This document shows, piece after piece, positions 1 through 64,000 of a stretch of 64,000 nucleotides of DNA. Position numbers and translations under genes: made by a program. The stretch lies in the NCBI GenBank assembly GCA_008690995.1, contig VRMN01000002.1, positions 1,488,001-1,552,000 on the forward strand, written 5' to 3'. The notes below the pieces were generated by a model that ran no database searches, was not told where the DNA came from, and was given only the letters and a program-made list of their open reading frames with translations. Source of the stretch: Porphyridium purpureum (lineage: Eukaryota > Rhodophyta > Bangiophyceae > Porphyridiales > Porphyridiaceae). The number at the start of each line of letters is the position of its first letter. Position 1 is the first letter of the stretch.

Positions 1-426
1 AACGAAGACGAACTGGCTGCAGTACTAGCGCATGAGATCGGGCATGCACGTCAAAGACATGGCGCGGAGAAAATGGGCACAGTGCAAATCCTCTTAATTG
101 TGCAGCTCTTCCTATGGGCCGTTCTTGACCTCCGTTTCATTACGGACCCGTTGATCCATTTCATCGGCACGCTTCCCTTTTCGCGCAAATTGGAAAACGA
201 GGCAGACTATGTGGGCCTCATTTTGATGACGGAGGCTTGTTACGACCCGCACGCCTCGCCAGATGTTTTTCGGAAGATGGGAGAATATTCTCGCAAGCGT
301 GGCCAGGCACCACCCGAGTACTTGTCTTCGCATCCCAGCGACGCGTCCCGAGTCAAGCGCATTGAAGCTGATATTCCAGAAGTCCAAGCAAAGTACGGCG
401 CAAGTTGTCCCATTCGGTACTATTGA
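1..426 (+). CDS. OMA1: OMA1-like mitochondrial M48 metallopeptidase, 3' part
   Basis: The frame is open from the first base, so the gene begins outside the window; only the last 141 codons are here. The zinc-binding HEIGH motif is encoded at 31-45 and the third zinc ligand lies in ENEAD, encoded at 196-207. Between them is a hydrophobic stretch, and a SHPSDASRVKRIE segment follows, as in M48 peptidases of the OMA1/YcaL type. OMA1 is a stress-activated protease of the mitochondrial inner membrane that cuts OPA1-like dynamins and unneeded membrane proteins. The whole catalytic signature is intact. A bacterial-type M48 peptidase placed in another organelle is the main alternative, because the N-terminus that would show targeting is missing. 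Confidence 0.85.
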   Translation, partial: NEDELAAVLAHEIGHARQRHGAEKMGTVQILLIVQLFLWAVLDLRFITDPLIHFIGTLPFSRKLENEADYVGLILMTEACYDPHASPDVFRKMGEYSRKRGQAPPEYLSSHPSDASRVKRIEADIPEVQAKYGASCPIRYY

Positions 427-710
427 TTGAAGTCGTCCCGTGCGACAGCAACTGGACGTCGTACGCATGTGCATCAGATGCAGGATGTGCAACGAGCCTC
501 GTAAAATGTGCTGTGATTGCGGTTTCAGCTCGCGTGTATTCTGCGCAGGTGCTCGGAAACTACCACGGACAGCGACTGACGGCTCATGTTTGATGCTTTC
601 TTTGGAAGCACAATCAAATCAGTGGGTTGCTCGCAACATGGCTCGGATGCTGGTGTTAAAGTTTGACCAGTACAGTATCACATGACGATATGCATGTTTG
701 TCGGTCAGAC

Positions 711-3700
711 TTATTTCTTCGGTTTTGTCCGCCGGGAAAGTCGCCAGTCATTCTGGTTCTGTGCCTTATGGTCGAACAAGGGCTCAATGCGTTCTTTCCG
801 TTTCCTGCGGGTGATTTGGTTGGGATCAGCAAGCTTGAAAAAACGCGGAGCCAGATCGCGCAACCACGAGCTGTCGATCACCATTGCTTCACGCATGTAC
901 TCCTTAGTGGTCTGGATAAGTTCGTGATAGATGAGCCACTCTGGCTGCAAGTGGAACAGAGACGATGCTGGATGGACATACACAATTTGGTTTTCAACCA
1001 GCGTTCGGTAGCCTTCCTGCGGGTCTTTCTTGGCTGCGTGCAGGAAGTATCCCGCCACAATGGCTTTCCGGAGCACTACGTAATTCTTACGGCAGCTGAC
1101 AAGGTCGAGTTTGTACCGGTCCATGATCGTGACTAGCTGCTTGCGAATCTCTTCCGCGCGGCGCAGCGCTCGCTGCTGAATAAAATTTTCGTGACACCAT
1201 GCATTCGACATGTGGCTTGCCTTCCATGCGTCCCATACTGCAAGCAGTGTAATGTGGTCGCCCTCGGGCTGATGAAAACGAGCTTTGCGCTGGTCAGCTT
1301 GTGCCTGCTTTTCTTTCGGTCGATAGAACACACTGTCCACGCTGACCATGGCCACGATCGTAAGCGCCTCCTCGCTGCATCCTAGGTCGACACTGGCTAG
1401 CACCAGCTTTGACAGCATGGGCTCCAGCGGAAACTCTGCCATCTTGCGCCCCAACCTGGTGAGTAAGCCCTCATCATCCAGCGCGCCGAGGTAGTACAAA
1501 GTCTCGAGCGCCGAAATTAAATGCTGTGTTGGCGGCGGATCCATAAAGTCGAAACGTAGTAGATCATTGATACCTAACGCCTTCAGCATAAGGACCACAT
1601 TCGACAAGTTTGACCGTTGTAGTTCAGGTACATTCGTAGGCAGCAACTCGTTTGTAAACGCACTTTCGGTGTAGAGCCTGAAGCATTTCCCGGGGCCTGT
1701 TCGGCCCGCTCGCCCGGCGCGCTGCCGCGCAGACGCCTGCGAGATCGGCGCAACAATCAACGAATCCATACCGAGTCTCGGATTGTACACTTTTTGCTTA
1801 GCGAAGCCCGGATCGACGACGTAGGAAATGCCATCAATGGTGAGAGATGCCTCGGCAATGTTTGTCGCAATCACACACTTGCGCGTGCCACGCGGAGCCG
1901 GCTCAAAAATGCGTGTCTGCATTTCGCTGGGCAGTGCGGAGTAGACTGGCAGAATCAACAATGGTGGAATCTTTGCAGAGTTCTTGCCAAGCGACTTGCA
2001 CCGTTCAAAAAGTATCGAGGCCGCGGTGTCGATCTCTTCCTGACCCGTCAAAAACAGCAGGATGTCACCTGGTCCCTCCAGTAAGTGAATCTGCATCACC
2101 GTCAGCAACGCGGCATCCAAGTAGTCGCTCTCCGGCTCTCTCGAGTAGAGCACTTCGACTGGAAACGCCCGACCTGGAATCGTGAAAATCGGACAGCTGA
2201 AAAAGTACTGGGAAAACTTCTCCGCGTCCAGCGTCGCCGACGTGACAATGAGCTTAAAATCGTGCGGACTGCGTCTCTGAACACAGCCTTTCAAAAGACC
2301 AAACAATACGTCAGTCGAAATGGTACGCTCATGAGCTTCATCAAGCATAATGACTGAGTACTGCCTTAAATCGCTGTCGATCAATGCTTCGCGTAGGAGC
2401 ATGCCATCGGTCATGTACTTAATTTCTGTTTCCGGGGACGTGCAGTCGTCAAAGCGAATCGAGTAGCCAACAAGCGTGCCAAGCTGACAGCCCCGTTCTT
2501 CAGCAACACGTGCTGCAACAGACATGGCTGCCACGCGGCGAGGCTGCGTGCATCCTATGCGCCGCCCATTTTTGGAGTATCCAGCTTCGTACAGGTACTG
2601 CGTCATTTGGGTCGTTTTCCCGGACCCGGTCTCCCCGATGACAATCAAAAGCTGATTATCGTTGACCGCATCCAGCAGAGGCTCTCGCAATTGGTAGATG
2701 GGAAGTGATTCACGCTGCTCCCTCATCGTGGCATTCTCAGGCCGCTTGTACCCGAAACTCGGGGCAGAGCCCATCGCCTGTCGCTTCCACTCGGGGATTT
2801 CTTGGATTTGAGAACCAACGGCCGGTGCTAGCATACTACCTGTTGAAGCGGCCTGCAGAGCAAGTGGGTCTTCCCATCTCAACTGAAGTTCATCTGTCGA
2901 GGCAGCTGCCGTCATATCGGCATTTTGCTGCTGATTGCGCATATCTCGGCGTTCTTTAGCGAGTGCGCCCTGCACTGTGGCCGCAAGCTGCATAAATCCA
3001 TCCGGGTTCCTTACAATGCGGACGGGCGACAGTGGTTGCTGGCGAGCAATTGCCGACGAGCCATGTCCCGCCAGAAATACGGGCAACGTGTCGTTAATTT
3101 CGATTTCGACCTCTTCCTCAGGCTCCGAGATATCCGAGTTTATGGCACCACCCTCTGCCGCACCGATTGCTGATTCGTTCTGTGCGGATCCTACTTTTAC
3201 TCCCGCATTCGCGAGCTGCGTCAGTTCCCAATGCTCCTGATCTGGTCGCACAATGCGCGAACGTCCAGACGCTGCTTCCGACCGTCCTCGGAAAGTATTC
3301 CCATACTCGTCTGAGTGGACCGGTTCACCGGCCTCAGCCGCAGCGGCCAGAATGTTCAAGTCTGTTCCGGTGCTTTGGTCCACCTCGCGCATCGACAAAG
3401 CGACTCGGTCGCCCTGGATCGCCAGAACCTTTACAAAAACAAGATCTCCGCGCTGCAAAACCTCAGAGGGATGTGCCATATTTGCCCCAGCACGAATTTG
3501 ACTGATATGGACCAGGCCTTCTTTGCGACGTCGGTCGAGTGGTCCACGGGTCGACCGATACTCAAACGTGACAAAAGCTCCAAAGTCTTTCAGCGTCTGT
3601 ACCGTGCCCCGGAAAATCGTGCCGACGCGCAGTTCATCTGCAGCAGACAGTGTTAACGCTGAAGGAGCTCTCGCTGCGCCTCTCCCATGCGCCGCGTGAT

Positions 3701-4178
3701 TAGTAAAGGCGAGGTGCTCTTGTCTGGATTGCACAAGCAGCTGCTCACGATCAATTCCGGACCCAAGAAACCCGCCTTGCGGAATTTCGCGCTCTCTGCC
3801 ATCTTCCAGAGAGCCTATGGGATCCAGTGAATGTCCAGCTCGACTCGTTCGGGCCGCGCGCAACTGGAGTTTTCTGTTGACGCTTTGTACAGCAGCTTCA
3901 AGGGATGGTGCGGATACTTCAAACGACTGCAGCACAGACACCACGGCACTGAATAGAGCTTCTGGCACAGCAGACGGGGGAGCAATGCCTGACTCAGCCA
4001 GCATTCCGCGCACGGCCTCTTTGAACACCCGTTCGTCCAGCTTGCTTTCCAGCGCAACACACGTTAGCATCTCCGCCAGCGCCTTATCGCTCACCCCCAG
4101 GTGTTTCCGCACTTCAGCCGCCACGCTGCTCAAGCGGCTGATGTTCCACAGCTGTCGTAGCACATCGTCAGGCGGCAT
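711..4178 (-). CDS. DHX8: DEAH-box pre-mRNA splicing helicase DHX8/Prp22
   Basis: This 1155-residue protein has the full architecture of DHX8/Prp22, the ATPase that proofreads exon ligation and releases spliced mRNA. An N-terminal helical domain resembles that of human DHX8 ([11 protein letters not shown]). An S1 RNA-binding domain follows at about residues 180-265. The helicase core starts near 490, with GETGSGKT (about 515), LDEAHE (about 611), a SAT motif and QRAGRAGR, and is followed by winged-helix, ratchet and OB-fold regions. Length is close to the human 1220. The frame extends upstream to 4223, but that codon is GTG; the first ATG is at 4178. It is divergent from the gene starting at 4241, with only 62 bp between start codons. 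A helicase of this kind implies a working spliceosome although most local genes lack introns. Confidence 0.95.
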
Positions 4179-4240
4179 CTTCCGAGGCAACGAAGGGATT
4201 GCACAAGCGGCGGGCGACGGCACTGGCGGTCACCCTCTCC

Positions 4241-6184
4241 ATGCGCATCGACAAGCGGCGTGCATGCAGCGCCTTTGAAGCGCTCGCCAGAAAGTTTTGC
4301 ACTGGCGGGCCGTCGCGCGCTGCAGCGTTGTGCCTTGAGTCTGCCGCAGAGCATGCAGTCGACGCGGTCGATGGTGCGCGATTGTTGCGCGATGCATTGG
4401 ACGTGTACATCGCGTTAAGCAAGAAGGCGCGAGGGCTTCAGGAGGCTAAGGTCACCGTCCAGAATGCGGAGCGTGTCGCGCATGGCGTACTGAGGACCGC
4501 AGCGGCGAGTCTGACTCATGCGGTGAAGGGAGTCAGGGACCAATGCCTGGCGTTATTGCTGTATGCCGCGGCGCACTTGGTGCGAATTCAGGTTGGCAGG
4601 TATGATTTGGCTGCCGTGGCGAACACAGTGCGGATGCTGAAAAATCTGGGTGTCTGGGAATCGCACGTTTCGACCGAAAGCAAGCACCACGCCGATCACT
4701 CGACAAATGCGATCCGAACGCGTGTGCTCCAGGCCTGGTACATGGCACAAAGCGAGAAGAGCATCTTGCTTGAGCAGTTGGCGCCGGATGCCGAGCGAAA
4801 CGCTGAGAGCTGGGCAAGGGAGGCTGAGGCTTCTGCAGACCACGTGGGCGCAGCGGCATGGTTGATTACACTGGCCCAGTTTGACTTTGGCGTCTCGGGG
4901 CTTCGCGTCGACGGGCACGACCAGGCGGTCAAAAAGCAAAGGCACTGGCTGGAGCTCGCGTCACATCAACTTTCTATCAGCCGTAAAAGTGGGCAGGGCA
5001 TGTCGGTCGATCGAGCTTATGTGGAAATCATGCTGGGTGTTTTGGCGAGACTGTTTCTTGTGAACGATGGAAACACGACTTCGGCAAGTGACGCTCGAGT
5101 ACAGGGTCATATTCGCAGGCATGTGGAGAAGTGGAAGAGAGAATTGGGCCCATCTGAAGCTTCGGCCACGGTCATCCCGACCATACAGGCACTGCCGGTC
5201 GAGGAGGTGGAACGCCTCGTCGGTGTGACGCTGGGCCACGGGCTTTTGGGGCGCTCTGGCAATGATACAGAAGCGAAGCGCGACGTAGTCAAAGATCTGC
5301 AAGCTTCTCTTTCGCTGGACTCCTGTGAATCGCCTGCAGAATGGTGGTGCTACCTTGTCGCACGTCGCGAATCCGTGTGGAGCTCTGGGACTGTGTTCGC
5401 AATCTCCGTGGCGTCGACCCTGGAATTACTTGCGCGATTTCTCCTTGCAGGCTCGGACTTCAAGGGCGCGGCTATTTGCATAAGGGCTCTCAGATACATT
5501 GTTTGTACGGTCCTGTCAGATTCCTTGTCAGTGATTGGGAAGGGCTCTGATGCTATTGAGTTACGGGTCATGAATGACATGAAATCGACTCTTTCGTTCT
5601 TGTCTGCGTTGAGCTGCTGGCTTCAGGAAGACACGTCTAGTGCACAGGCTTTGTTGTCGGCATCATTTACAAAGGATGCCGAATCCCGCCGCTCTCCAGC
5701 CCTTTCGAGCTTGCTGGTCGCGTTGCGGGCCTTATTGCATCCACAGGAATCAGGCATCGAGATGGAGGCCTTGGTTGCTCCCAGCTCTGCCGCACCTTGC
5801 GTTCGTGTTTTGAGTCTCTTAGCAAGGGCCGCAGTGCTTCGTGCGCAAGGCAAGTCGCTTGAATGCAAAAAGGCGCTCTCCGAGGCATATACGTTGTGCC
5901 TGATGGATGGCACACACAAGAACGAGCACCTCAGCGTTGGAATCCTGTGTCACTTATCGCGGATTTTCCGTGAGCTCGATGGGAATTACGTTGAGTCGCG
6001 TGACATGCTTGTGATTGCGAGTGAGTACGCGAGCCCCCTGCATGACGTACGCTCACTGCTTAATATTCAACATCAACTCATCACTGTGCGTACGCGTTCG
6101 GGCAGCGGCCGCGGAGCCGAAGATCTCGCACGGCTGGACGAACTTCAACACCAGTTGGAGGCGCAGAAATGCGCCGAGCTTTGA
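4241..6184 (+). CDS. helical-repeat protein, probable cohesin loader MAU2/Scc4
   Basis: This 647-residue all-helical protein has TPR-like repeats throughout. The C-terminal part (about residues 560-620) resembles the last repeats of MAU2/Scc4, the partner of NIPBL/Scc2 that loads cohesin on chromosomes: a pattern like LxxIFxxLxGNxxESRxMLVIAxxxAS aligns with the human end, and the N-terminal repeat containing CLALLLYAAAHL fits the family. Length also fits (human about 610). No catalytic motif is visible. The frame is open upstream to a TTG at 4199; the first ATG, 4241, is chosen. Another TPR scaffold cannot be excluded from sequence reading alone. Confidence 0.55.
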   Translation: MRIDKRRACSAFEALARKFCTGGPSRAAALCLESAAEHAVDAVDGARLLRDALDVYIALSKKARGLQEAKVTVQNAERVAHGVLRTAAASLTHAVKGVRDQCLALLLYAAAHLVRIQVGRYDLAAVANTVRMLKNLGVWESHVSTESKHHADHSTNAIRTRVLQAWYMAQSEKSILLEQLAPDAERNAESWAREAEASADHVGAAAWLITLAQFDFGVSGLRVDGHDQAVKKQRHWLELASHQLSISRKSGQGMSVDRAYVEIMLGVLARLFLVNDGNTTSASDARVQGHIRRHVEKWKRELGPSEASATVIPTIQALPVEEVERLVGVTLGHGLLGRSGNDTEAKRDVVKDLQASLSLDSCESPAEWWCYLVARRESVWSSGTVFAISVASTLELLARFLLAGSDFKGAAICIRALRYIVCTVLSDSLSVIGKGSDAIELRVMNDMKSTLSFLSALSCWLQEDTSSAQALLSASFTKDAESRRSPALSSLLVALRALLHPQESGIEMEALVAPSSAAPCVRVLSLLARAAVLRAQGKSLECKKALSEAYTLCLMDGTHKNEHLSVGILCHLSRIFRELDGNYVESRDMLVIASEYASPLHDVRSLLNIQHQLITVRTRSGSGRGAEDLARLDELQHQLEAQKCAEL

Positions 6185-6595
6185 TCGTTCCGTGCCTCTC
6201 GAATTCATGCATCTCTCACGCGGCTGCTCGCGCCGACGTGTGTGTATAAGCGCTACGCTGACCGCTCGATACTCAAATTTGTCCTTGCAAATCGTGACCA
6301 ATACACCGCTGCCCCGACCGAACCGGAGCAGACCCATGCTGCTGTGACTGCCTCAGCTTGCCCATCGCATTCTTATTTTTACACGCCCGGGCCCTGCAAG
6401 CCTGCGCGTGCGTTCCCGCGGACGTGCTTGGCGTTTCCTGCAGAGAAGCTATCACGTCCTGCGGCACTGCTCTCGAGCCGCGCAGCCACGCACCAGCCAC
6501 GCGCAGGCCAGCAGCGCCACTCCATCCAGCTGTCCCATCTGCTCCAGCTCGCGAGGTGTCCAGTGTGTCCATGTCCACGCTGTACCCTCTTCACG

Positions 6596-6622
6596 TAGGG
6601 TTTCTAGGGTACTTTAGGGTTT
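6596..6622 (+). promoter_or_regulatory. two TAGGGTTT telo-box-like motifs
   Basis: TAGGGTTT occurs at 6596-6603 and 6615-6622, with a partial TAGGGTA between them at 6605. The cluster lies about 160-190 bp before the first usable ATG of the App1-like gene, inside a 597-bp gene-free spacer (6185-6781) that otherwise shows nothing recognisable. The same octamer recurs in three other spacers of the window. In plants the reverse complement, AAACCCTA, is the telo-box of promoters of growth and ribosomal genes; a similar role here is inference. Confidence 0.45.
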
Positions 6623-6781
6623 CCGTGCCGTGCGTTCCAAGCGATCGCGGTTTTTCGTATGTAAGAACTGAAAGATTCGATGTGCGAGAGCTGCGAAGAA
6701 GCATGTTGCATTTTGATAGTAAATCTGCGCGCAAAATGAAGACGCGGAGATGTGGCAGGCGCGGGAAGGGGGCGAAAGCGC

Positions 6782-8614
6782 ATGCGCGACTCAGACACAT
6801 GTCGGCGCGTGGCATGTGATGCCAAGGGACAGCGCTGCCGAGCACAGGGGGGAACGGGCGACGCGAGCGTGCGCGCAACAACGCAGGGCACGCGTGGATG
6901 CGGTCGTGTGCGCGCAGCGGGAATGGCCGGAGTCAGAATGCGGAGAGGAAGGTCAGTTCGCTCGTGCGGGCACCTGCGCGCAGGGTGTGAGGAGCAAGTC
7001 GCGTTTGTGATGGGCGCGAGCGCGCCTCCGCTGCGCTCGTCTGCGGTTGATATGGCGAGTAGAAGTGCGCAGAGCAGGCGGCACGCGAGCCGCGCGTCCG
7101 TGGCGGCGGCGGCGTGCGCAGGGAACAAGATGGCGCTGCTGTCGCGGCGTGGCGTGCTTTTGGAAGCGACCAGCGCGCCGTCTGCGTTTGGCGTCGCGCT
7201 GCGCCTGCCTTGGTTTCCCCGCGCGCTCCGTTCGGTCATGGAGGTGCGCAGCTGGCCTGGTGGAACAGCATATTTGCGGCAAGCATCGACAACCGTAATA
7301 GTCATGAGGCATGAAAGACCGCGCGAGCGGGGTCCGGCGCAGTGCTTTGTGTCACGGCCTGTCGTCCTGCCGCCAAAGCACGCTGTGCATCCATTTCCGC
7401 GATATTTTCTCAGAAAGTCCCACACTCGCGTGCTCTGTCAAAGCGTGTCCTCAGAACCAGGACCATCTGCTGCACCTGTGGATCCGTCGCCTCGCGAGTT
7501 GATGCAGGTCATAACAGACATCGATGATACCGTCAAGTGCTCGGGCGGCGTGAGGATAGGCGGAGTTCCGCTGGGAGGTATAGACAAGCGTTACTTGCGG
7601 GGCCAGTTTTACCCAGCGGTGTTCCAATTCGCACTCGAGCTCGCCGCAGCGAGTTTCGAGCATTCGCCCCGCAAAAAGGAAAAGGTCAAGATGTCGACGA
7701 TCTTTCAAAGCACCCGAGGTTGGCTGCGCGGCTCGGTGGAAAGGCTGCGCGGTCGTGGTCTTGACTTGATGCCACGGGACTTGGGCGTCACGACAAACTC
7801 ACCGTTGAGAGTCGCCGTGCTCACGGCGCGCGCACGCGAGCTCAAGTTTGCGCTCAAAATTCGAAAGAATAGCGCACTTGGACGGGGCTTCCGCGAGGCT
7901 GGAAGGCGTGCTGGGTTTTCCGAGTGGGGCCTGGGGCCGATTCTGTACGGTTCGCTCGCCGAATGGGTGCATCATGAGCGCAAGGGGCTGCGAAAATTTG
8001 AAAACTTCGAGCGTCTGTTGCGCGCCCAGCAACACACAATGTCGCTGGCTTCCAAGGACACCAACTTGAGTATTTCGTACGTGTACATTGGAGATACGGG
8101 TGAAATGGACTTTGAGGCTGGCGAGTTGATGGCGAAAAAGTATCCGCAGCTCATCAAGGCCTTGTTCATGCATGTCGTGCAGTGCTGTGATGAAGAGGAT
8201 GTGTCTATGTACAAGGATCACGAAATCAATGGCGTGCCGGTGTACTATTTTCGCACCTATGTGGGCGCAGCGACCAAGGCATTTCAGCATGGCCTAATCA
8301 CGGCACCGGGGCTGCGACGCATCATGGAAGTGGCTATGCAAGACGCGCGCCAGCTCACGCTCGCGGCATTGGAACATGGTGCGAACAACGAGCCGGAGCC
8401 GATTCTTGCGTCCGGCAACGTCGTCGTCGACGAACTGTACGGTAGTCTCAAATATGAGGCTCCGCGCGTTCCACCCGAAATGATCACACTGCGTCTCAGC
8501 GAGCTCGAAAGGGACTATGCGACCGCCTCGGATCTACTGTATTCCATGACAGAAAACAGCAAGCACGTGACGACGCACCGCAACCATCACGCAAAGTTCC
8601 CGTGGGATAGCTAG
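6782..8614 (+). CDS. App1-like phosphatidate phosphatase domain protein (DUF2183)
   Basis: The C-terminal 370 residues form a DUF2183/App1 phosphatase domain of the HAD type. The nucleophile motif DIDDT is at residues 246-250, and a later YIGDTGEMDFE segment is typical of the acidic metal-binding motif. Yeast App1 converts phosphatidate to diacylglycerol near actin patches; homologues are common in algae. The first 200 residues are arginine- and alanine-rich and may be a targeting region. A reading frame runs upstream to a GTG at 6752, which is not a normal eukaryotic start. The first ATG is 6782; in-frame ATGs at 6923, 7010 and 7052 are also possible starts, and 7010 gives a cleaner transit-like N-terminus. 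Two TAGGGTTT motifs lie upstream. Confidence 0.8.
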   Translation: MRDSDTCRRVACDAKGQRCRAQGGTGDASVRATTQGTRGCGRVRAAGMAGVRMRRGRSVRSCGHLRAGCEEQVAFVMGASAPPLRSSAVDMASRSAQSRRHASRASVAAAACAGNKMALLSRRGVLLEATSAPSAFGVALRLPWFPRALRSVMEVRSWPGGTAYLRQASTTVIVMRHERPRERGPAQCFVSRPVVLPPKHAVHPFPRYFLRKSHTRVLCQSVSSEPGPSAAPVDPSPRELMQVITDIDDTVKCSGGVRIGGVPLGGIDKRYLRGQFYPAVFQFALELAAASFEHSPRKKEKVKMSTIFQSTRGWLRGSVERLRGRGLDLMPRDLGVTTNSPLRVAVLTARARELKFALKIRKNSALGRGFREAGRRAGFSEWGLGPILYGSLAEWVHHERKGLRKFENFERLLRAQQHTMSLASKDTNLSISYVYIGDTGEMDFEAGELMAKKYPQLIKALFMHVVQCCDEEDVSMYKDHEINGVPVYYFRTYVGAATKAFQHGLITAPGLRRIMEVAMQDARQLTLAALEHGANNEPEPILASGNVVVDELYGSLKYEAPRVPPEMITLRLSELERDYATASDLLYSMTENSKHVTTHRNHHAKFPWDS

Positions 8615-8779
8615 ATGCAAAACAAAACAAAAAGTGCGCTTTGGTACAGAAGGTACTGTCATTTCATCCAGACAATCGGCACCTTGAAGGCTACTGCTTA
8701 TGACACTTTTGTCCGGAGCTGGTCTTTTGCGGACGTTGACCTAGTCCAAAGCGATCGCGTACGGTCTACTTGAATCATA

Positions 8780-9094
8780 TCACAAGTCGTCATCGTCTGC
8801 TCCCAAATCGTCAACCGAAGCTCGCAATATGATTCCGCGCTTTGGCGAGCACAAACTTGGCGTGGTTTCAATGACTGCGCTCGAAATGGACGACACGCGT
8901 CTGTCTCCCGCCAGTGAAACAAACGTGCGCGCGAACACGGGCTTGTTCGTCACGTTCACCCCTGCGGTCAAACGCGTCATTGGATGGCGAGATCCAACAG
9001 ATGCGGCCGATCTGGACGCCACTGCGCGCATAGGATTTGCACATAGCATCTGCACTTTGCGCGCAGCGGATCGCAGGGCCGCAGTGCGAGTCAT
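8780..9094 (-). CDS. short frame resembling the peroxiredoxin-thioredoxin leader, copy A
   Basis: This ATG-started frame of 104 residues lies opposite to, and about 1.1 kb from, the peroxiredoxin-thioredoxin gene. It resembles that protein's first 112 residues over its whole length: an LRxxAR...ML start, an Arg/Ala-rich middle, a segment with AGVNV...ARTF against AVAVN...ARAF, and an acidic end, GADDDDL, against GTDDDDW. It then stops exactly where the peroxiredoxin domain would begin. No peroxiredoxin sequence follows. It may be a decayed partial duplicate, a small targeted protein, or a first exon whose partner is not seen. Similarity was judged by eye at the protein level. Confidence 0.4.
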   Translation of the reverse strand: MTRTAALRSAARKVQMLCANPMRAVASRSAASVGSRHPMTRLTAGVNVTNKPVFARTFVSLAGDRRVSSISSAVIETTPSLCSPKRGIILRASVDDLGADDDDL

Positions 9095-9260
9095 CTTCTC
9101 TCCGTTTCGTTGGACAAACCTGCCTGTCTAGAAAGTAGTTTTGGTGTCAAGTTTACCAAGCTTACCGCAGAGCTCTCAAGCGTTCGTTGCATGCGGGCCT
9201 TCAAGTCAATTTGACGCCACCGTCAAAAAATAGTGGTGCGGCGTAAAGGCTCCACGCAGT

Positions 9261-9587
9261 ATGATGTCTTGCTGGGGAATGGTGAGATCGTCAGCTCGTG
9301 GTGCGCACAGGCTACGCGCGGCATTACGTCTCACAGGTTCCAGTTCTGCAGGAATCCGTCTGGGATCCGGCGCTCGGTATGGCGCTGGGCCGCAGTTGAC
9401 ACGTTGGGCAGTAGCAGTAACTTTGACGCAGTCCGTGTATGCTGGGGCGTTTTCGTCGACTCTGCATGACAAGATACCATCCGCCATGGATATGTGCATG
9501 GCGAATGTGCCGGCCGTCGGATGCGCGCGTGGAATAGTGACAGGAAGCGAACTAGAAGTGGAAGACGACCAAATTTGCGATCTCTAG
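9261..9587 (+). CDS. short frame resembling the peroxiredoxin-thioredoxin leader, copy B
   Basis: This ATG-started frame of 108 residues lies about 570 bp upstream of, and on the same strand as, the peroxiredoxin-thioredoxin gene. Its first 70 residues match that gene's leader well: SARGA, then AGIR, then GAGPQLTRWAVAV against GAGSQRLMRWAVAV, then GAFSST against RAFGSS. The remaining part is weaker and ends in an acidic EVEDDQ segment before the stop, so it also lacks any peroxiredoxin domain. It is either a partial tandem duplicate or a small organelle-targeted protein. A 97-codon frame lies on the opposite strand (9206-9499), but only the plus frame shows the similarity. Confidence 0.45.
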   Translation: MMSCWGMVRSSARGAHRLRAALRLTGSSSAGIRLGSGARYGAGPQLTRWAVAVTLTQSVYAGAFSSTLHDKIPSAMDMCMANVPAVGCARGIVTGSELEVEDDQICDL

Positions 9588-10159
9588 CAACGGCTCTGGC
9601 TCGTCCTGTGTGGTAGCTTGCAATTTACCGGATGACCGGGTAAGCGGTAGCCGCGCGACACGGGCCAGAGTCGAGGAACGATCAATTCCAATTTTCCAGA
9701 GATAGATCGACATGTATTGTCTCCATACTTTCGCAGTGCACGTTGACGTGATGACTACTCTTCGCGACGGGGCCGCGTAGAGTGCTCGGCAGCTACCGCG
9801 ATGCTCGTCATTATCGTGCTGGACGGATCAGCTGATTGGTAGATATGGATAGCTCTAGCCAGCAATGCCTCGCGGCAAGATTAAGAAAGACAAACCTTGT
9901 GCGCATCAATCTAACGCTAATACTGCTCTTCAAGGCGTCTACGCTTTGCCTTCTCGGGCAGACACCTCCACGCCAAGCCCTGACGTAGACCCCAGATACA
10001 ATGGTGCGAAACCTTCTCGAGCTCGTCGTCGTCCACGTTGGAAGTTAAATGTCGGTTCCAAGAGAGATCGAGAGGATTTGGAATCGTTGTGTTTGGCGCA
10101 GTTGTTTCGCGATCTGACGTGAAGCGCGAGCAACAGAATCAGGCTAGCATAACCACAGC
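9588..10159. other. spacer with no recognised gene
   Basis: Between the short leader-like frame and the fusion gene I see no domain or RNA. An 85-codon ATG frame at 9865-10122 is very basic and polar, matches nothing I know, and ends 37 bp before the fusion's ATG. It would act as an upstream frame if it lies in the same transcript. Confidence 0.4.
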
Positions 10160-11452
10160 ATGCGCTCTGGGCTGCTGCGGGCTTCGGCCCGAGGCGCGAA
10201 GATGCTGCTGGCCGGGTCTCGCGCCGGGGCGACAGGCTGCGCCGGCATTCGGTCGGGATTGGTCGCGTCGTCGTCGTCGTCTCCGTTCGGGGCGGGCTCC
10301 CAGCGCTTGATGCGATGGGCGGTGGCAGTGAACCCGATGGAGCCCAACTGCGCTCGCGCGTTCGGGTCATCCGTTCCGGAAACCGCGCCGCCGAGCGACG
10401 GCGTGATCAGCACAAACAAGGCTGAGCTGCGCTCGACGGTTCGCACAGTTTTGGAGGCAATGAGCGAGGAGACTGGCACGGATGATGATGACTGGCACAT
10501 AGACTACTCCCCGCCGTTCGCCATTCTGGAGCAACCTGCGCCAGACTTTGAAGCGCAGGTCGCCACGCCGGACATGGAGATTGAGAACTTTGCGCTCAGT
10601 TCGTTGCGGGGTAAGTGGGTGGTGTTCTTCTTCTACCCGAAAGACTTTACCTTTGTCTGTCCCTCCGAGATCATTGCATTCTCGGACGCCGCGGAAAAGT
10701 TCCGCGCGATAAATACTGAGATTGTGGCATGTTCCACGGACACGGCTGAAGTGCATCTGGCATGGATGCGCACGCCGCGTGCTCACGGTGGCTTGGGCAA
10801 AATGGACATCAAAATCGTCGCAGATCAGACAAAGTCGATCTCGGCCAAGTATGGCGTGCTCAAAGAGGACGCCGGTGTTGCTTTCCGAGGTCTCTTCATT
10901 ATTGCGCCCGACGGAGTGCTCAAGCAGATCACGCTGAACAATCTGGACATCGGCCGCAGCGTGGATGAGACGCTGCGCTTGGTTCAGGCGCTTCAGTTTG
11001 TCGCTGAAAACGGAGTGGTCTGTCCTGCGGGATGGAAGCCCGGCGACAAAGTGATGAAGGGCTCGTATGAGGGTTCGCGCGAGTACTTTGCAGAAATGTA
11101 TGGCGGGGAGGGCTCCGGCGATATGGTGGAAATGGCGCCGTCGCTCAAGAAACTCACCACGCCAGAAGATATCAAGAAGGCATTGGCAAGCGACCAGAAG
11201 GTCGTGCTCGACTACTACGCTGATTTTTGCGGCAAGTGCAAGCAGCTTGCTCCCACGCTTGAAAAGCTCGCAAAGCAGCACACCGGAATCAAGGTCTATA
11301 AGGTGGACACGGAGGCGCCAGCGCTGAAAGAGAAGCTTGCAGATGATGTCACTGCCCTTCCCACCTTGCGCTTCTATAAGGGTGGTTCCCAGGTGAACGA
11401 GCTGGTTGGCTACAAGCCCAACAAGGTGACCAGCGCGTTCGAAGAGTTGTGA
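10160..11452 (+). CDS. peroxiredoxin-thioredoxin fusion, probably organellar
   Basis: This 430-residue protein joins a typical 2-Cys peroxiredoxin to a thioredoxin domain. Residues 1-112 form an Arg/Ser/Ala-rich leader ending in an acidic patch (TDDDDW), consistent with organelle import. The peroxiredoxin domain (about 120-315) has the peroxidatic cysteine C167 in FTFVCPSE and the resolving cysteine C288 in VVCPAGW. A thioredoxin domain follows (about 330-430) with the active site FCGKC at 356-360 and the conserved cis-proline segment TALPTLRFYKGG. Peroxiredoxins reduce peroxides and are recycled by thioredoxin, so this enzyme may carry its own reductant, leaving only one outside electron donor to be found. 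The site has CGKC for the usual CGPC, and Phe for Trp before it. ATG at 10160. Confidence 0.93.
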   Translation: MRSGLLRASARGAKMLLAGSRAGATGCAGIRSGLVASSSSSPFGAGSQRLMRWAVAVNPMEPNCARAFGSSVPETAPPSDGVISTNKAELRSTVRTVLEAMSEETGTDDDDWHIDYSPPFAILEQPAPDFEAQVATPDMEIENFALSSLRGKWVVFFFYPKDFTFVCPSEIIAFSDAAEKFRAINTEIVACSTDTAEVHLAWMRTPRAHGGLGKMDIKIVADQTKSISAKYGVLKEDAGVAFRGLFIIAPDGVLKQITLNNLDIGRSVDETLRLVQALQFVAENGVVCPAGWKPGDKVMKGSYEGSREYFAEMYGGEGSGDMVEMAPSLKKLTTPEDIKKALASDQKVVLDYYADFCGKCKQLAPTLEKLAKQHTGIKVYKVDTEAPALKEKLADDVTALPTLRFYKGGSQVNELVGYKPNKVTSAFEEL

Positions 11453-11746
11453 GAAGAGCCGTCAGCGCCCCAATCTGACGGCGCCCGTTCGTTTTCGAGC
11501 GAGCTTGTCCGACCGCAGGGACTCTGTGCGACGTTTATGTACAATTCTTTGCTTTAATGACGCATTTTGTTCTGGTCATCCTTTTTTTCCGGTCTGAGTT
11601 GGTTTCTGGGTTGCTCTGACCACAGAACACGCCATCTGCCTCTCGCTTGCGCGTGGGCAAACACTTATCAGGTTAAGAAGTCATTCAAATTCAAAACGTT
11701 TGCACCAACAAAAAGTTCAGGGGAAGCAAATAAAACACGGAATACG

Positions 11747-13060
11747 TCAATATTCACCAGCTTCCTCCTCATCAGAACCCGAGTCGGCACCATTTCGATC
11801 CTCGTACACGTTGCTGTCTTCCGCCGAGCTGGAGGATAGCTCACTAAAACCGGTACCTGACTCATCATTTTCACACTTACGCACGAACGCCTGCACATCG
11901 CGCAAAGTCTCCATGCTCAGCGAATCTATGTCAAGCTCAATTTCATGTTGCGTGTTCACGGGCGCTGGGCCTTCACGAAGCGAAATCAAACGGATCAGCT
12001 TGCGCAACTTTGCCTCACTCAGGCGGCAAATGCTTTCTCCGAGCCGCTTCTTCTGTTCGTACGACAGAATGTCCACGGCGTCACCGCCCGAAGGACCGCT
12101 CAGACGCGAGCCACGCTCTTCAATCCAAGACGAGCAACTCGAGCTTTCGGCTCCTCCTCCAACACTCGTCGAACGCGGCTTACCTCCGCAGCGTTGTTCC
12201 AAATCAGGTCCACATTTATCTTTCTGCGCGTCCTGCTCAACGACATCACAGCCATCATCATCGCCATCATACAATGAAACTCTGGACCTCTTCCCATCGC
12301 GGTGGATGCGCTCGTCTTCGGTATGATCAGTGCTATCATTCTCATCCTCTTCGTCATCGGCTTCAAGGTCGTTGCCCTCTACCATTGAGATCAGGTACGG
12401 AACTGCTTCGTCAAACTTCTGCAAAGTCACACGCGCAAGCTGATAGTATACATTGTATTCTTCGTTGTATAGCATCGCATTCTCAAAAACAAGACGCACG
12501 TCCTCTGAAAAGGCCTGAACATCGGTTCTCTCGTCAGACGTGTAGGCCCCTCGCAATAGATTTCGCTTGACTGTGTCCAGGTCCATGGGATGCTCAATCG
12601 CTTCCAAATACCCCGGAATCGATTCTGGAAGCCACAGCTCTGTGACGGGCTTCCCAAAAACTGACGCAACTTCAGGGTCCGCGAGCAGGTTGTGAAGCAA
12701 ATCCAAGCACAAGTTGAACCCAATATCGCTCTGCCCAATTCCCGACGCGCTGGCCTCGGAAGACGACCGCTTCCGCTTACCAGCGGACAGCAGCAAGTGG
12801 GGCTTGGCGACCTTGAATTGCTTTTTCGTCAAGACTTCGATGCGAGCCGTCTCCGGGTCAATCGAGTTCAGACGCTCAATGAGCTTCCTTCGACTTTCTA
12901 GCTCCGACGGGTCCGCGTCGCACACGCGAGAGTTCATGTCGCTCACGTCCACAAAATGCCGGAACGAACTGGAGCGCTGCGCGCTTTTCCCCACGAGCAT
13001 GACGCGAGACACTCTTCCTTCACGAGCACGCAGCTCGCCGCCTTGGCCTCCTCTTCCCAT
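11747..13060 (-). CDS. BET/GTE-type bromodomain protein
   Basis: This 437-residue nuclear protein has a single bromodomain at about residues 115-225, with the ZA-loop VTELWLPESIPGY and IEHPMDLDTV and the acetyl-lysine-binding asparagine in the NAMLYN segment. A NET domain of BET proteins follows at about 330-405 (YEQKKRLGESICRL, then LDIDSLSMETLRDV). Acidic tracts separate and follow them. One bromodomain plus NET is the arrangement of plant GTE factors, which read acetylated histones and recruit transcription elongation factors. The frame ends 294 bp from the convergent fusion gene. Confidence 0.92.
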   Translation of the reverse strand: MGRGGQGGELRAREGRVSRVMLVGKSAQRSSSFRHFVDVSDMNSRVCDADPSELESRRKLIERLNSIDPETARIEVLTKKQFKVAKPHLLLSAGKRKRSSSEASASGIGQSDIGFNLCLDLLHNLLADPEVASVFGKPVTELWLPESIPGYLEAIEHPMDLDTVKRNLLRGAYTSDERTDVQAFSEDVRLVFENAMLYNEEYNVYYQLARVTLQKFDEAVPYLISMVEGNDLEADDEEDENDSTDHTEDERIHRDGKRSRVSLYDGDDDGCDVVEQDAQKDKCGPDLEQRCGGKPRSTSVGGGAESSSCSSWIEERGSRLSGPSGGDAVDILSYEQKKRLGESICRLSEAKLRKLIRLISLREGPAPVNTQHEIELDIDSLSMETLRDVQAFVRKCENDESGTGFSELSSSSAEDSNVYEDRNGADSGSDEEEAGEY

Positions 13061-13886
13061 TGCTACTCGTTTGCGCGTTTACGCTCCCAACTTGTTCTAC
13101 CGAGTTGCCGAGCACAACCACCACACCCCGGGAACGCGGCGCGCGCACTCGTTACTCCAACATGCGCGCCGCCACCCCACCACCCACGCCCGCACCCACA
13201 CGACCTACGCGCGCATGCACCACACATGCACTCGCACACGGTCTTACGCAAAGCCCATACGACCACCCCCTCCTTCTTCTCCCCCCACGCAACCCCCCCA
13301 AACCTACACCTTACCCTCTTCTCTCCTCCTCACTCCTTCTGTCTCCCCCTATTCCCGTCCTTCCCTCTCCTCTTCCCCCTTGCCTCAACACCAAAACGCG
13401 CTCACTCTGCGTGAACCACTCCACCAAAACACACGCACGCACACACAAACGACGCCACCAACCCAACAAAACCACGCCAATCTGCCTAGAACCAACGCAA
13501 CACACAAACCGCGGCACGCCGCTGTCCTCGATCCGATCGGTTCGTCCTGTTTTCCTTGCTTCTTTTTTCTTAATGGACGGGGGCAGACTCTATGGTCTAG
13601 TAAAACACACGCATTCTACTATGGTGCACGACGTGTGTGGTGTGGCGTGTGACGACACCCAAACACAACCCAACCATCCAACCATCCAACCAAAGGCGTC
13701 GAAAAATAAAAATAGACCGATTCGGATTGGCGCGTTTCATATGAAAAAAACATGTATTTCGCAATCTCTTTGTTGCTTCCTTCTTACAAAATGCGACGTG
13801 ACTTTTGATTTGGGCTGTACATATGAGTACAGTGGCATGGATGTAAGCTAGGGTTTCTCGTGGCCTCATCGGGCGCAGCCGCCACT
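13061..13886. other. gene-free spacer of simple sequence
   Basis: This 826-bp spacer lies between two minus-strand genes. On the plus strand it is CA- and CT-rich: CA-type repeats near 13150-13250 and 13430-13455, a C/T-rich tract at about 13262-13385, and a short tandem CCAACCAT repeat at 13670-13692. On the sense strand of the bromodomain gene this is a G/A- and G/T-rich leader. Open frames here are by-products of skewed composition. No RNA gene is seen. Confidence 0.6.
13849..13856 (+). promoter_or_regulatory. TAGGGTTT motif
   Basis: One exact TAGGGTTT copy lies 30 bp beyond the stop codon of the DUF4602 gene and about 790 bp upstream of the bromodomain gene, both on the minus strand. It is the only copy in the window not placed shortly before a plus-strand ATG, so its role is doubtful. 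Confidence 0.25.
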
Positions 13887-14699
13887 TTATTTTATTGGCA
13901 GCCGCCGTTTTTTAACGTTCTGCAGCGTCAGATCGTGCTGCGCGCGTGCGGCCTGCTCGCGTCGTTTCTGCTTCTTGCGGATGCCCACGAGCATCCGGAG
14001 CGGCATGTTCGGGTTCTTGGGCGCGGCACACCCGAGCCGTTTCAGTTCCGCCAGCTCCGCTTCTTTCCGCTTCCGCTCAGACACGCCTTGGATGCCAAGA
14101 CTGTACACCTGCTTCTTGTACTGTTGGAAAAAGACGCTCATGTCTTCCTCGTCCTCCTCCGACTTCGCGCCCGCACGTGCGGTTGTGTCGGCCACCGCCG
14201 CTTTGGGCAAGGAGGACGTGCGTCGCATGTATGGATCGGGCCCAATCCGAATCACAGCAGGCTGTGCGCGCGAGGATGCAGCGCTCGCAGGCACTGCACC
14301 TTGCTCACGCTTGCTTTCGCGTGTCCTCTCTGCCCGATGACGACTTGCGTCGCCGTCTGTACCTGACTTGACATGTTTCAACAGGGCCCGCGACGGTTTC
14401 GGTCCGTGCAATTCTGTGGCTCGCCGAGCTCCTGGTTTCGCCTTCACGCTTTTTGTTGCGGCATGATGCCTTTCCGCTCCCGCTCTTTTCTCTCGCTCAT
14501 TGGCGACTTTGTCCGCGCTCAGTTCACTCGTGCTGTTCGGCGTACGGCCAGCCGCGCCCTGCCCATGCGTTTGAGGCTTCAGCTGGGCCTGCTTCGCTTG
14601 GCGCGCCAACTTCCACGAACCGTCGGAAATCGAGCGCGCGAGCCGCTGCTCTATCGCGGCCTCCACGAGCTTCTCCTCTTCGTCCGAAGACGACATCAT
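13887..14699 (-). CDS. DUF4602 (C1orf131-like) ribosome biogenesis protein
   Basis: This 270-residue basic, low-complexity protein ends with the DUF4602 signature at about residues 195-255: a LGIQGVSERKRKEAELAELK segment, then KNPNMPLRMLVGIRKKQKRRE. Human C1orf131 belongs to this family and is a structural part of the small-subunit processome in the nucleolus. The frame is open upstream to a TTG at 14828; the first ATG pair is at 14699/14696, giving an acidic start (MMSSSDEEEK). It is divergent from RRP5, another 90S pre-ribosome factor, with 234 bp between the two ATGs, which suggests shared control. Confidence 0.78.
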   Translation of the reverse strand: MMSSSDEEEKLVEAAIEQRLARSISDGSWKLARQAKQAQLKPQTHGQGAAGRTPNSTSELSADKVANEREKRAGAERHHAATKSVKAKPGARRATELHGPKPSRALLKHVKSGTDGDASRHRAERTRESKREQGAVPASAASSRAQPAVIRIGPDPYMRRTSSLPKAAVADTTARAGAKSEEDEEDMSVFFQQYKKQVYSLGIQGVSERKRKEAELAELKRLGCAAPKNPNMPLRMLVGIRKKQKRREQAARAQHDLTLQNVKKRRLPIK

Positions 14700-14933
14700 G
14701 CATCCACACTCCCAGTTGATTGCCGCCGACGTCCCGCCACCACAAAGAATCCTTATCGGTTCAACGCAGATTCGCCGAACGAGCGTCGATTCGGTTCCCG
14801 GTTCATCCGAAAACAAAACCAAAACCAAAAACGGCGTGCCCGCCGGCGACGGGCGGAAAAGTTCTTGGACGTCGGGGGTCTGGACGTGCTTGCAGGCGTG
14901 TTGGACGCCATCGAACAGGGGAGAAAAGGTCTC

Positions 14934-17900
14934 ATGGATACAGCAGGGATGTTCCCACGAGGGCCGCGGTCGCCGGCACCGGTGGCCGCGAGACTGTACA
15001 CGCCACGCGGCGAGAAGCGCAAGGGCGATTCGGCGCTGCCTGCGAGCACGCCGAAGAAGAGCAAGGGCCAGGGCTTGTCAGACACCAGGACACCGAAAAA
15101 TCTGTTCGGAAGTGCGCCTGGTACCGCCGCGAGAAAGGCGGCGGCCGCAGCTTCTTCTGCACCGCCAGGCCAAAGAAAGAAAATGAAGCATGTAGCGATG
15201 GACAAGGCAGATGAGGCCAGAAGTGGTGACGACGATCACAACAAGCTCGACGAAGATGCGCCCGAGGGCGCCAGGCGTGAGAGGATACCAGGCATGGCTG
15301 ACACACCGCGTGCAGACAATGAAATGGGCATTGCTGCGCGAGTGCCTGGTTTGCAGCTTAGCACAGTTAGTGAAGGGGTCGTTTGCTTGGCTGTGGTCCA
15401 ACATATCGTCGGAACCACGCTGAAAGTCATGTTACCTGGAAATATCATGGCCGAAGCAGCAGGAGGTGAGCCTCTGCTTCGCTTGGATGAAGGAAAACCC
15501 GCACGCAGTCCTCATGGAGGCGTAGCCAAAGACGACGATTCAGACGCGTCGTCGTCATCTGGATCATCTGATAGCGAAGCGGATGCCCAAGGCACGGCAA
15601 ATGGTCACAGATTACGAGAACGGGCAAAGAGTAGACACAAACTTCATTGCCCTTACGAAGTGCTCTCGCCGGGTGATCTCATTCTTGCTAGTGTCATTTC
15701 AGTCGTGGAGGATCCTGCGAAAGCTGGCCGCAAAATCGTGCACGTCTCTCTGCATCCAAACCATGTGAACCGGCGTAGCCGTGGCTCCTTTGTTTTGGAG
15801 TGTGTCGAAAAGGGCTCGCTTTTGTATGGGGTGATCAGTAGCATGGAAGATCGGGGATGCGTGATCTCGTTCGGAGATAATCTGACATACCCTGCGAACG
15901 CGTCTGATTTGGCCTTTAACGGCTTTTACGAGTTCGATGATACGGCGGACGAGCCTCACCGGCACCCTCGTAAAATGGCAGTCGGTACGCCTCTCCTGGT
16001 CGTAGTCACGGATGAAAAGATGGCCAAGAAGAAGCGTCAAGCGGCTCGCACAACCGCAAGCAGTGGTCGACCTGTCGTCATTCAGGTTTCTGCAGATCTG
16101 AATCTGGTGAGGAAGAAATCGGCGTCGGAATATCCCGGGATGGCCATCGAGAATCTGCTACCTGGCCTTCTGGTCCGTGCAATAGTCCAGAACACGTCAA
16201 GAAGCGGTGATGTGTGGGTGCAACTGCTCACATTTTTCCGGGGTATGATTCCTTGGCTGCAGCGGCCTGTTACGGATGAGGATCTCGACCTACCGAATGT
16301 CACTGATAGTGATACGGATGACGAGCGACACAGCAAAGGCGGTATCAAGTCTGCACCGCGGACTGGGGCGGACCTGGCACCTGGTACGCAGGTACTTGCA
16401 CGCATTCTTTTTGTTGATATTAGTCTCAAGGTGATTGGTTTAACGCTCTTACCGAGCGTTGTGCAAGATTTCACCATCCCCGCATCAGGTGAGCGGCAGT
16501 ACCCCGTAGGTTCTATCGTAGACGCAAAGGTGGATCGGATTGATACACGTCTCGGTCTGGGATTGATTGCTCACGTGGATGGTGCCGGAAAGCTGCGTTG
16601 CTTTGCTCCCAACGCGAACCTGACAGACGGCCCTGGTGACGCGAAGGCCGCTTCAGGCTTTAAAAGAGGTCAGAGCGTACAAGCACGCGTTCTGGCGCAC
16701 TCAAAGTTTGATGGAGCGGTCATTGTTTCGTTGAAACCTTCGGTGCTATCATTGCGCGTGCTCTCCGCGGGCGAAGTTCAAGCTGGAGAGGTCTACTCCG
16801 CGACGGTCGTGGGGCCTTCCACGTCAGGTGCTCGAGGCAATGCCTCTCCTGAACAAGGATTCATTGTCAAAATTGAGAATCGGGTGAACGCGTTTGTTTC
16901 CGTCGATCATGCCTCGGACACGTCCAAGTCTCGAAAGCTGAAGGAGAGATTTGCCCCAGGCAGCGAGGTAACCGTCCGTGTCCTCTGGGTGGACTCGAAA
17001 CGCCGGCGTATATTTGCCACTGCAAAGAAATCGCTCGTGAAGCATCTCACCAAGGCGCAAGTGTTGCTTAGCCTCGAGCAAGCCGCTTCGAGCGTCGGAG
17101 AACAGTTTGCAGGCGTTGTGATGGGCATTACCAAGACAAAGGCCGTTCGAGTGTCGTTCTTTAACCGTTTGGTGGGTATTTTGCCGTTCGGTGAGCTAGG
17201 GCTGGATGCAGCGGCCAGCACTGAGAAACAGGTCGAGGCCCTCTTTCCAGCGGGAAGAACGCTTCCATGTCGTATTGCATCAGTAGACGCGCGTGCGAAG
17301 CGAGTGCTGCTTTCTTTGAAAGGCGCTGATGAAATCCGGCAACTGTTCCGTAGCCGGAATACGGCGTCTAGTCAGGCACTTGGCGTAGGCTCTCTCGTCT
17401 CTGGACGCGTCGTGAAAATCTTAACGACGAGCTTCATGGTTTCTGTCCAGCCTGCGGCGACCACTCATCTTGACCACAGTGTCGATGAAGCTGAGCATGT
17501 CACCGGTTCTGTGGACGCCGAGCTTCCGTTTCAGCACTTGTCCGACATTCCGGAGCTTGTGCCGATATGGAAGGCGGTTCTCCGCGAAGCGATGAAAGCT
17601 GGCGAAGGGGCGCCTTTGATTCTAGATCGCTTGTTGGTCATTCGGACGGCGTCCACACGCGGACAAGGATGCAGCGGCCATGTGGTGTCGTTAAAGCCGT
17701 CTTTGATCAGGTCTGTCCTAGATAGCAAGTTTGTTGGTGCTTTGGAGGAGTTGGAAACAGGCACAATTCTAAGCGGATACGTCCAGCACGTGAACGGACA
17801 TGGCGCTGTGATTTCGCTCACTGGTGGACCTGTTACAGGCTTTGTGCGCAAGTCCCGGGTGGCGGACGCTTTCGTGTCCGACCCGCAAGACCGCATGGTT

Positions 17901-20900
17901 GTGGGTCAGTCAGTCGCTGCGCTGGTCGAGTCGATCGACAGAGAGACAAAACGCGTCATGCTGTCACTGCGTTCGTCTGACATCATTACGGCGCGGACCG
18001 CGATGATGTCTGAAGCGAACGCGAACACACCTTCGCAGACGAGGGGTAAGCCTCCACTGGGCGCCTTTGCCGCTGATTTCCCAGCCATGCGATACGATGA
18101 ATTGGCCTCTCTTTCGGTACTCTTTCTACAACACGCAAAGCCACCTCGAGATCCTGTTCCGGACGATTTGGGGGGCGCCGCACCGATCCTTGCGAATCTT
18201 CAAGTGCTCAAGCCGGGCAGTGTCATTCCTGTTCGGGCAACTGCGCTGGACAAGAGTGGGGCTATTTTCCAGTGTTTGCTTGGTACATCGACAAGCAAGT
18301 CATTGCGCGCGGTGTCCGTGTTTGGACAGGGCAGTGTAGTCCAGCCCAAGATCGGCGCTCTATATGGTGCGCAAGTGTTGGATGTGAACATTGGGTCTGG
18401 GCTCGTTGACGTTGTCGTTGAAAAGGAGCTGGACGGCGGCGAAGACTCGGACTCTGTATTGGCAGCCCGATCGGTTGTCGCACCGCCTTTGTTGAAGCGA
18501 CTGGTGCCAACGCACAAAGTGAAGTGCACGGTCCAGCTCGTCAAGGATGCGGAAGTGTACTTGAGCGTATCGAAAAAGAGCGGCGGCAGTGCGGTTGTGG
18601 TTGCGTCGTTACTCGAAGTGAATTCGAACTGGGGTTTTAATGCGAGGCAAGCGTCGGCAGGCACGAAGACCTCTGTTGTGGATTCAACGTTGAGGTCAAT
18701 GTTTACGGTCGGTACGACAGTGACGGGAGTCGTTCATGCTGTGCAGTCGTCGGACTCTCTGGTGAACACTATTGAAGTTTCGGAATGGATCCACGAGCAA
18801 GTTGCGCGGAAAAAGCCAAGAGCCAGCGGGGCAGGTGGAGGATCCGGGGCCTTGTCGACAGAGAACGCCGAGGGTGGGAATGAAGAGCAGTTACAGAAGG
18901 AGCCGATTGCTGAGGTAGGATCACGCTGCGCTGGCATGGTTACGAGTAAGCGCGCGCTACAGGTTTTCCTTTCAGTGGATAGATCTACGTTTGCCAGGCT
19001 GCACGTCACAGATATGCAGGTCACGTATGGTGATGAAGTCGTGCGCAAGTATCTTCTCGAACCGCATATATTGAAGTCGTCACGCATTGCGTCGTTATCC
19101 ATGGGCGCGAGCGTGGACGTGCGAGTTTATGCCATTCAGGATAACAACAGGGCGGTTCAGACCGACGGCGGTCACGCTGAGGGGACGCGGAAGCGACTAG
19201 CGAGTGTAACCACGCTGCTTGATGCAAAGCAAAGCGGTTGTATCAATGAAATCGATGAGCGCACATTGTGGAGCGACACCCTTGCAGAGGGAAGGGTGGT
19301 TTTGGGTTTTGTTTGCTCTGTGGCGGCCAATGAACGAGAGGCGTTTGTGGCATTGACGAGTTCCATAAGTGGTCGCGTGGTTGAAATTGAGGCGACAGAC
19401 GATTTGGACTTGCTGAGCGACGAGAAAAAGAAGGTTTTCGACTCGTGGGATGTTGGCGACGGGGTGTTGGTGCGCGTGCTGGCGCAGAATGTGGCGGAGC
19501 GCCGTGTTGCTCTGACATCTGTTATTCGTTCTGCCCCATGTGCCGAGCAAAGCGTCGTGGTGGCGCGCATCGTGCAGATTAGCCCTAACTTTGGAGTACG
19601 CGTGGTGCTCCCGCAGTACACCGGGCTGAAGGCAAAGTATGGCAGAATTCATCTCGCCGAATTGGCCGATAATTTTGACGCTGTGGAAGCGTTGCTGGCC
19701 GGGTACATCCCTGGGCAATACGTGCAGGCCGTTGTGGTAAGCGTGAGAGACGGCGAAGGTTCGGAAAATCAGCACAATCGTCGGATCGACCTGAGCTTGC
19801 GCGAGTCGCGGCTGCAAAAGAGTTTGGGTAGTGTTGAGATTGCGTCAGGGTCTGAAGGCGAGCCGGGAGTTCCGTTGAAAACGAGGAAGCGTCGCATGAA
19901 CCATGAACATGTCTCGGTCCGGGATGCGGTGGTCGTTGCTGCGGACGACCTGAAGCTGGGGCAGAAAGTCCGAGGTTTTGTCACGGAATCCCATGCGAAG
20001 AAGGGAGTATTTGTTGAGCTTGGATCTTGCGTGCATGCGCACGTGAACCTCAACCAGTTGTCAGACGGCTTTGTGGAAGATGTCGTTGCTGGATTTCCGA
20101 AAGGGAAGCTGGTCTCTGGTACTATCATTGGGATAGATACCACGAGCAGCAGCGTCGAAATGAGCTTTAAAAGTGCACCCAGGGTGGACCGGAGCAGCGC
20201 GGTGTGGCAGCTCATTTCGCCGGGAGATCTTCTCCGAGGAACCGTATCCAAACTCACGAAGTACGGTGTACTCATTAGCCTCGCACCCGGCGGTGTATAT
20301 GGGCTTTGCCACAGGTCGCAGTTGAAGGACGACGTGTCTGTGGATGATCCAAGTACAAATACTATGCTCGGGCTCAACGTCGGCGATTCGGTGGTAGCCA
20401 AGGTTCTGAAAGTCGACCACGCAAAGCGCAGGGTGGACCTCGGGCTTAAGGAAAGTCTTCTTGCCGACCAAGATCCGGCAAGTATCAAATCGCTGCTGGG
20501 CCTTTCTTTCAGTGAGGTCGACGCGGGCACGAAAGACATAGACATGGAGCCTGCGATTGAGAACAATGCAGACGGCAGTAGCGATGAGCAAGCGTCGAGC
20601 GGAGCGGACGAGACAGATGATGACGAAGACGAAAGTGGGTCTTCGAGCTCGGGCGACAATGGCAGTGAGAGTGATGGTCAAGATGATGACAAAGAGTCGT
20701 CATCTTCTGACGGCGAAGGAAACTCAGCCAATATTGAAAACGGCGATCAACCCGACCAAATCGGGAAGGGGAATGGACGCCGCAGCGATGGTCATGGCTT
20801 TGCCTTTTTCGAGAGTGACGACGAGTTCGAAGGGGCAGCAGAAGGTGAAAGGGATGAAAGTACGGGGGAGGCGAAGGCTAAGCGAGGCTCGAATGGTGAT

Positions 20901-22028
20901 GACAAAGCGGACGCAACAATGTCGCCCGAACGAAAGAAAAAGCGCGGGGATAAAATGAAGCCGGCAAGCAAGGAGCGCATGATTCGAGAGCGCGAAGAGG
21001 CGATGCTGCGAGAGCAGGTGCTCGACACAGCGGAGGACTTTGAGCGAGTGCTGGTCGGGGCACAGAATGCATCCTTGGTGTGGATTCGGTACATGGCATT
21101 TCACGTTTCGCTAGCGCAGCTGGCAGAGGCGCGCAAGGTTGCGGAGCGCGCGCTAGGGCTCATTGGTGTGCAGTATGAAGCCGAGAAAATGAACGTGTGG
21201 TTGGCGTATTTGAATTTGGAACTTCAGTTTGGCGGAACGGGTGGTGTTGGAGGAGTGGGCACAAATGAGACCGTAGACGATGAAGCCGGTGATGGTGCGG
21301 AGCACGTTCAAAAGGAGCGCGGTCCTGTTCCGCCTTCCTTTTTCACGTTGCTCGATCGCGCGTGCAAGCTCGCAGACGAGAAGCACCTCCTGCTCCGCAT
21401 GATGTCGTCAGTACGATCGATGCCCCAGCCCCCGGAGCAAGTGGTGTCCGAGTTGACGCGACGACTGCTCGCCAAACACCGGCAATCGAAGAAGGTGTGG
21501 ATTGGCCTGGCAGAGTACGAATACAAGCGCGGCGACGGTGCCGCCGCGCGCAAGCTGTTTGAGCGCTCGCTGTTGTCTCTACCAAAGTACAAGCACATCC
21601 GGACGATTTTAGCCTTTGCGCGGCTCGAGTACCGCTCGGGCTCGCGCGAGTCTGGCCGGACAATGTTCGAAGGGCTGGTCGGAAACATGCCCAAGCGGCT
21701 GGACTTTTGGAACGTGTACATAGACCTTGAACTGAGCCAGCTCCGCCACGCCGTTGCCGCGGCGCAAGACCGAGACGAGGCGGCTCCTTCCAGAAGCCAG
21801 CCGCTGGCGGCGACGTTGCTGGCGCAGGATACGGCGAAGGACGTCGTGTTTATCCGGCGTCTGTTCGAGCGGGTGTGCTCACTGAACCTGTCGTCGAAGA
21901 AGATGAAGTTCTTCCTGAAGCGGCACCTCGAGTTCGAGCGAGAGTATGGCTCGCCTGCGCAGATGCAGGTGGTGAAGCAACGCGCCATTGCGTACGTACA
22001 GACCCACGGCCAACCGCAACACGCTTGA
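14934..22028 (+). CDS. RRP5: rRNA processing factor RRP5 (PDCD11)
   Basis: This very large protein (2364 residues from this start) has the RRP5 plan: a basic N-terminus, a long run of S1 RNA-binding domains over roughly residues 110-1850, an acidic Asp/Ser-rich linker (about 1870-1950), and C-terminal HAT/TPR-like helical repeats (about 2020-2360). RRP5 acts in the nucleolus in both 18S and 5.8S/25S pre-rRNA processing. Clear S1 units include VRGFVTESHAKKGVFVELG and LLRGTVSKLTKYGVLISLAP. It is longer than human PDCD11 (1871) and yeast Rrp5 (1729). The frame is open back to an ATG at 14373, but that part runs antisense through the DUF4602 gene and looks non-coding, so the ATG at 14934 is chosen. 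Confidence 0.95.
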   Translation: MDTAGMFPRGPRSPAPVAARLYTPRGEKRKGDSALPASTPKKSKGQGLSDTRTPKNLFGSAPGTAARKAAAAASSAPPGQRKKMKHVAMDKADEARSGDDDHNKLDEDAPEGARRERIPGMADTPRADNEMGIAARVPGLQLSTVSEGVVCLAVVQHIVGTTLKVMLPGNIMAEAAGGEPLLRLDEGKPARSPHGGVAKDDDSDASSSSGSSDSEADAQGTANGHRLRERAKSRHKLHCPYEVLSPGDLILASVISVVEDPAKAGRKIVHVSLHPNHVNRRSRGSFVLECVEKGSLLYGVISSMEDRGCVISFGDNLTYPANASDLAFNGFYEFDDTADEPHRHPRKMAVGTPLLVVVTDEKMAKKKRQAARTTASSGRPVVIQVSADLNLVRKKSASEYPGMAIENLLPGLLVRAIVQNTSRSGDVWVQLLTFFRGMIPWLQRPVTDEDLDLPNVTDSDTDDERHSKGGIKSAPRTGADLAPGTQVLARILFVDISLKVIGLTLLPSVVQDFTIPASGERQYPVGSIVDAKVDRIDTRLGLGLIAHVDGAGKLRCFAPNANLTDGPGDAKAASGFKRGQSVQARVLAHSKFDGAVIVSLKPSVLSLRVLSAGEVQAGEVYSATVVGPSTSGARGNASPEQGFIVKIENRVNAFVSVDHASDTSKSRKLKERFAPGSEVTVRVLWVDSKRRRIFATAKKSLVKHLTKAQVLLSLEQAASSVGEQFAGVVMGITKTKAVRVSFFNRLVGILPFGELGLDAAASTEKQVEALFPAGRTLPCRIASVDARAKRVLLSLKGADEIRQLFRSRNTASSQALGVGSLVSGRVVKILTTSFMVSVQPAATTHLDHSVDEAEHVTGSVDAELPFQHLSDIPELVPIWKAVLREAMKAGEGAPLILDRLLVIRTASTRGQGCSGHVVSLKPSLIRSVLDSKFVGALEELETGTILSGYVQHVNGHGAVISLTGGPVTGFVRKSRVADAFVSDPQDRMVVGQSVAALVESIDRETKRVMLSLRSSDIITARTAMMSEANANTPSQTRGKPPLGAFAADFPAMRYDELASLSVLFLQHAKPPRDPVPDDLGGAAPILANLQVLKPGSVIPVRATALDKSGAIFQCLLGTSTSKSLRAVSVFGQGSVVQPKIGALYGAQVLDVNIGSGLVDVVVEKELDGGEDSDSVLAARSVVAPPLLKRLVPTHKVKCTVQLVKDAEVYLSVSKKSGGSAVVVASLLEVNSNWGFNARQASAGTKTSVVDSTLRSMFTVGTTVTGVVHAVQSSDSLVNTIEVSEWIHEQVARKKPRASGAGGGSGALSTENAEGGNEEQLQKEPIAEVGSRCAGMVTSKRALQVFLSVDRSTFARLHVTDMQVTYGDEVVRKYLLEPHILKSSRIASLSMGASVDVRVYAIQDNNRAVQTDGGHAEGTRKRLASVTTLLDAKQSGCINEIDERTLWSDTLAEGRVVLGFVCSVAANEREAFVALTSSISGRVVEIEATDDLDLLSDEKKKVFDSWDVGDGVLVRVLAQNVAERRVALTSVIRSAPCAEQSVVVARIVQISPNFGVRVVLPQYTGLKAKYGRIHLAELADNFDAVEALLAGYIPGQYVQAVVVSVRDGEGSENQHNRRIDLSLRESRLQKSLGSVEIASGSEGEPGVPLKTRKRRMNHEHVSVRDAVVVAADDLKLGQKVRGFVTESHAKKGVFVELGSCVHAHVNLNQLSDGFVEDVVAGFPKGKLVSGTIIGIDTTSSSVEMSFKSAPRVDRSSAVWQLISPGDLLRGTVSKLTKYGVLISLAPGGVYGLCHRSQLKDDVSVDDPSTNTMLGLNVGDSVVAKVLKVDHAKRRVDLGLKESLLADQDPASIKSLLGLSFSEVDAGTKDIDMEPAIENNADGSSDEQASSGADETDDDEDESGSSSSGDNGSESDGQDDDKESSSSDGEGNSANIENGDQPDQIGKGNGRRSDGHGFAFFESDDEFEGAAEGERDESTGEAKAKRGSNGDDKADATMSPERKKKRGDKMKPASKERMIREREEAMLREQVLDTAEDFERVLVGAQNASLVWIRYMAFHVSLAQLAEARKVAERALGLIGVQYEAEKMNVWLAYLNLELQFGGTGGVGGVGTNETVDDEAGDGAEHVQKERGPVPPSFFTLLDRACKLADEKHLLLRMMSSVRSMPQPPEQVVSELTRRLLAKHRQSKKVWIGLAEYEYKRGDGAAARKLFERSLLSLPKYKHIRTILAFARLEYRSGSRESGRTMFEGLVGNMPKRLDFWNVYIDLELSQLRHAVAAAQDRDEAAPSRSQPLAATLLAQDTAKDVVFIRRLFERVCSLNLSSKKMKFFLKRHLEFEREYGSPAQMQVVKQRAIAYVQTHGQPQHA

Positions 22029-22032
22029 AAAC

Positions 22033-22049
22033 AACACACACACACACAC
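22033..22049. repeat. (CA)n microsatellite
   Basis: An uninterrupted AC/CA dinucleotide run begins five bases after the RRP5 stop codon, in its 3' flank. Confidence 0.8.
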
Positions 22050-22273
22050 GCAAGCACACCAACATCCATCGACACGCACTGTACCCGGCTCCCGATTCTT
22101 GGTGGCGTTCGTCATCCAGCAAGTCACTCACTCGCTCATATCAAAACAATCCGTTTTTATTATTTCTATACTCGCGATCTGGCTGACGCCACTGGCACGG
22201 GGAAAAAAGGAAGAAGAAGAAAAAACGCCGAAGAAGTTTGTGCAGGGACAGAACGTGTAGGTTGCTGGTGATG

Positions 22274-22310
22274 TGGGTGTAGGGTGGGGTGGTGGGGTGG
22301 TGGGGTGGGA
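22274..22310 (+). promoter_or_regulatory. G-rich tract with G-quadruplex potential
   Basis: Repeated runs of three or four G separated by one or two other bases (GGGTGTAGGGTGGGG and then GGTGGGG units) lie on the sense strand about 200 bp before the HslU ATG. This can form an intramolecular G-quadruplex or act as a promoter or leader element. The rest of the spacer (22029-22512) holds the CA repeat and a 59-codon upstream frame at 22367-22546. Confidence 0.5.
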
Positions 22311-22512
22311 GCATACGTTCGGGAGTGGTGAGGGGAAGGCGTGGTGCAGGGTGCAGCGCCACGGAGATGAAAATGGCACGGGCAGTGGGGATGGGCAGGC
22401 TGCTGCCGCGCTCGGCCGACGCGCGCGCGCGCGTGGCGCATCGTCGTCGCGCGCCGGCTCGCGGCGGAATCGGGATCGAGACCGGGCGCGCCCGCGTCGA
22501 GCCACGCGCCAC

Positions 22513-24159
22513 ATGCAGCTGTGTGCGCAGGCCGACGCCAGGCTGAGGCTCAGGCGCGCTGGCGCCAGCGGCGCCGCGAGCCGCGGCTCAATATGTACGT
22601 CAACGCGGCAGGTGTGGGGCGCGAGTGCGGGGGATGGGGAAGCAGGAGCGGGCGTGCCTGCAGACGGAGGAGACGGACCAAGCACAATTGATGGCAGCGG
22701 AAATGGGGGCTCTGCGTCTGGGGTCGGGGCGGGGTCGGGCACTGAGGATGGCGGCTCGAGTGGTGGCGGAGTGGAGGATGCAGGCGCGCCACTCGCGAAT
22801 GGCGGGACGTTGCTGTCCGAGGGAGTGTCGAATGAGCCACGGAGCTTATCTGAGCTGACGCCCAAGGAAATCGTGGCCGAGCTGGACCGGTACATTGTAG
22901 GGCAGGCTGATGCGAAACGCGCCATGGCGATTGCCCTGCGCAACCGTTGGCGCCGCAAGCAGCTTCCCGAGAAAATGCGCGACGAAGTGATGCCCAAGAA
23001 CATGCTGATGATCGGGCCGACTGGCGTGGGCAAGACAGAGATTGCGCGGCGGCTTGCAAAGCTTGTCGACGCACCTTTTATCAAGGTGGAGGCAACCAAG
23101 TTTACTGAAGTGGGCTTCCATGGCCGAGACGTGGACCAAATCATTCGCGACCTGCTCGAAAATGGCATCAGCCTGGTGAAGCAGCGCCACCGGCGCAAAC
23201 TCAAGGCGCAGCTTGAGCGCCAGGTGGAGGACCGTTTGCTCGACGAGCTCGCGGGAGTGAATGCGCGCGACACGACTCGCGACAGCTTCCGAACGCTTCT
23301 GCGAAATGGTGACCTGGAGGATCGCGAAATCGAAATTGAAGAGTCGAGTCGGCCCAAGGTCCCCCACATTTTGCAGGACGTAACCCCAGGGCAGTCGGAC
23401 GTGCTACGCCACCTAGACAAGATGCTGACGGTATCGCGCTCTGGGGGTACATCCGGGAATAAGCGGCTCATGTCGGTCAAAGAGGCTCGCACAGTGCTGG
23501 AGGAAGGCGAGGCTGAGAAGCTTATCAATGATGACGCAATTTTGCGGCAGGCCATTGAAGCGACCGAGCAGGACGGCATTGTCTTTATTGATGAGATCGA
23601 CAAGATCTGCACGCCGTCTGGATACCGGCATGGCGCAGACGCGTCCAGCGAGGGCGTGCAGCGCGACCTGCTACCGTTGATTGAGGGCAGTATCATCAAC
23701 ACCAAACGCGGAAATATCAACACTGACCATATTCTGTTTGTGGCCAGTGGTGCGTTTCATGCATGCAAGCCTTCCGATCTGATGGCCGAGCTGCAGGGTC
23801 GTCTCCCGATCCGCGTGGAACTGAAGGGCCTCACTGAAGAGGACATGTTTAGAATCTTGACCGTGCCGGAGACGAATCTGGTGCAGCAGCATATTGAGCT
23901 GATGCGTACTGAGGGCGTAACGCTGATCATTACCGACAGCGCGCTTCGCGAGATTGCGCGTGTTGCCGCGGAAGTGAATCGCAATGTTGAGAACATTGGC
24001 GCACGGCGGCTGCATACGGTGCTCGAGCGCATTCTCGAGCAAGTGAGTTTCAATGCGCCTGAAATGAAGGGCCAGACCATCACCATTGACACTGTAGATG
24101 TCAAGGGCTCGCTGAGTGACATGCTGATGAAGACGGATCTTACCAAGTACGTGCTGTAA
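22513..24159 (+). CDS. hslU: HslU (ClpY) ATPase of the mitochondrial HslVU protease
   Basis: This 548-residue AAA+ unfoldase feeds substrates to the HslV peptidase. After about 110 residues of presequence and Gly-rich linker, the core begins with LTPKEIVAELDRYIVGQ. The Walker A motif is GPTGVGKTE (K174), the Walker B motif is VFIDEIDK, and a sensor and C-terminal domain follow (ENIGARRLHTVLE). The core is complete and of bacterial size. The pore loop reads GFHG (201-204), where Escherichia coli HslU has GYVG. The frame extends upstream to a GTG at 22273; the first in-frame ATG is 22513. An out-of-frame ATG frame just upstream looks like a better mitochondrial presequence, so the true N-terminus is unsettled. 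HslV is not in the window. Confidence 0.93.
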   Translation: MQLCAQADARLRLRRAGASGAASRGSICTSTRQVWGASAGDGEAGAGVPADGGDGPSTIDGSGNGGSASGVGAGSGTEDGGSSGGGVEDAGAPLANGGTLLSEGVSNEPRSLSELTPKEIVAELDRYIVGQADAKRAMAIALRNRWRRKQLPEKMRDEVMPKNMLMIGPTGVGKTEIARRLAKLVDAPFIKVEATKFTEVGFHGRDVDQIIRDLLENGISLVKQRHRRKLKAQLERQVEDRLLDELAGVNARDTTRDSFRTLLRNGDLEDREIEIEESSRPKVPHILQDVTPGQSDVLRHLDKMLTVSRSGGTSGNKRLMSVKEARTVLEEGEAEKLINDDAILRQAIEATEQDGIVFIDEIDKICTPSGYRHGADASSEGVQRDLLPLIEGSIINTKRGNINTDHILFVASGAFHACKPSDLMAELQGRLPIRVELKGLTEEDMFRILTVPETNLVQQHIELMRTEGVTLIITDSALREIARVAAEVNRNVENIGARRLHTVLERILEQVSFNAPEMKGQTITIDTVDVKGSLSDMLMKTDLTKYVL

Positions 24160-24290
24160 AAGTGAAGTTCTGCTGATATCGTCGAAAGGCGAGATTGCGA
24201 CGCAGGAAGTAAAGAAGTCGGGCGCGAACGCGTCAGCGCATACGCTACAGAAGCAGTGCACTGTGATATGGGTTTGTTGGTTCTACCTGC

Positions 24291-25247
24291 TCATTCCTCT
24301 GGCTCGCGTACGAGAACATAGTATCCTCCTCCCGTATTGGCGCCTTTGCCCACCCGCAGCGTTTCGTCGATGTACTGGATGATGAGACCCGGTACGCGAA
24401 AGCGCTCAATGATCTGCTTGTTCACAATTTGCCAGTTGACAAACCAGCGCCAGAAAATTCGCTTGATCGATATTTCTCGGCGCTCGAACTGAACGTTGAT
24501 CTTCGAGCCGCGAATCCGCTGCTCTACCGCACTCTTTTTCTGATAATCCTTGATGCCTCTGCCTGCACGACCAAGCGACTGGCGCACGAGCCTCTTTGGT
24601 TCCACAGCAAACTGCGCCTTGATGCGGACCTCAATAGTGAGGCCCAGCCAGCGATGATCCACGATCGCCACGTTCTCGAATCGTGCGTTTGCGAGCCGAA
24701 TGTCTTGGTTCACCTTGACCAATCTGAACCCGAACGGCAACTTTGTCAGGCTCGTGATTTCGCGTGCGTCGCTGTACAGCAACCGCCACGAGCCGTCGAG
24801 CACAGCCGGATTCGACGTGAGCGGGGTCTCAAACTGCTTTGCAACGGGGGCGCGCTGCAAAGTGTCGAGAGCGCGCTCGATCTTTTGCTTCCATTCCGTG
24901 CGCTGCGTGGCGTCGCGCAGCTGCACTGGCGTCACCGGCTCGACTGAACCTTCTTTGACCCGCAGCTTTTCACGCATCTGCTGCAGCAGCACCAACAGCG
25001 CCAGCTTGGCATCGTCTGGCGCCGGGGAGACCGAAACCTCTGCCGCTGTTGTGGCACCAAGTCGCACTCGCTGCGTCCTCGCTCTGTTCGCATGTGTTCC
25101 AGATCCACAAGTCAGTTTCCATTCATGTGCGCTGACCCTTCTGTCGCCTAGGCACACTCCCACCCCCGACTCGCGGTGGCCACTGACGTCGCGACACACC
25201 GCGCCACATCCTGCGTCGCGTATGATCGAGTTGACGAATGCACTCAT
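24291..25247 (-). CDS. plastid fibrillin (PAP/fibrillin domain) protein
   Basis: This 318-residue protein has an N-terminal region of about 70 residues compatible with a plastid transit peptide, then a PAP/fibrillin domain. The start of the lipocalin-like barrel is recognised from LDGSWRLLYSDAREI and the end from IQYIDETLRVGKGANTGGGYYVLVRE, the conserved C-terminal signature. Fibrillins bind lipids in plastoglobules and thylakoids and help in plastoquinone, carotenoid and stress metabolism; the subgroup cannot be fixed here. The first ATG in frame is 25247, as the codon at 25262 is GTG. It is convergent with HslU, with 131 bp between stop codons. Confidence 0.85.
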   Translation of the reverse strand: MSAFVNSIIRDAGCGAVCRDVSGHRESGVGVCLGDRRVSAHEWKLTCGSGTHANRARTQRVRLGATTAAEVSVSPAPDDAKLALLVLLQQMREKLRVKEGSVEPVTPVQLRDATQRTEWKQKIERALDTLQRAPVAKQFETPLTSNPAVLDGSWRLLYSDAREITSLTKLPFGFRLVKVNQDIRLANARFENVAIVDHRWLGLTIEVRIKAQFAVEPKRLVRQSLGRAGRGIKDYQKKSAVEQRIRGSKINVQFERREISIKRIFWRWFVNWQIVNKQIIERFRVPGLIIQYIDETLRVGKGANTGGGYYVLVREPEE

Positions 25248-25684
25248 CGCAACGTGACTCACAACACATCACTTCCTCATCTCCTGGTCCACAAGTTCGT
25301 AAATTTCCTCTGCCACAAGTTTGACTTCGGGAATCCAAGTCGAAGGAAACACCGCACGGACTTGATTCGGCTTCAGCTCAATCGCTGAATTAAGAAGGTT
25401 GCGATCACGCGGCCCAGGCTCGCCGCGGCGCCTTGGACCTCGGGCGAGGTGCGCAAAGGGCGTTTATATCACGGAAATCGACCTGGATGGTCTGTTCCGA
25501 GCCGGGCTAAAGGCAGAATGCGCAAGATTGTGGGAACGTTTTTTTCTCACTCTTCCTCGTCTGGATAGCGCGAGGTAGAATACGCAGGCGCAGTGAGCGT
25601 GCGGTTTCTGCCTAAACTCAACATCCATTTTCTGGTCAGTTGCGCGCTGCCCGACGATGCGGGCCCATGCTCACAGGTATGCAG
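25248..25684. other. spacer with no recognised feature
   Basis: This 437-bp stretch separates two minus-strand genes and should hold the fibrillin promoter and the CMC2 3' end. No repeat, RNA or conserved frame is apparent. Confidence 0.5.
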
Positions 25685-25930
25685 CTAGTCCAGCATGGCG
25701 CCGCGTTGCCCCATCCTGTCACGCACTTGCTCCTTTTCCTCTTTGGCAGCCTGCAGATTTAGCTCTCGCCTCGTTTGCGACTCGTGCTTGAGACACCGGT
25801 CCAGCTCCAAGCGAACGTCGTTGCACACACCCACGTGCTTGTGATACGCGTTGTCGGCGTGGCATCTTTGCAGGGCAAGGATGAATTCCTGGCACACTGG
25901 GAGAACATGGAGTGCTAGATTCGGATGCAT
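25685..25930 (-). CDS. CMC2: CMC2-like twin CX9C mitochondrial protein
   Basis: This 81-residue protein begins MHPNL and carries two CX9C motifs, CQEFILALQRC and CNDVRLELDRC, about 22 residues apart. Both the start (MHPDL in human) and the second motif (CNDVDRELRKC in human) match COX assembly mitochondrial protein 2, imported into the intermembrane space by the Mia40 pathway and needed for cytochrome oxidase assembly. The length matches the family. The basic, charged tail is as expected. ATG at 25930 is the only sensible start. Confidence 0.9.
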   Translation of the reverse strand: MHPNLALHVLPVCQEFILALQRCHADNAYHKHVGVCNDVRLELDRCLKHESQTRRELNLQAAKEEKEQVRDRMGQRGAMLD

Positions 25931-26093
25931 TGCAGCCGCTCAATTCGTGTCTCGCGCCGCGAAAATGTCAAAGCTTCTTCTGCGGTTGCCCTCTGCTGAA
26001 GCCTGCACACTTTGACTCTCCAGCACACAAAGGCGGAAATGGGAGCTTGGCTGTTGTGAACATGGCGATACATATTGAGACTGCATTTCCCCG

Positions 26094-26397
26094 ATGTCTT
26101 ACCTGCAAAGTCGGCGCCCTAACCTTGAGTTGCGCATGGAGAGCGCTGCTCGTGTGGATGGTCTGTCCTTTGACGAGGTGGAGAAGCCGCCGCTGCGTTG
26201 GATGTGCGCGGGCGAGACCGTTTCGTACAGCAAAAGGAACAGATGGTTCCAACTGGAGGTAATTATTTTGACTGTGACGTCCATACAGCTGCGAAGCAAG
26301 TGAGTGAGACATGGCTCAAATGTCCTTGGAGCAACTAAGACTTCCGTAAGGTGAAAATGAAAGAAGGAAATGACTTCCACGTGCGACTGCGCATCAT
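26094..26397 (+). CDS. possible small intron-containing gene, function unknown
   Basis: An ATG frame at 26094-26258 (55 codons, containing RWMCAGETVSYSK and RNRWFQLE) runs into GTAATT, a plausible 5' splice site. A plausible 3' site, preceded by an ACTAAG branch-like sequence, ends at 26350. Joining keeps phase 0, giving WFQLE followed by VKMKEGNDFHVRLRI up to 26397, where a second GTGAGC 5' site stands. A third exon may start near 26453. I do not recognise the protein. The model fills part of a 1.2-kb gap and would be divergent from CMC2 with 163 bp between ATGs. It is a guess from splice-like signals and natural-looking protein sequence. Confidence 0.3.
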
Positions 26398-26966
26398 GTG
26401 AGCGCAAAAAATCAGTGCTTCCTCAAAGTCATCCGGACGGATGGCGGCAGAAGCTTTGCGGGACAGACATTCTGCAGTGAATTCGCTGCTGCGCGCAAAT
26501 CGATTGCAAGAGCATCGTGCCCCATTCACTGGAAAAGCAAGAGGTCTCGATATCTCAGGCCTCACATTGGCGGCGACCTTTCAGTTTCTTCCTTTCCGCC
26601 GAAACTGTGCCAAAAGCTATCGACGTTTCCACATGAACCTGCAGCAGACGGAATTATCATACCATATCTCGACCGGCTTGCTCACCACCATGACCACCAC
26701 CACCACCAATCTTGCTCTGCTGCTTCGCGCTCACGTGCATTTGGCGTCTTGCACTCATCCGCCACCAATGAAGTAAAAACCCGCCGCAATGCTAGTAGAA
26801 AGCGACGTATCTGATGAAACAGGCTCGTTTTACAATGGTACACCTTTATGACCCTAGCCAGCTCGATTTTACAGGAGGTGTACTTTCTCATATTGAGAAT
26901 GGGGTGTTTTTATATGAGGATATCCGTTAATCCTTTTTTTATTTAATGGTTTGGTGTTGGCGCAGC

Positions 26967-27040
26967 AGCGGGAGGAGAATGCAGCTGGAGAGGAGAGCGT
27001 GGTGGAACGAAGAACCAAGGTGAAGAGGAGGAAAGCGGTG
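26967..27040 (+). promoter_or_regulatory. GA-rich sense-strand tract before glutamate decarboxylase
   Basis: Purines dominate this stretch (GGAGGAGAA, GGAGAGGAGAG, GAAGAGGAGGAAAG), ending about 65 bp before the gene's first ATG. It is one of several such tracts in the window, always on the sense strand of the gene that follows. The part of the spacer between the possible small gene and this tract shows nothing else beyond a short CAC repeat near 26685-26710. Confidence 0.4.
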
Positions 27041-27082
27041 AGATACAGAGTGGTTGGACAAGGTGGAGAGAGCGTGTGCGTG

Positions 27083-27090
27083 TTTATATA
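27083..27090 (+). promoter_or_regulatory. TATA-like sequence
   Basis: TTTATATA lies 17 bp before the ATG at 27107. If it is a real TATA box, transcription would begin near or past that ATG and translation would start at the next in-frame ATG, 27128. Confidence 0.25.
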
Positions 27091-27106
27091 CATAGTAAGA
27101 GATAAG

Positions 27107-28918
27107 ATGGATGATAAGGGTCGCGCGATGATTCCGCCGACGTCGTTGGATGGAGGTGCGAACACAGAGGAGTTGGTGCGGGAGCTGAAGACGCGAATCT
27201 ATGAGCTGGAAAGCCGCGTGGCTATGGGTGAGCAGACATACTATGCGTCGGACCTGGCGCGGTGCCCCGTTGTGTCCCGAGATGAGCCGGTGTTTCCTCA
27301 GCGCGGCATGCCGAGCCGTTTTGCAAGGCAGATCATTGAGGATTATCACGCCATGGACTGCAACGAACGCCTCAATACGTCGTCGTATGTGAACGTGGTG
27401 TTTGAACCAGACGAGGAGGCCGTGGCCGCTCTGGGAATGCGCATCAACATCGCTGATCAGACCGTCTACCCCGTGACTTTTGAGGTGCACGACCACGTGG
27501 TCAATATGATTGCGCACCTCTGGAACGCACCAAGGGACTCCAAAGTGTTTGTGGAGACGGGTGTCCATGCGGGCGCGGGCACAGTGGGCTCAACCGAAGC
27601 TTGTTTACTCGCCGGGCTTGCGCTCAAGTTCCGGTGGCGTGCATGGTACCGCGCCAAACACGGCCTGTCTGAGGCCGAAGTGCGCCGCGAGTACCCGAAT
27701 ATCGTGATCTCCAGCATGTACCAAGCCGCATGGGAAAAGCTTTTTCGCTACATGGACATTGAGCCTCGCTTGATCCACCCGACTCATAAAACGATGACCA
27801 TCTCGGGCGATCAAGTGGAATCCATGGTAGATGACCACACGATAGGCGTGGTGTGCATCATGGGCAACCACTACTCGGGCCACTATGATCCGGTGTGGGA
27901 GGTCAACGATGTGCTAGAGCGCATGAATAAGGAGAAGGGCTGGCAAATTGGGATCCACGTGGACGCCGCGTCAGGCGGTTTCATTGCGCCTTTCCAGAAG
28001 GGGCTCCAACCGTGGGACTTTCGCCTCAAAAACGTGCTCTCGATTTCGGCGTCTGGCCACAAGTTTGGCGAGTCGGTTTGCGGAACCGGCTGGGTCGTGT
28101 GGCGGGCAAAGGAGGACCTTTCGGAGCACATTGCGATTTCCGTATCGTATTTGGGCGGCAACGCTGACTCGTACACGCTCAATTTTTCGCGACCAGCGAG
28201 CGGAATCATGGTTCAGTTCTACAAGATCCTGAGAATGGGCCATCAAGGTTACGCCAACAAGGCAGCGAACCAGATGGAAACTGCTCGCGTATTGCGCGAA
28301 AGGCTTCGATCCATGACGTACAGGGGCAAGCCGCGCTTTGTTCTATTGGACTATGGTGATCATTTCTGCCTGCCTGTGGTGGCGGCCATGCTGAACCCAG
28401 AGCTGTCGCTTCCATACGATGATATTGACTTGCAGCATACAATCAGCGATGATTATTGGTATGTGAGTGGCTATCGTATGCAATATCATAATCCCATGAC
28501 GGAAGAGGCGGTGCCGCTCTTTACCGATATCGCTGGCGAGCAGAGCATGTTCCGCGTGGTGGTAAAGAGTAACATGACCATGGAGATGGCGCTTTGTCTT
28601 GGCAATGTGATTGAGCGTGCGTGCGGATGGCTGGACGGACACCTGGTGGATGAGCAGCTGAGTATGTTCGAGAGGGACTTGAAGGAACTCCGTTTTGAGC
28701 TCGAAGAGGAAAACCTCCCGGAGAAGGCTGAAGAAGTACGCCTCCTTGAAAAGCAGTCTACGGCGCTTTCGTCTCAAATGAGCACCGCCACCAGAGCACC
28801 AGGGATCCGCCGGCGTGATACTTTGGGTGTGCAAGGCCTGCACCGCTCGGCAACGTCGGCTACGCGAGGCTCCTTCAAGCGCACCGGTACCGCACGCGTG
28901 GCGCACGCGCCTTGCTGA
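27107..28918 (+). CDS. GAD: glutamate decarboxylase (group II PLP decarboxylase)
   Basis: This 603-residue enzyme would convert glutamate to GABA and CO2, consuming a proton. The conserved NTSSYVNVVFEPDE segment, GTVGSTEACLLAGLA, the Asp pair of HVDAASGGFIAPF and the PLP-binding lysine K319 in SASGHKFGESVCG are all present, as in bacterial GadB and plant GAD. A charged C-terminal extension of about 90 residues (KELRFELEEENLPEKAEEV and a basic Arg/Ser/Thr-rich tail) goes beyond the catalytic core; plant GADs carry a calmodulin-binding tail there, but no match is evident. The frame opens upstream at a TTG, so the ATG at 27107 (or 27128) is the start. It is probably cytosolic, as no targeting peptide is seen. 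Confidence 0.93.
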   Translation: MDDKGRAMIPPTSLDGGANTEELVRELKTRIYELESRVAMGEQTYYASDLARCPVVSRDEPVFPQRGMPSRFARQIIEDYHAMDCNERLNTSSYVNVVFEPDEEAVAALGMRINIADQTVYPVTFEVHDHVVNMIAHLWNAPRDSKVFVETGVHAGAGTVGSTEACLLAGLALKFRWRAWYRAKHGLSEAEVRREYPNIVISSMYQAAWEKLFRYMDIEPRLIHPTHKTMTISGDQVESMVDDHTIGVVCIMGNHYSGHYDPVWEVNDVLERMNKEKGWQIGIHVDAASGGFIAPFQKGLQPWDFRLKNVLSISASGHKFGESVCGTGWVVWRAKEDLSEHIAISVSYLGGNADSYTLNFSRPASGIMVQFYKILRMGHQGYANKAANQMETARVLRERLRSMTYRGKPRFVLLDYGDHFCLPVVAAMLNPELSLPYDDIDLQHTISDDYWYVSGYRMQYHNPMTEEAVPLFTDIAGEQSMFRVVVKSNMTMEMALCLGNVIERACGWLDGHLVDEQLSMFERDLKELRFELEEENLPEKAEEVRLLEKQSTALSSQMSTATRAPGIRRRDTLGVQGLHRSATSATRGSFKRTGTARVAHAPC

Positions 28919-29592
28919 CGTGGCCATGTTCGCTTTCCTGGCTTTCGACATGACCCGCTCCGATTGGCTGTCTCGGCTGCTGTCGTTGTGGTCTTGGCCT
29001 TTTCGCTTCCCTTTTTTTGTGTGTGCCACTTCTGTTTCCGTGGTAAGAGTTTGTTGGAATAGGTCGCCGGGACAGAATGCCGCCGATAAGCAAGGCCCTA
29101 ACATCCAGTCGGCTGTGCATCTTTTGAGCGCAAGGCCGCACAGGGCCGGCGCATTTTTGAGCTGAAAAGTCTGTAAGTGCATGCGGAAAGCAGCCTTGAG
29201 GGCTACAAGTGGGCGAGTTGCAGATACAGCGGGCATCTGAAATGTGCATTCATGTTGAATGTTTTGGTCTGAGAACTCCGTATCAATGTAGTTCGGCAGC
29301 ATCGCTTCTAGTGAGAGAACTTGGTCTCGTCATGTAGAAGAACGGGCGTTGAAGGATTGCGTTAAAAGGTGCATTGTTGGAGTACTCTATGGCTCCTATT
29401 GCTTCGGGCATCCGTAGATAAGCGGCGTCCTCGGCGGTGCACCTCTCACGTAAGCTTGGTGTCGCGTTCTTTCTCCTTCAACAAAAAGGGTCAAGGCCCC
29501 GGAAGTAAGCCTTTTCGCACCCGTGTGTGAGGATTGGGCGATGGCAGCGGCGACAGAGACAAAACGCACACTTTTTGATTTCTTCTCCCATG
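28919..29592. other. spacer between convergent genes, nothing recognised
   Basis: A 674-bp stretch separates the 3' ends of glutamate decarboxylase and the FAD synthetase. It holds only short open frames with no family resemblance. It is long for a convergent spacer in this window, so an unrecognised non-coding RNA or small split gene is possible. Confidence 0.45.
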
Positions 29593-30657
29593 TTAAGGTT
29601 CAATCCAATTTCTCAGCTCTACAGTAGCGCAGCCCATGTCCTCCCTCCATAAGTGCTGCGCGTCTTCCAGAATAATTAGATCCATGTTTCTGCGGTCTTG
29701 CTGCTCGTCCAACGCGCTCCTGCACAACCTGGCCGCACCCCACAAGGGTGCAGTTCGCCCGTCAAAGGTTATGCAAGTCTCGTACCGACCGGCGCGCGGG
29801 AAAAAGTTGACGATGTCAGTAAGAATCAGACCCTTGCTTCCGTCCACGTGGACTTGCGATCCCGACCATTGATTCAACAAGTGTATGCTGTCGGAAGGGG
29901 CAACCACACGCCCGCGCAATCTGTAGTAGCGCCCCAGCAGTGCCTTTGCCTCACGAACATCGCCGTAGGTCTCGAGAAGCTCGCGGACACGCGTGCTCGA
30001 CACCTCGAGCTCGTGCATCCGGATCTTCTCAATGACGTCAACTTGAAGTCCGCGCGGCTTAGCGAGCTCGCACAGGGTGTCGGCACTGCCCTGTGCCTTA
30101 AAGCCGAAGCGCCAGTCGTATCCACACACCACTCCTGAAGCATGGAACCGTTCAACGATGACTTGGTCGATGAATTGCTCAGGACTCAAGGAGCGTATGT
30201 CGTCGAAAGGAAGGGTTTCACATCGAATGTCCTTGCCCAACTTGCGACCCCACTCGGCCAGAATATCGTTACGCTCTGCTTCCCAGAGCATGGGCCGTCG
30301 TCTCGGGTCCCAGCCCAGCACTTTGCCCATCCCAGAGAATGTCAACAGCACCGGCGTGCCGAGCCGGCAAGCGCTTTGCAGCAATTGGAAATGCCCCAAG
30401 TGCAATGCGTCGAATTTCCCGGGCATCAAAATCCAGGGCTCGACGGCTGGCGAATGCGTCGAGTTCAAAATCGCGCGGCTCCGCGCAGTGGCCGCGCCAT
30501 CGCCTTGCTGCTGACGAAACTGCTCTTGTGCGCCGGAAAGAGACCGCGAGCTGCAAACATACGGTTTGGCGCGCCCCCGCCGTCGACACGGACGCGGGTG
30601 CTCGCACACGTCACTGCGTGTGCGCAAGCTACCGACCCCAGCTCCTATGAAAGCCAT
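29593..30657 (-). CDS. RIBF: plastid-type FAD synthetase (RibF N-domain)
   Basis: This 354-residue protein starts with about 75 residues rich in Arg, Ser, Gln and Ala, compatible with plastid import. The nucleotidyltransferase domain of RibF follows: GKFDALHLGHFQLLQ at about 85, then VCGYDWRFGFKAQG, then SSTRVRELLETYGDVREAKALLGRYY. This domain adenylates FMN to FAD. The last 110 residues do not show a complete riboflavin kinase domain, so the protein looks monofunctional like plant RIBF1/RIBF2. The codon at 30669 is TTG; the first ATG is 30657. It is divergent from the methyltransferase gene, with 300 bp between ATGs. Confidence 0.87.
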   Translation of the reverse strand: MAFIGAGVGSLRTRSDVCEHPRPCRRRGRAKPYVCSSRSLSGAQEQFRQQQGDGAATARSRAILNSTHSPAVEPWILMPGKFDALHLGHFQLLQSACRLGTPVLLTFSGMGKVLGWDPRRRPMLWEAERNDILAEWGRKLGKDIRCETLPFDDIRSLSPEQFIDQVIVERFHASGVVCGYDWRFGFKAQGSADTLCELAKPRGLQVDVIEKIRMHELEVSSTRVRELLETYGDVREAKALLGRYYRLRGRVVAPSDSIHLLNQWSGSQVHVDGSKGLILTDIVNFFPRAGRYETCITFDGRTAPLWGAARLCRSALDEQQDRRNMDLIILEDAQHLWREDMGCATVELRNWIEP

Positions 30658-30957
30658 GCTTTGTTCCAAACTCGCACAATGTCACCCGATCCACCATTCG
30701 CAATCCGCCTCCCTCTTCAAGGACTGAGCCGTCGATGGCGGCTACACGACAAAAGCATAACAGAGCGCCAAAAGTTCGGGATGACGGCGGAGAGCTTGTG
30801 GTGCCAAAGAAAAGTGCGACTAGTGGTCCGTACGCATCAGGTAAACTGTGACTGAGGATGCTCAGCCAGTAACACGCCGGCGTCTCCTGACCCGCGTGCT
30901 TGTTGGGTGGACAGAAAGCGAAAGGCATCGGCGGACAGACGCCTGACAGTCGGGACG

Positions 30958-31716
30958 ATGCGCGTCATACAAGTCGAGGTTGAGGGTATTGACAGGCAAA
31001 ATGATGCTCCTCAGGTGCTGCACTTGCATGAAGATATGGAGCTCGCAGATAACGAAACAGGCGCGACCATCTGGGACGGGTGTCTTGTGGCCGTGGCATG
31101 GATGAAGAAGCAGCAGGTGCAATACATGTGGAGGTCGAGCGTCGTGCTGGAGCTGGGAGCTGGCACGGGAGCGGCTGGACTGGTGCTGGCTGCGCTGGGC
31201 GCTCGTGTTGTGCTGACAGATCTGCCGCATCTCGTGCCCCTCATGGAAAAGAACGTGCGGGCAAATCAAGCGGCATTTGTCTATCCGCCGCGAGTGTGCG
31301 CGCTGCCTTGGAGCGCACCCGCAAATGAGTGCAGCTTTGATGCGGCGGCTGTAAAATCTGCACTTATTCGAGCCATGGGCTCAGAAACTGCGGGATCGTC
31401 CCTTTATGCGCCCACGAGATGTTACATCCTCGCTGTCGAAATCATTTACCTGGAAAGCACGTTCAGCGATCTGATTGCAACGCTGAATTGGACATGGGAA
31501 ATCATGTTCAAGCCAGAGCAGCAACAGGAGCGGGCGGTAGAGAAATTAGACGTCAAATTAATCATCGCCGCAGAATTGAGAGTGACCGTGCCTGAATTTT
31601 TTCGCCAGTTCCACGCCGCCGGATGGAAGCACTCATTCACACCGCCGGAAGAATATGACGACTTGTACAGATCAGACGACATTAGAATTCTTCTAGCATG
31701 GCGCGACATGTCATGA
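30958..31716 (+). CDS. METTL21-like protein lysine methyltransferase (family 16)
   Basis: This 252-residue seven-beta-strand methyltransferase has the SAM-binding motif I VLELGAGTGAAGLVLA at about residue 65, LTDLPHLVPLMEKNV as motif II, an upstream GATIWDGCLVAVAW segment typical of the family, and the [DE]xxY-type motif EIIY near residue 161. Family 16 enzymes methylate lysines in chaperones and elongation factors; the substrate here is unknown. The frame opens at a GTG (30907), so the ATG at 30958 is used. Its stop codon is 19 bp from that of the convergent CRY-DASH-like gene. Confidence 0.85.
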   Translation: MRVIQVEVEGIDRQNDAPQVLHLHEDMELADNETGATIWDGCLVAVAWMKKQQVQYMWRSSVVLELGAGTGAAGLVLAALGARVVLTDLPHLVPLMEKNVRANQAAFVYPPRVCALPWSAPANECSFDAAAVKSALIRAMGSETAGSSLYAPTRCYILAVEIIYLESTFSDLIATLNWTWEIMFKPEQQQERAVEKLDVKLIIAAELRVTVPEFFRQFHAAGWKHSFTPPEEYDDLYRSDDIRILLAWRDMS

Positions 31717-31735
31717 GCTAACAACTGGAAAACTT

Positions 31736-33634
31736 TTAATGCACGAGAGCATTATCGTCCGATCGAGACTGTGTTCGTGCAGGATTCAACGAGCCGTCGG
31801 GAAGTATGATGGGCCTTATAAAGTTGTAGCCTACCTTGACACCGCTCATGCCCAGCACTTTCCTCGTCTCGGCGCTATCATCATGGTGAAAAGTAAAGAT
31901 CTCCGGAACCGGCACCTCGCATAGCGTGCGACACCATGACGCCGTGTACCAGCCATCAGGATCATGGTACAGTGCATGCTCGAGCCAGTCAATGCGCGGA
32001 GATGCCGCCGCTCGGTTCCAGAAGAAGACTGTGGGTGCCTCCTCATAGTCAACCAGGACACTCGCAAAGTACTCAATCCCGACACGCGTGTTCCTCACGC
32101 CAAGATCGTGGAACAGAAACGAAGCCACGCACATCCTCGACACATGCGCAATCCAACCAGTTGCCTTGAGCTCGCTCATCATCGCATCAATGTACGCAAA
32201 CCCAGTCTCGCCTTCTATCCAAGCGTCGAGCTTAATTTCTTCTTCTTCAGAAAGCTCCTCTGTGACGTATAAAGGCAAAGCCGGCCCGCATACGCAATGG
32301 CGCAGCATCAGGTATTCGCGGAACACCAGATTGCGCTTCATCTGATCCAGTGATTCTTTCGCAAGCTGCAGTTCCTCTGGCTGTGTTATTTTTGGAATCA
32401 TGCGTTTCTCAAAGTCCAATATTTGGCGAAAGTACGCCCGAACAGAGAGCGCGCCGCATGCAAACCAGGCAGACAGCTTACTAGACGTCTGAGTGCTACC
32501 GAGAAATCGGTTGTCCTCTGCATAGCTGCTGAGTTCGTCCCAGTCAAAAATGTATTCTTCCATGCGCTCAAGCCCGCTCGGCTCGCCGCCTCGAAATGTG
32601 TACACGGCCCGCGAGTCTGGGAACGGCCAGTTCAAAGGCTCACATAATCCCTCCACGCCTAGTTCGGACGCCAGGTCTGGCAGCGTGCCAAGCCGCGGTT
32701 GAGGATTTGGGAGGGGGCCGAGCCGGTCGCTCTCTTCAAAGGCAAATGCATGCTCTGACACACGCAGACCTAGAGCTTGCGTCGCCTGCTCAAAGCTCTG
32801 GAAAGTCGTAAGAGCCGCTGCATCTCTTGGAAGCTGGTCTGGATCGAACAGGGTACCGTCCATGACAAACTCCATCGTGCACTGTGCTGCCCACGGCTGA
32901 GCCGCGATAGCAGCGCGCACAGCGCGTTCCTCTGTCATACCTTGCTCGGATACATCCCGACAGCCAATCAAGTAAATTGGTAGCTCGTACTGCGTGAGAG
33001 CTTGCAGCATCGGGATGAGCTTGGATTCTGCGGGTCCTATCGCAGTAAAGAGTTCGGAAGCTTTGCCGCGTAGTGCCTTTCGCAAAGCCTCGACCGCGGA
33101 ATGAATGAAGTGCGCTTTATGTGGCCCCGTCTTCTGAAAGCCCTCTTCGGACAAGACCGTGCCATAGTGCGCTGGGTCAAAAATGTACACAGGCAGGACG
33201 GCCATGCACCGCCTTGCTATCGTCAGTGCCTCATTGTCGTGCACACGCAGGTTGCGTCGAAACCACAGCACCGCAATGCCCTTGCTCAGCTCGGCGTCGG
33301 TCAGTGTGCGACGTGCGATCTCGATCGGCGCAGCATGGCGCTCTTGCTCATGCAAGGACAGAGAAAGATCATTGAGTGTGTTCGCGCGGCCCTCTTCTGT
33401 CGTACGCAGCAGACGTTTCCACTCCGTCACCTCCTCCCGCGCGCTGTCCTCGTCGCGAACTGCCCGCACGCATACTCGGGAAAGGCGCAACGAAGCGCGT
33501 GGGAATCGCAACGTCACCGCAGTTGTCGCCGCAGAAGACGCCGCACCACCCACGCGCGTGCGTGCGTCGTCGCGGTAGGACAAGCCGGGCGCGTGCACAG
33601 AAATGCAGAACGCGAGCGTGGCTGTGCGTACCAT
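31736..33634 (-). CDS. divergent CRY-DASH-like cryptochrome/photolyase, probably plastid
   Basis: This 632-residue protein has an N-terminal extension of about 115 residues (Arg/Ser/Ala-rich, then charged), suggesting a plastid transit peptide. The photolyase alpha/beta domain begins with VLWFRRNLRVHDNEAL and includes PVYIFDPAHYG followed by a QKTGPHKA segment, as in CRY-DASH. The FAD-binding part is recognisable in WFACGALSVRAY, FREYLML and DAMMSELKATGW...SRMCVASFLFHDLG. After that it departs from the family: the SNWGNW, GNDPRE and FNP-type segments that line the flavin pocket are replaced by FFWNRAAASPRIDWLEHAL and a distinct tail. Flavin binding and repair activity are therefore uncertain. 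DASH proteins repair CPDs in single-stranded DNA or act as light sensors. ATG at 33634. Confidence 0.8.
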   Translation of the reverse strand: MVRTATLAFCISVHAPGLSYRDDARTRVGGAASSAATTAVTLRFPRASLRLSRVCVRAVRDEDSAREEVTEWKRLLRTTEEGRANTLNDLSLSLHEQERHAAPIEIARRTLTDAELSKGIAVLWFRRNLRVHDNEALTIARRCMAVLPVYIFDPAHYGTVLSEEGFQKTGPHKAHFIHSAVEALRKALRGKASELFTAIGPAESKLIPMLQALTQYELPIYLIGCRDVSEQGMTEERAVRAAIAAQPWAAQCTMEFVMDGTLFDPDQLPRDAAALTTFQSFEQATQALGLRVSEHAFAFEESDRLGPLPNPQPRLGTLPDLASELGVEGLCEPLNWPFPDSRAVYTFRGGEPSGLERMEEYIFDWDELSSYAEDNRFLGSTQTSSKLSAWFACGALSVRAYFRQILDFEKRMIPKITQPEELQLAKESLDQMKRNLVFREYLMLRHCVCGPALPLYVTEELSEEEEIKLDAWIEGETGFAYIDAMMSELKATGWIAHVSRMCVASFLFHDLGVRNTRVGIEYFASVLVDYEEAPTVFFWNRAAASPRIDWLEHALYHDPDGWYTASWCRTLCEVPVPEIFTFHHDDSAETRKVLGMSGVKVGYNFIRPIILPDGSLNPARTQSRSDDNALVH

Positions 33635-33755
33635 GACTGCGGCCAGACAAGGCTGTCGAGGAGGCCGGAAGGCAATTCACTCCTTCCGGCCACAGATGAA
33701 AACGAGTTGCTTGCGTTGAGCCGTAGCGTACAAATAATCAACAAATCCAACTTTA

Positions 33756-34697
33756 TTAGCTACGGAGGTGGCCCGAATCTTTCAGACGCTCCTCCATGGA
33801 CACCAAAGCCGCCTCGGAGGCTTCCTGGCCTGGGCTCTTAACTTCTTCAACGCTCTTAACCTCGGGAATGTAATGCATGAGCATGTTCTGCACGCCCATT
33901 TTGAGTGTGACGGACGAGGACGAGCAGCTCGAGCATGCGCCTTGTAGCTCGACTTGAACGACACCTGTGGCAGGTTCAAAGCCGCGGTAGATGATGCTCC
34001 CTCCGTCTTCCGCGACGGCGGGCTTGACGCGGGTCTCAAGCAATTCCTTAATCATCGCCACGACCTCGGAATCCTCCGGCAGGATTGTGGTGTCGGTGAT
34101 AACTTCCTGGCCCTCTACATGGTCTTCAAGCACTGGCTCGTTGTTACTGAATGCCACGGTGATATTTTCAAACAGCTCTGGCTTGAGTACCGCCCATTCC
34201 ACCTCGGGGTCCTTCATGACGGTGATAAAATCTGCGCCCAGAAACACGCCCTTGACCCCTTCGATGACGAGCAGGCGGCGAGCCAGAGGGCTGTTCCCTG
34301 CGTCCCTCATGCTCAGAAACTCAACGCTTGTTCCGTTGGGGGTCACCGGCACACCGGGCACAAACTTGAGCGCGTGCTCATTTGGTGTGGGTGTGGTCTG
34401 AATATACATGCTACGCGCGCCCGCAGCACGCCTCACCTTTGCGGGACTCACGCCCCACTCCCCCAACGCGTTCAGACCATTTGAACCTGCTGGAAATGCG
34501 TTCCGCGCACCAGGCAGGCGGCCGTGTCTTCCCGCAGTGCCTTTCCACATTGCCGACGAGGAGGCGTGTGTCACACAAGTCGCCCGCTGCTGCAGCATTC
34601 CAGCGCCTGCCATTCCCCCTCGCAGGCGCGTCCACATCCCACTCACTGTTGCCGCGGCCCTCCCGCGCGGCGGCACCCCTACCATCCTTCCATACAT
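33756..34697 (-). CDS. NFU1: NFU1-type iron-sulfur cluster scaffold
   Basis: This 313-residue protein has an Arg/Gly/Ala-rich mitochondrial-type presequence of about 95 residues. The Nfu N-domain starts MYIQTTPTPNEHALKFVPG (human NFU1 has MFIQTQDTPN) and continues with ARRLLVIEGVKGVFLGADFITV. The C-terminal NifU-like domain carries the cluster-binding CSSC (C255, C258). NFU1 passes 4Fe-4S clusters to lipoyl synthase and respiratory enzymes. The frame is open to a GTG at 34832 through a GA-repeat leader; the first ATG is 34697. It is divergent from the copine-like gene. Confidence 0.93.
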   Translation of the reverse strand: MYGRMVGVPPRGRAAATVSGMWTRLRGGMAGAGMLQQRATCVTHASSSAMWKGTAGRHGRLPGARNAFPAGSNGLNALGEWGVSPAKVRRAAGARSMYIQTTPTPNEHALKFVPGVPVTPNGTSVEFLSMRDAGNSPLARRLLVIEGVKGVFLGADFITVMKDPEVEWAVLKPELFENITVAFSNNEPVLEDHVEGQEVITDTTILPEDSEVVAMIKELLETRVKPAVAEDGGSIIYRGFEPATGVVQVELQGACSSCSSSSVTLKMGVQNMLMHYIPEVKSVEEVKSPGQEASEAALVSMEERLKDSGHLRS

Positions 34698-34711
34698 TCC
34701 GTCCTCCTTTC

Positions 34712-34754
34712 TCCCTTCCTGCTCCTCTCTCTCTCTCTTTCTCTCTCTCTCTCT
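34712..34754 (-). promoter_or_regulatory. GA-repeat tract upstream of NFU1
   Basis: CT-rich on the plus strand and therefore GA-rich on the NFU1 sense strand, with long (GA)n runs, starting 15 bp before the NFU1 ATG. It probably lies in the 5' leader or core promoter. Confidence 0.5.
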
Positions 34755-34941
34755 TCGCCGCCACGTGCAGCAGCCGCAGCCGGTTGTGTCACCGTGTCTT
34801 GCATACGTCACTCCGTCCGTCCTCACAATCACTGTACTTCACGGTCACGATAATGTACAGTGATCACTGTACCTTATACGAAAAATCTGGCGCATGACGA
34901 GGCGCGTTTTTTTTTTTTTGTTTTTGAAACGGCAGCTGAGT

Positions 34942-34949
34942 TAGGGTTT
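34942..34949 (+). promoter_or_regulatory. TAGGGTTT motif
   Basis: One exact copy in the spacer between the divergent NFU1 and copine-like genes, 180 bp before the copine-like ATG at 35122. Confidence 0.4.
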
Positions 34950-35050
34950 CGAGTAATTCTTTTCACTACAAACGCGCACGTGTTTGTGATGAAAGTTTCG
35001 GTCGGAAGTGCACGGAAGGGAAAAAGATGAGAAGCGAATATGGAGGGGGT

Positions 35051-35086
35051 AGAGAGGAAGCGAGAAAGCGAGAGAGAGAGAGAGAC
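35051..35086 (+). promoter_or_regulatory. GA-repeat tract upstream of the copine-like gene
   Basis: AGAGAGGAAGCGAGAAAGC followed by an uninterrupted (GA)n run on the sense strand, 36-71 bp before the ATG. Together with the NFU1 tract, the divergent promoter has GA tracts on opposite strands, each facing its own gene. Confidence 0.5.
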
Positions 35087-35098
35087 GTGGTAGTGGTG

Positions 35099-35133
35099 TG
35101 GGTGGGTGGGTGGGTGGGTGGATGGGTGGGGGC
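35099..35133 (+). repeat. (GGGT)n tract with G-quadruplex potential
   Basis: Five or more tandem GGGT units run directly into the ATG at 35122. Four closely spaced G3 runs fit a G-quadruplex. If transcribed it would sit next to the start codon, which favours ATG 35143 or 35170 as the real start. Confidence 0.6.
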
Positions 35134-36156
35134 GTGAATGAAATGTTCCACGTGGAGGGAAAGAACAAGATGGGCGTGTCGCGAGAGCCGTCCGCGTCGC
35201 GCATGTTTGTCGCGCCGGACGGGTTTGGCGACATGGCGAGCCGCGACACGAGCGTCATTCAGCTCAGCTTTCAGGCAGAGAGCCTGCCGGATTGCGACTT
35301 GTTCAGTCTCTCCGACCCGTTCATCGTGGTGTCAGAGGTGTCCTCCTCGTCGCAGCCCGTGCATCTTCTGCAGACAGAAACCATCTGGAATACTCTCAAC
35401 CCAAAGTTCGTCAGGTCGTGCGATATTGGCTATTCCGCGTACATCGACCCGTTGCTCCAGATTACGGTTCTAGACCGTGACGCCAAGTCAGACAACCCCG
35501 ATAAACACGACTTTCTTGGAGAGTGTACATTCAGAGTCAGGGAGCTCATGTCCACAGAAAATCTGAGACTCAAAGTCAAGCTGATCGAACAAGTCGCAAA
35601 GAAGGAGAACCACGCATTTATCCACGTGCTCGCTACACCATTGAAAGACCCAGACGACATCCGGACCGTCAACTTTCATATCGTCGCGTCAGAGCTGAAG
35701 CGGAAAAAGCTGCTGTCGAAATCTCGACTTGCACCCTTAGTATTCATTCAGATCACGCAGGCGCGGAAAGACCCCTGCGAGCAGTTCCAGTGGAGTCCCG
35801 TGTACCGCTCGGAAGTGGTACAGAAAGCCAGGGCAGACAAGAAATATTGCTTTGATCCGATTGAGATCAAGATGCAGTCACTGTGCAACAGCGACCCGAA
35901 CGCCTTGTTCCGCATCGAGTTCTACATCTTCGTCAATTCGGGTGATCATGAGCTGTACGGATACGCCCCCGTAAGTCTCGATATTCTCGAGACTATGCAC
36001 AAAAATAGCATGATCGAACGCGAAATTGAAGGTGAGTTTTCGGACCAGAACCGATTAGGGCGCCTCAAGGTGGAGTCCGGAAGCGCCAGTCCTCAGGAAT
36101 GCACCTACACCATCATACTTGACTTGTTCGGGAATAAGAACTTCAAGCCTGCGTAG
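35122..36156 (+). CDS. copine-like protein with two C2 domains and no A domain
   Basis: This 344-residue protein resembles the N-terminal half of copines, calcium-dependent membrane-binding proteins. C2A (about residues 35-160) has the calcium-site elements LSDPFIVV and LDRDAKSDNPDKHDFLGE, very close to the copine pattern. C2B (about 180-335) contains FWSP-like QFQWSPVYRSEV and DPNALFRIEFYIF. Both copine landmarks are present, but the protein ends before the von Willebrand A domain that copines normally carry. The stop is followed by non-coding sequence, so it appears to be a natural short form. In-frame ATGs at 35122, 35143 and 35170 are all possible; 35170 (MGVSREPS) avoids the repeat. Confidence 0.83.
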   Translation: MGGGVNEMFHVEGKNKMGVSREPSASRMFVAPDGFGDMASRDTSVIQLSFQAESLPDCDLFSLSDPFIVVSEVSSSSQPVHLLQTETIWNTLNPKFVRSCDIGYSAYIDPLLQITVLDRDAKSDNPDKHDFLGECTFRVRELMSTENLRLKVKLIEQVAKKENHAFIHVLATPLKDPDDIRTVNFHIVASELKRKKLLSKSRLAPLVFIQITQARKDPCEQFQWSPVYRSEVVQKARADKKYCFDPIEIKMQSLCNSDPNALFRIEFYIFVNSGDHELYGYAPVSLDILETMHKNSMIEREIEGEFSDQNRLGRLKVESGSASPQECTYTIILDLFGNKNFKPA

Positions 36157-36753
36157 AACGCGAGCGTTAGCAAAGCATTATTAGGAATGAACATGCATGT
36201 TCTCGTCAATCATTGGTCCGGAAGCGACGCAGCTGGATCCGCTGCTCTCTCTCTCTCTCTAGCTCTCATGCACACCTCGGAGTGTGTTTCTGGAACTGAT
36301 GTGCGGAGTTGTTTCCTCTATCCTGCCGAGCTTCCTCAGGTTGGGCGATCGCTTTCAGCTCACAATCAATCCGGTCAAGGTCCCCAGATGATGGCGAAAA
36401 AGGAACCGTGGGCGGTGTCACATACTTTGCCAAAGCGAAGGGAGACAATGTAGATTGTGCTGGAAGCCAGTGCGGACAGCTTTTTTATTTCCTGCATTCT
36501 ATGTGGCCTTCCTGCGAGCATCCTAGTAATACCATTCTGAAGTGCAGAATACGCGCTTCCGACAGAGACCACTATCCAGGCCTCACGGAAATCGCCCTCA
36601 CTCTTCAGAACAGCCTGACCAGGCCATGAAGACGAACCTTAATTCCCTTCCCAAAGTATGAAAAGTCCCAAGCTCGGACTTCGCATGATATTTCTTCTCG
36701 ACGATTTGCGAGCGCCGCGACAGTTTTCCACGAGACTAGTCCAGTCCCATCCA
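36157..36753. other. spacer with a CT microsatellite, no gene recognised
   Basis: A 597-bp gap between the convergent copine-like and CorA genes. A (CT)n run lies at 36245-36260. No conserved frame or RNA is evident. Confidence 0.5.
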
Positions 36754-38190
36754 TCATATCCACTTTTGATAAAAGAAAATGAGAAATTGCACAATGATAA
36801 TCAAGATGACCGCAACCCAAAAGTAAGCATAGCCGTGCTCTGCACTGAGCTCGGGCATATTGTCGAAATTCATACCGAACACCCCAGTAATGAACGTCAG
36901 AGGAATGAAGATTGTACTGATAATTGTCAAAATCTTCACAATTTCGTTTTGGCGATTGTTCATGCTGCCCATATACAAGTCAAATAAGCCCATCGAAATG
37001 TCGCGGTACGTCTCAAGAATATCGACGATCTGGAGCATATGGTCGTGAAGTCCGCGCATGTACAATTTTGCCTCAAGGTCCAAAAAGTTATCCGGCAACA
37101 ATTGAAGCTTTCCAAAGCAGTCTCGCATAGGCCACACGAGCCGCCTAATCAAAAGCATCTCTCTCTTGATGCGCGTGACGCCACGAAGGATTTGTGGGTC
37201 GAGTTCCTCAATCATTAGCGTTTCGAGCTCTTCCAAATGCTCGCCGTAGAACTCCAGGAGCGGGAAATAGCGATCCACGATTGAGTCTAGCACTGCATAC
37301 ACTAGATGTGACACGCCTTTACCGCGCAACAAGTCCACGTTCTCTTCTATTCTCCTCGATACGCGACTCGCCCAATGGGTGTGCGACTGCGACGAAGGAA
37401 GCGTCGGATTGTACCTTGTGCAGAAGTACGAATCCTGCTGCATCGTGATGACCAGATTAAAAGCCGGAAGCACAAACATGACGATTTGATTCTGCTCAAA
37501 TTGAAAGGTGTCGTCGGTCCCATCGATACGTCTCATCTCAGGACAATGAGTTATGAGCACCAAATTTCCATCTATGAAATCTGCTTTCGGTCTTTGCACT
37601 TGCGACCTCGAGTCCTCAATGACGGCCGGATGCACCCCACCTTGATCCCGGAGAAAGTCAAGCAATGCATCTGAGTGTTCTGAAGCATATAACCAGCGAG
37701 TCACCGGAGCACTGTTCTCAGGCATCTCCTTCTCCATCTCTTTAGAGTCCAGAGCTTTTGCCAGCCGAGGGATAGACCCAATCTCTTGCCGCATGATTTT
37801 ATCTCCAGAGTAGGATATGAGCGTCGCACCTCGCAGTAATTCACTTCCACGCCGCGCTTGCTCATCAACTGATCGCGCCAGGGTCGGCTGGGGCCCTCGT
37901 GGACCGTCGTCGCCAAAATCGTCGTCTTCATACGGCAGCAAGAAGCGCTTGTTCGCGGGAACCCATACCGTGTGTTCGGCGCGGATCATGGCGCGCAGGA
38001 CACGCCTGTTAACGGACCGCCGCCTACTGAGCATACCGAATCGGCCTCCGCCGGCGTCCTCCTCGCCATCATCTGTGTACTCTATCGACTCTGACGACGT
38101 CGGCACTGTGTCCCAGCTATGCGCGCGGGGCCTGCGCGACAAAAGCCGCGACCGCTCCGAGGCCGTGCCATCTGCAGAAACACTTGACAT
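36754..38190 (-). CDS. CorA-family magnesium transporter
   Basis: This 478-residue protein has a long cytosolic N-domain with a helical willow-like region (RIKREMLLIRRLVWPMRDCF) and two C-terminal membrane segments. The signature GMN is at about 439-441, in TGVFGMNFDNMPEL, at the end of the first membrane helix. CorA channels take up Mg2+ as pentamers. The sequence is closer to bacterial CorA than to MRS2. The codon at 38196 is GTG; ATG at 38190. It follows poly(A) polymerase on the same strand with only 59 bp between stop and ATG, so its promoter must overlap the upstream gene's 3' end. No clear targeting peptide is seen, and the membrane is unknown. Confidence 0.92.
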   Translation of the reverse strand: MSSVSADGTASERSRLLSRRPRAHSWDTVPTSSESIEYTDDGEEDAGGGRFGMLSRRRSVNRRVLRAMIRAEHTVWVPANKRFLLPYEDDDFGDDGPRGPQPTLARSVDEQARRGSELLRGATLISYSGDKIMRQEIGSIPRLAKALDSKEMEKEMPENSAPVTRWLYASEHSDALLDFLRDQGGVHPAVIEDSRSQVQRPKADFIDGNLVLITHCPEMRRIDGTDDTFQFEQNQIVMFVLPAFNLVITMQQDSYFCTRYNPTLPSSQSHTHWASRVSRRIEENVDLLRGKGVSHLVYAVLDSIVDRYFPLLEFYGEHLEELETLMIEELDPQILRGVTRIKREMLLIRRLVWPMRDCFGKLQLLPDNFLDLEAKLYMRGLHDHMLQIVDILETYRDISMGLFDLYMGSMNNRQNEIVKILTIISTIFIPLTFITGVFGMNFDNMPELSAEHGYAYFWVAVILIIIVQFLIFFYQKWI

Positions 38191-38249
38191 CGTCACCGCT
38201 CAGAGAAAGACGCTTTACCAGACGACTACGGTGCCTCACATGCTCGATT

Positions 38250-40295
38250 TCATTTCGAACGTGCATCAGCAGGTGCAGGGGCTACGGGGCTCGTATTCAG
38301 GGCTGATGTCGGTTCGGCCTCTTCTATTGACGCTGGCTTGGGCACAGTCTGGACAGTGGATACTGGCTGGGCCTGTGCGGGCAAAGGATGTGAATTGGAT
38401 CCGTTAGGTGCCGTATTCCCCAAGGTTTCTTCTTCCCCTGGAAGAGAGGTGCGAGAGCGCTTTGCAGCCAATGCAGGGTCGGTCGCAGCTGGAAGGTGTT
38501 CTACTGGAACCAGACTCGACCCCTGATTGCCTGCTTCCAGAGAAGGCGAGGGAGAGGCGCTGGCAGACGCGCTGCCAAGTGTTGCACCGTTCGATGGTTC
38601 GGGGGCACCTGTCTTTGTGGGATTACTGTCGGCGAGCTTTCGCTTTTTCTTGGTCTTCTTTTCCCGTACAATCGGTGCACCCGCACCAACATATTCTGGC
38701 AGCTGCTTCCGAAACAAAACAGCCACATGGACCTGCATCTCCGGCGTGCGCTCAGGCCACAAGTCAAGGTTACTCTTCCAATCATTCACGGCAGGTGAAA
38801 TATCAATGGAAGTGCCTTTTTCGACGACTTCGAATGTGAGCCCGAAGAAGAACGAATCGCAGCAGCCCGGAGAATACATGGGGTTGTTATCGAATGCTTT
38901 CGGCAACGGCCGCACAATCGTGTTTGGAAGCCTTTCCAGACTCATGATCAAATGGCGGATCCTCGACTCGGCAAAGCCGGCCCACTTTTTGAACATGTCC
39001 GGCTGGTTCGCAAATATGCTGATCTCCAAGAAGGTCCGGTGCTCGTTGAAGAAATCTGTTTTTTCAAAAAGCCTTTCCCACGTGACTTTCTCAGAGCCCT
39101 TCCCAGTACTCGCTGCGGTCGATTCTGCGCCATTTTTCTCGCTTGTTGTCGTCCCAACGGCTGCTCCCGAAAGGTTACTCTCCTCCCCATAGATTTGCTG
39201 CACGACTTCATGGCCTCGCGTGATCTCCGCTCGGATGACGCGCAGCGTGCTCTGGGACACATTATGCGTGGTATTCATGCATGGGTACGACGGTGTGATC
39301 ACGGGCATCAAATGCCTCCGGTCAGACATGTTTGTTGCCGGGTTCCAGACGCGGAACTGCAAGTTATGATGTCCCCTGGTGATTTCACACAACATGACCG
39401 GGTTCGGCCAATTCCATTTGTCGTAGACGCGGAAAAATTTGGCCAGCAACGTGCTGGGCGCAGCGTTTGGGTAAAGCTGGCAAATGCGAGCCGTCAAGAT
39501 AGCCCATGCCACGCCGCCGAGAAATCCCATCACGTTTGAGTAGACGCCGCGCCGCTTGGCCCAGAACTTGATCGAACGGAGCGTTGTCCGAAAATTCTCA
39601 ATGTGTGGCACCGACCTGAGGATTGCGTCTGTCACACGCACACCATTGAATGATCGCTGGGTGGCATCGTCCACGTTGCGCAGAACAACGTCGTCAAGAA
39701 TGTCAAAGTTGGGGGGAATAGTACTCATCTGCACACAGGCACATAGCAGATCGATTTCGACTCCCGCAAACTTCATTTTAATGACGGGGACGTATGCCTC
39801 GGCCACCCCAACCACGTCTTCGGCCTCGGGAGTGCTTTGCAAGATCTTGAGCAGTACGTTCTCATCTGGCGGCGTGAGATTGGAGACTGGATTTGGCAAA
39901 CCGAAGACATCCCTGCTGCGATCAATGAGGTTTGGACATACGCAGAGTGTATCAATGTCGGCGCCCGGGCCATTCACGCCCAGCCGATACGACCCGAATG
40001 AGAAGATACGACAACCGCTGGCGACCTCTGCGGCCATTTGCTCGGTCATACCTTGCGCAATACCGACCCGTGCCACCCAATCCTGGGTGATACGAGTCAA
40101 GTGACGCAACACGCGCTCCCGGCGCTGGCATTCTTCGCGCGACTCGTAAAGCAAATTACTGTGCAAGCACTCTTGCAGCTCGCTGGTCAACCGGTGATCC
40201 TTCTCCGTCGGCGGTGCCACCGAGATCGGTTCTGACACCCCGCGCGTCGTAATCACTGTGCTCGTCGACGTGCCCGTCGAACTACTCAGCGCCAT
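38250..40295 (-). CDS. PAP: nuclear poly(A) polymerase
   Basis: This 681-residue canonical poly(A) polymerase adds the tail to cleaved pre-mRNA. The nucleotidyltransferase site is FGSYRLGVNGPGADIDTLCV with the catalytic Asp pair D113 and D115; the central domain (FWAKRRGVYSNVMGFLGGVAWAIL) and RNA-binding domain (FFGLTFE) follow. The last 130 residues are a Pro/Ser/Ala-rich, partly basic tail (KKTKKKRKLA) that likely holds a nuclear localisation signal, as in animal PAPs. ATG at 40295 gives the usual short N-terminus before PISVAPPTEKD. The family assignment is certain; the tail is not conserved. Confidence 0.95.
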   Translation of the reverse strand: MALSSSTGTSTSTVITTRGVSEPISVAPPTEKDHRLTSELQECLHSNLLYESREECQRRERVLRHLTRITQDWVARVGIAQGMTEQMAAEVASGCRIFSFGSYRLGVNGPGADIDTLCVCPNLIDRSRDVFGLPNPVSNLTPPDENVLLKILQSTPEAEDVVGVAEAYVPVIKMKFAGVEIDLLCACVQMSTIPPNFDILDDVVLRNVDDATQRSFNGVRVTDAILRSVPHIENFRTTLRSIKFWAKRRGVYSNVMGFLGGVAWAILTARICQLYPNAAPSTLLAKFFRVYDKWNWPNPVMLCEITRGHHNLQFRVWNPATNMSDRRHLMPVITPSYPCMNTTHNVSQSTLRVIRAEITRGHEVVQQIYGEESNLSGAAVGTTTSEKNGAESTAASTGKGSEKVTWERLFEKTDFFNEHRTFLEISIFANQPDMFKKWAGFAESRIRHLIMSLERLPNTIVRPLPKAFDNNPMYSPGCCDSFFFGLTFEVVEKGTSIDISPAVNDWKSNLDLWPERTPEMQVHVAVLFRKQLPEYVGAGAPIVREKKTKKKRKLADSNPTKTGAPEPSNGATLGSASASASPSPSLEAGNQGSSLVPVEHLPAATDPALAAKRSRTSLPGEEETLGNTAPNGSNSHPLPAQAQPVSTVQTVPKPASIEEAEPTSALNTSPVAPAPADARSK

Positions 40296-40507
40296 CGCTC
40301 ATCTTCTTCCCCAACGCCCCAAAGCAACTTTCCGCGCGCCGTTTTCTCTTTTGACCAACTCACACCTCTTCGTCGAGCCAGCGCGTGCCTTACAAACAGC
40401 CTCGGCGCCTTCTGAAAAGACAACGCGGTGTCGCTTTACTGCATAAATAGATGATTTCTAAATGTTGCCGCCGATCCGATACGTGGATGGTGGTGCATGG
40501 CGCAGCG

Positions 40508-41437
40508 CTAGCTTCTCTGCTTCCCGCTCTTGCACTCGGCGCATCGCCAGCGGCCCTTTGGCGGCGCGCTGAGCCCGACGCATTGGTAGTGAAACCATTC
40601 GTACGGGCAATTTTCGTTCTCGCACGCCACCATCTCACCGTAGCTTACCTGGTTGCACATACAGTAGCGCGGTTCGTCAGGGTCCAGCGCGAGATTATTG
40701 TCAATAATGACCACGGTGTTGCCGGCGTCGCCTTGTAGAGCGGACGCATTGGCGGGTCGTTGGTTCGGAGCATTGTGCGTGGTGACGCCCTTGGGTCTCG
40801 CACGCGGCGACGCGGACGGACTTGGAGCAAAGCCTTTGTTGCCATTCGCGTGCTCTTCATCCGGCCATCGGTTCTCGCGCCTCAAATACTCTTCAAACTG
40901 GAACATTGAATCCTCGAGCGAACGCATGTATCCGTCCAATCGCGCGGTGCATTGCTGCACAATCGCGGTCTTCTTTGCGCTCAGATCCATCCCCTGCTTC
41001 TCGAGGGCCGACAGCTCGGCCAAACTTTTCTTCAGCTTCTCCGCGAGCTCCTTGGTTGGCGCGGAGGCGGGACCAGACCCAGAAGCGGGGCTGTGGCCCG
41101 ACTTGCTAATCTCGACGGACTGCAGCGCGACGCCGAGCGACGAGGCCACCTTCTTCGCCGAACCGCCTGGCGCAGCGCCCGCAGCCGAGCCAACCGCGGC
41201 AGTACCCGCACCCGACGCGTTGCTTCCTGCTTGCGACGTCTTTGCCGCACTGACCAGCCCGCTGGCGTGACCCTCTGCACGATGCGTCACCTTCACCAAC
41301 GCCACATCCCGCTCGCCCAAATCCCTTGTTGTGTTGTGGAACTCTGTCCGAAAGGCTTCCATCAGCGCGACTGCATCATCTAGAAACGCCGGCACGCGCG
41401 CGTCGTGCCCCATATTCCCGTACGTGCGGTACGCCAT
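40508..41437 (-). CDS. ING-family PHD finger protein
   Basis: This 309-residue protein ends in an ING-type PHD finger (about residues 255-305), with the Cys4-His-Cys3 pattern in YCMCNQVSYGEMVACENENC and FHYQCVGL, ending CAEC. ING PHD fingers bind histone H3 trimethylated on lysine 4. The N-terminal helical region (about 10-45, FLDDAVALMEAF) and a second helix (about 140-190) fit the ING dimer domain. Between them are Ala/Gly/Ser-rich linkers. ING proteins direct NuA4-type acetyltransferases or histone deacetylases to chromatin. The codon at 41440 is GTG; ATG at 41437. Confidence 0.92.
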   Translation of the reverse strand: MAYRTYGNMGHDARVPAFLDDAVALMEAFRTEFHNTTRDLGERDVALVKVTHRAEGHASGLVSAAKTSQAGSNASGAGTAAVGSAAGAAPGGSAKKVASSLGVALQSVEISKSGHSPASGSGPASAPTKELAEKLKKSLAELSALEKQGMDLSAKKTAIVQQCTARLDGYMRSLEDSMFQFEEYLRRENRWPDEEHANGNKGFAPSPSASPRARPKGVTTHNAPNQRPANASALQGDAGNTVVIIDNNLALDPDEPRYCMCNQVSYGEMVACENENCPYEWFHYQCVGLSAPPKGRWRCAECKSGKQRS

Positions 41438-41460
41438 CACATCAACACCACCTCACGCTC

Positions 41461-41490
41461 TCTTCTCCCCACACCCCCTCCCTCTCGCCA
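41461..41490 (-). promoter_or_regulatory. purine-rich sense tract upstream of ING
   Basis: C/T-rich on the plus strand, hence G/A-rich on the ING sense strand, 24-53 bp before its ATG. The rest of the divergent spacer (41438-41913) has an A/T-rich stretch at about 41540-41630 and no gene. Confidence 0.4.
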
Positions 41491-41832
41491 TCTACCTCGC
41501 GTCCAACAAAAAAAAAATGAAGAAACGAACGCCGCTTTCTGAATGATGTCAATATGTCATCTTTAATTCTATCATGCCATTGTGTTATCATTTACCATTC
41601 AATGATGCACGTATGTCATCACTACATTCTTCAAGGCCGATCGCCAGGTTCAGTGAGGTTCACTTAGGATTGGGTTGTGGCGCGAAAGAAGGTGAAGGGA
41701 AAGCGCGGTTTTTAGGGTCGTTTTGGTAGTGTTGCGGCGAGACGGGCGCGGGCGAAAGCGTGTGCAAAAGCTGCGTGCAGGATGGACGGTCTTGAGACCA
41801 GCGGCTAGTCCGGAAGGCGGATGATGTGGATG

Positions 41833-41858
41833 GCAGAGGGAGAGAGAGAGAGAGAAAG
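41833..41858 (+). promoter_or_regulatory. GA-repeat tract upstream of the SMG7-like gene
   Basis: CAGAGGGAGAGAGAGAGAGAG on the sense strand, 56-81 bp before the ATG at 41914. Confidence 0.5.
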
Positions 41859-41913
41859 TGCATGGTGTGCTGGATAGAGTGGTGAGGTTCTGGGAGAAGA
41901 CAGGTGCTGAGCG

Positions 41914-44862
41914 ATGCTGGCGCTCAGGAAGGCCGTGGAGGTGCATCTGAGATTGCTGAAGGAGTCGGTAAAGGATGACTCGGACGACGCGGAGCGGCGG
42001 CTGGTGGAGCATCGGCGCAAGTTGAGGGATACGGGCGAAAAGGCGCTGAGCGTGGTGATTCGCGAGTCTGCTGGCGCGGAAAAGCCCGGTGTGGACACCA
42101 GCACAGACCAGACGCGCCGCGCAGGCGGTTTCGGCGGTGCGGGATGGAGCGCTGCGTTTCGAGTCGACACGCAGGAGCAGGACGCGCTGCTTGATTCACA
42201 GGAGCAGAAGCGCCGCGATGACGCACAGCAAGTGGCTCGCACACAAGTAGAGATGAACCGGAAAGCGCACGCGCTCAAACGCGGCAGCGCCGGCGTCGCG
42301 GCGGCAGAGGCTAATCGGCGCGCGAAAGGCAAAGGTCATGCGCACGCGCAGGATCCACCGCGGCTGGTTGTCACCTCCGGGAGCGCCTCAACTTCGCAAG
42401 CCTCGCCCGCGCCGGAAAAAGACGTAGAGCAAGCAGTTGGGCTCATATGGAAGCACACGGTCCACGAGGTGCACGAAAAGTATCGCAAACTACTGGACAC
42501 GCACACTCGGTCAGGAGCCGCGCTCGCCGGGCATGTGTCGGAGCTCCACATGGAGTTCCTGCAGTCGAGTTTGGGTTGGTTTCTGCAGCTAGCCTGCTCG
42601 CTACAAACACTGCATCCGCAGCACATTATGGCGCTGGCGCTCGCGCGCCGGAAGCTCTTTCAGTGTTCAGGTGATTTGGCGAGATACATCTGGGTTATGC
42701 GCAGAAACGTCGCCGGTAACGGCGGAAGCCAAAGCTACGGCATGGACCACCGCGCGCTTGCGTCAACATTGTACCATAAGGCACTAATGATAGCGCCGGG
42801 GCATGGCTATCCGTACCATTTACTCGCGACGCTCGCCATGACTGTCGAACAGGACTTGCTGGCAACAAGCTATTACTTATTCAAGGCAGCTCGCGCCGAG
42901 GTCCATCCTACAGTAACCGCATTTCCTCATCTGGGCGCCTTATTCATGAATGTCATGGAGCAGGGCAATGCCCCAAGTAGCAGTTTGAGCGAGCGTGACG
43001 CCGTGATACGATCCGTTCTCTGTCGCTTTGCTTGGGTCGGATACACTGCCACCAAACTGACGCCTGGTTCGGAAAGCTCTCCAAGTGACACGGTCATGCA
43101 GAAGATGTGTGCATACTCAAGCCAGCTTAATCAGTTCATCATTCCATCAGCGTCGGCCTCTGCTCGATTGGTGGATAAATTGCTTCCGCTGGTAAGGAGC
43201 AAGAAGATCGGCTACTGGATATGGACGCAGCTCACCAGTGTAGCGGCTGGTGCGGTGGACATTGCACTTGACGAATCCCGAATCATGTCTGCGGAGGAAG
43301 GACCGCTTGTTGTGCTCCGCAGATTCTGCATAGAGACTTTGGTCGATCTTTGCGAGGTCAGCCTGCATGCAATTTCCTCTTGCATCGCTCAGATAAGGCA
43401 GCACGCCCAAGAAAGCCAAAGTAGCAGCAGCGACCTCATGCCCTTCTCTGCAGAGTGTTGTGACTCGCTCTGCGAATTACTTAGCTGGCTTGTATCCACC
43501 TCGAGGTCTGGCCTGTTCCGAGTAATGTGCAAAGTTGCGGAGGAGGCAAAGGGCATCACAGGCCGGAACAAACTTCTTTCTGGTCGCGATTCTTCGCGCC
43601 TTGGATCGCGACTTTTGAAAGCCATGACAGGATGGAGATCGCTGGTCTTTGACCGCTACGGCGAATTCGCGAATGTTTTTAAGACTGTGGTCGGACAGGA
43701 TAGTCATGGCCGGAGAGAGTTTCGCGTTCGCGTGCAGTGCATGGAGGAATTGCGCTTTGCACAAGAAGAACACTTTTCATTCACTTCCAATCTCAGACCA
43801 AATGGGCTTGTGGGTTGCGGCTTTCTGCCTTCTGACGTGCGCATAATCTTTGAGCACGTTGCTTCCGGAGACTCTATCTGCACTACGTCTCATGATCTTG
43901 CGCTTCACATATGCGCAGAGCTGTCCCGAATTCGTTTGGAAGCTTCGCTCGCGGAACGAGATCAGCGCGCAGATCTTTTACAAGTAGCTCCTGCTTCACT
44001 TGCGATGAATCTGACGCCGGTGACATCGCCCGGGTCGTGGAGCCTTTTCGCAAAGACAAGAGAGGCCACACACTTCTTGTTGTGCAATCACTCGCTTTTG
44101 ATGTCGTTGGACGATTTGGAGGCTTTGGTTTGCCCAAGCACTAAGAATGGTGAACCTGACGTGCAAGCTGCAGCGCAAGGTGTGGAATGGAACACTGACA
44201 AGGCTATACCGCACGACACGGCTTCGACACTTGGGAAAAGGCCGCCACCGCAAACTCTCGTTTCTCAGCAACTGCAGAGTCGAGCTTGTCATGGGCGGAC
44301 CGAACTTGAGGCGCATCTGCTTTCGGACGGCGTTACATCTGACGTCCGAACTCGTGACGCACTGGATGAGCAGAAGGCCGAGCCAAAGCCTCCCGCGATT
44401 GGATCACCCGCGCCATCTAACGGCTCTGTGCAGCCAAGTAGAGCGCAGGCGGAGTCACAGCAAAGTCAGCCTCCAGACCATGTGACAGATGCTCACCCGC
44501 TCACGGCAACTTCTCTAAAGGAGCATCCTCCAGACACCGAGCCCAGCGGTCGCACAGCGCCTCCGGAGGTGCACGACAAGACCAGAGTTCCGGAGTCCTC
44601 GAGACCAGTCACGGAAGATGACGCGCTTATCGTCATTGTCGGGAAGCGCAAGCGCGAACACGACGACACATCTGCAGGGGAAGACTCTGCCCGCGCGGAT
44701 CCTGCTCGGCGTCGTTCTGCGCCGCTCGTGCCCTACCCAGAAACGCAGCCGCACGACGATTCTGAAACTCAGAGCCCGTCCCAGGTACAGGAGCACAGCC
44801 ACCAAGACCGTCCATACACAGAGACGCGAGCCGGTGCTTCAGCTGCGAAAGGCATCGGATGA
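41914..44862 (+). CDS. EST1/SMG7-like nonsense-mediated decay factor
   Basis: This 982-residue protein has the EST1 domain layout. A 14-3-3/TPR-like region at about residues 170-345 includes KLFQCSGDLARYIWVM, a Tyr-x-x-Ala-type helix (LYHKALMIAPGHGYPYHLLATLA) and LLATSYYLFKAARAEVHPT, the hallmark of SMG5/6/7 (serial repeats that bind phosphorylated UPF1). Helical repeats continue to about 720, and the rest is Pro/Ser/Gln-rich and disordered. No PIN nuclease domain is present, so it is SMG7-like rather than SMG6. A nuclear signal-like KRKREH lies near 912. ATG at 41914. Confidence 0.82.
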   Translation: MLALRKAVEVHLRLLKESVKDDSDDAERRLVEHRRKLRDTGEKALSVVIRESAGAEKPGVDTSTDQTRRAGGFGGAGWSAAFRVDTQEQDALLDSQEQKRRDDAQQVARTQVEMNRKAHALKRGSAGVAAAEANRRAKGKGHAHAQDPPRLVVTSGSASTSQASPAPEKDVEQAVGLIWKHTVHEVHEKYRKLLDTHTRSGAALAGHVSELHMEFLQSSLGWFLQLACSLQTLHPQHIMALALARRKLFQCSGDLARYIWVMRRNVAGNGGSQSYGMDHRALASTLYHKALMIAPGHGYPYHLLATLAMTVEQDLLATSYYLFKAARAEVHPTVTAFPHLGALFMNVMEQGNAPSSSLSERDAVIRSVLCRFAWVGYTATKLTPGSESSPSDTVMQKMCAYSSQLNQFIIPSASASARLVDKLLPLVRSKKIGYWIWTQLTSVAAGAVDIALDESRIMSAEEGPLVVLRRFCIETLVDLCEVSLHAISSCIAQIRQHAQESQSSSSDLMPFSAECCDSLCELLSWLVSTSRSGLFRVMCKVAEEAKGITGRNKLLSGRDSSRLGSRLLKAMTGWRSLVFDRYGEFANVFKTVVGQDSHGRREFRVRVQCMEELRFAQEEHFSFTSNLRPNGLVGCGFLPSDVRIIFEHVASGDSICTTSHDLALHICAELSRIRLEASLAERDQRADLLQVAPASLAMNLTPVTSPGSWSLFAKTREATHFLLCNHSLLMSLDDLEALVCPSTKNGEPDVQAAAQGVEWNTDKAIPHDTASTLGKRPPPQTLVSQQLQSRACHGRTELEAHLLSDGVTSDVRTRDALDEQKAEPKPPAIGSPAPSNGSVQPSRAQAESQQSQPPDHVTDAHPLTATSLKEHPPDTEPSGRTAPPEVHDKTRVPESSRPVTEDDALIVIVGKRKREHDDTSAGEDSARADPARRRSAPLVPYPETQPHDDSETQSPSQVQEHSHQDRPYTETRAGASAAKGIG

Positions 44863-45063
44863 GGCCGCGACCATCAGGCTGAGTCGATCTGAGCGCAGCT
44901 CGCATTAGGGTACGCGGTGGGTGTACTGTAATCTTTCGAGGGGTACAGCTCCGGTCAAAACCTCGCTGCGGGCTGTGGAGTGGGCGGGATAGAGAAAGAG
45001 GAGGTCGCATGGGTTGGTGGTAGCGGCGCGCGTGGGCGAAGAAAGAAGCGCGGAGAACTCAGA

Positions 45064-46314
45064 ATGCCTGCGCTGGCCTTGTTTGCGGCCGCGCCGTCGC
45101 ACGTACTATCGCTGAAGGCGTCGCTGTGTGCGTGCCCAACAAAGTGGGGTTATGGCACGTTTGCAACCACGTCCGCGCCGTTGGCCGGGACCGCGCGCCG
45201 AGTGAAGCGAACTAGGTTGCATGTGCACGGCGTATCTAGGGTGGTCGTCACGTGCCAGTCGGGTTCGGCAGCGGGTGGAGAGGATAGAGAGAAGGACCAG
45301 GAGAAGGCGCAGGGTCGCGATATTTTTGCAGACCGGTCGGACTCTGGTACGCGGGACATTGAGTTTGATGTGGCGTCCTCGTATTCGAGCTCCGCTGAGG
45401 ATGGCCGAGAGGGACAGAAAGGGGACGTGGGGAGCGACGACAGTGATGATGAGCGCGAATCTTCGAGCCCATTGTTTGCACTGATAAGAGATGTTCCGCC
45501 GCCCGAACTTGTTGCACGCTTTGCAAAGACTGCGCCGCCACAAGTGCAGGATGCATTCAAGGCGACACTCCGAGGGATGCTGGGTACCTTGTCTCCGGCA
45601 TTGTACACGATATCGCTGCGCACCGTGACGGCCAACCTTGTGCAACTCATGCAGTCGTGCATCCTGAATGGCTATCTACTGCGCAACGTTGCGTATCGCG
45701 TGTCCCTGGCCAAGTCACTCGAGAATACCGACAGCAGTTCGCAGAACTATAAATCTTTGCCACAGAGCAACGGCTCTGAATCAGAGGATGATGATGGAGG
45801 CAAAAGCAGTGAAACGCTCGCGCGCTTTCCGTCCTTGCCCAATGTCGAACCGCAAATTCAGGACGGGGTTGCGCGTTTTGATGCCGGCAACGGGAATACG
45901 GTGGAAATCCCTGTGGAGCAGTACATTAGTGAGATGCGCACCGAGGTCGAGTCGCTCAAAAAGGAGATCAAACGCCTGAGGGAAGAGGATGGGACTGACT
46001 TGGTCAAGTATATACAGAAAATGGAACCGGACAACTTGCAGGAGCTTACACAGTCCGCAGGTGCCGAGGTGGTCGATGCGATGAACAAAGTTGTGAGCGC
46101 CGTGCTTCAAAGCCAGCGGCTGCCACCGAATCCGCTTGCGGCGGTGGAAACAAATGCCTCGGAGCTAGGCCAGCTTTTATTCTGGCTCATGGTCGTCGGG
46201 TTTTACCTGCGCGAGGCTGAGGTAAAGCTTGGACTCACTCAGAACTTTAAAATGTTCACGGCATTCAGTGAGGACGGCTCGGACCCAGGAGCATCGCCGA
46301 AGAAGGCGAATTAA
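45064..46314 (+). CDS. plastid DUF760 protein
   Basis: This 416-residue protein has a transit-like N-terminus (MPALALFAAAPSH, then basic). Two DUF760 units follow: the first at about 165-235 (FKATLRGMLGTLSPALYTI, then LMQSCILNGYLLRNVAYRVSLA) and the second at about 315-390 (MEPDNLQELTQSAGAEVVDAM, then LLFWLMVVGFYLREAEVKLGL). An acidic Ser/Asp-rich linker lies before the first. DUF760 proteins occur only in oxygenic phototrophs with plastids or cyanobacteria, and no function is established to my knowledge. The frame opens upstream at a GTG, so the ATG at 45064 is used. Its stop is 81 bp from the convergent phosphohexomutase. Confidence 0.83.
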   Translation: MPALALFAAAPSHVLSLKASLCACPTKWGYGTFATTSAPLAGTARRVKRTRLHVHGVSRVVVTCQSGSAAGGEDREKDQEKAQGRDIFADRSDSGTRDIEFDVASSYSSSAEDGREGQKGDVGSDDSDDERESSSPLFALIRDVPPPELVARFAKTAPPQVQDAFKATLRGMLGTLSPALYTISLRTVTANLVQLMQSCILNGYLLRNVAYRVSLAKSLENTDSSSQNYKSLPQSNGSESEDDDGGKSSETLARFPSLPNVEPQIQDGVARFDAGNGNTVEIPVEQYISEMRTEVESLKKEIKRLREEDGTDLVKYIQKMEPDNLQELTQSAGAEVVDAMNKVVSAVLQSQRLPPNPLAAVETNASELGQLLFWLMVVGFYLREAEVKLGLTQNFKMFTAFSEDGSDPGASPKKAN

Positions 46315-46395
46315 TCCGAATTCGGCTGAATTCTGAAATAGGCAACTGGTTCTTAGTTGAAAGGAAAACGGTCTTCCCAGCTCATTTTTTTGTGA

Positions 46396-48219
46396 CTATA
46401 TACTTAGTACACTCAGATCGAGCTCCTTTCTAAACTGTTCGAAAAACGGTTTCAAGGCGTCAAGAATCTCTGTGCATCCGTTGACCATGCTGCTTTCTAC
46501 ATTCATGGCGAGCAAAGGGTCGTGCAGGCTGGAGCGTAACAGTACCCATCCCACATCGCCGTCAGCCTGCGCCACCGTAAATCGATATCCTTCGTAGTTT
46601 TCTGCCTCAGCGGTCCATCCGTCAAGATTGCTGCAGAACGTCTCAAAGGCGGCGAGAATTGTTTTCTGGTGGTCCGAAAAATGCGCCTTCGCCTCCTCCT
46701 TAAACTTGATGCGGAATTCTTTTTCATCTGCGGGCTGCTCCATTTCGGCCAGTAATTCGCCCATGGCGCGCTTATTGCCTGTCTCACGGTACAAACGGAC
46801 CATTTCTATCAGGATCTTCACCGCAAGGTACGCACCATCATCGAGCATATAGTTTTCGTTCATCGCGCCGTGTCCAGACGTTTCGATCGCCAGGGGAGTG
46901 TTCACACCTTGCGCATTCAGTTCGAGGGCCTTATCGATGACATTCTTGTACCCTCGCTTGTACCGGAAATGCTTCCCACCTCGTGCTTCAATGAATTTTT
47001 TGAGGCCCAGTGAGGTGACCGAGTCTGTCACAATGGTCGCGCCGGGCGTTTCGCGCAGCACAATCGCAGATAAGAGACCAATCAGCTTGTTTCGGTTGAT
47101 TTCCTCGCCAGTGTGGCCAGCTACTACCGCCGAGCGGTCAACATCAGTGTCAAACACAATCCCGAGATCCGCACGGTTGTCCAAGGTTGCACGCACGGTG
47201 GCGTGCATGGCGTCCGGGTCCTCTGGATTCGGCACATGGTTCGGGAACGTGCCGTCCGGCTCCAGGTACTGTGAGCCAGACGTGTCAGCGCCCAGCTTCT
47301 GCAAGACCTTTGTCGCGAAGAAGCCGCCCGCACCGTTCCCCGCGTCCACAATTACATGGAAGTCTCGCAGCGGCTTGTCGTACTGGTCAGCATCATTTAC
47401 GCCCGCGCGAATTTTTTCCACGAGAATGTCTGCGTACACGCTCAAAAAGTCTACCGAGCGCTGCACGCGCGCCTGGTCAAGGCTTTCCCACGAAGAGGCC
47501 AGTGATGGCCCTTGCCCGGAAATCAGGTCAAACGCCGTTTCCACCAGCTCGCTGATCATAGCCTTTGAGGCCCCGCCTTGCGCGGTGAAATACTTGATCC
47601 CGTTTCGCTCTGGTGGCAAGTGGCTTGCAGTGAGCATCATGGCGCCATCGACCATGAAGCCTTCCGTGATGGTGGACATAAACATCGCCGGCGTGGTCGC
47701 GAGCCCCACATCCAGGACTTTCCCGACGCCGGCCTGCAGAGCCCCGGACGCCACGGCTAACGCTATACTATCACCAGTAATTCTCGAGTCCCGGCCAATG
47801 GACACACTCAGTTCTGCCGGCGCCTTGCCTTTGATGCGGGCCAACTGGACAACAAACGCGTAGCCCAACGCCGCGCAGCGCTCCAAGGTGAGATTTACTT
47901 CATGTTCGGCTGCGAGCTTCACTGCGACCCCACGCATGTCCGAGCCATTTTGCAGCGCCTTGAGCGCTGCAAACTCTGCATCCATATTCACTGCCGCAGC
48001 TGACGCGGACCGGGCCGTCGACGCGTCTGCCATTTCCACGCGCGGAGGCCGCACCATCCTGCACGGCCTGCACAGGGCGCCCCCACGCCTGCCATACTGC
48101 GCGTCCAGGGCACACGTCTGTTCCACAACAGCCCGTCCATAAGCGTCACCACCCAGATCCCATCTTCTTATCGACACACTCGGCAAACCGCCAACAAAAC
48201 ACACCGGCTTGTGATCCAT
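46396..48219 (-). CDS. phosphoglucomutase/phosphomannomutase, probably targeted
   Basis: This 607-residue alpha-D-phosphohexomutase has a presequence of about 90 residues (Arg/Ser/Ala-rich). Signature motifs are the phosphoserine loop TASHLPPERNG (S199), the metal-binding FDTDVDRSAVV, the sugar-binding ETSGHGAMNENYMLDDGAY, and a C-terminal phosphate-binding region. Such enzymes swap phosphate between C1 and C6 of glucose or mannose, feeding starch, sugar nucleotides and glycans. The ETSGHG form is more PMM/PGM-like of bacterial type than the main cytosolic glucomutase, so substrate preference is open. The codon at 48267 is TTG; ATG at 48219. Confidence 0.9.
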   Translation of the reverse strand: MDHKPVCFVGGLPSVSIRRWDLGGDAYGRAVVEQTCALDAQYGRRGGALCRPCRMVRPPRVEMADASTARSASAAAVNMDAEFAALKALQNGSDMRGVAVKLAAEHEVNLTLERCAALGYAFVVQLARIKGKAPAELSVSIGRDSRITGDSIALAVASGALQAGVGKVLDVGLATTPAMFMSTITEGFMVDGAMMLTASHLPPERNGIKYFTAQGGASKAMISELVETAFDLISGQGPSLASSWESLDQARVQRSVDFLSVYADILVEKIRAGVNDADQYDKPLRDFHVIVDAGNGAGGFFATKVLQKLGADTSGSQYLEPDGTFPNHVPNPEDPDAMHATVRATLDNRADLGIVFDTDVDRSAVVAGHTGEEINRNKLIGLLSAIVLRETPGATIVTDSVTSLGLKKFIEARGGKHFRYKRGYKNVIDKALELNAQGVNTPLAIETSGHGAMNENYMLDDGAYLAVKILIEMVRLYRETGNKRAMGELLAEMEQPADEKEFRIKFKEEAKAHFSDHQKTILAAFETFCSNLDGWTAEAENYEGYRFTVAQADGDVGWVLLRSSLHDPLLAMNVESSMVNGCTEILDALKPFFEQFRKELDLSVLSI

Positions 48220-48710
48220 GCTCGCGTGTCGCACCCCCTCACCTCCAACCGACCGACTCAACTCCAATCGTCAAGCGCCACACCACAAGCCGCTGTTCTC
48301 CAACACCACAGCTGAAAAGCACACACCCTCAGACCCCAGCCTCCCTAGACGTTCGAACCAGCACGGATATATCCTTCCTCCCCCTTTCCTTCCTATCGCC
48401 ACCTCCCAACCTCATCACCCTCACCGCGTTCTTTTATACCGAGCCGCAGCGCAGCGCACCCACGTCCCGCTTCCGAAAACGGTTTGCACACTGAACACTA
48501 CCAACAAGTACCAACTGAACACTATCCCGCCAGACACAAGCATAGAAAAACACCCACGCGCGCATACGAAACATCGGAACATCGAAAAACATATCGCCAT
48601 GGAGAAACGCGCGACGTGAAAAAAAGGCGCGGTTCGCGGCGTTATTTTAATCGTGGGAGGCGGTTAAAAAAAAAAACGGCGCGTGTCGCGAGCGATGCGG
48701 GTGTGATGAC
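48220..48710. other. spacer, C/A-rich
   Basis: This part of the divergent spacer upstream of the phosphohexomutase is rich in CA and CCT on the plus strand, with a poly(A) run near 48666-48676. No gene is recognised. Confidence 0.5.
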
Positions 48711-48790
48711 GAGGGAAGAGGGAGGAGGGAGATAGAGATCGAGAGAGAGGAGAGAGGAGAGGAGAAGAGAGGAGAGAAAAGAAAGGAGGG
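48711..48790 (+). promoter_or_regulatory. long GA-rich tract upstream of the START-like gene
   Basis: Almost pure purine for 80 bases on the sense strand (GAGGGAAGAGGGAGGAGGGAG then (GA)n), ending about 60 bp before the ATG at 48852. It is the longest of the GA tracts in the window. Confidence 0.5.
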
Positions 48791-48851
48791 GGTTAGGTGT
48801 GTGAGTGGATAGGGCGGCGGTGCGCAGAAGATCGGAGGGGTTGTGGGCAAG

Positions 48852-50066
48852 ATGCCGCTGGAGTTCCGCGTGGAATGCGTGCTGAATTGGGCGCGCGAGG
48901 ATTATTGGAAGATCATGTCGTTCGGTGGGTTCCTGGATTTCTTGGTCAAGGATGGGTGCTTGAAGCGCATCTCGGCGACCGAGCCCGAGTTTCATGACGA
49001 CGAGCAGGTGTTTCGGCGGATACGCACGTACGTGCCGCGCCACGTCGAGGCACCAGATATGGTCATGCGGGTCATTGGCGACTCGATGCTCGAGGTGCAC
49101 GATCATCAGCGCTGGAATCAGGCCACAAAGCCGTTCCATGTCGACTTTGAGATTCGGCCCACCTTTCTCAGAGAATTCATCGAAACAAAAGGGTATCTCT
49201 CGCTTGGAGCGTACGAGATACCGACAGCAGAGCCCGACGCGGCCGTCGTGGACGTCGCCGAACCGGGAGCCAATGAAGAAGCGGGGCCCCTTGCCCCAGA
49301 AGGAACTGAAGAGGACCGATTGCAGCCAGACACTGCGCAGGAGGACGTGCCGGAAAAGGAGGCCGGCGGTGCTCAAACCACCACGAGTAGTGCAGGGAGC
49401 AGTCCGCCGGCGACAATGCACACTGTCAGCGGCGTCTGCCAAGTGAATATGTTCTATGTTGGGTACTATCTCGAGCAGGCCGTCAAGCAAAACATGGTCA
49501 AATTCTACCACATGTACCCGCAGCACTGTGCCAACTTTAAGCACTACGTGGTGGAAAAGGTGAAGCAGAGGAGAAAACGCGCGAGCGAAACCGAGTCGAA
49601 GAGCGTGCGTGTGGGCCAGTCGATGGATAATTTGAGCGACGTAATGGCAGACGTTGCCGTGGATGACGAAGCGGAAGCAGAGAAAGTCTCTGCTGCGCCC
49701 GAGGCAGAGGCAGAGGCAGAGGCAGACGCGGTATCCAAGGAGAAGACTGACAAGGAAGTCGATCGGAAGGATTCGCCTGCGGTATCGTCGAAGGATTCAA
49801 TGCTGCGAACAACCTCTATGCGCGACGCATCGTCCAGCAAACTTGGCAAGGTGGTTGTGACGCAGGAAAAGACTCCTGACGGGCGCACCGTGGATGTCAT
49901 TTCAGTGCCGCCGCAAGAGTTCGAGGAGCCCGAGCTCCCAGAGGGCGAATCGTTCTCGATGATTTTGGAGGAGTATCTCATTATGCACACTTTAGTTTCG
50001 GAGGGCGTCCAAACAGAGCATTTGTTCGAAGTCTCCGAAGGCACTGGGACGGAGGATCTTGCGTAG
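48852..50066 (+). CDS. unidentified protein, possible START-like fold
   Basis: I do not recognise this 404-residue protein with confidence. Residues 1-110 (FRVECVLNWAREDYWKIM, then FRRIRTYVPRHVEAPDMV, VIGDSMLEVHDHQRWN and FEIRPTFLREFI) follow the order of a helix-grip START-like lipid-binding domain, and residues 195-245 (GVCQVNMFYVGYYLEQAVKQN) could be its last strand and long helix. Between them lies an acidic, Glu/Pro-rich insert of about 75 residues. The C-terminal half is acidic, with an EAEAEAEA repeat coded by tandem GAGGCA at about 49699-49724. No signal peptide or membrane segment is seen. Ups/PRELI or VASt-type lipid transfer proteins are alternatives. Confidence 0.55.
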   Translation: MPLEFRVECVLNWAREDYWKIMSFGGFLDFLVKDGCLKRISATEPEFHDDEQVFRRIRTYVPRHVEAPDMVMRVIGDSMLEVHDHQRWNQATKPFHVDFEIRPTFLREFIETKGYLSLGAYEIPTAEPDAAVVDVAEPGANEEAGPLAPEGTEEDRLQPDTAQEDVPEKEAGGAQTTTSSAGSSPPATMHTVSGVCQVNMFYVGYYLEQAVKQNMVKFYHMYPQHCANFKHYVVEKVKQRRKRASETESKSVRVGQSMDNLSDVMADVAVDDEAEAEKVSAAPEAEAEAEADAVSKEKTDKEVDRKDSPAVSSKDSMLRTTSMRDASSSKLGKVVVTQEKTPDGRTVDVISVPPQEFEEPELPEGESFSMILEEYLIMHTLVSEGVQTEHLFEVSEGTGTEDLA

Positions 50067-50269
50067 GCCAGATGCGCGGGTGAATAGGGCAGGGCATCGA
50101 CCACTTCACACCACGGGACTTCTCGCCTCGAAATTCTTGAGCTGACGCTAGAATTCAAAAGAGAGCTCAGTCCACAATGAGAGATGCAAGCTCTTCCGAT
50201 GTTTGGTTTGGTTTAGCGTGCTTCTCCCCTCTTGCGCAATGCCGACGTCGCGAACGAAAAGATCGACGT

Positions 50270-51865
50270 CTAAACATTTTGCATTGACTGAACGAAACGG
50301 CGCATTGCGCTCTTGTGTCGAAGCATCTTCCGGCCGAGCCGAAGATACGTAAAGCCATCGTGCATGCCTCGGGCCATCTTGTAAAATTTGCGGATTTGAT
50401 AGTGATCCCTCCACGCATATCCCTCGATCGCATTTTCGCCCGCCACAACCACTCCGTGCGCTCGGCACACGCGGAGAACATGTCGAACCAAATTCTCGGG
50501 GTCGCACCGCGCGCCTGAAGGCTGCCGTCGGTTCAGCATTTCTAGGCACGTAAAGTTGAAAATGGGCGGCTCGAACGCTGGATACGCTTCGCGCAGTGCG
50601 GCCAGACTACTCGCCACGCGTGCGTAGAAATCGTACGAATCACTCACGTAGTATCCCGCGCAAGCCTCTGCCGGCTTGCACCTTGTATTGTGGTACCAGT
50701 GAACGCCTGAAATTTTGATGGAAAGGCGCGGTGGATTCGAGCTGAATGGCAACGCGGAAATTTCCTTGTAGCAAGCTCCCAGCACGTCGTTCATATGCTT
50801 CACAAGACACTCGCTGTACCATTCCATGAAAAACCGACCTCGCTCCGAAGAATACTGCGGCAGCTCCGACGAATGTGTTCCAAAGAATTCAGAGCTCTGC
50901 AACGTATCGTTGTACCGACACACGACGGGTTCGGCAAACAGCTCTGGCTTGCCCTGTTGTTTGACACTCTGCTGGAGCGATTGCCGCATGCGACGGTCGA
51001 AGCACTGGAAGCTCCCAATGCCTGGGAATGACCACTTGCCTTTGTGCATGCGGTAGCTCGGAAAGCGCACCTCACCACAAGGTCCACAGCCAATCTGAAT
51101 TTCTGTGACGACCGGTGCTTTGCCCATGAATGGTTCTAGCTGCACGCAAAACGCGCACACAAAGTCCGCATAGCACTGGACTGGCGTCCTACCGTGCAGA
51201 ATTGGCTCGTGGTCTGCGAGGCAACAAATGTATTCGAAGTCCTGGTCGCCTTGGTAATCCATGTACCATGCGTCCTCCCTTGTTGCACATTCGCGCACCC
51301 ACTGCGGCAGCGGAATGTATGCCGTATCGCCAACATTTCCTCCACACTGATGAAAGGACATGGTTGCCTGGATGTGCAGCCCGAGCTCCTTACACCGCTG
51401 CGCCAGTCGGAGATACTTATCGAACACATACTTGCCAGGCTGAGGCTCACACGGGCCCCACCAAACGTCGACCATAATGCCCGCCACTCCATCCATCGAT
51501 GCCAGAAACTGCAGTCCTTCTTCGACCATCTCTGCAAATCCGACCGGCTGTTCGGCATCATCCAGTCCAAACTCCAGCGGAAACATGACGTAAACTGGCA
51601 CGCTCTGCTTTGGCCCAGAAGGAACTGACGACGACCCCTTCCCGGCCATTCTGCGTGCGACACGCGCCAGCCAGCTGTGCAACGCCGGCAGCTGCAGCCA
51701 CGCCCTGGCCAGCTCCAGCCATGTTGTCACGGGCAGCGCCTGCGCAGGAACAATGGCACGGTCGCTATCATCACAGACGACTGCGTCCTTTTGCACGACC
51801 TGGCTCGCCCTAGCCCCCATACTTGCTTCTTTGCTTCTGTTCTCTTCCTGCCTCCATCGCATCAT
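50270..51865 (-). CDS. beta-amylase (glycoside hydrolase family 14)
   Basis: This 531-residue exo-amylase releases maltose from the non-reducing ends of alpha-glucans. The core opens with VPVYVMFPLEFG and GIMVDVWWGPCEP, then MSFHQCGGNVGD, the general acid E265 in GCGPCGEVRFPSY, and the general base E442 in NFTCLEML. All the conserved GH14 segments are present. The N-terminus (about 80 residues) has no obvious plastid transit peptide, which would fit the cytosolic floridean starch of red algae. The codon at 51877 is GTG; ATGs at 51865, 51862 and 51820 are possible starts. It is convergent with the START-like gene (203 bp). Confidence 0.94.
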   Translation of the reverse strand: MMRWRQEENRSKEASMGARASQVVQKDAVVCDDSDRAIVPAQALPVTTWLELARAWLQLPALHSWLARVARRMAGKGSSSVPSGPKQSVPVYVMFPLEFGLDDAEQPVGFAEMVEEGLQFLASMDGVAGIMVDVWWGPCEPQPGKYVFDKYLRLAQRCKELGLHIQATMSFHQCGGNVGDTAYIPLPQWVRECATREDAWYMDYQGDQDFEYICCLADHEPILHGRTPVQCYADFVCAFCVQLEPFMGKAPVVTEIQIGCGPCGEVRFPSYRMHKGKWSFPGIGSFQCFDRRMRQSLQQSVKQQGKPELFAEPVVCRYNDTLQSSEFFGTHSSELPQYSSERGRFFMEWYSECLVKHMNDVLGACYKEISALPFSSNPPRLSIKISGVHWYHNTRCKPAEACAGYYVSDSYDFYARVASSLAALREAYPAFEPPIFNFTCLEMLNRRQPSGARCDPENLVRHVLRVCRAHGVVVAGENAIEGYAWRDHYQIRKFYKMARGMHDGFTYLRLGRKMLRHKSAMRRFVQSMQNV

Positions 51866-52465
51866 GCAGACACACACATCCGCACCACGTTCACACCGCA
51901 GTCACCACGCTTGTCCGCTCACCGCACAAAACGATCAACGATTTACTGTACACCCACCGATTTCAAGGGTACACTTACCGCAGCACCATATCATCGAGTC
52001 TTGTGGTTTAAAGTAGATGGTTCAAAGGCCATGATAAAAAGGCGCCGTTTCACTATGGAAGAAAGTGAGGACTGAAGCCGATAAACTGTTAAACCGATTT
52101 CGGAGCAGGTTGTGTTGGTGGGGTGTGTGTGTGTGTGTGCGTGCTTCAACCTGGAAACATTGCAAGGAGGCAAGGGAGGAGGGAAGAGCGACGAAAGAAG
52201 GAAAGGCGTGGTGGTGTAGAAGTACTCATGTTGACAGCGCGAGGGTCGACGGCGTTGCATCGAAGCAGGCAGAGAAAATTCGCGTCTGGTTGTGTTGCAT
52301 GAGAGCGCGCAGAGCGGTCAGGAGTGTGTGAAAAGGGCTTGCACGTTCGTGAAAGGTAGCGCGCGACAAAAAGAGAAACACGTCGCGGAAGCCGTGGGTG
52401 GTGCTGCCGGCTGAAGGTGCGACTGGAGCGGTCAACGGTACTGTCGAAATAACAGGCGCGGAATT
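51866..52465. other. divergent spacer with GT repeat and GA tract
   Basis: A 600-bp spacer between beta-amylase and the lipase. It contains a (GT)n run at 52122-52139 and a GA-rich tract at 52167-52210 on the lipase sense strand; on the amylase side the plus strand is C/T-rich just upstream of its ATG. No gene is recognised. Confidence 0.55.
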
Positions 52466-54481
52466 ATGGAGCAGATGATTCGGAGGAGGTTCACGTCCTG
52501 TGACGAAACCAGCACGGGGACGGAGAAGAGAGCGGAACAAACCATTTTGAATGGAGACATTTCTTACAGTCCGGATGGCGCGGCCGCTCTGTCGTCTCCA
52601 AAGAGAGCAGACGCCGCAAAGAGCGGGGAGCGAAACACCGAGGACGCCGCGCAGCGTAGTTCAGTTGTCGAGGCCGTGAGGGAAATGCTGCGCTCGTTCA
52701 AGACGGGGAATGCGGGGGTTCCCTCGCCAGCCCCCTCAACGCCGCATGGTGCGGACGCTGATGCCCACCATAATTTCAGTGAAGAGGGTTCCCTTCAGGG
52801 GATTGGTCCGCGACGCCAAAGCAGTTTGAGTTATGACTTGCTAAGCAAGTTTGAAGGAACACCGCGCGGAAACTTGCGCAGATTCCGATGGCCTTTGTTG
52901 GCCCTCATTACTTCGTTTCTGCTCTTTTACCTGATGTTGTACGCGCTTGTTCGGCTGTACATCGTCGGGTACGAACTTCTTTCGTTCCTGCTCATGGGTC
53001 AGAAACGACGGCTTCTGCTGGAGCTTAGCAGCACGTCAAGCTACTCAGAGTGGGCTAGTGTGGCGCAAGAACTAGATACTCTGGAAAAATATGACGCGTG
53101 GAAGAAAAACAATGAAAGTCCGTACTACGACTCGGCACTTGTTCTTGAACTGATCAACAAGTTGGAAGCGGCAAACGCGGAAAACAATGTGGAGAGGCTC
53201 ATGGAGACGCTAGGCAGCATCTACAATCAGAATCTCTCTGGTCTAGGCATTGACAACTCGATTTTGTACACGGAGGCAAATTTCGGGACCAAGTTTTTGA
53301 TCGATCGCTTTGTGGTGTGCGTCGTGGAGGCAACGCTCATCGTCTTTCAAAGCGAGACAATGAGTCCCTTCCAAAAGCACAAGTTTTTCCGCAAGTGCAT
53401 CCAAGCTTACGGGAAAAGCGCGCTCTGCTTATCGTCGGGCGGGTACATGGGAATGTACCATTTTGGCGTGTGCAAAGCGCTTCTCGAAGAAAAGTTGATT
53501 CCGACTGTTGTAAGTGGTTCCTCCGCCGGGGCCATGGCGGCCGCAATCATTGCGACCCGCACGGATGAGGAATTGAGGGAGTTTTTGCATCCGTCGATGC
53601 ATCAGTACTTTACTGCATGTGACGAGTCATGGGTCCGTTTTATTTTGCGATACCTATCGGTTGGAGCGGCCTTTGATACGTCTCGATTTTACGTGAAGAT
53701 GAAAGCTGTCACCTTTGGCGATATGACATTCCAGGAAGCGTATGAGAAGACGGGTCGGACCCTCGCGATCACAGTTACCAGCACGCTCAAGTATGGTGCG
53801 CCGGTGATTCTGAGTCATGTGACTGCTCCAGATGTGGTAATATGGAGCGCAGTGGTGGCCAGCTCGGCAATGCCAGGGCTCTTGAAGCCGGTGCAGCTCT
53901 TCCGAAAGCGGGCGGACGGCAGACTGGAACCGTTTTCCAGCTTTGGCATGGCGTGGTCCGACGGTGTGATCAAGAACGATATTCCCAAGGAACAGCTTTC
54001 GCAGCTGCTGAACGTGAATTGGTTCATCGTGAGCCAGACGAACCCGCATGTAGTGCCATTTATGTACCAAAGTAAGGGCTCGATTGGAGACCCCAACTTA
54101 AGACGGCGGGGCCATGGATCGGGACTTCATGGCGGCTTCTTTTTGAGCACCATGGAGGCGCTCTTGCGATTGGAAATGCGCAAGTGGATTACCCTCATTC
54201 AAGAGCTTGATTTGCTACCGCTCATTTTTGGCGTAGACTTTAGCAAATTCGTGCTGCAGCAATTCACCGGCCAGGTCACGATCGTTCCAAAACGTGGCCT
54301 CAGAATATTCCATGACTACCTGCGTATCATTCGGGACCCAGACTTTGCCGACATGGAGCAGTATCTCACGCAGGGCGCTCGCTTTACGTGGAAGGCCATC
54401 GCCATGATCCGAAACCATCTCATCTTGGAGCAAACCCTGGCCCAATGTGAGCGCGAGCTTGCCGAACGGTTAGCCGGTTAG
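52466..54481 (+). CDS. SDP1/TGL-like patatin-domain triacylglycerol lipase
   Basis: This 671-residue protein has a membrane helix at about 137-170 (WPLLALITSFLLFYLMLYALV), a DUF3336-like region, and a patatin domain from about 310. The oxyanion loop is LSSGGYMGMYHFGV, where SDP1 and Tgl3-5 usually have LSGGG. The nucleophile S353 is in GSSAG, and the catalytic Asp D499 is in WSDGVIKNDIP (SDP1 has DGS), followed by NVNWFIVSQTNPHVVPF, the SDP1 hallmark. Such lipases sit on oil bodies and start storage-oil breakdown. ATG at 52466. Confidence 0.92.
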   Translation: MEQMIRRRFTSCDETSTGTEKRAEQTILNGDISYSPDGAAALSSPKRADAAKSGERNTEDAAQRSSVVEAVREMLRSFKTGNAGVPSPAPSTPHGADADAHHNFSEEGSLQGIGPRRQSSLSYDLLSKFEGTPRGNLRRFRWPLLALITSFLLFYLMLYALVRLYIVGYELLSFLLMGQKRRLLLELSSTSSYSEWASVAQELDTLEKYDAWKKNNESPYYDSALVLELINKLEAANAENNVERLMETLGSIYNQNLSGLGIDNSILYTEANFGTKFLIDRFVVCVVEATLIVFQSETMSPFQKHKFFRKCIQAYGKSALCLSSGGYMGMYHFGVCKALLEEKLIPTVVSGSSAGAMAAAIIATRTDEELREFLHPSMHQYFTACDESWVRFILRYLSVGAAFDTSRFYVKMKAVTFGDMTFQEAYEKTGRTLAITVTSTLKYGAPVILSHVTAPDVVIWSAVVASSAMPGLLKPVQLFRKRADGRLEPFSSFGMAWSDGVIKNDIPKEQLSQLLNVNWFIVSQTNPHVVPFMYQSKGSIGDPNLRRRGHGSGLHGGFFLSTMEALLRLEMRKWITLIQELDLLPLIFGVDFSKFVLQQFTGQVTIVPKRGLRIFHDYLRIIRDPDFADMEQYLTQGARFTWKAIAMIRNHLILEQTLAQCERELAERLAG

Positions 54482-54496
54482 ACAGCGTTTTATAAT

Positions 54497-54504
54497 TAGG
54501 GTTT
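54497..54504 (+). promoter_or_regulatory. TAGGGTTT motif
   Basis: One exact copy lies in the 147-bp spacer after the lipase stop, 132 bp before the SufE-MnmA ATG. Confidence 0.4.
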
Positions 54505-54628
54505 CGGCGTAACCATTAATAACGAGGGAGCGTGCGACGGGTGTCGCCGGGCAGTGGCGCACGGCTGTTGAGCAGCGTGGAAGCTTTTCGGCGCTGCTCG
54601 GCAGGTCGCGCTATGCTCGCATACCCTC

Positions 54629-56551
54629 ATGGCGTTCCAAGTACCAGTGCTGTTGCCTTCGTCGCACATAAAGTCTCGTGAAAGCTGTAGTTCGATGTTC
54701 GTGGGCGGGGTGCGCACGTTACACGCTCGCGTGGCAGCCGCCCGCGCGCGACGGCTTGCGAACCACCATCATATTCGGTGCAGTGCCGCGCAGCAGGGCG
54801 TTCCTGCGGGACTGAAGCGGGCGGCGCAGCAGCTCTCGAATGAGCCAGACGCGCGGGCTCGATGCGCTCTACTCGTCAAATGGGCAGACGAGAACTCCCT
54901 GCCACAAGCGTCACGGTTGAAGGACATGCCGGCGTTGCACAAAAGTGCTGCGACCAGGGTGCCTGGGTGCACAAGTGTGACTTACGTCCAGGCTCGAGTG
55001 GTGGCGCCTTCTGACCCGCAAAAAGGAGAATCACGTCAGGAGATTGTTCTGTACGGCAGCTCAGATGCCAAATTGACGACCGGGCTGCTCCGCATACTTG
55101 CGGACGGCATGGCGCAGTGTTCTGTGGACGAGATACTTGCCATGGATGTTGGCGAATTTGCGCGGAGCGCTGGTCTGTTGGATGCATTGACACCGTCCAG
55201 AAATAATGGACTGCGCAATATCGTTCAGCTCATCCAGCAACAGCTTCGTGAGGAAACGCCGGATCCTAGTCAGGTTGTTCGCAATGGCCAGGCTTCGAAT
55301 ATGAAATCGGCTGTTCCATTGTCCTCTGTAGATAGTACAATGGACGATATACTGCACGGACGGTACTCGGGCGAGACGCGCGAAGAAGTCGCGGTGCTGT
55401 TGTCCGGTGGGGTCGACTCATCAGTCGCTCTGCGGCTCGTGCTAGAACAAGGCTACAAAGTGGTCCCTTTTTACTTGAAGATATGGCTCCAGGACGAGCT
55501 ATCCCATCTCAACGAATGTCCGTGGGAGGAAGATGTGGCCTATGCCACAGCAGTATGTGAGCAAGCCGGGCTTCAGTTGCATACGCTCGATTTGCAGCAC
55601 GACTACTGGGATCAGGTCGTGTCTTACACCATTTCAGAGGCGCGCGCAGGGCGGACGCCGAATCCAGACGTCATGTGCAACAGCCGCATTAAATTTGGGG
55701 TATTCCTGGATCGCGTCGGAAAGCACTTCAAACGGGTGGCGTCAGGTCATTACGCACGCATTGAGATTGATGAGACAGTCCCGGGGAAATTATTATTAAG
55801 CCGGAGCGTAGATACGCACAAGGACCAGACCTACTTTTTGGCAAACCTAACAACTGCGCAACTGTCGAAAGCTATGTTCCCCATCGGCATGTACGACAAG
55901 AACACCGTGCGCATGCTGGCGGAACGCTTTGACTTGCCGAACAAAAGCCGCAAGGATTCGCAGGGCATTTGCTTTCTGGGAAAGCTTCCGTTCGATGCCT
56001 TTCTGGAGCATTATTTGGGCACGCAGGCAGGAGCTCTTGTTGACTATGACACTGGTATTCAGCTGGGGTCGCACCGCGGCTTTTGGTTTTACACGCTGGG
56101 CCAGCGTAAAGGGATTGGACTTGCAGGAGGGCCCTGGTTCGTGGTCTCGAAGGATCCGCAGCAGAATATTGTGTACGTGAGTAACAAGTACGATGCCGAG
56201 GATAAGGAGCGCGACTCGTTTGGAGTACAGCATCTGAATTGGATCGGGCGCGCCAGCGAGGAAGCCTCATTATTGGAGACGCCAACGCAAGACCTGATAG
56301 TGAAGATCCGGCACGGCCCGAAACTGCACAAGTGTACCTTGTCCCTTGATGCGCTTGACCCGTCGCGCGGTAGCGTGAAACTTGAAGAGCGCAACAGTGG
56401 AATTGCTCCCGGGCAGTTCGCTGTCTTTTACAAGGGTCCCGTGTGTCTAGGGTCGGGGGTAATATCGACCGACCATGGCCTTGCTTCTGCGCCTCCGCAA
56501 ATTACCGGATTCGCACCAAAGAAGCTGCAGGCGCACTTCGCCGCTGACTGA
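54629..56551 (+). CDS. MnmA: SufE-MnmA fusion, organellar tRNA 2-thiouridylase
   Basis: This 640-residue protein has a targeting-like N-terminus of about 65 residues (Arg/Ala-rich). Residues about 68-210 form a SufE domain: RCALLVKWADENSLP, the sulfur-accepting C114 in VPGCTSVTYV, LTTGLLRILADG, and LTPSRNNGLRNIV. After a linker, an MnmA/TrmU domain begins near 250: PP-loop LSGGVDSSVAL, catalytic C350 in MCNSRIKFG, persulfide C448 in SQGICFLG, and TLGQRKGIG. MnmA thiolates U34 of tRNA Lys, Glu and Gln; SufE accepts persulfide from a SufS-type desulfurase. The fusion would hand sulfur directly to the tRNA enzyme, probably in the plastid (SUF pathway). All catalytic cysteines are present. ATG at 54629. 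Confidence 0.93.
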   Translation: MAFQVPVLLPSSHIKSRESCSSMFVGGVRTLHARVAAARARRLANHHHIRCSAAQQGVPAGLKRAAQQLSNEPDARARCALLVKWADENSLPQASRLKDMPALHKSAATRVPGCTSVTYVQARVVAPSDPQKGESRQEIVLYGSSDAKLTTGLLRILADGMAQCSVDEILAMDVGEFARSAGLLDALTPSRNNGLRNIVQLIQQQLREETPDPSQVVRNGQASNMKSAVPLSSVDSTMDDILHGRYSGETREEVAVLLSGGVDSSVALRLVLEQGYKVVPFYLKIWLQDELSHLNECPWEEDVAYATAVCEQAGLQLHTLDLQHDYWDQVVSYTISEARAGRTPNPDVMCNSRIKFGVFLDRVGKHFKRVASGHYARIEIDETVPGKLLLSRSVDTHKDQTYFLANLTTAQLSKAMFPIGMYDKNTVRMLAERFDLPNKSRKDSQGICFLGKLPFDAFLEHYLGTQAGALVDYDTGIQLGSHRGFWFYTLGQRKGIGLAGGPWFVVSKDPQQNIVYVSNKYDAEDKERDSFGVQHLNWIGRASEEASLLETPTQDLIVKIRHGPKLHKCTLSLDALDPSRGSVKLEERNSGIAPGQFAVFYKGPVCLGSGVISTDHGLASAPPQITGFAPKKLQAHFAAD

Positions 56552-56674
56552 GGCAGATGCGCAGCGGACTGGACCTTTGTGTGTTTGCAGCTCGCGCGAG
56601 TAGAATACTGCATCAGGCGGATTTCATTTTTGTTTTGATTTTTCCTTCGCATGATTTCTGTTTTTAAAAATGGA

Positions 56675-59600
56675 CTAGATTCCCTTCGATCCGATCCTCC
56701 TCTTCTTTGACTTTTTCTTTATCGCCAGTCTGTGCTCCACGTTCACGCGTTTGATCGCTTCACGGAACGGAGCTTGGTCTCGTTCGGCAAGATCCTGCCC
56801 CCAGACATCAAGTGCTGCCATGTTGCAGCCTAGTAGCTGCTTGAGCTCATTTGTACATTTGCGAACCAGGAACGCGAGCTGCTGAAGCAGTTCGCGCTCG
56901 CCACTTGCAATAATTTGGTTCTGGTAATTTCGCACAAGAATAATAGCCATGCGTACCACCATTTCGCCGTGCAGAATGGCCGTAGCCGGGTCTCGCAAGA
57001 ACCCAACACAGTATTCTAATAGGGATCGCGCCTGCGAGTAAGACAGCAACATCAAGGCTGACTCTACTTCCGCGACTTTGATCCGGCGCAGGCTGCGCAG
57101 CACGTACTGATCTGGTTGCAAGCCAAGCAAAAGCATTGAAGGCTTATACATGGATGGATTGACGCCTTGCTCTTCTTCCTTACGTTCCTGCTCCTTTGCT
57201 GCAAGCTCCAACGCTTCCATGAGCGCCTCGCTTCCGCGCACACTTTCAAGCGTGCGCTTCACGGCCACTGAGCTCTGTCCGACGGCTTGTTGCGTTCCCG
57301 CGTCGGGCTCGTACATGATCAGAGAGTGGCGATTGGCTCTTCCGTTGTCATCATCATCCAGCGCACCGAGTGCCGGGTCTGTGAGAAGATCACGCTCGAA
57401 CATCTCGTCCAGTCGTTGCTCGCGCTCATCCTCCAAAAACATTTGCTCATCCGACCGTCGCCACACCCGGATTGCTCGGTCGCTGCTTACAGAGGCGACC
57501 ACTTCGCCGTCTGCACTGGTTGAAATGGCCCAGCACTCGCCGTGATGGCGGGTCAAATCGCAAATCAGTTCGAATCGATCACCATCCCAGTATTTGAGTC
57601 GCCCATCACGCGAGCCGCTGAAAAAGTAGTGCGTGCCGGCCTGCAAGCGCACATTCAAAACCGAGTCATCGTGTGCTCGCGCCAGGCTCTTCCGCAGATC
57701 GCCAAAGTGCATCCCCCAAATCTTGATTGTCTTGTCGGCGGACCCCGTCACCAGCATTTCACCATCTGACGAAATATCCATGCTCAGCACGGGCAGCTTG
57801 TGGCCGTAAAAGCTCACAAAAGGAGCGAGTGTGTCTGCATAGAAGGCCCGGACAGTACTATCTAGCAAGGATGCCAGAAGCATCTTCCCGTCTGGCGAGC
57901 ACCGCACGCAAAGCACTTCGTCTGTTAATTCGGCCGTGCGCTCAAGTTCCAGCAACCCCTTGCTCGATTCGTCGTCATCTCCCGCCACGTGCTTCTCAGC
58001 GCGGTCGGCATGAAAGCGCCAAAACCTGATTTTCTTGTCCGCTCCACCGGAAATCAAGGTGTAGGAGCCGGACAGATGTTGCGCTTGCTTTGGGTGCCAC
58101 ACTATGCTCCAAATGGCACCAGTGTGAGCTTGCGGAATCGAGCACACAGACTCACCTGAGCCTGTGCGAAGTACTTGGAGTGCGCCTTCCTTCGTTGCGA
58201 CAATCACCAGACTGCGTCGGTCGGGCACGAACAGACAACCAAGCGCATGGCCATCTGTGGTCATTGACCGCAGGCACTGGCCACGCGAAAGCTCAGACAA
58301 ACTCCATACTTTGAGAGTCTTTGCTGCGCTCGCCGTCACTAGGAATGACTCGTCGTGGCTCATTGCCAGCGCTCGCACGTCTCCGCGGTGTCCCATGCTG
58401 TCAAAGGAGCCTCGTTTTTCCATATTTTCAAACAGGCCGGTCTCTGCCAAAGGCACGAGAGGCAAGTCAATAATCTCCAAGCCGTTGCTGTGACAATGGA
58501 TCAGTAGCCGTGAGGACGTGAGACCTGGCGAAGAAGAAGATCCACGGCTAGAGCGGATATCTAGCACAGAGATGGCATGTACGCGAGATTTGAGACGGAC
58601 GAGACGAATCGCAGCCAATACGTCGATCGCAATCGTATTTTCTGTGTCATCTGGCGTGTACGTGCCTGCAACCATCTTGTCGCCTTTTTCTTCCTCGTCT
58701 ACTTCCTCGTCCAAAAGTAGCCGCTTGCTCGCAGACGACCCTGGTTTCTCAGTAAGCTTTCTTTTTGCGCGCTCTTTCGCGCGCCTCGCCCTGCGTTTGC
58801 GGTGGGCTTCTGCCGCCAAGACATCGCGGATGGAAAAACATTCCACACTGCGGTCCCCACCCACCACAACTAAAGTTCCAACATAGCTGGCGTCGTTTCC
58901 AGACGCATGCGTCCTTTCCATGACATCCATATCCACCACGCGCGCAGAACTCCTCCTGCGAACCAAGCCAATGAATTTTAGCAGTTCTCCTTGAGCGCTC
59001 AAGCCATCCAATCCGTTCGTATCCCTCCTTTCCATCTTGTAAACTCGCAGCTCGCTATTGATGGATCCAGACACGAGAAATGCACCATTGGCAACGATAC
59101 AGTGCGCCCAGATTTCCCCGCGGTGACCCACAATGGTCTGAACGCAAAATTGAGAGCGCGTATCAAAGACTCGCATGACGCCATCCTTGGAGGACGAAAT
59201 GAGCAAATTTTGGCCCTCGCTCCCACTGTTGCAAAAGGAAAGAGCGGTCACTGCATCTGAATGAGCTGCACGCAGGCGAAACATGCCACACTCAGCGACC
59301 ACATCCCACACAATGATGTCGCCGTCGTTCGCGCCAGAGGCCAGAACGCCGGACGCTTGATCCCACGCCAGAGCAGAAATGCCTGCATAATGGGCGTTCA
59401 AAGTCATTCTCGGTGGCGCTGAATCCATGCCGAGGGCGCTTGTATGCATGTCTGCACGGCTCTCTGACTCCAAAACATCCAAAGGCCATATCCGAATGGA
59501 GCCATCAGCGTAGCCTGCAGCTACATCACGACCTGACGGCGCCACTGCGATCGCCGTCACACTTCCAGCGCGCGCAGTGGCCTCATTCGCCAGCCGCACT

Positions 59601-59812
59601 ATTAGTGACGTTGTTTTGATATCCCAAACAAGCAACGCGTCGACCGCAGGTGTCACAACGCACTGTCTTCTCGCGCTAGTGTTTCCTTTTGCTTTTCCAC
59701 TCTCCAACGCATGATGATGGCCCACCACGGCCGCACGGCCGATCAACGAGCCAGCGCTCGCTACCACGCCGAATGTTGAGACGAGCTCGTACCGCAGATA
59801 CGCCTTCACCAT
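56675..59812 (-). CDS. UTP12: WDR3/UTP12 small-subunit processome protein
   Basis: This 1045-residue protein begins MVKAYLRYELVSTFGVVAS, matching the start of WDR3/Dip2 (KQYLRYVASAVFGV in human), which decides the start at 59812 over an upstream ATG at 59926. About twelve WD40 repeats form two propellers (for example DGSIRIWPLD, LVTGSADKTIKIWGMHFGD and RDGRLKYWDGD), with a charged insert at about 345-400 (RKRRARRAKERAKRKL). The C-terminal Utp12 domain (about 880-1030) ends in a lysine-rich tail (KKKSKKRR). WDR3 is part of UTP-B, which binds the U3/5' ETS pre-rRNA. It is divergent from deoxyhypusine synthase (197 bp) and convergent with SufE-MnmA (123 bp). Confidence 0.95.
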   Translation of the reverse strand: MVKAYLRYELVSTFGVVASAGSLIGRAAVVGHHHALESGKAKGNTSARRQCVVTPAVDALLVWDIKTTSLIVRLANEATARAGSVTAIAVAPSGRDVAAGYADGSIRIWPLDVLESESRADMHTSALGMDSAPPRMTLNAHYAGISALAWDQASGVLASGANDGDIIVWDVVAECGMFRLRAAHSDAVTALSFCNSGSEGQNLLISSSKDGVMRVFDTRSQFCVQTIVGHRGEIWAHCIVANGAFLVSGSINSELRVYKMERRDTNGLDGLSAQGELLKFIGLVRRRSSARVVDMDVMERTHASGNDASYVGTLVVVGGDRSVECFSIRDVLAAEAHRKRRARRAKERAKRKLTEKPGSSASKRLLLDEEVDEEEKGDKMVAGTYTPDDTENTIAIDVLAAIRLVRLKSRVHAISVLDIRSSRGSSSSPGLTSSRLLIHCHSNGLEIIDLPLVPLAETGLFENMEKRGSFDSMGHRGDVRALAMSHDESFLVTASAAKTLKVWSLSELSRGQCLRSMTTDGHALGCLFVPDRRSLVIVATKEGALQVLRTGSGESVCSIPQAHTGAIWSIVWHPKQAQHLSGSYTLISGGADKKIRFWRFHADRAEKHVAGDDDESSKGLLELERTAELTDEVLCVRCSPDGKMLLASLLDSTVRAFYADTLAPFVSFYGHKLPVLSMDISSDGEMLVTGSADKTIKIWGMHFGDLRKSLARAHDDSVLNVRLQAGTHYFFSGSRDGRLKYWDGDRFELICDLTRHHGECWAISTSADGEVVASVSSDRAIRVWRRSDEQMFLEDEREQRLDEMFERDLLTDPALGALDDDDNGRANRHSLIMYEPDAGTQQAVGQSSVAVKRTLESVRGSEALMEALELAAKEQERKEEEQGVNPSMYKPSMLLLGLQPDQYVLRSLRRIKVAEVESALMLLSYSQARSLLEYCVGFLRDPATAILHGEMVVRMAIILVRNYQNQIIASGERELLQQLAFLVRKCTNELKQLLGCNMAALDVWGQDLAERDQAPFREAIKRVNVEHRLAIKKKSKKRRIGSKGI

Positions 59813-60009
59813 GACGATACACCACGCCTGATGTCCAGAGAACGTCGCCGTCTCTGTGTCGCTTGGTCGTGCCGCCGTCCACGCCGAGCGCTCCTTCTCT
59901 TCGATCAAAATCATCAAATGGTTCATTTTTACTATGAATACCTATCGCGGGCCGCGGACGTGCAGCTGTGAGCGCGGCACGGGGCAGCTGCTGCTGGACG
60001 TCCCTGGCG

Positions 60010-61215
60010 ATGGAGAACGGTGCTGTTGATAGCGGTGGCGGTGGTGGCAGTGAGAATGGCGCTGAGCTGGAACAGCGACGCCAGCTGCAAGACTTTGAAG
60101 ACCATGTGCTGAAGCGCTCCGTGGCTGTAGATAGTGGGACGTACTTGAGTGTGCAAGGCGTGTCGATCGACGATGGCATTTTCGCGGCAGGCTCGGTGTC
60201 GCCCGACAGAGCAAGGGAAGAGCTGTTGAGAAGGATACTGGATGGGTATGAGCGAGTCGGATTCCAAGCCACGCATTTCGCTCGTGCGTGTAAAATTGTG
60301 ACCGAGATGTTGAACTGGCGGCCGCCAGCGGCAGAAAGCACGGCCGACCCGGCCGCGCAGGACGCGCGCTGCACCATTTTCCTCGGCTTTACGTCCAATT
60401 TGGTGTCCTCTGGGCTCCGTGAATCGATTCGGTTTCTTGTGCAGCACAAACTGGTTGACGTGATCGTGAGCACGGCTGGCGGTGTGGAGGAGGATCTCAT
60501 CAAGTGCTTGGCTCCAACATATGTGGCAGATTTTAATCTTTCGGGGGTGCATCTGCGGAAGCAAGGCATGAATCGTATCGGCAATTTGCTAGTGCCAAAT
60601 GATAATTATTGCAAGTTCGAAGAGTGGTTCATGCCCATCCTCGACGAGCTGCTCGCTGAGCAACGCCTCGATGGCGAGGACAAGCACGTTTGGACGCCTT
60701 CAAGTATCATCAAGCGCTTAGGTGAACGCATCAACAACGAGTCTTCGATCGTCTATTGGGCGGCGCGAAACAACATTCCAATTTTTTGTCCAGCGCTGAC
60801 CGACGGGTCGATGGGTGATATGATTTTTTTCCACTCAATCAAATCGCCAGGCCTGGTGATTGATATCGTGCAGGACATCCACGCGATAAACAAGCGTGCC
60901 ATGAAGAGCTCATGCACAGGGTGCGTCATTCTGGGCGCTGGTTTAGTCAAGCACCACATATGCAATGCGAATTTAATGCGCAATGGCACCGACTATGCCG
61001 TATACATCAACACAAGCAACGAGTTTGACGGAAGCGATGCCGGAGCGTCACCCGATGAGGCCGTATCGTGGGGCAAACTTCGCGCAGACGCGAATATGGT
61101 CAAAGTGCACGCCGACGCCTCGCTTATTTTTCCTCTGCTCGTCGCGCAGAGCTTTTTCAGATACTGGTCAGAATCAGAGCGACCGCGCAGCAGCACAACA
61201 TCAATGAAGAACTGA
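60010..61215 (+). CDS. DHPS: deoxyhypusine synthase
   Basis: This 401-residue enzyme transfers the aminobutyl group of spermidine to a lysine of eIF5A. Conserved segments are [15 protein letters not shown] (NAD and spermidine site), [50 protein letters not shown] and the catalytic K365 in [18 protein letters not shown] (human K329). It is somewhat longer than the human enzyme (369). The frame opens upstream at a GTG, so the ATG at 60010 (MENGAV) is used. It is cytosolic. Its stop codon is only 8 bp from that of the convergent DCC gene. Confidence 0.96.
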
Positions 61216-61223
61216 AACGATTT

Positions 61224-61934
61224 TTACTTCTCCGCTGGGACAATGCATTCCTCTTCGCACGACGCGTCCTTCAACCGCTGCTCGCGCTCTCGCACAAGGT
61301 CGGCAAGATCCTTTCTGCCCGTGAAACGGAGTCGGTAGTCTGCCCATACATCATACAGTTTGGCTGCCAAAAACCCGAACAATGGGATCTTGGTAATGGC
61401 GTACACGTAGCCCAGACCAATTTCTTCGTACACCTTGCGGAAAACCGGCACACCTTCAAGCACCGTACCGTCGCGAAGGATGCCGTGAATTCTGCGCATG
61501 GCCAGCTCGTACGAGAGGCCGGCGTTGTCCTCGGGTGAATACGAGTCCGACGCGATGTCCACAAACAAGATGTGATTGTTGACGTCGCGGCGCTGCAAAA
61601 AGTTCACCTCTCGCATGCACAGCACGCACTCCGAGTCGTAGAGCAACCTGACCTTCCATTCGCTGTCATTCCTCTCCGCCACAGCTGGGCGCTTCGTGTC
61701 CGTTTCAGCAAGCGATGCCATTCTCCGCACCGTCAGTGGGCGAGCCAGCGCTCGCACTGGCTTCCAGCCGGTCATGTTCAACACCAGCCTGTGCTCTCGG
61801 CGCGGAACACCTTTGAAGTCGCGCCTCGCCGCGCCATACGCAGACACCGCCGTGTGTGACGCGACACCATTCAACTGCCGGCGCACCGCCGCAGACCCAG
61901 TCACAAATGCCATCATGCCTTCACGCAACTTCAT
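61224..61934 (-). CDS. DCC-family (DUF393, YuxK-like) thiol-disulfide oxidoreductase-like protein
   Basis: This 236-residue protein has a presequence of about 85 residues (Arg/Ala-rich, LNMTGWKPVRALARPLTVRR) and then a DUF393 domain: VRLLYDSECVLCMREVNFL with the DxxCxxC-like motif (Cys-Val-Leu-Cys), a middle HGILRDGTVLEGVPVFRKV segment, and a C-terminal hydrophobic IPLFGFLAAKLYDVWADYR. The family is predicted to have a thioredoxin-like fold; plant members are organellar. The substrate is unknown. The upstream frame runs to a GTG at 62120; the first ATG is 61934, with 61913 as an alternative. Confidence 0.82.
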   Translation of the reverse strand: MKLREGMMAFVTGSAAVRRQLNGVASHTAVSAYGAARRDFKGVPRREHRLVLNMTGWKPVRALARPLTVRRMASLAETDTKRPAVAERNDSEWKVRLLYDSECVLCMREVNFLQRRDVNNHILFVDIASDSYSPEDNAGLSYELAMRRIHGILRDGTVLEGVPVFRKVYEEIGLGYVYAITKIPLFGFLAAKLYDVWADYRLRFTGRKDLADLVREREQRLKDASCEEECIVPAEK

Positions 61935-62291
61935 TCCTCCGACCCTCACCTCTTTGATGTCCGCCCGTCTCTGATGCAGGTCTTCACCTTGCTCACCTTC
62001 CACACAGAGTCTCTCCACCCCCTTAAAAAAAAGCAAACCGTGCGCCGTTTCATGTAGAGGTACTGCACCGAGTTTGAATTGACATGGACGCGCACCGCCC
62101 GTCCTTTTCAGACGGCACACGATGCACGAACTTGTCCGGAAGCTACGGCCCGCGAATGTGAAGCAGCAACTCGAAACGGTCTGTCACCCGCATGTTTGAC
62201 GCCTACCGTCTGCACATGGCATGCACTCTCTTGCTTCCCACAACCACCCCCCACAGCCACGCTCAACCTCGAGCTTCATGCACAAGGCACC

Positions 62292-62315
62292 TACCGGTTA
62301 CCGGTTACCGGTTAC
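62292..62315. repeat. (TACCGGT)3 tandem repeat
   Basis: Three tandem copies of the 7-bp unit TACCGGT with a partial fourth. The unit contains the palindrome ACCGGT. Confidence 0.8.
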
Positions 62316-63543
62316 GCTTTGAACCGATTAACCGCTTTATACGCGTCTGAGCAGAAGCGCGCTTTTTAGTATGACACATGTACCGCCTAACTGTACTTGG
62401 TTCATCGGGAGATGGACGCCACATGTGTCCGTGGGGCATCAAAGTGGAGGCGTGTTTGCTGAGAGGTTGGAAAAGTTGCTAGCGCAGCGCGACGGGCACA
62501 TGGGTCCTGGTGACCGAACGCGTGCAAAATGCAATGGTCATGGCTATTTCACGCCAGCCTAACTATGTTGGTCTCTGAACAGGAAGCCGGAGAGGCTTGT
62601 GCGGTAGCAGCGACGTTCCGTGGCAGATCATTCTGGCTTCGAGGAGTACCCTTCCGTTGGTCGGCGGGCCGTGGCTCGTAGTGCATTGTTTATGAGCAGA
62701 CGGCTCTTCTCAGCATTCAGGCATGTCGATGGTGAAGAGCGCATGCTGGCGCAAGAGCTACCATGAAGATCGCAGAACGAGCAAACAGTTGAAGACGCCA
62801 ACGAGCGGTGGCAGACGGGCATCGCCTGATTCAATGTGTGCAGGCATCTACATGAAAGGGCGTCAACATGAAATGTGCATCATCGCTATACCTCATCACT
62901 GACTTCGAATGCATAAGTGCGGTGGCTATCTCGAAGCAGGTTGCCTCATGTTGACGAGCGCGTGCCTTGATGGCGTACACAAACTCTTCACATGGTGATT
63001 CTTGGTTAAAGCCGGAAACCACTCTTTATGACTGCGACCTTGATTATCACGGCAATGACAGTGATTAGCGGACACTGGTGCACCTCTTCGCACAGAGCAA
63101 ATCTAAAGTTGAAAATATATATTACCGCAGAAGCGGTGCGCACCGAGCACGCTCAGCTTGACAACAGGGTTTGGAAAGTACAGCAATGGCTCTGCAGAAG
63201 CTAAGGAAAAGGACAAGCTGCCAAAACATATTCCCTAGTCGGAGCCAGAACCACGCACGGTTCTGGCTGTCTCTTGGGCTTTGCATATTTGCATGATTAT
63301 TCACGTGGTTCTTGTCCACACCTGGGGAAACCAAAACTGTGCTGAAAACGCTCAATAAAACGACTGAGGTCACAAGAGAAATGTAGGCGCCGACTGACAC
63401 TTACCCAAATGAGGCCTTGTAGAGCGAGGTTTCGGCATGCATCGCGCGAAATTCTTATTGTTTGTCTTTTCCAGATTTGCGATGGTCAGGTGACTGGTGC
63501 TGCTCAGCTAGACCACAGGTTTGCTCCGCCACCCGTGCGAGGC

Positions 63544-63577
63544 AAGCTCGGGCGAGCACCAAGCTCGGGCGAGCACC
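63544..63577. repeat. 17-bp tandem duplication
   Basis: AAGCTCGGGCGAGCACC is repeated twice head to tail without mismatch. Each copy contains a GCTCGGGCGAGC inverted repeat that could form a small hairpin. Confidence 0.85.
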
Positions 63578-64000
63578 AAGCTTGAACTCGGATGCTCGCC
63601 GACTCAAACCAGACACACAGCTCCGCTCACACTGCGCTGGAAGATAAATTGCGTAAGCTATGTCTGTGTCTCTTGCTTTCTCCCCGGACGCTATAACAAA
63701 GTCCAACGATTCTGTTCAATTCCTCGCTCTCCTTCCCCCGGGGCAACACGGAAATAGCACAACGGGTGTTCAGCGTATGCTTCAACTCAAGATCAGACGG
63801 TCTATTCGCCGCGATGCTTGAGTCCGACCATCTTGCGCTTCAGAGCAAGGCGAAACAATGGAACGCAGTGCGGAAGTGAAATGCCAACCATATGGCGCAC
63901 CGTGCTGTTCTTGCCGATACTGCTAGGACTCTAGCTGATGGGCAACAGCTTGGCTGGTGTCACGACTGCTGCTGCTCGCGTGCTGTGAGTCTTCGCCCTC

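Follow-up and report, generated by a model that had tools for sequence, protein, structure and literature searches.

A single open reading frame in an apparently red-algal nuclear genome joins an N-terminal SufE-type domain to a complete MnmA tRNA thiouridylase, with the catalytic residues of both domains in place and a linker between them that reads as coding sequence. The frame runs uninterrupted from an ATG in the window, i.e., the whole stretch of 64,000 nucleotides that was analysed, and its product is probably a nucleus-encoded, plastid-targeted tRNA U34 2-thiouridylase that has its own sulfur carrier (probability roughly 0.7). The presence of SufE and a complete MnmA in one frame, claimed in a first-pass annotation of this DNA, is borne out by the listing of open reading frames, Pfam, and NCBIfam, and a script placed the three cysteines that it had singled out at residues 114, 350, and 448. 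The features of the frame are as follows.

54629–56551, + strand: SufE-MnmA fusion frame, 640 codons.
54629–54784, + strand: N-terminal extension, residues 1–52, basic, starting MAF and ending HIRCS (sequence; weak codon-usage score).
54806–54892, + strand: two predicted helices, residues 60–71 and 75–88 (model, pLDDT about 70).
54908–55243, + strand: SufE domain PF02657, residues 94–205 (Pfam; SufE matches in the PDB; alignment with E. coli SufE and CsdE).
54968–54970, + strand: C114, which aligns with the sulfur-accepting cysteine of E. coli SufE (C51) and with its counterpart in CsdE (alignment).
55244–55384, + strand: linker, residues 206–252 (coding by codon usage; residues 213–248 of low confidence in the model).
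55385–55984, + strand: MnmA PP-loop (HUP) domain, residues 253–452 (Pfam, NCBIfam, PDB).
55403–55420, + strand: PP-loop motif SGGVDS, residues 259–264 (alignment).
55667–55678, + strand: DxxC motif, D347 to C350, equivalent to D99–C102 of E. coli MnmA (D347 and C350 invariant in 49 rows).
55970–55972, + strand: C448, equivalent to C199 of E. coli MnmA and the expected persulfide cysteine (invariant in 49 rows).
55997–56182, + strand: MnmA middle PRC-barrel domain, residues 457–518 (Pfam).
56213–56464, + strand: MnmA C-terminal beta-barrel, residues 529–612 (Pfam).

The MnmA part is canonical, with the SGGxDS PP-loop, the DxxC cysteine, the second catalytic cysteine, and the three-domain layout of the family. 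In Pfam, tRNA_Me_trans covers residues 253–452 with 230.9 bits, followed by tRNA_Me_trans_M (457–518) and tRNA_Me_trans_C (529–612), all over their curated cut-offs, and the NCBIfam model of MnmA, TIGR00420, spans residues 253–612 (E=6.2e-112; 373.9 bits, cut-off 236.95). In the PDB, the whole protein matches E. coli MnmA (2der, E=1.5e-78). An MnmA alignment scan of genome contigs matched at least 596 stretches, the best 80 of which were used; in an alignment of 49 rows, made up of the fusion and 48 of these 80, residues S259–S264, D347, C350, and C448 are invariant. A full-length structure model built on the same alignment has a mean pLDDT of 72.1 and a pTM of 0.61, with the MnmA part mostly at 90 or above, residues 213–248 below 50, and residues 1–58 of low confidence. 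The first five Foldseek ranks for this model are all MnmA structures with TM-scores by target of 0.86–0.90 (2det, 0.90; 2hma, 0.88). The relative placing of the domains in the model is uninformative, because the alignment contained neither another fusion nor any further SufE sequence.

The SufE part is recognizable and diverged. PF02657 matches residues 94–205 (E=3.9e-20; 72.3 bits against a cut-off of 27; profile positions 21–121 of 121), and the domain holds its acceptor cysteine directly after a glycine, as expected of the SufE/CsdE family. The NCBI equivalog model of SufE gave 42 bits against a cut-off of 160, and for this reason the domain is called SufE-type but diverged. The first part alone matched E. 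coli SufE in the PDB (1mzg, E=3.7e-4); the whole protein gave no SufE match in the PDB at E≤0.001. The domain is 24% identical to E. coli SufE and 23% to CsdE. All three proteins share the Gly-Cys at the acceptor position and the Ser-Arg within LTPSR, and SDA and the entire LTPSR are shared with E. coli SufE but not with CsdE. The W-E-x-K-Y...LG stretch common to both E. coli proteins is altered in the fusion, and the alignment with them places an insertion after the acceptor strand. Modelled alone with AlphaFold, the SufE region came out poorly (pLDDT 43); in the full-length model, its helices reach about 56–73, and the C114 stretch and the strands about 35–50. The helices at residues 60–71 and 75–88 probably correspond to the N-terminal helices of SufE. 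Among the Foldseek matches of the full-length model, SufE 3g0m appears weakly at rank 45, after other PP-loop enzymes (E=1.2e-3; TM-score by target 0.46; rmsd 13.1).

A codon-usage score, for which 23 other frames of the window (14895 codons) served as training set, gave the linker of 47 residues (206–252) 0.16 in frame and −0.46 and −0.62 in the two remaining forward frames. For 47-codon coding stretches sampled from the same 23 training frames, the mean score is 0.23 (SD 0.13), with 30.8% at or below the 0.16 of the linker; among out-of-frame stretches sampled from them, 0.3% score at least as high. Two genes or a hidden intron are unlikely because the codon usage of the linker is that of coding sequence. 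The few exact 5′-splice-site and branch-point patterns sought on the + strand between 55141 and 55420 were absent. Two genes, or a frame joined in error, with separate translation of MnmA from M225 or M238, which both lie within the linker and would offer start codons, are highly improbable: besides the coding signal between the domains, an MnmA begun there would presumably lack a transit peptide, and a SufE-type domain ahead of MnmA has already been reported in apicomplexans. The SufE-MnmA frame is probably carried on a single mRNA.

By Pfam, the frame has the order that characterizes the apicomplexan fusions, in which a SufE-type domain precedes MnmA within the same frame. TgMnmA (TGGT1_309110), the nucleus-encoded and apicoplast-located tRNA thiouridylase of Toxoplasma, was reported in 2022 to carry a SufE domain (PMC9420914). 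As in the fusion, this domain (519–589) precedes the tRNA_Me_trans domains (812–952, 968–1140, and 1489–1560) (PMC9420914), but TgMnmA is far longer than 640 residues and resides in a secondary plastid. The N-terminal extension of P. falciparum PfMnmA was reported in 2023 to contain a SufE-like structural domain, and the methods of that paper list the MnmA regions of Babesia microti, Theileria annulata, Toxoplasma gondii, and Eimeria tenella for the same alignment figure (PMC10219651). The SufE-like domain of PfMnmA was found by structure modelling, whereas that of the fusion is plain by Pfam. The fusion itself stands, but priority goes to the printed Toxoplasma (PMC9420914) and P. falciparum (PMC10219651) reports, so that the notion of a first-ever SufE-MnmA fusion was dropped. 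The statement of the first-pass annotation that plant SufE fusions involve BolA and NadA agrees with two reviews, which name SufE-BolA and SufE-NadA (PMC8003979; PMC3721309). Algal SUFE1 (SufE-BolA) and SUFE3 (SufE-NadA) are described, with SUFE1 listed for Galdieria (PMC8003979), and the main text of that review does not contain the word tRNA. SUFE1 and SUFE3 are plastid proteins that, like the fusion, carry SufE N-terminally, but their partner is BolA or NadA (PMC8003979; PMC3721309); Pfam found neither of these domains in the 640-residue protein, which sets it apart from SUFE1 and SUFE3. No report of an algal SufE-MnmA fusion was found in the literature searched, which comprised main texts, with most subscription papers beyond reach. 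What is new here is the occurrence of the architecture reported from apicomplexans in a probable red-algal nuclear genome.

From the residues kept, a route from SufS through the SufE domain to MnmA is reasonable. A plastid SufS-type cysteine desulfurase would load a persulfide on C114, and the flexible linker of 47 residues, whose length probably allows C114 to come up to C448, would let the SufE domain hand the sulfur to MnmA. The MnmA part would adenylate C2 of U34 via the SGGVDS loop and, with C350, complete the 2-thiolation of plastid tRNA Lys, Glu, and Gln. The plastid location, SufS as donor, sulfur transfer within the protein, and these tRNA targets are all likely rather than observed. 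In bacteria, where MnmA draws its sulfur from TusABCDE or YrvO, the enzyme and its catalytic residues are the same, but there the carrier or the desulfurase is a separate protein; it is plausible that the fusion removes the need for Tus.

Work on P. falciparum bears on this relay from both sides. The apicoplast is disrupted when SufS is lost but not when the separate SufE is lost (PMC10219651), a pattern expected if MnmA obtains its sulfur via its own SufE-like domain or directly from SufS. The same paper proposes sulfur from SufS via the SufE-like domain and also favours direct transfer from SufS. B. subtilis MnmA, in which the N-terminal extension is missing, replaced PfMnmA in every attempt when accompanied by its own desulfurase and in one of four attempts without it (PMC10219651). 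Because MnmA alone sufficed in that one attempt, a SufE domain is not strictly needed for MnmA beside SufS, and this replacement is the strongest result against a relay from SufS over C114 and C448 to U34. The difficulty of replacement by B. subtilis MnmA alone also fits with a SufE domain that helps SufS to feed MnmA. On the side of the fusion itself, the diverged SufE domain, the weak structural match to SufE, and the predicted confidence of 35–50 around C114 weigh against the relay as well. The SufE domain could instead be a docking or activating module that holds SufS and boosts its turnover, with sulfur passing from SufS directly to MnmA and no persulfide on C114. Such a module would accord with the enhancement of SufS activity by SufE (PMC10219651; PMC8300815) and with the direct transfer proposed for P. 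falciparum (PMC10219651). Against it, C114 and its glycine are both kept, and docking alone would not require them; this reading is considered unlikely.

Some MnmA proteins bind a [4Fe-4S] cluster; those with a DxxC motif are the cluster-independent type, although reports on E. coli MnmA disagree. A third use of the SufE domain would be to supply sulfur for such a cluster on MnmA rather than for tRNA, a role of the kind suggested for plant SUFE3 (PMC8003979). With D347 and C350 forming a DxxC motif, the fusion would belong to the cluster-independent type, and this possibility is judged very unlikely. The relay through C114 is the preferred reading.

In the contig scan (the best 80 of at least 596 matched stretches), a phylum survey, and a tree, the best bacterial matches to the MnmA part are 48–56% identical and come from scattered phyla (Planctomycetota, Babeliales, Ignavibacteriota, Gemmatimonadota, and Spirochaetota by record title or tree label), with MnmA of Bacteroidota next at 40–47%. 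In a tree of 53 rows (the fusion, 48 of the 80 bacterial loci, E. coli, and three more), the fusion groups with the MnmA of scattered phyla, is separated from the Gammaproteobacteria/Bacillota type with 100/100 support on each side, and sits on a long branch without a supported sister. The tree does not tell the source of the algal MnmA because cyanobacteria and eukaryotes are missing from its sample. In one of two phyla surveyed (that of G001), the matches listed form two groups: nine genomes have E≤1.8e-112 and 48–56% identity to the fusion protein, and the next best has 7.2e-59, with the other matches listed at 32–39%.

No bacterial SufE-MnmA fusion was found in the samples examined, which comprised plasmids, 80 loci, 199 and 148 genomes, and 12 regions, with cyanobacteria outside them. 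Among 76 plasmid records with matches, none contains a location at which 80% of the query is covered; the SufE domain alone matched seven plasmid records at 24–31% identity. At the 80 MnmA loci, some of them cut by contig ends, no stop-to-stop MnmA frame exceeded 426 residues and no frame matched a three-sequence SufE profile at E≤1. Among the five genomes with the nearest MnmA, SufE occurs in one, as a separate frame of 146 residues. In the phylum of G001, a search with the whole protein found matches in 184 of 199 genomes; of the matches listed, two start at residues 179 and 184 and the others further on, so that the SufE domain is spanned by none of them. A profile that recovered SufE in three positive loci detected none at E≤1e-3 in nine MnmA frames of this phylum that are long or start early, picked by eye from a larger number and excluding the one that starts at 179. 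In the other phylum (that of G003), SufE is present in 87 of 148 genomes; the two frames there of more than 400 residues look like out-of-frame read-through over a neighbour read as sufS. At loci L091 and L092, sufE directly follows a sufS-like gene, and its open frame extends back through that gene out of frame, mimicking a fusion. Exact-peptide scans confirmed no relatives of the SufE domain in genome contigs, and neither an exact-peptide scan of the MnmA domain nor a SufE alignment scan confirmed any in viral contigs.

The window has a GC content near 55%, 28 frames of at least 300 residues, some of which are antisense overlaps, and a PAP_fibrillin gene (Pfam); fibrillins are plastid proteins. 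These traits fit an intron-poor nuclear genome of a plastid-bearing organism. Cyanidioschyzon merolae has 27 introns in 16.5 Mbp (PMC8831791), and the window may be linked to that group. Upstream of the fusion, a patatin/DUF3336 protein (Pfam) on the same strand ends at 54481, and the downstream frame (56675–59926) lies on the opposite strand. Scans of the window for tRNA and Rfam families were empty. Elsewhere in the window, an iron-sulfur biogenesis gene encoding Nfu_N and NifU domains lies about 20 kb from the fusion (33756–34697, − strand). A 430-residue frame (10160–11452, + strand) combines a peroxiredoxin (AhpC-TSA and 1-cysPrx_C) with a C-terminal thioredoxin domain and has a presequence-like N-terminus. 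An AAA ATPase (Pfam AAA_2) with a long N-terminal extension (22513–24159, + strand) reads as HslU/ClpY.

Residues 1–52 probably form a plastid transit peptide; their codon-usage score is only −0.02, yet it is the highest among their six frames. The N-terminus, MAF...IRCSA, is compatible with a transit peptide of the red type, as an N-terminal phenylalanine is described as a requirement of cyanelles and red-derived plastids and as present in Porphyra precursors (PMC2222254). A FAD synthetase-domain protein of the window (29593–30657, − strand) also begins MAF.

The first-pass annotation suggested a general red-algal design, which the fusion may represent. In the simplest history, the fusion would be an ancient feature of the red plastid lineage, handed on to the apicoplast, and the relict plastid of apicomplexans may have inherited the SufE-MnmA pairing from a red alga. 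Even odds are given to the fuller account, in which the fusion had a single origin, at an early stage of the plastid lineage of red algae, in an MnmA outside the Gammaproteobacteria/Bacillota type, and reached apicomplexans with the red plastid. How plastid MnmA receives sulfur without Tus is of wider concern, and further studies have been called for on what lets SufS feed MnmA (PMC10219651). Expression plasmids for PfMnmA could not be built owing to its AT richness and low complexity (PMC10219651); a compact homologue encoded in DNA of about 55% GC may allow the relay to be tested in vitro. If red-algal descent is confirmed, the SufE-like domain of apicomplexans would be an old plastid trait. 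If the single red-algal origin is true, that domain in malaria parasites and Toxoplasma would be an inherited red-algal sulfur relay, and plastid tRNA thiolation would have been freed from any separate carrier.
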